From Zymomonas sp. (GTDB lineage Bacteria > Pseudomonadota > Alphaproteobacteria > Sphingomonadales > Sphingomonadaceae), in NCBI RefSeq assembly GCF_020216885.1, contig NZ_JAIWON010000042.1, positions 1 through 16,939 on the forward strand: a DNA stretch of 16,939 nucleotides, written 5' to 3'. Numbering within the stretch: position 1 is the stretch's first letter; the number at the start of each line of letters is the position of its first letter. Position numbers and translations under genes: made by a program. Below are positions 1 to 16,939 of this stretch, in pieces. The notes beneath the pieces are model-generated. The model made no database searches. It worked only from the letters and a program-made list of their open reading frames with translations, and had not been told where the DNA came from.

Positions 1-626
1 TCAATCTGTTTTTGTATTTCGGCGGCAAACCATGCACCGGCATCTTGTCCTGCCAAACGATAATGATCGGGTGCTGGCACCAAACGCGTATTGGGAGACA
101 GACTTTGACCGCTACCAAGGGCAGGGGATGCACCAGAGGTCAGAAAACTGGTGCCGTGATAGGATTCCTGCGTCACGATAATGCCGGTGCCGCCCGACCA
201 TTCACAAGCAATGCGCATAGCCAGATCATTGGCTTCCGAACCGGTGCACATATACATGGCGCGATTAATTTCTTCTGGCATGGTTGCCAAAATGGATTCG
301 GAATAATCAAGGATGGTTTCATGCAAATAACGGGTATGGGTATTTAACCGCCCCATCTGTTCGTAAACGGCTTCAATAACGGCTGGATGACAATGCCCGA
401 TACTAGCGACATTGTTATAGACATCCAGATATTTATCCCCATTGGCATCCCATAAATAAGCCCCTTTTCCGCGCACCAGATGGACAGGACGGCGATAAAA
501 AAGGCGATAGGATGCGCCCAAAAGATCTTTACGGCGCTCGGTCAGAGAACGCGTTGCCTCATCCAAAGCGGCGGCATGTTCATCCCGAAAACTGTTCGTG
601 TCCATAATGGTAGAGCGACTTGACAC
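1..626 (-). CDS. Class III PLP enzyme, ethanolamine-phosphate phospho-lyase-like (partial, 3' end cut)
   Basis: The N-terminal 208 residues are visible; the C-terminal part, including the PLP-binding lysine, lies beyond the window edge. Translation gives a class III (ornithine/GABA aminotransferase-like) N-terminal domain with YLDVYNNVASIGHCHPAV (about residues 67-84) and the PLP-phosphate loop CTGSEANDLAMR. The run NNVAxxGHCHP followed by LNTHTRYLH resembles animal ETNPPL/PHYKPL (AGXT2L1/2), which are phospho-lyases rather than transaminases. They cleave phosphoethanolamine or 5-phosphohydroxylysine. I chose GTG at 624-626 because AAAAGGAGAA lies six bases upstream. The in-frame ATG at 603-605 has no good ribosome binding site and would lose seven residues. 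The gene diverges from the kinase at 845, which fits a kinase/phospho-lyase pair. Ordinary aminotransferase activity cannot be excluded from the fragment. Confidence 0.85.
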   Translation of the reverse strand, partial: MSSRSTIMDTNSFRDEHAAALDEATRSLTERRKDLLGASYRLFYRRPVHLVRGKGAYLWDANGDKYLDVYNNVASIGHCHPAVIEAVYEQMGRLNTHTRYLHETILDYSESILATMPEEINRAMYMCTGSEANDLAMRIACEWSGGTGIIVTQESYHGTSFLTSGASPALGSGQSLSPNTRLVPAPDHYRLAGQDAGAWFAAEIQKQI

Positions 627-844
627 AGTATTCTCCTTTTCAGGATTAAAAGAAAACTAATGTTCCAATTATGTCAGTCACCATTGAAACAAACTTGACG
701 GCAGAAGACATTCTTAATTTTTTTATGTCAAAAGTTTCGTCTTTTATTTCTTTGCGGTCAAAAAAGGGTCGTCTCCAGCCAAGTTATAAATCTCAACCTC
801 TTCTTATCATGACTCCAGAAAATAAACGTTCAGGAGTCTGCCAC
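627..844. promoter_or_regulatory. Divergent promoter region between lyase and kinase genes
   Basis: These 218 bases separate the two divergent starts and must hold both promoters. I see TTGACA on the minus strand (726-731) and TTGACG on the plus strand (695-700). Neither has a convincing -10 at normal spacing, which would fit activator-dependent promoters. No clear operator repeat is visible. Confidence 0.4.
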
Positions 845-1855
845 ATGAATTCCCGACATGCCGATAATCTTGATACCGCCATTCTTTCTCAACTGGCAGC
901 GCAAGCAATGAAGGCTTATCCTGAAGCCTATCAGGGGCAAATCCGGCTTTTAACGCGCTCGGAAAATGCGACTTTCAAAATCGCAACGCCTTCAGGTGAA
1001 TTTTACGCGCTCCGTCTTCACCGTCCTCATTATCATGACAAACAAAGCATTGCGGGCGAATTGGCATGGCTGAAAGCCTTACAACAAGATATCGGCTTGA
1101 CGGTGCCGCAAGCTATTCCTGACCGCGATGGGGAAGTGATTCAAACCCTAAAAGCACCCGATGGCGCGCTTCGCTATGCGGTGCTTTTCAATTGGGTAGA
1201 AGGCATCATGCCAACGGCTGATCTTGACCCCTCTTTATTTCAAAAACTGGGGGAAGTGACCGCCCATCTGCACCAGCATAGCCGACGCTGGAAGAAACCT
1301 GATAATTTCAAACGCCTTATTTGGAATCATGAAAATATGGTGGGAAGCCATAGCTATTGGGGCGATTGGCGCGCCACTCCGGGGCTAGATCAAAAAGGCA
1401 TCGCTATCATGGGCGAAGCTACAGAACAGATTGCTGAATCCTTGCAAAAATTCGGTCAATCCTCTGATCGTTACGGCCTTATCCATGCCGATCTAAGGCT
1501 CACCAATATTCTTATCCATGAAGGCAATACAAGGGCGATTGACTTTGATGACTGCGGCACCGGATGGTATCTGCATGACCTTGCGGCCGCTATCAGTTTT
1601 GAAGAACATCATCCGGCTTCACCTTTATGGGTCGAAAACTGGCTGAAAGGCTATGATCGGGTTCAGTCGCTGTCCCGCGAAGAAATTGATATTCTTCCGG
1701 CACTTTTCGCCCAAAGAAGAATCCAGATGACGGCATGGGTCGGCTCTCATGCCGATACCGATATGGCGCGTAGTTTAGGGGGTGATTGGCTAGCCCATAC
1801 AGTGCGCTTATGCCGTGACTATCTTGACGGAAAAACACCGCTTGGTGCCGCCTAA
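845..1855 (+). CDS. APH-fold small-molecule kinase (candidate ethanolamine/hydroxylysine kinase)
   Basis: This is a 336-residue cytoplasmic phosphotransferase of the aminoglycoside phosphotransferase/choline kinase fold (Pfam APH), a group that also includes SrkA, homoserine kinase II and hydroxylysine kinase. The catalytic loop HADLRLTNIL has H214, D216 and N221. The metal-binding DFD equivalent is IDFDDCG with D233. The N-lobe has ENATFKI and YALRLHR, the likely ATP-binding lysine-substitute strand. I start it at ATG 845 because GGAG at 833-836 is eight bases upstream. An in-frame ATG at 671 would add 58 low-complexity residues outside the fold and has no ribosome binding site. It is divergent from the phospho-lyase-like gene and has its own terminator. 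The family is clear; phosphorylation of ethanolamine is inferred only from the neighbours. Confidence 0.88.
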   Translation: MNSRHADNLDTAILSQLAAQAMKAYPEAYQGQIRLLTRSENATFKIATPSGEFYALRLHRPHYHDKQSIAGELAWLKALQQDIGLTVPQAIPDRDGEVIQTLKAPDGALRYAVLFNWVEGIMPTADLDPSLFQKLGEVTAHLHQHSRRWKKPDNFKRLIWNHENMVGSHSYWGDWRATPGLDQKGIAIMGEATEQIAESLQKFGQSSDRYGLIHADLRLTNILIHEGNTRAIDFDDCGTGWYLHDLAAAISFEEHHPASPLWVENWLKGYDRVQSLSREEIDILPALFAQRRIQMTAWVGSHADTDMARSLGGDWLAHTVRLCRDYLDGKTPLGAA

Positions 1856-1896
1856 AAAACGATCCAAGCCAGACTCTCTTTCCAGACTTTCCATCT

Positions 1897-1941
1897 CTTC
1901 CTTCATAAAATTACGCTATTTTATAAGGAAGGGATTTTTTT
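1897..1941 (+). terminator. Rho-independent terminator of the kinase gene
   Basis: The arms CTTCCTTCATAAAAT (1897-1911) and ATTTTATAAGGAAG (1918-1931) pair with one bulged C around a 6-base loop. GGA and seven T residues (1935-1941) follow. It starts 42 bases after the kinase stop, so the kinase is probably transcribed alone. Confidence 0.8.
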
Positions 1942-1960
1942 AAATTTTATATTGCAATTT

Positions 1961-1982
1961 GATAACATAATATGATGTTATC
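1961..1982. promoter_or_regulatory. 22-bp palindrome upstream of the AraC-family gene (putative operator)
   Basis: GATAACAT and ATGTTATC are perfect 8-bp inverted arms with a 6-base centre. A consensus TATAAT follows at 1992-1997 with no recognisable -35, so the palindrome sits where a -35 would be. A smaller inverted repeat, TATCC-ATTTA-GGATA, overlaps at 1979-1993. The position suggests a transcription factor site controlling the regulator at 2059. Which protein binds is unknown. Confidence 0.5.
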
Positions 1983-2058
1983 CATTTAGGATATAATTTT
2001 GGGCATATTCATAGACTCATTATCCTGATGAACCGCATGCCAAGGAAAGTCTGGAAAT

Positions 2059-3129
2059 ATGACATCTTCTCTAAATACAGCTTTCTCGAAAACCCTCCCT
2101 TCTTTTGAAGAAGTCCATCATGGTGTTCTTGCCGCCGCTGGAAGCGGACTTGGCGATTTTATTAAAAAAACAGGCGGTGATGCTGATCGTGTTTTTGGGT
2201 CATGCGGCGTTGATCCGGCGATTATGGAACGCCCAACACACAGCCTTAGCCTCACCAATTATTGTCGCTTGATGGAAGAAGCCGCAATCGATTCCCAAAA
2301 TGGAAATTTCGGGCTGCATTATGGCAAGCAATTCCAGCCACAAAATCTTGGGCTAATCGGTTATATTGGCCTTTCTTCTCCGACATTGGGTGACGCCCTT
2401 TCCAATGTCGCAAAAGATTTTCACTGGCACCAACATGATACCTTAACCCGCTTTGTAAAACGGGAAAATCAATGGCATTTTGAATATCAGGTCAGACATG
2501 GTGCCATTACAAGACGGCGGCAGGATGCCGAGCTTTCTATGGGGATGATTCTTAACATCATCCGCAGTGCGCTTGGCTCGAAATGGACACCACAAGAGGT
2601 CAATTTTGAACATTATCGACCGGAACAAGCAGATGAACATGAAAAAGTGTTTGGTGCGCCTGTCTGGTTTGAACAACCCTGCAACTCTATTGTTCTTTCT
2701 GAAAAAGACCTGATGCGTTCGATGCCGGGTTATGAACCGGTCTTATTGACAGTAATGCGGGAAACCATCCGTCGTCTGAACCGCCATAATGTGCCACAGT
2801 CATTCCCTGAACGGGTGAGGGCGATCATCCGTATCATGCTGCCACAGGATGATTTTTCTCTTGAAAAGATTTCCGAAAAAATGGTGATGACGCCTTGGTC
2901 TTTGCAACGGCGGCTGAAAGAAGAAAATGTCACTTTTCTCACGCTGATAGATTCCGTCCGTAAAGAAATGGCTATCGACTATATGAAGCAACCCCATCTA
3001 ACGATTTCAGATATTACCTTTATGCTGGGCTATTCCGAGGTCTGCGCTCTTTCGCGGGCTTTCCGGCGCTGGTTCGGTGTCAGCCCCCGCGCATGGCGTA
3101 AAAATTATGCCACCCATCCCAAGGCCTGA
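2059..3129 (+). CDS. AraC-family transcriptional regulator with Arabinose_bd-type N-domain
   Basis: The product is a 356-residue regulator. The N-terminal part (about 30-215) matches the layout of the Arabinose_bd (PF12625) domain seen in OruR/ArgR-like AraC proteins, including NFGLHYGKQFQP and LGLIGYIGLSS. The C-terminal part (about 252-350) holds both AraC helix-turn-helix units: FSLEKISEKMVMTPWSLQRR and the family signature ITFMLGYSEVCALSRAFRRW followed by FGVSPRAWR. AAGGAAAG at 2042-2049 precedes ATG with nine bases spacing. Lying between the kinase/lyase pair and the permease-porin operon, it is the likely local activator. Regulators of this subtype often respond to amino acids or amines. 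The actual ligand cannot be read from the sequence. Confidence 0.92.
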   Translation: MTSSLNTAFSKTLPSFEEVHHGVLAAAGSGLGDFIKKTGGDADRVFGSCGVDPAIMERPTHSLSLTNYCRLMEEAAIDSQNGNFGLHYGKQFQPQNLGLIGYIGLSSPTLGDALSNVAKDFHWHQHDTLTRFVKRENQWHFEYQVRHGAITRRRQDAELSMGMILNIIRSALGSKWTPQEVNFEHYRPEQADEHEKVFGAPVWFEQPCNSIVLSEKDLMRSMPGYEPVLLTVMRETIRRLNRHNVPQSFPERVRAIIRIMLPQDDFSLEKISEKMVMTPWSLQRRLKEENVTFLTLIDSVRKEMAIDYMKQPHLTISDITFMLGYSEVCALSRAFRRWFGVSPRAWRKNYATHPKA

Positions 3130-3169
3130 ATAAAAGGCCGCTGATAACCAATAATAGGGCTTTGTTTTG

Positions 3170-3206
3170 ATCCTGCACCGGAATTCTTCCGTGCGGGATA
3201 ATTTTT
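3170..3206 (+). terminator. Rho-independent terminator after the AraC-family gene
   Basis: ATCCTGCACCGGAA (3170-3183) pairs with TTCCGTGCGGGAT (3187-3199) with one bulge and one G-T pair around a TTC loop. AA and five T residues (3202-3206) follow. Confidence 0.75.
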
Positions 3207-3358
3207 ATACCGCCTCTTACATCCTTATCCTGTCTCTCTCACTTACCGAAAACCCCTTTTGATAAGCCGTTTTTGGGCTATCCCTCTTCATCGACAGAGT
3301 TCTTTAAAAACGGTAAATTATCACGAAAGACTAAAATTTATTTTCAATAAACAACAAA

Positions 3359-3386
3359 TTGTCATTAAGGGTCAAGTTTATATGCT
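3359..3386 (+). promoter_or_regulatory. Candidate promoter of the permease-porin operon
   Basis: TTGTCA (3359-3364) and TATGCT (3381-3386) are 16 bases apart. An alternative is TTGCCG (3391-3396) with CTATAG (3414-3419), 17 bases apart. Both are only near-consensus, so regulation by the adjacent AraC protein is plausible. Confidence 0.35.
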
Positions 3387-3448
3387 TTCATTGCCGATAT
3401 GGTTTTCTTGTGACTATAGAAAATCCGGTAAGGGGAGAGTCCTCCAAG

Positions 3449-4858
3449 ATGCCAGAAAAATCTCCGAAGCTTTCAAAAACGCTTAGCTCTTTTCATCTGT
3501 GGGGCATCGCCGTCGGCCTTGTGATTTCAGGTGAATATTTTGGCTGGAGCTATGGCTGGGCGACCGCGGGAACCATGGGTTTTCTGATCGCGACGGTTAT
3601 TGTTGCGGCTATTTATACCAGTTTCATTTTCAGCTTTACAGAACTTACCTGCTCTATTCCGCAGGCAGGGGGGCCTTTTGCCTACAGCTTTCGGGCTTTA
3701 GGAAAATGGGGCGGTGCTATTGCCGGTATGGCGACCTTAGTTGAATTTTTATTCGCGCCTCCGGCTATTGCTCTAGCCATCGGTTCCTATCTCAATGTGC
3801 AATTTCCGTCACTTTCTCCTAAAATGGCGGCGGCTTGCGCTTATATCATTTTCATGGCTTTGAATATCGTGGGTGTCAGAATCGCCGCGACATTCGAACT
3901 TTTCATCACTGTTGCGGCTATTTTTGAATTATTGGTTTTCATGGGGGTCGTTGCGCCTGCTTTTTCATGGGAACAATTCTTGCATGACGGCTGGGGTGTT
4001 GCCAGCCATTTCGACATTCAGGCCATTGGCGGGATATTTGCTGCCGTGCCTTTTGCAATCTGGTTCTTTCTGGCAATCGAAGGGGTCGCAATGGCCGCCG
4101 AAGAAGCCAAAAATCCCCGCCGTTCTATCCCCATCGCTTATACAGCTGGTATCTTAACGCTGGTTTCTCTTGCTTTCGGTGTGATGGTTTTCGCCGGTGG
4201 TTCTATGGATTGGCATCAGCTTGCTAATTTGAATGATCCGCTACCTCAAGCCATGAAACATGTGGTCGGTGCGCATAGCGGCTGGTTACATATGCTTGTT
4301 TTCCTCGGCCTCTTTGGACTGGTTTCTTCCTTGCATGGTATCATCATGGGCTATGGTCGCCAGATTTTCGCGTTGGCAAGGGCAGGTTTCCTTCCAGCAA
4401 CGCTTGGGAAATTACATATCAAACTGCAAACGCCCTATGCTGCGACTATCGCTGGTGGTTTAGTCGGTATCGCCGCCATCTTTGCCGATGATGTTCTGTC
4501 TTTCGGCGGTCATTCTCTTACGGCTATTTTGGTAACAATGTCGGTTCTTGGCTCGCTTACTATGTATGTGTTGAGCATGGTCAGCCTGTTCCGCCTGCGG
4601 CAAACCATGCCGGATTTACCACGCCCTTACAAAGCGCCTCTTTATCCTTTCTTGCCTGCCTTAGCGCTGATTGGGGCATTTTTCCTGCTCGCCGCCGTTA
4701 TTTATTATAATGCCGGCATCTCCTTCATCTATGCGCTTTTAATGTGCATTGCCTGCCCGCTTTGCCTTTACAGCTACAAGCGGAGCCAAAACAAAAAAAC
4801 AAAAGAAAACGATATCACGACATCTGCCATTCTCGCTGCCGAGGGGGCGGAAGAATAA
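3449..4858 (+). CDS. eat: Ethanolamine permease-type APC amino acid/amine transporter
   Basis: This is a 469-residue inner-membrane transporter of the APC superfamily with about 12 hydrophobic segments. The first helix HLWGIAVGLVISGEYFGWSY, then FSFTELTCSIPQAGGPFAY and LVEFLFAPPAIALAIGSYLN, closely resemble the ethanolamine permease (Eat, TIGR00908-type) group as I remember it. IEGVAMAAEEAKNPRRSIP is the conserved APC loop. I start at ATG 3449, preceded by GGGGAGAG at 3432-3439 (about ten bases away). The in-frame ATG at 3359 would add 30 residues with no family similarity and no ribosome binding site. The porin gene begins 44 bases downstream, so the two probably form an operon. Substrate by family is ethanolamine in symport; a related amine remains possible. 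Confidence 0.85.
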   Translation: MPEKSPKLSKTLSSFHLWGIAVGLVISGEYFGWSYGWATAGTMGFLIATVIVAAIYTSFIFSFTELTCSIPQAGGPFAYSFRALGKWGGAIAGMATLVEFLFAPPAIALAIGSYLNVQFPSLSPKMAAACAYIIFMALNIVGVRIAATFELFITVAAIFELLVFMGVVAPAFSWEQFLHDGWGVASHFDIQAIGGIFAAVPFAIWFFLAIEGVAMAAEEAKNPRRSIPIAYTAGILTLVSLAFGVMVFAGGSMDWHQLANLNDPLPQAMKHVVGAHSGWLHMLVFLGLFGLVSSLHGIIMGYGRQIFALARAGFLPATLGKLHIKLQTPYAATIAGGLVGIAAIFADDVLSFGGHSLTAILVTMSVLGSLTMYVLSMVSLFRLRQTMPDLPRPYKAPLYPFLPALALIGAFFLLAAVIYYNAGISFIYALLMCIACPLCLYSYKRSQNKKTKENDITTSAILAAEGAEE

Positions 4859-4902
4859 GCGGTCAACGCAGCGACTGTTTTTGTGAAAAAAGGATGTCCG
4901 AC

Positions 4903-6336
4903 ATGCGCTATTACACCTTATCTTTTTGCTTTGGTTGCTGTCTTATTGGCATGGTCGGTATGAAATCGCCCGCCTTGGCAGAAGTCCAAACGGGCGATAC
5001 GCCAACCCCACCGGCTGAGCTTTTGCAAAAGGCGGCTCCTGATAAAGCTGACTATGAACAGTCACAAGACCCTGATTTACCCGCTCTTGAAGCGGGAAAT
5101 CTGTTTCACAGTAAAGGCGGAAAATTGTCTTATTGGGACGGCCTTGTCGGCCATGCCATGATTGAAGGGGGAGCGAATGGAAACCCTGTTACCCATTCAG
5201 GCCGCAACTTCGGGCAGTATTTTACCGATAAATCCAATACTGGTACGCTTAATCAGATCACCGCGTCTATTTCCCATCCCGTCACCCCAATCGGGAAAGG
5301 CTATGGCATCGGTTTTGTGGTAGAAATGCTCTATGGTTCCGATGCGCGGGTCGATCCTACCTTAGGTATGGGCGATGGAACGTTAAAAGGCGGCTATCAA
5401 TGGGCGCCAACCCAAGCCCATATTGATGTTCACACCCCTTGGCTTTTCAAGCATGGTATCGATTTCCAAGTCGGGCAGATGTATGGCCTGATGGGGGTCG
5501 AAGGTATCCCAGCCCTAGCGCGCCCTTTCTACAGCTATAACTACAGTTCGGATTATATTGTCCCCTTTGAAACGGTAGGAATCGTCGCGACAATGCATGT
5601 CTCTCGCGATATTGATGTCTTGCTGGGCATAGATTCCGGTAATGCTTCGACTTTTGGTAATGCTACCGTCAATAAACAACCCAAAGGCTATGCGGGTCTG
5701 GTCTTCAAAAATCTGCTGGATAACAAAATGACCATTCGCGCCATTTCCCATTTAGGGCCCGCGGGTAACTCTGGGACAGCCGTAACCTCACCAGAAGGCT
5801 GGACGAGTGCGGGTATCGGTTCGGCGGCCAACAAGCTGATGCAATATAATGTTGAAGTCAGCATGAGCTACCGCTTCACCGACAAGGTCACCTTTACAGA
5901 AGACATCATCGTCGATCGGGATGAATCCATCCGCGACACCGCTTATGGCTTTACCTCTTATGTGGCATGGGATTTACGAAAAAATCTGACTCTGAATTTT
6001 CGGGGAGAAATCTTCCGCGACAATACGGGCGGGGTTATTACCCAATTTATCGGTAGTGATTCCTACAGAAATTACCTCCGAAATCGGCCTTATGTCTATT
6101 ACAGCGCCCCTGCGACCACTTATGGCGAGCTGACCGCTGGTGTGTCATGGAGACCGCCGGTCATCAACGATCATCTGGGGAAGGGGACTTTTACCTTACG
6201 GCCAGAACTCCGACTGGACAGATCGTTAAATGGTACGCATCCCTTTAACCGAAGTGCCTCGGTCATGAATCCGGTGGTAACAAACGGAACCCGAAATATG
6301 TTCTGGGTCAGCTGCGATGCCATTCTTAGCTTCTAA
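4903..6336 (+). CDS. Outer-membrane beta-barrel porin, BBP2/OmpL-like
   Basis: The 477-residue precursor has a signal peptide with a hydrophobic core and a cleavage site after SPALA (residue 26). The mature part is rich in alternating aromatic/polar strands (for example YGIGFVVEMLYGSDARVD and GIDFQVGQMYGLMGVEG) and ends in phenylalanine (CDAILSF), the usual BAM-recognised C terminus. The layout fits the Putative beta-barrel porin-2 (BBP2) family. ATG 4903 is favoured over ATG 4894 because AAAAGGA ends eight bases before it and 4894 overlaps that site. It is the second gene of the permease operon, suggesting it admits the same substrate through the outer membrane. The specificity is inference. 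Pore function was not demonstrated by anything in the sequence. Confidence 0.85.
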   Translation: MRYYTLSFCFGCCLIGMVGMKSPALAEVQTGDTPTPPAELLQKAAPDKADYEQSQDPDLPALEAGNLFHSKGGKLSYWDGLVGHAMIEGGANGNPVTHSGRNFGQYFTDKSNTGTLNQITASISHPVTPIGKGYGIGFVVEMLYGSDARVDPTLGMGDGTLKGGYQWAPTQAHIDVHTPWLFKHGIDFQVGQMYGLMGVEGIPALARPFYSYNYSSDYIVPFETVGIVATMHVSRDIDVLLGIDSGNASTFGNATVNKQPKGYAGLVFKNLLDNKMTIRAISHLGPAGNSGTAVTSPEGWTSAGIGSAANKLMQYNVEVSMSYRFTDKVTFTEDIIVDRDESIRDTAYGFTSYVAWDLRKNLTLNFRGEIFRDNTGGVITQFIGSDSYRNYLRNRPYVYYSAPATTYGELTAGVSWRPPVINDHLGKGTFTLRPELRLDRSLNGTHPFNRSASVMNPVVTNGTRNMFWVSCDAILSF

Positions 6337-6349
6337 TCTTCGATTAGAA
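6331..6349 (+). repeat. Perfect inverted repeat over the porin stop codon
   Basis: TTCTAATC and GATTAGAA pair perfectly around TTC and enclose the stop codon TAA (6334-6336). There is no T run next to it, so it is a doubtful terminator but could protect the 3' end of the operon mRNA. Confidence 0.45.
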
Positions 6350-6403
6350 AACGCATCTATCTCAATTTTCAGGGGAATAGCCAAAGAAAGGCGATATCAA
6401 AAA

Positions 6404-6479
6404 TGGTGCCGGGTGAGGGACTCGAACCCCCATGGTCGCTACTTACAAGGTAGGTGCCTAACCATTCGGCCAACCCGGC
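6404..6479 (-). tRNA. tRNA-Thr(UGU), CCA encoded
   Basis: The minus strand folds as a tRNA. The acceptor GCCGGGT/ACCCGGC is perfect, discriminator A is followed by an encoded CCA, and the T arm is GGGGG-TTCGAGT-CCCTC. The anticodon loop CTTGTAA gives TGT for threonine. The D stem has three firm pairs (GCC/GGC), and the anticodon stem has a C27-C43 mismatch at its top. The gene precedes rnc on the opposite strand. Confidence 0.9.
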
Positions 6480-6613
6480 AGTGATTCGTCTTTCCAGTAA
6501 AGCATTTTGACAGAAAAGGGAATCGCTACTTCGCAAAAAAAATCAATTTTTTCCAAATTTTTATAACTTTTCAAGCTGTTGTAGGATTCCTCTTAAGAAA
6601 AAACATTTTCCTC

Positions 6614-6635
6614 GAGAGAGGAGGCATCTTTTTTG
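6614..6635 (+). promoter_or_regulatory. Strong ribosome binding site selecting a TTG start for rnc
   Basis: GGAGG (6620-6624) within GAGAGAGGAGG lies eight bases before TTG at 6633-6635. The next in-frame ATG (6702) has no comparable site. This is the main argument for the longer RNase III start. Confidence 0.6.
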
Positions 6636-7373
6636 GCTGATAAACGCTTTTTTGGAACAAAGACGTTTCCTAATCAAGAAAAGGCTTTAAAAGCTAAGAT
6701 TATGAATAATGATGCTTTCATAAGCTGGATTGAAAAAAATTTAGGCCATCGGCCTAAAGATCCGGCCTTGTTTTTACGAGCCATGACTCATCCCAGTCAT
6801 GGCAACAGCGATTATCAAAGATTAGAGTTTTTAGGCGACCGTGTTTTAGGATTGGTCATTGCCAATTGGTTATACGACCTGTTCCCTCGCGAACCGGAAG
6901 GCAAATTGTCCCGACGATTAAACAGCCTCGTTTCAGGGGCTAGCTGCGCTAGCATTGCGCGGATTGTCGGACTTCCCCAATGGCTTCGTCTGGGAAAACA
7001 GGCGCGTGATGACGGCGCGGCGGCCTCTGACAATGTCTTGGGCGATGTGATGGAAGCCATGATCGGTGCCATCTTTTTGGAATCCGGTATCGAAGCCGCA
7101 GGTAAACTTATTCATAAATACTGGGCGCCTTTGGTAACGGGACAGGAATCCGCTCCGAAACATCCAAAATCGGCTTTGCAGGAATGGGCAGCCGCCCATA
7201 ACCGCCGTCCGCCCGTTTATGAAATTGTCAGTCGGACAGGGCCCCAGCATAATCCCTGCTTCACTATTCAGGTTTCCATTGCCGGTGTCGGTGAGGCCAG
7301 TGCCGAAGGCTCTTCGAAACAGGAAGCCCAAACGGCTGCCGCTCAAGCGCTTTTGGATATTTTGGCGCAATAA
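6633..7373 (+). CDS. rnc: Ribonuclease III
   Basis: This cytoplasmic endonuclease cleaves double-stranded RNA in rRNA precursors and some mRNAs. The product is 246 residues from TTG 6633, or 223 from ATG 6702; the family is usually about 220-230. The catalytic RNase III domain carries YQRLEFLGDRVLG, with E65 and D69 matching E. coli E41 and D45. LGDVMEAMIGAIFLESG supplies the second Asp/Glu metal pair. The residue matching E. coli E38 is Gln (Q62), which I recall as common in alphaproteobacteria. A C-terminal double-stranded RNA-binding domain runs from about HPKSALQEWAA to the end, with the GSSKQEAQTAAAQALL helix. The usual partners lepB and era are not adjacent; a tRNA gene lies upstream and a convergent gene downstream. 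Identity is firm; the start is less so. Confidence 0.96.
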   Translation: MADKRFFGTKTFPNQEKALKAKIMNNDAFISWIEKNLGHRPKDPALFLRAMTHPSHGNSDYQRLEFLGDRVLGLVIANWLYDLFPREPEGKLSRRLNSLVSGASCASIARIVGLPQWLRLGKQARDDGAAASDNVLGDVMEAMIGAIFLESGIEAAGKLIHKYWAPLVTGQESAPKHPKSALQEWAAAHNRRPPVYEIVSRTGPQHNPCFTIQVSIAGVGEASAEGSSKQEAQTAAAQALLDILAQ

Positions 7374-7659
7374 CTAAGGAAGGTTAAAGCCTGACCGCTT
7401 TTGCCATTGACCTAATGCAGGCCAAAGGCACAGCCCTATTATTGTGTAAAAAGCTATCTGTCCGGCTATTCTTGCCTTCTTTATTCCGATTATAGCCGGA
7501 TCTCTGCCGATATATTAGAGGCCAGAGGTAAGGGCATATTGGCTTACTCACAGCTTTTTATTCAACAGTAGTATGACATAACGCTTATTAAGACAGGCTG
7601 CCTTTTCAAAAGACAGCCTGCTGTTCGTTAGTTGCCGATTTTTCGTAAAATTTTAATGA
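7374..7659. other. Convergent intergenic region with two inverted repeats
   Basis: These 286 bases between rnc and the convergent gene at 7660 show no coding signal. TCCGGCTAT (7461-7469) and ATAGCCGGA (7492-7500) form a perfect 9-bp stem with a 22-base loop and no T tail. The second repeat (7594-7620) is listed as a terminator candidate. Confidence 0.5.
7594..7620 (-). terminator. Possible bidirectional terminator hairpin
   Basis: CAGGCTG (7594-7600) pairs with CAGCCTG (7614-7620). Inside it TTTT and AAAA pair across a two-base mismatch. The minus-strand tail is only TCTTAAT and the plus-strand tail lacks a T run, so termination efficiency is doubtful. It separates two convergent genes. Confidence 0.45.
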
Positions 7660-8172
7660 CTATGCCATGTTATGAACATAGCGGGATGTTTCCGCATTTT
7701 TCATCAAAAGATTATAGATCCACGGTGATCCATTGCCACTGTCATGGGTTTCAGCCAGATGATGACAGGCCAAATAGGTCATGGCTGGGTTCAACCGACG
7801 CGGTTCCCAAGCCATAAAATCACTAATTTGCGATGGATCGGTCGGGAAATTTTTCTCACTGACCATCGCTTTCGCCAAAGTCAAAGCGTCATCGGCTGGC
7901 CGCCATGCCATCCAAAAGCTGTCAAAAACGGCGTATAATTTGGCATGAGGGGCAATAGAATGACCATCATCCTGAAATAGCACCATTTCAGAGCCTAAAT
8001 CATCAATACCGTCTTTGACATCTTCTTTTGATAATCCGGTGCGTTTAACCAATTCATCCATGGAAATGGGCTGGTCGAATTCACCTCCATGATAGCTGGT
8101 TTGGACAAAAACTTTAGCCACAGCCTTACAATTCGCAGAATAGGCAGAGGCTTCTGATGTCTGGTTAACCAT
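7660..8172 (-). CDS. Hypothetical protein with a winged-helix-like segment
   Basis: I do not recognise this 170-residue soluble protein. It has no signal peptide or membrane segment. Residues about 36-75 (ISMDELVKRTGLSKEDVKDG, then a short strand pair FQDDGHSIAP) look like a helix-turn-helix followed by a wing, which would suggest DNA binding. The C-terminal half is acidic and aromatic (FDSFWMAWRPADDA, FMAWEPRRLNP) and unlike known effector domains I can recall. AAAGGAT lies eight bases before ATG 8172-8170 on the minus strand, which supports it as real. It is divergent from the dehydrogenase at 8616 and convergent with rnc. No function should be assigned beyond a possible regulator. Confidence 0.75.
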   Translation of the reverse strand: MVNQTSEASAYSANCKAVAKVFVQTSYHGGEFDQPISMDELVKRTGLSKEDVKDGIDDLGSEMVLFQDDGHSIAPHAKLYAVFDSFWMAWRPADDALTLAKAMVSEKNFPTDPSQISDFMAWEPRRLNPAMTYLACHHLAETHDSGNGSPWIYNLLMKNAETSRYVHNMA

Positions 8173-8615
8173 AATCCAGATCCTTTCAGGGACAGATAAT
8201 GATGAAAATGGTTATCCTAATTTTAAAATATTCAAATAATTTCAGATAAAAAAGTTCTTCACAAAGATACGAAATTATCTTTTAAAAAAGACAAAACCAT
8301 TTCAACATCTACTATGGGGTTAAACGCATGACATGAAATTTAGATCATTTTTTCTCACTATATATCTATTTTTTCGCACGATTGAGCGCAGACTATTATC
8401 TTGTTATTTAGAAACCCAAAATCAGAATTTTTATTCGCGTAAAAGCCGCTATCCCCGTGTAATCAAAAACAAAATTTGGTCGCCCTTCATTCTTTTTTGG
8501 CCTGTCCCCCTATATTGAAAATGGATTTTGTTTCCTGACCTTCCATTCCTGCCGCTTGGCTCAAAATCTTGTCCCTTTGGTTGTTATAGAAAGAACAACC
8601 AAGGATATAATCATC
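8173..8615. other. AT-rich divergent intergenic region
   Basis: These 443 bases separate two divergent genes. Near the 170-residue protein, TCACAA (8259-8264; minus-strand TTGTGA) has a weak -10 17 bases on. AAAGATA/TATCTTT (8263-8282) is a perfect 7-bp inverted repeat with a 6-base centre overlapping that -35, a possible operator. A 61-codon open frame at 8333-8518 lacks a ribosome binding site and recognisable sequence. I see no RNA gene here. Confidence 0.45.
8577..8602 (+). promoter_or_regulatory. Hairpin/operator overlapping the dehydrogenase ribosome binding site
   Basis: TTGGTTGTT (8577-8585) and AACAACCAA (8594-8602) are perfect 9-bp arms with an 8-base loop. The right arm runs into AAGGA (8601-8605), the ribosome binding site of the gene at 8616. 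It could act as an RNA hairpin limiting translation or as a DNA operator; TATAGA sits in the loop region. Confidence 0.5.
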
Positions 8616-9461
8616 ATGGGACATATTCTGATTACGGGTGCCGGTAGCGGTTTTGGGAAAGAGATTGCTTTCCGTTTGGCAGAACAGGGACATTCCGTTA
8701 TTGCTGCCGTCGAAATCCAGCCCCAGATATTTGCCTTGCAGCAAGAAGCTCAAAAACGCGGCCTCTCTTTATCAATAGAAAAATTGGATATCACCGACCC
8801 GGCTGATCGCGCCAAAGCATGGCAATGGGACGTTGATATTTTACTGAATAACGCTGGCATTTCCGAAGGCGGTTCGGTTGTCGATATTCCGGCAGAAAAT
8901 CTTCGGAAACAATTTGAAGTCAATGTGATAGGCACAATTTTGCTCACGCAAGGCTTTGCCCGCCAGATGGTCAAAAATAAAAAAGGTCGAATTGTTTTTA
9001 TGTCCTCGGTCGCCGGTCTTACCGTTGATCCTTTTACGGCTGCTTATTCGGCTTCAAAACATGCGATAGAAGCCTTTGCGATGGCCTTGGATAAAGAACT
9101 GAAATATTTTGGCATCCAAATCGCGACGATTAACCCAGGGCCTTTCCTGACGGGTTTCAATGACAGAATGTTTGAAACATGGAAAAGCTGGCGCGATAAC
9201 CCCGAAGAGAGGGTTTTTGACTATAGTCAACTCGCTTTCCCGCATGAACAATTCGATCCAGAAGAGGTTATCACAACAACGCTTTCTGTTCTGACGGGAA
9301 AAACCAAGCATTATCGCAATCTGCTGCCTGCCAAAATGGAAAAGGATATTGAAAAACAGATCAATCATGTCTGGGATAAATTGCAAAATAATCCAGAAGG
9401 GGGCGCGAAAGATCCTCTGGTGCAGAAAGCCTATCAAATAAAGCCAGGAACGCCAGCCTAA
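8616..9461 (+). CDS. Short-chain dehydrogenase/reductase (SDR), substrate unknown
   Basis: The product is a 281-residue NAD(P)-dependent oxidoreductase of the classical SDR type. The Rossmann motif TGAGSGFG is at residues 7-14, NNAG near 78-81, the catalytic serine in SSVAG near 130-131, and YSASK with Y144 and K148. PGPFLTGF is the post-catalytic PG motif. ATG 8616 places the glycine motif at the expected distance from the N terminus and has AAGGA ten bases upstream. An in-frame ATG at 8556 would add 20 residues before the first strand and span the hairpin. The acidic residue after the second strand (AAVEIQ) suggests preference for NAD over NADP. The substrate cannot be told from the sequence. 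It appears to be transcribed alone. Confidence 0.9.
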   Translation: MGHILITGAGSGFGKEIAFRLAEQGHSVIAAVEIQPQIFALQQEAQKRGLSLSIEKLDITDPADRAKAWQWDVDILLNNAGISEGGSVVDIPAENLRKQFEVNVIGTILLTQGFARQMVKNKKGRIVFMSSVAGLTVDPFTAAYSASKHAIEAFAMALDKELKYFGIQIATINPGPFLTGFNDRMFETWKSWRDNPEERVFDYSQLAFPHEQFDPEEVITTTLSVLTGKTKHYRNLLPAKMEKDIEKQINHVWDKLQNNPEGGAKDPLVQKAYQIKPGTPA

Positions 9462-9529
9462 GACGGTAATCCACTGCAATTTGGTTTAAAATTAAGAAAT
9501 AGTATGAAGCAATACGGACATATTTCTGT

Positions 9530-9556
9530 TTTACAAAAATAACAGTTTTTTATAAT
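9530..9556 (+). promoter_or_regulatory. Candidate promoter of the putative small RNA
   Basis: A perfect TATAAT at 9551-9556 lies 15 bases after TTTACA (9530-9535). The spacing is short. Predicted transcription would begin near 9563, with no open reading frame following. Confidence 0.4.
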
Positions 9557-9562
9557 ATCGAA

Positions 9563-9652
9563 CTACAAAAGATATCCCCCTTTTGTAAGCAGATAGTTGT
9601 AGCTTTCTCAATTCTCTTAATTCGGCCCTGCTTTTTGCAGGGTCTTTTTTTT
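9563..9652 (+). ncRNA. Putative small RNA (about 90 nt), or structured 3' end of the SDR transcript
   Basis: After a consensus -10, the sequence forms a perfect 8-bp hairpin, TACAAAAG (9564-9571) with CTTTTGTA (9580-9587), exposing the C-rich loop ATATCCCC. It then has a single-stranded linker and the strong terminator at 9624-9652. CTACAA (9563-9568) could alternatively pair with TTGTAG (9597-9602). Hairpin, linker and U-tailed terminator is the usual layout of a trans-acting small RNA, and a C-rich loop can pair with ribosome binding sites. There is no coding potential. It could equally be the 3' untranslated region of the dehydrogenase mRNA. Confidence 0.4.
9624..9652 (+). terminator. Strong Rho-independent terminator
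   Basis: GGCCCTGC (9624-9631) pairs with GCAGGGTC (9637-9644; one G-T pair) around TTTTT and is followed by eight T residues. It is 163 bases past the dehydrogenase stop. Confidence 0.9.
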
Positions 9653-9735
9653 GTTCTCAACACAACCGCAAGCCTAACCGATGCCGCTATAGATCGCCGC
9701 AGTTGAGAATAAATTTTAAGGAAATAAAATAGGAC

Positions 9736-9811
9736 TGGTGGGCGATGACAGGCTCGAACTGCCGACATCCTCCGTGTAAAGGAGGCGCTCTACCAACTGA
9801 GCTAATCGCCC
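9736..9811 (-). tRNA. tRNA-Val(UAC), CCA encoded
   Basis: The minus strand gives a complete cloverleaf. The acceptor GGGCGAT/ATCGCCC is perfect, the D stem GCTC/GAGC, and the anticodon stem CCTCC/GGAGG holds the loop TTTACAC (anticodon TAC, valine). The T arm is GGCAG-TTCGAGC-CTGTC. Discriminator A is followed by an encoded CCA. It reads away from the IS remnant. Confidence 0.95.
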
Positions 9812-9953
9812 TATCGTTTTGCCAGACCCCGATGCCAGACTATCGCGCTTGGTGCAAGAGAAATTATTAAAAATTATAGCTTTAGGGCTAAATTTATTCT
9901 CGCCTCAATGAACGCCAAGGCAAAGGAAAAACATCTAACGCTTCCGCTGCCTA

Positions 9954-10309
9954 GGTTCTGTTAACAAAGTAAAGTAAGGTAACCATAATTTTACAGCGGC
10001 GATATGAAGGAAGGCGAGGAGAGATTCTCTAGTTTTGTCATAGCCTGTGGCAATACATCTGAACGGCTTCAACTTATTGAACACTCGTTCGATATGATTA
10101 CGATCTTTGTAATGCTGTAGATCGTAAGGGATGTGCTTTTTTCGATTAAAGCGAGGCGGGATAACAGGAAGGATAGCTGAAAAAGCCGTTTTTCGCGTAA
10201 CTTATCGCTATATACCCTTTTTTGCTGGACGCGTGCTGCGGCCTCGTTCGCTTGGAAGAAGACCCTCTATTATCTTCTACTCCGCGTCCGTCAGATCTCC
10301 TCGCCTCTA
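9954..10309 (-). pseudogene. Transposase remnant of an IS5-family element
   Basis: The minus strand still encodes the transposase N terminus (RRGDLTDAE, amber stop, then KIIEGLLPSERGR) and, after a deletion near 10224, the C-terminal catalytic end (PRFNRKKHIPYDLQHYKDRN, then ERVFNKLKPFRCIATGYD and ESLLAFLHIAAVKLW). The conserved Trp after LTDAE is TAG at about 10280. The expected ATG before RRGD reads TAG (10307-10309), as if one T were lost. Further stops lie in the junction (TAG, TAA near 10200-10212). The C-terminal part contains the DDE glutamate in the HIERVFNK segment, but the two upstream Asp residues are gone. Confidence 0.85.
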
Positions 10310-10380
10310 GTCTGCCTTACAAAAACTTGTCCTCAATTTATCCCTGAAGATCTTAAATGATACCCTTTGTCAACATAATC
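9954..10380 (-). mobile_element. Internally deleted IS5-family (IS427-like) insertion sequence
   Basis: The element is 427 bp. The left end GGTTCTGTTAACAAAG (9954-9969) and right end CTTTGTCAACATAATC (10365-10380) are imperfect inverted repeats, 13 of 16 matching. TA dinucleotides at 9952-9953 and 10381-10382 fit the TA target duplication of this IS group. Intact relatives are about 800-900 bp, so roughly half is missing. It encodes only fragments of transposase and cannot move itself, though it could in principle be mobilised in trans if a related transposase exists in the genome. Confidence 0.8.
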
Positions 10381-10403
10381 TAGGAATAGAGCCAGTCTTT
10401 ATG

Positions 10404-10439
10404 AAAAAGGCTGGCATCTTGTTTCTATAATGCCAGCCT
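10404..10439 (-). terminator. Rho-independent terminator of the agu operon
   Basis: AGGCTGGCAT (10408-10417) and ATGCCAGCCT (10430-10439) are perfect 10-bp arms with a 12-base loop. On the minus strand TTTTTC follows. An additional AT-only perfect stem, TAAAATAAAAT/ATTTTATTTTA (10453-10480), overlaps the aguB stop codon just upstream. Confidence 0.85.
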
Positions 10440-10477
10440 CCTCCAATCAGATTAAAATAAAATCTTTAAATTTTATT

Positions 10478-11326
10478 TTAGCGGTCTTCGCTAATCCGAT
10501 GATATAATTCTGGTCGCCGATCACGGAAAAAACCGAATGCCGCGCGATGTTGTCTTATTTGCTCAATATCAAAACGAGCTACCAAAACGCCGCTTTCATC
10601 TTTGCCAAAGGCTTGCACTAAATCGCCACGCTGATCGGCAATAAAGCTATGACCATAAAAAGACAGCTCACCTTCCTGACCAATCCGGTTCGATGCGATG
10701 ACAGGCACGACATTGGAAACGGCATGACCAATCATAGCCCGCCGCCACAAACGACTGGTATCCAGATCGGGATCATGGGGTTCATTTCCAATCGCCGTCG
10801 GGAAAAAGAGCAACTCCGCACCCATTAACATCATGGCGCGCGCTGTTTCAGGATACCATTGATCCCAACAAATACCGACACCTATCTTGATGCCGCCACA
10901 ATCCCAGACTTTAAAACCGCTATTACCGGGGCGGAAATAGAATTTTTCTTCATAGCCGGGGCCATCGGGAATATGACTTTTGCGGTAAACGCCCATAATC
11001 TCACCCTCTGAATTGATCATGGCAAGGCTGTTATAATAATGGGGCGGATCGCTTTCAAAAAAGCTAGTCGGAATAGTCACTTTCAACCGCTTGGCTAGCT
11101 TTTGCATGGCTAAGACAGCGGGATGCTCTTCCACTGACTTTGCGCGTGCAAAACAGCTCTCATCTTCGGTTGCGCAGAAATAATGACCTTCAAATAATTC
11201 AGGCGGTAAAATAATCTTGGCACCTTTGGCCGCCGCTTCCTCGACCAATGCTGAAACGCGGTCAATATTGGTCTGGATATCATCCGTCAAAGCTAGCTGT
11301 AATGCGGCTACAGTGATTTCAGTCAT
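10478..11326 (-). CDS. aguB: N-carbamoylputrescine amidase
   Basis: The 282-residue nitrilase-superfamily enzyme hydrolyses N-carbamoylputrescine to putrescine, carbon dioxide and ammonia. The catalytic triad is visible: E43 in ILPPELFEG, K116 in YRKSHIPDG, and C153 in GVGICWDQWYPE. ICWDQWYPE and the later WRRAMIGHAVSN and VPVIASNRIG segments are typical of AguB as opposed to other carbon-nitrogen hydrolases. ATG 11326 is chosen because AAGGA lies seven bases upstream; the in-frame ATG at 11365 lies inside aguA and adds 13 non-family residues. The ribosome binding site overlaps the aguA stop, which implies translational coupling. With aguA it makes putrescine from agmatine without a urease step. 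Confidence 0.95.
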   Translation of the reverse strand: MTEITVAALQLALTDDIQTNIDRVSALVEEAAAKGAKIILPPELFEGHYFCATEDESCFARAKSVEEHPAVLAMQKLAKRLKVTIPTSFFESDPPHYYNSLAMINSEGEIMGVYRKSHIPDGPGYEEKFYFRPGNSGFKVWDCGGIKIGVGICWDQWYPETARAMMLMGAELLFFPTAIGNEPHDPDLDTSRLWRRAMIGHAVSNVVPVIASNRIGQEGELSFYGHSFIADQRGDLVQAFGKDESGVLVARFDIEQIRQHRAAFGFFRDRRPELYHRISEDR

Positions 11327-11337
11327 CAATAATTCCT

Positions 11338-12318
11338 TCAGGCTGGCCATTGCTGGGAAATACAATGGAAACTGCCACCCCCCGTCAGAATGTGACCGGC
11401 AGGCAAGGCGACGACTTTTCGGCTTGGGAATAGGGCTTCCAATGCCTGAACAATCGCACCATCATTTTCGGCTCCATAAACCGGAACGACAACGACCTTA
11501 TTGCCAATATAGAAATTCATATAGGAAGCCGGAACAACCTCATCATCAATCGTAATCCGTCCGGTAGAGGGCAGGCGGGTGACTTTCACGCCAAAATCTG
11601 TCGCGATTTGGGCGGCTTGGTCATAGACTTCCCGATTAGGGTCATCCTGATGGGTGGCCACTGGCACAACCAGATGATTTTCACCGACAAAACGAGCAAG
11701 GTTATCAACATGCCCATCGGTATGGTCATTATGCAGGCCTTTTCTCAGCCACAATACACGGTCATAACCCAGATCATCCCGCAAATGACGAGCAATATCA
11801 CCCCGCGATAATTCAGGATTGCGGTTTGGGTTTAACAGACATTCTTCGGTTGTAACGACCAATCCATGACCATCACCATCAATGGAACCGCCTTCCAAAA
11901 CCCAATCTTTTTCTAAAACGGGCAGGGTTGTATCCTTCGCAAGATCACGTCCAATAGTCTGATCACCCTCAAGATTATATTTCCCGCCCCAGCCATTGAA
12001 ACGGAACAAAGCCAGCGCCTTTCTGTCACCCTCTTTGACGAAAAGCGGGGCGTTATCTCTCAACCAAATATCCCCGAAAGGATGGCAGATAACCTCAATA
12101 TCCGATCCCGCCATTTTTACAGCCTGATCGGCTGCTTCTTTATTAGCCACCACCAGATAAACTTTTTCCCCTTCACCTTTTGCTGAAACAGCCTTGGCAA
12201 AAGCAACCACTTCGGCTTGCGCCGGTTCCAAATCTTCAAGCCAAAGAGAGGCGTCACTAGGGAAACCGATCCAAACCGCATCATGCGGCATCCACTCGGC
12301 AGGCTGATGGTAAGGCAT
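11338..12318 (-). CDS. aguA: Agmatine deiminase
   Basis: The 326-residue enzyme of the peptidyl-arginine-deiminase-like fold hydrolyses agmatine to N-carbamoylputrescine and ammonia. Conserved blocks are HPFGDIWLRDNAPLF, WVLEGGSIDGDG, GLHNDHTDGHVDN (catalytic His/Asp) and the C-terminal GGGSFHCISQQ with nucleophile C319. The length is slightly short of the about 340-370 usual in the family, but all motifs are present. AGGAAGAG lies nine bases before ATG 12318. It is first in the operon, with aguB starting 11 bases after its stop. No arginine decarboxylase is in the window, so the agmatine source lies elsewhere or outside the cell. Confidence 0.95.
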   Translation of the reverse strand: MPYHQPAEWMPHDAVWIGFPSDASLWLEDLEPAQAEVVAFAKAVSAKGEGEKVYLVVANKEAADQAVKMAGSDIEVICHPFGDIWLRDNAPLFVKEGDRKALALFRFNGWGGKYNLEGDQTIGRDLAKDTTLPVLEKDWVLEGGSIDGDGHGLVVTTEECLLNPNRNPELSRGDIARHLRDDLGYDRVLWLRKGLHNDHTDGHVDNLARFVGENHLVVPVATHQDDPNREVYDQAAQIATDFGVKVTRLPSTGRITIDDEVVPASYMNFYIGNKVVVVPVYGAENDGAIVQALEALFPSRKVVALPAGHILTGGGSFHCISQQWPA

Positions 12319-12555
12319 AAGGGAACTCTTCCTCGACAGAATTCAAAGACAAGCGCTTTAAGATAACGGAATAAATAACAAAACAGGAAAAATAAAATCT
12401 ATCTGATATTCGGGAATGTTTCTAGCATCAGTCCGGCTATGGAGATGCATTATTCCCACCCGATTCTCAGTAGAAGTAAATTATTTTTATCTTTTGAGGA
12501 TTGGCATTTTGGATCATTAAAAGAGTGCTTGCTCAGATCATTTTAGGGCTATTAT

Positions 12556-12635
12556 CCTGACATCCTGACATCCTGACATCCTGACATCCTGACATCCTGA
12601 CATCCTGACATCCTGACATCCTGACATCCTGACAT
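12556..12635. repeat. Tandem array of ten octamers (CCTGACAT)
   Basis: CCTGACAT is repeated ten times without a single mismatch, giving an 80-bp minisatellite. It is non-coding, about 240-320 bases upstream of aguA and just past the rpsD terminator. Perfect short arrays of this kind usually expand and contract by replication slippage. Confidence 0.97.
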
Positions 12636-12718
12636 CGCCAGAATTATATTCTTATCTTTGTGGCTGGATTATTGGCTCTGACCTTGCCCCAATCAGGATT
12701 TTTTTAAAAAATTCTCAT

Positions 12719-12756
12719 AAAAAAAGGCCAGCAGAATAAATCCTGCTGACCTTTTT
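12719..12756 (-). terminator. Rho-independent terminator of rpsD
   Basis: On the minus strand GGTCAGCAG pairs with CTGCTGGCC (plus-strand arms 12743-12751 and 12726-12734; one G-T pair) around an 8-base loop. Seven T residues follow. The A run on the other side makes it usable in both directions. Confidence 0.9.
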
Positions 12757-12776
12757 CTGTTTGGAAAAACCAAAAA

Positions 12777-13391
12777 TTAACGTGAATAGAATTCGACGAC
12801 CAGATTTGGTTCCATTTTCACCGGATAAGGCACTTCGTCCAGCGTCGGGATACGAACGAAAGTCGCTTTCGTGTTACCATCGGGCAGGACATAGTCAGGA
12901 ATGTCGCGTTCTGCGAGGCTCTGGGCTTCGAGAACCAAGGCCATTTCCTGTGCTTTGCTGCCCAGAGAGATTTCATCACCGGGATTGACGCGACGGGAAG
13001 CGATGTTGCACTTCACACCATTGACGCGGATATGACCATGGCTGACCAACTGACGGGCAGCAAAAATGGTCGGAGCGAATTTGGCGCGGTAAACAATCAT
13101 ATCCAGACGACGTTCCAGAATACCGATCAAATTCTGTGACGTATCGCCCTTTAATTTGGAAGCGTCATCATAAGAACGACGGAACTGCTTTTCGGTCACA
13201 TCGCCATAATAACCTTTCAGCTTCTGCTTTGCTTTCAGCTGAAGACCATAGTCAGAAATTTTGGAGCGGCGACGCTGACCATGCTGACCTGGGCCATATT
13301 CACGACGATTTACTGGGGATTTAGGACGACCCCAGATATTTTCGCCCATACGGCGGTCAATTTTATACTTTGAACTATGACGCTTCGACAT
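12777..13391 (-). CDS. rpsD: 30S ribosomal protein S4
   Basis: The 204-residue protein is a primary 16S rRNA-binding protein that nucleates assembly of the small-subunit body and lines the mRNA entry site. The N-terminal S4 domain has [20 protein letters not shown] and [15 protein letters not shown]. The central S4 RNA-binding domain has [20 protein letters not shown] followed by [12 protein letters not shown]. The C terminus NLVVEFYSR is typical. It lacks the Cys zinc-site motif of some S4 forms. ATG 13391 has GAGG eight bases upstream; the in-frame ATG at 13463 adds 24 residues not found in S4. It stands alone rather than in the rpsM-rpsK-rpoA operon, as is usual in alphaproteobacteria. Confidence 0.98.
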
Positions 13392-13403
13392 AGATATAAC
13401 CTC

Positions 13404-13524
13404 AATTGCGTTGTTATCAGATTTCGGCATAACCGAAAGACGGATCCGGAACCGCGCTGCCAAGTAAAAACTTAGGCGGGCAGGACTACCGCTTCACCGG
13501 AGTGCGGAGCCAATTGCGGGATGT
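13404..13524 (-). promoter_or_regulatory. rpsD leader with hairpin
   Basis: About 120 bases lie between the predicted promoter and the ribosome binding site. On the minus strand TTTCGG/CCGAAA (13433-13438 and 13422-13427) forms a short hairpin with a TTATG loop, about 20 bases upstream of the GAGG. A GC-rich segment precedes it. Ribosomal protein leaders often bind the encoded protein; here this is only a possibility. Confidence 0.35.
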
Positions 13525-13553
13525 CTTATGACGACCGAAAACTTATTCGTCAA
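13525..13553 (-). promoter_or_regulatory. Promoter of rpsD
   Basis: On the minus strand TTGACG (13548-13553) is followed after exactly 17 bases by CATAAG (13525-13530). The -35 is near consensus and the spacing ideal. It lies in the short gap between the diguanylate cyclase stop and rpsD. Confidence 0.6.
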
Positions 13554-13571
13554 GATTGCAGCCAAGAAATA

Positions 13572-16500
13572 TTAGGATTCGACCCTGTTTCGTCCATTAT
13601 TTTTGGCCCAGTAAAGCAAACTATCGGCTTTATCGAGGGCAACCGAAATAGATTCCTCTGTTGTTATTTCAAAAAGACCAATGCTGACCGTAATTTTTAA
13701 TTCTGTTTCACCATTCTTGATCACTATTTTCGTGAATTCATTGCGTATCCGTTCAGCGATATGGCGGGATATCTCAATCGAAGCCGAAATCGCTATGATA
13801 AATTCATCGCCTCCATAGCGACCGGCAAAATCTTCCTGACGGATATTATTGCAAATAATTGAAGCGGCATTTCGCATGACATCATCACCGACCAGATGGC
13901 CGTAACGGTCATTGATTTTTTTGAAATGGTCAACATCCAGCATTGCAATTGAGATTGCATTGTTATTCAACAAAGCATCCTGATGCAATTCGCTCAATTT
14001 AGCCATCAAAGCCCGACGGTTTAAAAGCCCCGTCAAAACATCAGTATTGGCCAGTTCACTTAATTGTTTATTCGCCTGCTGCAATTCATGGGTGCGGTCA
14101 TCGACCAAATGCTGCAATCGCCTTGTGCGTCTTTCTAATAAGAAGGTGCGAAATAAGACCGCCCAATATAAAGCCAGCAAGATTAACGCCACTACCGCGA
14201 TCCCAATGGGCCAATGTTCATACCAACGCGGCGCAACTTTAAACAAAAAACGCGCTTCTTTTTGATAAGAATGCAGACCGAGAACTTCTGCCCGCATATG
14301 CAGGGTGTAATGGCCACTCGGCAAATTGGTATAGATTGCCACCGGCGGGGTATTGTCCGGTATCCTAATCCATTCGGAATCGATGCCTTCCAGCTTGTAA
14401 CTATATCTGACATCATTAGGCGCACTATAATCAGACAAGATAAAGCCAACACGAAGCGATCGGGTTCCGGGTGGAATATCGAATATCTGGTCAGTATGGG
14501 GCAACAATCCAAAAGGCAGCGTTTTCTCGTTCAAATCAAGCGCTGTTATCTGAATTTTCGTCGCACTATTCCCACCATTGCCTAATTGAGCAGGCGAAAA
14601 CAGGATTTGTTCAGGCGCAATAACGGTTAACCCGTTGGTGCCACCGAAAAGGATTGACCCGTCTTCGGTTAAGACAGACGCTCTCTGGCTAAAATGACCA
14701 CTCGAAACATGGTCACGCTGCCCCAAAAAATGACTTTGTCTGTTAACGGAATCAAAAACCGAAATACCGTCGGGACTGGATGACCAGATATGACCGAATT
14801 TATCGACAATCAGGCGATTGATCTCATTCGATGAAGGTTTATTTTTCCGGTAGATATTATTGAAATTATATCCATTTTTTGTCGGAAAGAGATGGCTAAT
14901 CCCATTAAAACTACCAACCAACATACTATTATCATTGTCTGTCGCGAGGGATGTTACAAAGCTATGGGAAAAAAGCAGCCGTTCATCTGGCTTTCCTAAT
15001 AGATTATTAAATCCAGAGCGATGCGTGTCATGAATACTGATACCATCGGTTGTTGCGATCCAGACTTCTTCATTCGACCGCACGGCAATGTCTTTGATAT
15101 GGTCGCCAATCAGGCTGTTTTTGTCATCGATATTATGAGTAAAATGAGTAACTTTTTCGGTGCCTCTATCTTTGACGTAAAGACCGCTATTCGTTCCGAT
15201 AAAAAGATTATATTTGGTCTCAGCTAGGGCTGTAATCGTCTCTTTGCCTAAAATATCATCCATGATAGCGGTGGTTGAAAAATTATTCGGATCAATCCGA
15301 GCAAGCCCCAATGAACCCGCTAGAATAGCGCCATCCTTTGCCTGTAAAAAGGCTCGGACTGGCTGCGCCATTTGCAAGCCTTTCAGACTTATTTTCTTAA
15401 TCTGGCTTCTTTGCTGGTCGATCATGTTGATCATGCCATTTTGAAGACCAACCCATATTCGGCCTTTTTCATCGGCTAACAATGCTTCAATTGAATCGCT
15501 AATCATGCCGTTTTTATCGACCAGAATATCAGGCAAATTAAAGGCAATAGAGGGATGAGGATTCCATCTGGATACACCGCGATCGGTTGCAATCCAGATA
15601 CCGTCATCACGGTCAGCCATAAGAGACAGGATATTATTGCCGCTTACAGAATGGTCATTCAGCGGATTATGCGTCCATGTTCTGACATATCCGGTATATT
15701 CTTCTCCCGGAGGTGCGCATAATTTCCCTTTGGTTCCAGCTGTCCAAAAGGCATAATCAATAATACCGCCACCCATGGTCGCAATCCAGATATGATTATC
15801 CGGTAATTCGGCAAAGCCGTGAATACTTCTGTAATTCAAATAGGGTGATGAGGCTTTTAACGGTTTGGGCTGATAAAAACGGCCATCCGCGGTCATATAA
15901 AGACCACCATGAAAGGCTGATCCAACCCATAATCTATCGTCGCGATCTTGATAGAGCGCCGTAATCTGGCTAGTTAAAAGGGTATCTATTTCCTTTTCCG
16001 AAGAACGAAGCTCTGTAAAAACGTCATTCTCTTTTCGGCGGGAAAAAAGACCATCATTACTGGCAATCCACAGGCGATTATCCTTTGTTACCAAAAGATC
16101 AGTAATATGATGGATGTCTTTCTTATCCGAAAAGGGCAGCTTTTTTTCGTAATGAATAGAGTTACTACCCGCTTTTAGATGTCCAATTCCGGCATCGGAA
16201 ATAACCCAAAAACCGTTGTGGTTATCCGAAGCAATAACTTGGATAGATAGGCCGCGCCCTGTCGGGGCATCTGAAGATATCGGGTCAAAATAATTGTTTT
16301 TAGGATCGAAACGGATAACGCCCGCCGTTGCCGTTCCTAATAGAAAACCACCACTATTTTGGGGGCGCATGGTGCGAATAATACTGTCGGGCAAACTATG
16401 GGGCTGATTGGCTTGCGGCCTGAATAGCTGGATATGAAGCCCGTCAAAGCGAAATAGGCCATTCGCAATATTGATCCATATCAAGCCATCCGAATCCTGC

Positions 16501-16820
16501 ATAATTGCATTGACCGTTGTTTGCGGCAGATTCGGGATAGCGCCCATATCGGTAAAAAAAGCAGATTGGAAATTCTGCCAACCATGCATAGAATCGATAA
16601 CACCGGGCAAGTGAAAGGTTTTTTCTGCCCGACATTTGATGTCTTCATTCGCTGAACGCGAAGATATGCCTTCCCAATGAGACAATAGCGGGCGACCATG
16701 CGCAAGCATTGCCTGAACGGGTATGCCTAAAAAAAGACACCATAAAAATATCGGTAATAAAAACCGATAGAATTTTGGCCTTTTCGATTTGCCCGATATT
16801 CTCATGTTGAACAGTGTCAT
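13572..16820 (-). CDS. Membrane diguanylate cyclase with double propeller sensor (Reg_prop, Y_Y_Y, GGDEF)
   Basis: The 1082-residue protein would make cyclic di-GMP in response to a periplasmic ligand. A basic then hydrophobic N terminus (FYRFLLPIFLWCLFLGIPVQA) is a signal peptide or anchor. From about residue 95 to 745 I count 14 short repeats of the Reg_prop kind (WIATTDGISIHD, WIASNDGLF, WVGLQNGMI), enough for two seven-bladed propellers. A Y_Y_Y-like Ig domain follows (about 785-850, YSYKLEGIDSEW). A transmembrane helix (about 868-888) leads into a short coiled coil and a GGDEF domain with intact GGDEF at 1003-1007. RQED five residues before it fits the product-inhibition I-site. Start is uncertain: neither ATG 16820 nor the in-frame ATG five codons later has a ribosome binding site. 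The ligand is unknown. Confidence 0.92.
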   Translation of the reverse strand: MTLFNMRISGKSKRPKFYRFLLPIFLWCLFLGIPVQAMLAHGRPLLSHWEGISSRSANEDIKCRAEKTFHLPGVIDSMHGWQNFQSAFFTDMGAIPNLPQTTVNAIMQDSDGLIWINIANGLFRFDGLHIQLFRPQANQPHSLPDSIIRTMRPQNSGGFLLGTATAGVIRFDPKNNYFDPISSDAPTGRGLSIQVIASDNHNGFWVISDAGIGHLKAGSNSIHYEKKLPFSDKKDIHHITDLLVTKDNRLWIASNDGLFSRRKENDVFTELRSSEKEIDTLLTSQITALYQDRDDRLWVGSAFHGGLYMTADGRFYQPKPLKASSPYLNYRSIHGFAELPDNHIWIATMGGGIIDYAFWTAGTKGKLCAPPGEEYTGYVRTWTHNPLNDHSVSGNNILSLMADRDDGIWIATDRGVSRWNPHPSIAFNLPDILVDKNGMISDSIEALLADEKGRIWVGLQNGMINMIDQQRSQIKKISLKGLQMAQPVRAFLQAKDGAILAGSLGLARIDPNNFSTTAIMDDILGKETITALAETKYNLFIGTNSGLYVKDRGTEKVTHFTHNIDDKNSLIGDHIKDIAVRSNEEVWIATTDGISIHDTHRSGFNNLLGKPDERLLFSHSFVTSLATDNDNSMLVGSFNGISHLFPTKNGYNFNNIYRKNKPSSNEINRLIVDKFGHIWSSSPDGISVFDSVNRQSHFLGQRDHVSSGHFSQRASVLTEDGSILFGGTNGLTVIAPEQILFSPAQLGNGGNSATKIQITALDLNEKTLPFGLLPHTDQIFDIPPGTRSLRVGFILSDYSAPNDVRYSYKLEGIDSEWIRIPDNTPPVAIYTNLPSGHYTLHMRAEVLGLHSYQKEARFLFKVAPRWYEHWPIGIAVVALILLALYWAVLFRTFLLERRTRRLQHLVDDRTHELQQANKQLSELANTDVLTGLLNRRALMAKLSELHQDALLNNNAISIAMLDVDHFKKINDRYGHLVGDDVMRNAASIICNNIRQEDFAGRYGGDEFIIAISASIEISRHIAERIRNEFTKIVIKNGETELKITVSIGLFEITTEESISVALDKADSLLYWAKNNGRNRVES

Positions 16821-16939
16821 GTAATAAAAAACTAAACTAACATTCTATAGAAAGAAATTTATCATAAATATTTTAAAAAAAATAATTCCTTAAAAATAAA
16901 ATATAGATAAAAAATTATGGGTTTATTTGATAGTTTTAT
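16821..16939. other. AT-rich region upstream of the diguanylate cyclase gene
   Basis: This is very AT-rich DNA up to the window edge, expected to hold the promoter of the minus-strand gene. Several TATA-like hexamers exist on the minus strand, and none can be singled out. Confidence 0.3.

Follow-up and report, generated by a model that had tools for sequence, protein, structure and literature searches.

We predict that a gene cluster at the beginning of a Zymomonas contig is a B12-independent ethanolamine catabolic locus working by a kinase/phospho-lyase route, and place the probability of this sequence-based reading at roughly 70%. The first-pass annotation had proposed the same route, and the proposal gains support from the clade of the PLP enzyme, the conservation of the gene neighbourhood and the absence of EutB; substrate and activity stay at the level of prediction. 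Whether bacteria use ethanolamine is commonly judged by eutBC and vitamin B12. Were there a second route, free of B12 and recognisable by clear marker genes, such predictions would change for many plant-associated bacteria.

The window, that is the whole stretch of 16,939 nucleotides analysed here, corresponds to contig C43 of the genome from its first base on. The genes for permease, kinase, PLP enzyme, porin and AraC regulator are all present in it and indeed lie together as first described, the PLP gene as a fragment:

1..626, minus strand: 5' part of a class III PLP gene for a predicted O-phosphoethanolamine phospho-lyase; 208 codons with a GTG start at 626, the rest on contig C42 (L005:1477-2191)
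627..844, no strand: divergent intergenic control region of the PLP and kinase genes, conserved in four Zymomonas genomes
751..769, plus strand: 19-base block, possible regulator site, identical in four Zymomonas genomes
845..1855, plus strand: APH-fold small-molecule kinase of 336 residues, predicted ethanolamine (amino alcohol) kinase from domain, motifs and homologue length
2059..3129, plus strand: AraC-family regulator with PF12625 and HTH_18 domain matches and a match to the NCBIfam QhpR model
3449..4858, plus strand: APC-family permease, TIGR00908 ethanolamine permease
4894..6336, plus strand: outer-membrane porin by its domain match (PF07642, BBP2), 35 bases 3' of the permease

The PLP gene is partial in the window (codons at 3..626, minus strand) because the left contig end cuts it. 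Contig C42 (10,000 bases) ends within the same gene, and joining C42 and C43 end to end yields a single open frame of 446 residues with one codon spanning the joint. Since the gene continues in frame on C42 and is uninterrupted in the three other Zymomonas genomes searched (98, 93 and 89% identity), we rejected the idea of a broken gene. The kinase start is set at about 845, because homologues are approximately 335 residues long and the stretch upstream shifts frame in another Zymomonas (L007), where the in-frame extension is thus not conserved as coding sequence; on these grounds a start at 671 was rejected. For permease and porin, visual inspection of ribosome-binding-site-like spacing and of a start resembling a signal peptide makes 3449 and 4894 more likely starts than the listed ORF ends.

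The PLP enzyme links the locus to phospho-lyase chemistry. Two solved structures stand closest to it: 6tor at 355 bits, the human ethanolamine-phosphate phospho-lyase, and 5g4i at 318 bits, the Arthrobacter phospholyase named A1RDF1; the next relative scores 183. Placement outside the ETNPPL clade had been named as refuting the original proposal, and a tree of 53 rows places the gene inside it. The enzyme shares with both references a clade of 40 rows (support 98/96), and is thereby grouped with characterised phospho-lyases, apart from transaminases. A lysine at residue 418 occurs in all 40 rows of this clade and in none of the 13 remaining ones, three of which are gapped at this site. The PLP lysine and the lyase-clade residues GKPMGNG, NVLK and FNTF.GNP are present as well. 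Fusion adds a connection to the kinase: all four fused ORFs checked, out of six fetched, combine APH with Aminotran_3, and the NCBIfam model PRK06148 aligns with the kinase over model positions 26-291 and with the PLP enzyme over 575-1010, neither match reaching the whole-protein cut-off. On this sequence evidence the PLP enzyme is predicted to be an O-phosphoethanolamine phospho-lyase.

The same observations bear on two other ideas: that the pair serves a different phosphorylated amine, for instance hydroxylysine, or that an ordinary transaminase happens to lie beside the kinase by accident. Human PHYKPL is the sister of ETNPPL, with a kinase that is APH-like too, and PHYKPL is absent from our tree. 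Clade and residue pattern, the kinase-PLP fusions, the co-occurrence of both genes across genomes and the ethanolamine-type permease (TIGR00908) all argue against this explanation, which we regard as quite unlikely.

The kinase carries an APH domain with intact catalytic motifs HADLRLTN and DFDDCG and is a predicted ethanolamine (amino alcohol) kinase. It was also considered as a homoserine kinase, a function rejected on its score of 38.6 bits against a cut-off of 255.9 and the presence of a separate ThrB (501 bits) in the genome. The nearest solved structure is 6ef6 (225 bits), presumably the (S)-1-amino-2-propanol kinase of M. smegmatis, which leads to the main rival of our reading. In it, the same chemistry would operate on 1-amino-2-propanol derived from aminoacetone: phosphorylation of this amino alcohol would be followed by its cleavage into propionaldehyde and ammonia, a scheme reportedly proposed for the Rhodococcus/Mycobacterium microcompartment. 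Besides the identity of 6ef6, this substrate is favoured by the Erwinia enzymes, which are said to act on both amino alcohols, and by the Aut cluster, where PMC6620236 places an APH phosphotransferase together with a class III enzyme. Furthermore, PLP enzymes of the window's clade are also found at loci linked to an SDR dehydrogenase. Five of these eight loci (L067, L070, L071, L074, L084) encode a PLP enzyme 44-51% identical to that of the window, and the four of these five included in the tree all fall within the phospho-lyase clade, so that this clade alone cannot tell ethanolamine from aminopropanol.

Other features speak for ethanolamine over aminopropanol, where the assignment of the SDR-linked loci (8 of 80 kinase loci) to the aminopropanol type is solely an analogy. 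In a kinase tree covering 34 of the 80 loci, all eight SDR-linked kinases lie outside the 24-row clade that contains the window's kinase (support 100/99). A close permease accompanies none of the eight SDR-linked loci and 56 of the 72 others; as the loci counted are related to one another, the p value of this contrast serves as a rough guide. SDR-linked L074, which has a TIGR00908 permease, is an exception to the rule of permease type. The window does contain an SDR gene (8556-9461), but it lies beyond a tRNA gene and rnc and is 28% identical to the linked dehydrogenase, itself an aminopropanol dehydrogenase by analogy; this may speak against the aminopropanol route and lends no support to the window's SDR as a member of the system. 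The lack of shell genes in Zymomonas points the same way, and we consider aminopropanol an improbable substrate, albeit the best of the alternatives to ethanolamine.

Conservation of the neighbourhood, a check originally called for, was found for four of the five genes. These four, encoding kinase, regulator, permease and PLP enzyme, appear together again in gamma- and alphaproteobacteria, and their grouping is therefore beyond chance; the porin was found in Zymomonas only (one of the 80 kinase loci), L007 having it as well. A relative of the AraC regulator (>300 bits) is encoded at 66 of the 80 loci and a close permease at 56, and the PLP gene falls outside the fetched flanks in 36. At the genome level, 22 of 24 kinase-bearing genomes have a PLP orthologue (74-93% identity), the exceptions being G009 and G012, of which only the former has EutB. 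Among 197 genomes of one order, the five with a PLP orthologue all belong to the six with the kinase. Two Pectobacterium loci (L008, L010) link kinase, regulator, permease and PLP genes.

No further constant member of the locus was found, and the locus in the window contains no acetaldehyde-handling gene. L074 is the one locus with an aldehyde dehydrogenase gene directly next to the others; relatives with 31-41% identity lie farther off in L069, L009, L022 and again L074. For phospholipase C and a TonB receptor, L078 was the sole locus with a match. The placements seen in single loci are between the permease and PLP genes of a Pseudomonas for the aldehyde dehydrogenase, and between the kinase and the regulator-permease pair of Gluconobacter for phospholipase C.

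An absence of EutB, likewise named as a check in the first-pass annotation, was found in all four Zymomonas genomes (E. coli control positive) and in 21 of the 24 kinase-bearing genomes, EutB being present in the other three. The genome of A. baylyi DSM 14961 has the kinase and the PLP gene and lacks EutB. Likewise, the shell protein PF00936 is absent from the four Zymomonas genomes, with positive controls in E. coli and Synechococcus. Avoidance of EutB is not significant in the sample of 197 genomes (0/5 with a PLP orthologue versus 35/192, p 0.59), where one of the six kinase-bearing genomes, G084, has EutB.

The permease exceeds the curated TIGR00908 cut-off for ethanolamine permeases (565.3 versus 381.75 bits). 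So do all nine divergent permeases (35-39% identity) at kinase loci and the two of the 56 close ones that were scored, from L008 and L078. The AraC-family regulator passes the QhpR model with 301 bits at a cut-off of 250. Porin and permease, with their 35-base gap, are probably on one transcript. The control region at 627..844 with its flanks has a mean column identity of 84% in a 313-column alignment of four Zymomonas genomes, and the 19-base block, a single copy in the window, is a possible regulator site. Promoter-like sites do not exceed those in shuffles (9 versus 9.4 on average); for terminator-like sites the figures are 11 and 8.0.

In the proposed mechanism, porin and Eat-type permease would import ethanolamine, which the kinase would convert with ATP to O-phosphoethanolamine. 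The PLP enzyme would then eliminate phosphate and, after hydrolysis, release acetaldehyde and ammonia, and the AraC regulator would activate the genes in response to ethanolamine or its phosphate. Zymomonas is generally known to reduce acetaldehyde to ethanol, and the net gain would thus be ammonia and re-oxidation of NADH at the cost of one ATP. Alternatively, the kinase/lyase pair might chiefly balance phosphoethanolamine for membrane lipids instead of supplying nitrogen. Human ETNPPL is discussed in terms of lipid balance; that the Zymomonas locus has uptake genes and a regulator of its own runs counter to such a role, and we hold it to be highly improbable here.

Following up on the ethanolamine reading, we put forward a wider proposal tentatively and at somewhat less than even odds. 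The module may be the gene basis of the B12-independent Erwinia route described biochemically half a century ago. It may have passed by horizontal transfer between bacteria living on sugar-rich plant material (Zymomonas, acetic acid bacteria, Pantoea, Tatumella, Rosenbergiella and several Acinetobacter), the one kinase having been combined with ethanolamine permeases of two separate lineages. In Zymomonas it might also act as a redox sink from ethanolamine to ethanol. If true, an old pathway gains its genes, and models of an industrial ethanol producer gain a nitrogen and redox input.

The chemistry and the kinds of enzyme are already established; for their arrangement beside a dedicated permease and regulator, the literature searched gave no published example. 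Searches for the bacterial kinase and phospho-lyase gene pair, or for ethanolamine use in these hosts, yielded no title or abstract opening among the matches listed (in part the first 20 of 733, 40 of 106 and 20 of 23) that describes the pair in ethanolamine use, in a collection with few subscription papers. Human ETNPPL (6tor) and the Arthrobacter phospholyase (5g4i) belong to the same class III PLP clade and have similar residues at the compared sites, whereas the Zymomonas enzyme is bacterial and encoded beside kinase, permease and regulator. Mallette and Kimber reportedly described in 2018 the aminopropanol kinase and a candidate phospholyase of the Aut/RMM cluster. This microcompartment cluster likewise combines an APH-fold kinase, a class III PLP enzyme and a permease (PMC6620236); Zymomonas differs in having no shell genes and, apparently, no linked SDR of that type, and its permease is of the ethanolamine type. 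The EutBC/Eut system has the same substrate and products as predicted here, but Zymomonas lacks both EutB and shell genes. The gamma-glutamyl-ethanolamine route, which is not known to need B12, resembles the Zymomonas locus in this respect, yet glutamylates its substrate rather than phosphorylating it. PMC9397018 assigns that route to Chromohalobacter and Streptomyces, and describes eat as a functional, non-homologous equivalent of eutH. The Erwinia route has the same two reactions as proposed for Zymomonas; no gene assignment for it was found in the literature searched. This route of amino alcohol kinase and phospho-lyase is said to come from work of the Turner group in the 1970s, and Pectobacterium, two loci of which link the four genes, is a genus formerly placed in Erwinia. 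Compared with the Erwinia route, the Zymomonas locus adds a porin and a host that makes ethanol.

The genes that the first-pass annotation had read as a possible B12-independent ethanolamine catabolic locus, and the tRNA gene beyond them, are arranged as follows.

Window left end, minus strand: class III PLP gene, truncated
845-1855, next after the PLP gene, plus strand: APH-fold kinase
After the kinase, plus strand: AraC-family regulator
After the AraC regulator, plus strand: amino-acid-type permease
After the permease, plus strand: BBP2 porin
After the porin, minus strand: tRNA-Thr

The genome, of the genus Zymomonas, comprises 1.92 Mb in 184 contigs, the window (16,939 bases) being contig C43. 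A class III search of this genome located the missing C-terminal half of the PLP gene at the end of contig C42; once the two contig ends are joined, the reading frame stays open over 446 residues, and just one codon spans the joint. The gene is uninterrupted in all three other Zymomonas genomes searched (98, 93 and 89% identity), and Z. mobilis AN0101 (L007) holds all five genes in the order of the window. The closest kinase cluster, 91% identical to the window kinase, carries the name Zymomonas mobilis. Contigs C42, C162 and C163 are exactly 10,000 bases each; C42 abuts the window and breaks off within the PLP gene, and class III gene pieces lie at the ends of C162 and C163 too. Elsewhere in the window, an N-carbamoylputrescine amidase (above the TIGR03381 cut-off) overlaps an agmatine-deiminase-like gene that matches in two stretches, under both curated cut-offs (10478-12318, minus strand). 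A 1082-residue sensor-like protein (13572-16820, minus strand) carries two-component-propeller repeats and a Y_Y_Y domain, with a GGDEF domain at its C-terminus.

Among solved structures, the PLP enzyme is closest to human ethanolamine-phosphate phospho-lyase (6tor, 355 bits) and an Arthrobacter phospholyase (5g4i, 318 bits), followed by a racemase at 183 bits, and it contains the GKPMGNG motif with the PLP-binding lysine. A tree built from 53 class III sequences chosen by hand, human PHYKPL not among them, bore out the proposed ETNPPL kinship: 40 rows are set apart from 13 other class III rows by a branch with 98/96 support. The 40 include the window enzyme with its close and its middle relatives, both phospho-lyases and the PLP domains of six long, fused open reading frames; exact positions are unsure because some branches are long. 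All 40 clade rows have the lysine of the NVLK motif (residue 418 in the window enzyme), which none of the 13 others has; three of those are gapped there. Since the clade also takes in middle relatives from kinase loci with a nearby SDR dehydrogenase (L067, L070, L074 and L084), membership in it says more about the type of reaction than about the substrate. At six kinase loci (L079, L080, L081, L082, L085 and L086) the class III enzyme is only 24-28% identical to that of the window; the three of them placed in the tree (L079, L081 and L085) and a second Burkholderiaceae enzyme (L075) form a clade outside the phospho-lyases. Such an enzyme may be a microcompartment-type partner of the kinase.

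The kinase has an APH domain whose HADLRLTN and DFDDCG motifs are invariant or nearly so across 13 aligned sequences, window included, and a separate homoserine kinase is encoded elsewhere in the genome. Among solved structures 6ef6 comes closest (225 bits, the next reaching 83); the database labels it as aminoglycoside phosphotransferase and nothing more, and it is presumably the (S)-1-amino-2-propanol kinase associated with a microcompartment in Mycobacterium smegmatis (Mallette and Kimber 2018). Compared with the same-genus genome G222, the kinase has diverged more than its neighbours, being 91% identical against 98% for the PLP protein and the fetched part of the AraC protein.

Several observations tie kinase and PLP enzyme together. 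Fused proteins exist, with APH and Aminotran_3 domains matched in all four long open reading frames checked (six fetched). The NCBIfam model PRK06148 covers both proteins, its first third matching the kinase (48.6 bits) and its last part the PLP enzyme (469.4 bits), each under the whole-protein cut-off of the model. Scanning named genomes with a kinase alignment and fetching flanks of up to 9 kb around the best 80 kinase loci confirmed that the neighbourhood is conserved: 66 hold an AraC regulator above 300 bits, 56 a permease of at least 55% identity (35-39% in a further 9), and a PLP enzyme is present at 70% or more in 24, at 40-70% in 14 and under 40% in 6, the remaining 36 having none within the flanks. 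Searching 24 of these genomes in full (5 whose flank holds a close PLP gene and 19 whose flank holds none) revealed an orthologue of 74-93% identity in 22, all but Acetobacter peroxydans and Erwinia mallotivora; hence 17 of the 19 have the PLP gene beyond the fetched flank. In Pantoea G005, the genome checked for distance, the two genes sit on different contigs. A less biased sample, 197 genomes from the order of this Pantoea searched three times, yielded the kinase (390 bits or more) in six and the PLP orthologue (750 bits or more) in five, all five among the six (Fisher p 2.6e-9, relatedness ignored and with one of the five, G005, being the chosen centre of the sample). The sixth, G084, combines EutB with a PLP enzyme of 46% identity, and in one further genome, G143, a 36% kinase occurs alongside a 46% PLP enzyme.

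The substrate is addressed by the permease, which exceeds the TIGR00908 ethanolamine permease cut-off (565 versus 382 bits). All nine divergent permeases at kinase loci (35-39% identity) pass as well, as do both close ones tested of the 56 (L008 and L078), so two permease lineages with one curated call are joined to the kinase. This second lineage (36-39%) lies near the kinase in seven Acinetobacter loci (L037, L035, L044, L055, L065, L066 and L069). A similar SDR dehydrogenase (E under 1e-60) accompanies 8 of the best 80 kinase loci. A 38-row kinase tree, made up of 34 of the 80 loci, two further stretches, the window and 6ef6, places all eight SDR-linked kinases outside the 24-row clade (100/99) of the window kinase, and four of them group with 6ef6 in a 9-row clade. 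None of the eight has a close permease, versus 56 of the 72 others, and the permease of one of the eight, the Pseudomonas locus L070, has no NCBIfam match at E 1e-40. We infer that the SDR type would serve an aminopropanol route and the window type an ethanolamine route. Against such a split, SDR-linked L074 has a TIGR00908 permease, and five of the eight (L067, L070, L071, L074 and L084) have PLP enzymes 44-51% identical to that of the window; in the other three (L081, L085 and L086) identity is under 30%. Two individual loci give further context: Pseudomonas toyotomiensis has an aldehyde dehydrogenase gene between permease and PLP genes, and in Gluconobacter sphaericus the kinase is separated from the regulator-permease pair by a phospholipase C and a TonB receptor (L078:10218-14749), which might perhaps free phosphoethanolamine from lipids.

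EutB, the marker of the B12-dependent route from which the first-pass annotation had set the locus apart, was sought and is absent from all four Zymomonas genomes searched, as is the shell protein PF00936, and from 21 of 24 kinase-bearing genomes; one of the three with EutB is the Acetobacter lacking the PLP orthologue. Of the 197 sampled genomes 35 have EutB, among them one of the six with the kinase and none of the five with the PLP orthologue, the latter contrast being not significant (p 0.59).

The divergent PLP-kinase intergenic region (218 bases) is well conserved across four Zymomonas genomes, with a 19-base block at 751-769 identical in all. The regulator passes the model of QhpR (301 versus 250 bits), which controls an amine dehydrogenase cluster. 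No PLP enzyme above 49% identity was found in the 31 other genomes of the family searched, yet acetic acid bacteria and gammaproteobacteria have relatives at 72-79%, which suggests that horizontal transfer may have been involved.

The biochemistry of the pathway was described in Erwinia, and the M. smegmatis kinase and the Arthrobacter phospholyase are earlier described enzymes. The ethanolamine-type arrangement, in which a permease and a regulator accompany such enzymes, was not found in the literature searched. Class III enzymes are noted to include few lyases, one being ethanolamine-phosphate phospho-lyase (PMC8154272), and the Aut cluster is described as having an APH phosphotransferase together with a class III enzyme, with a different scheme proposed (PMC6620236). 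PMC9397018 names the gamma-glutamyl route and eat, the word phosphoethanolamine not being found in that text, and PMC9426561 reports Acinetobacter baumannii using ethanolamine via eutBC. Together with the Erwinia work and the two enzymes, these papers indicate that neither the idea of the pathway nor the kinds of enzyme are new. Within the reach of sequence evidence, the reading as a B12-independent ethanolamine locus is supported, and an old pathway without assigned genes thereby becomes directly testable.
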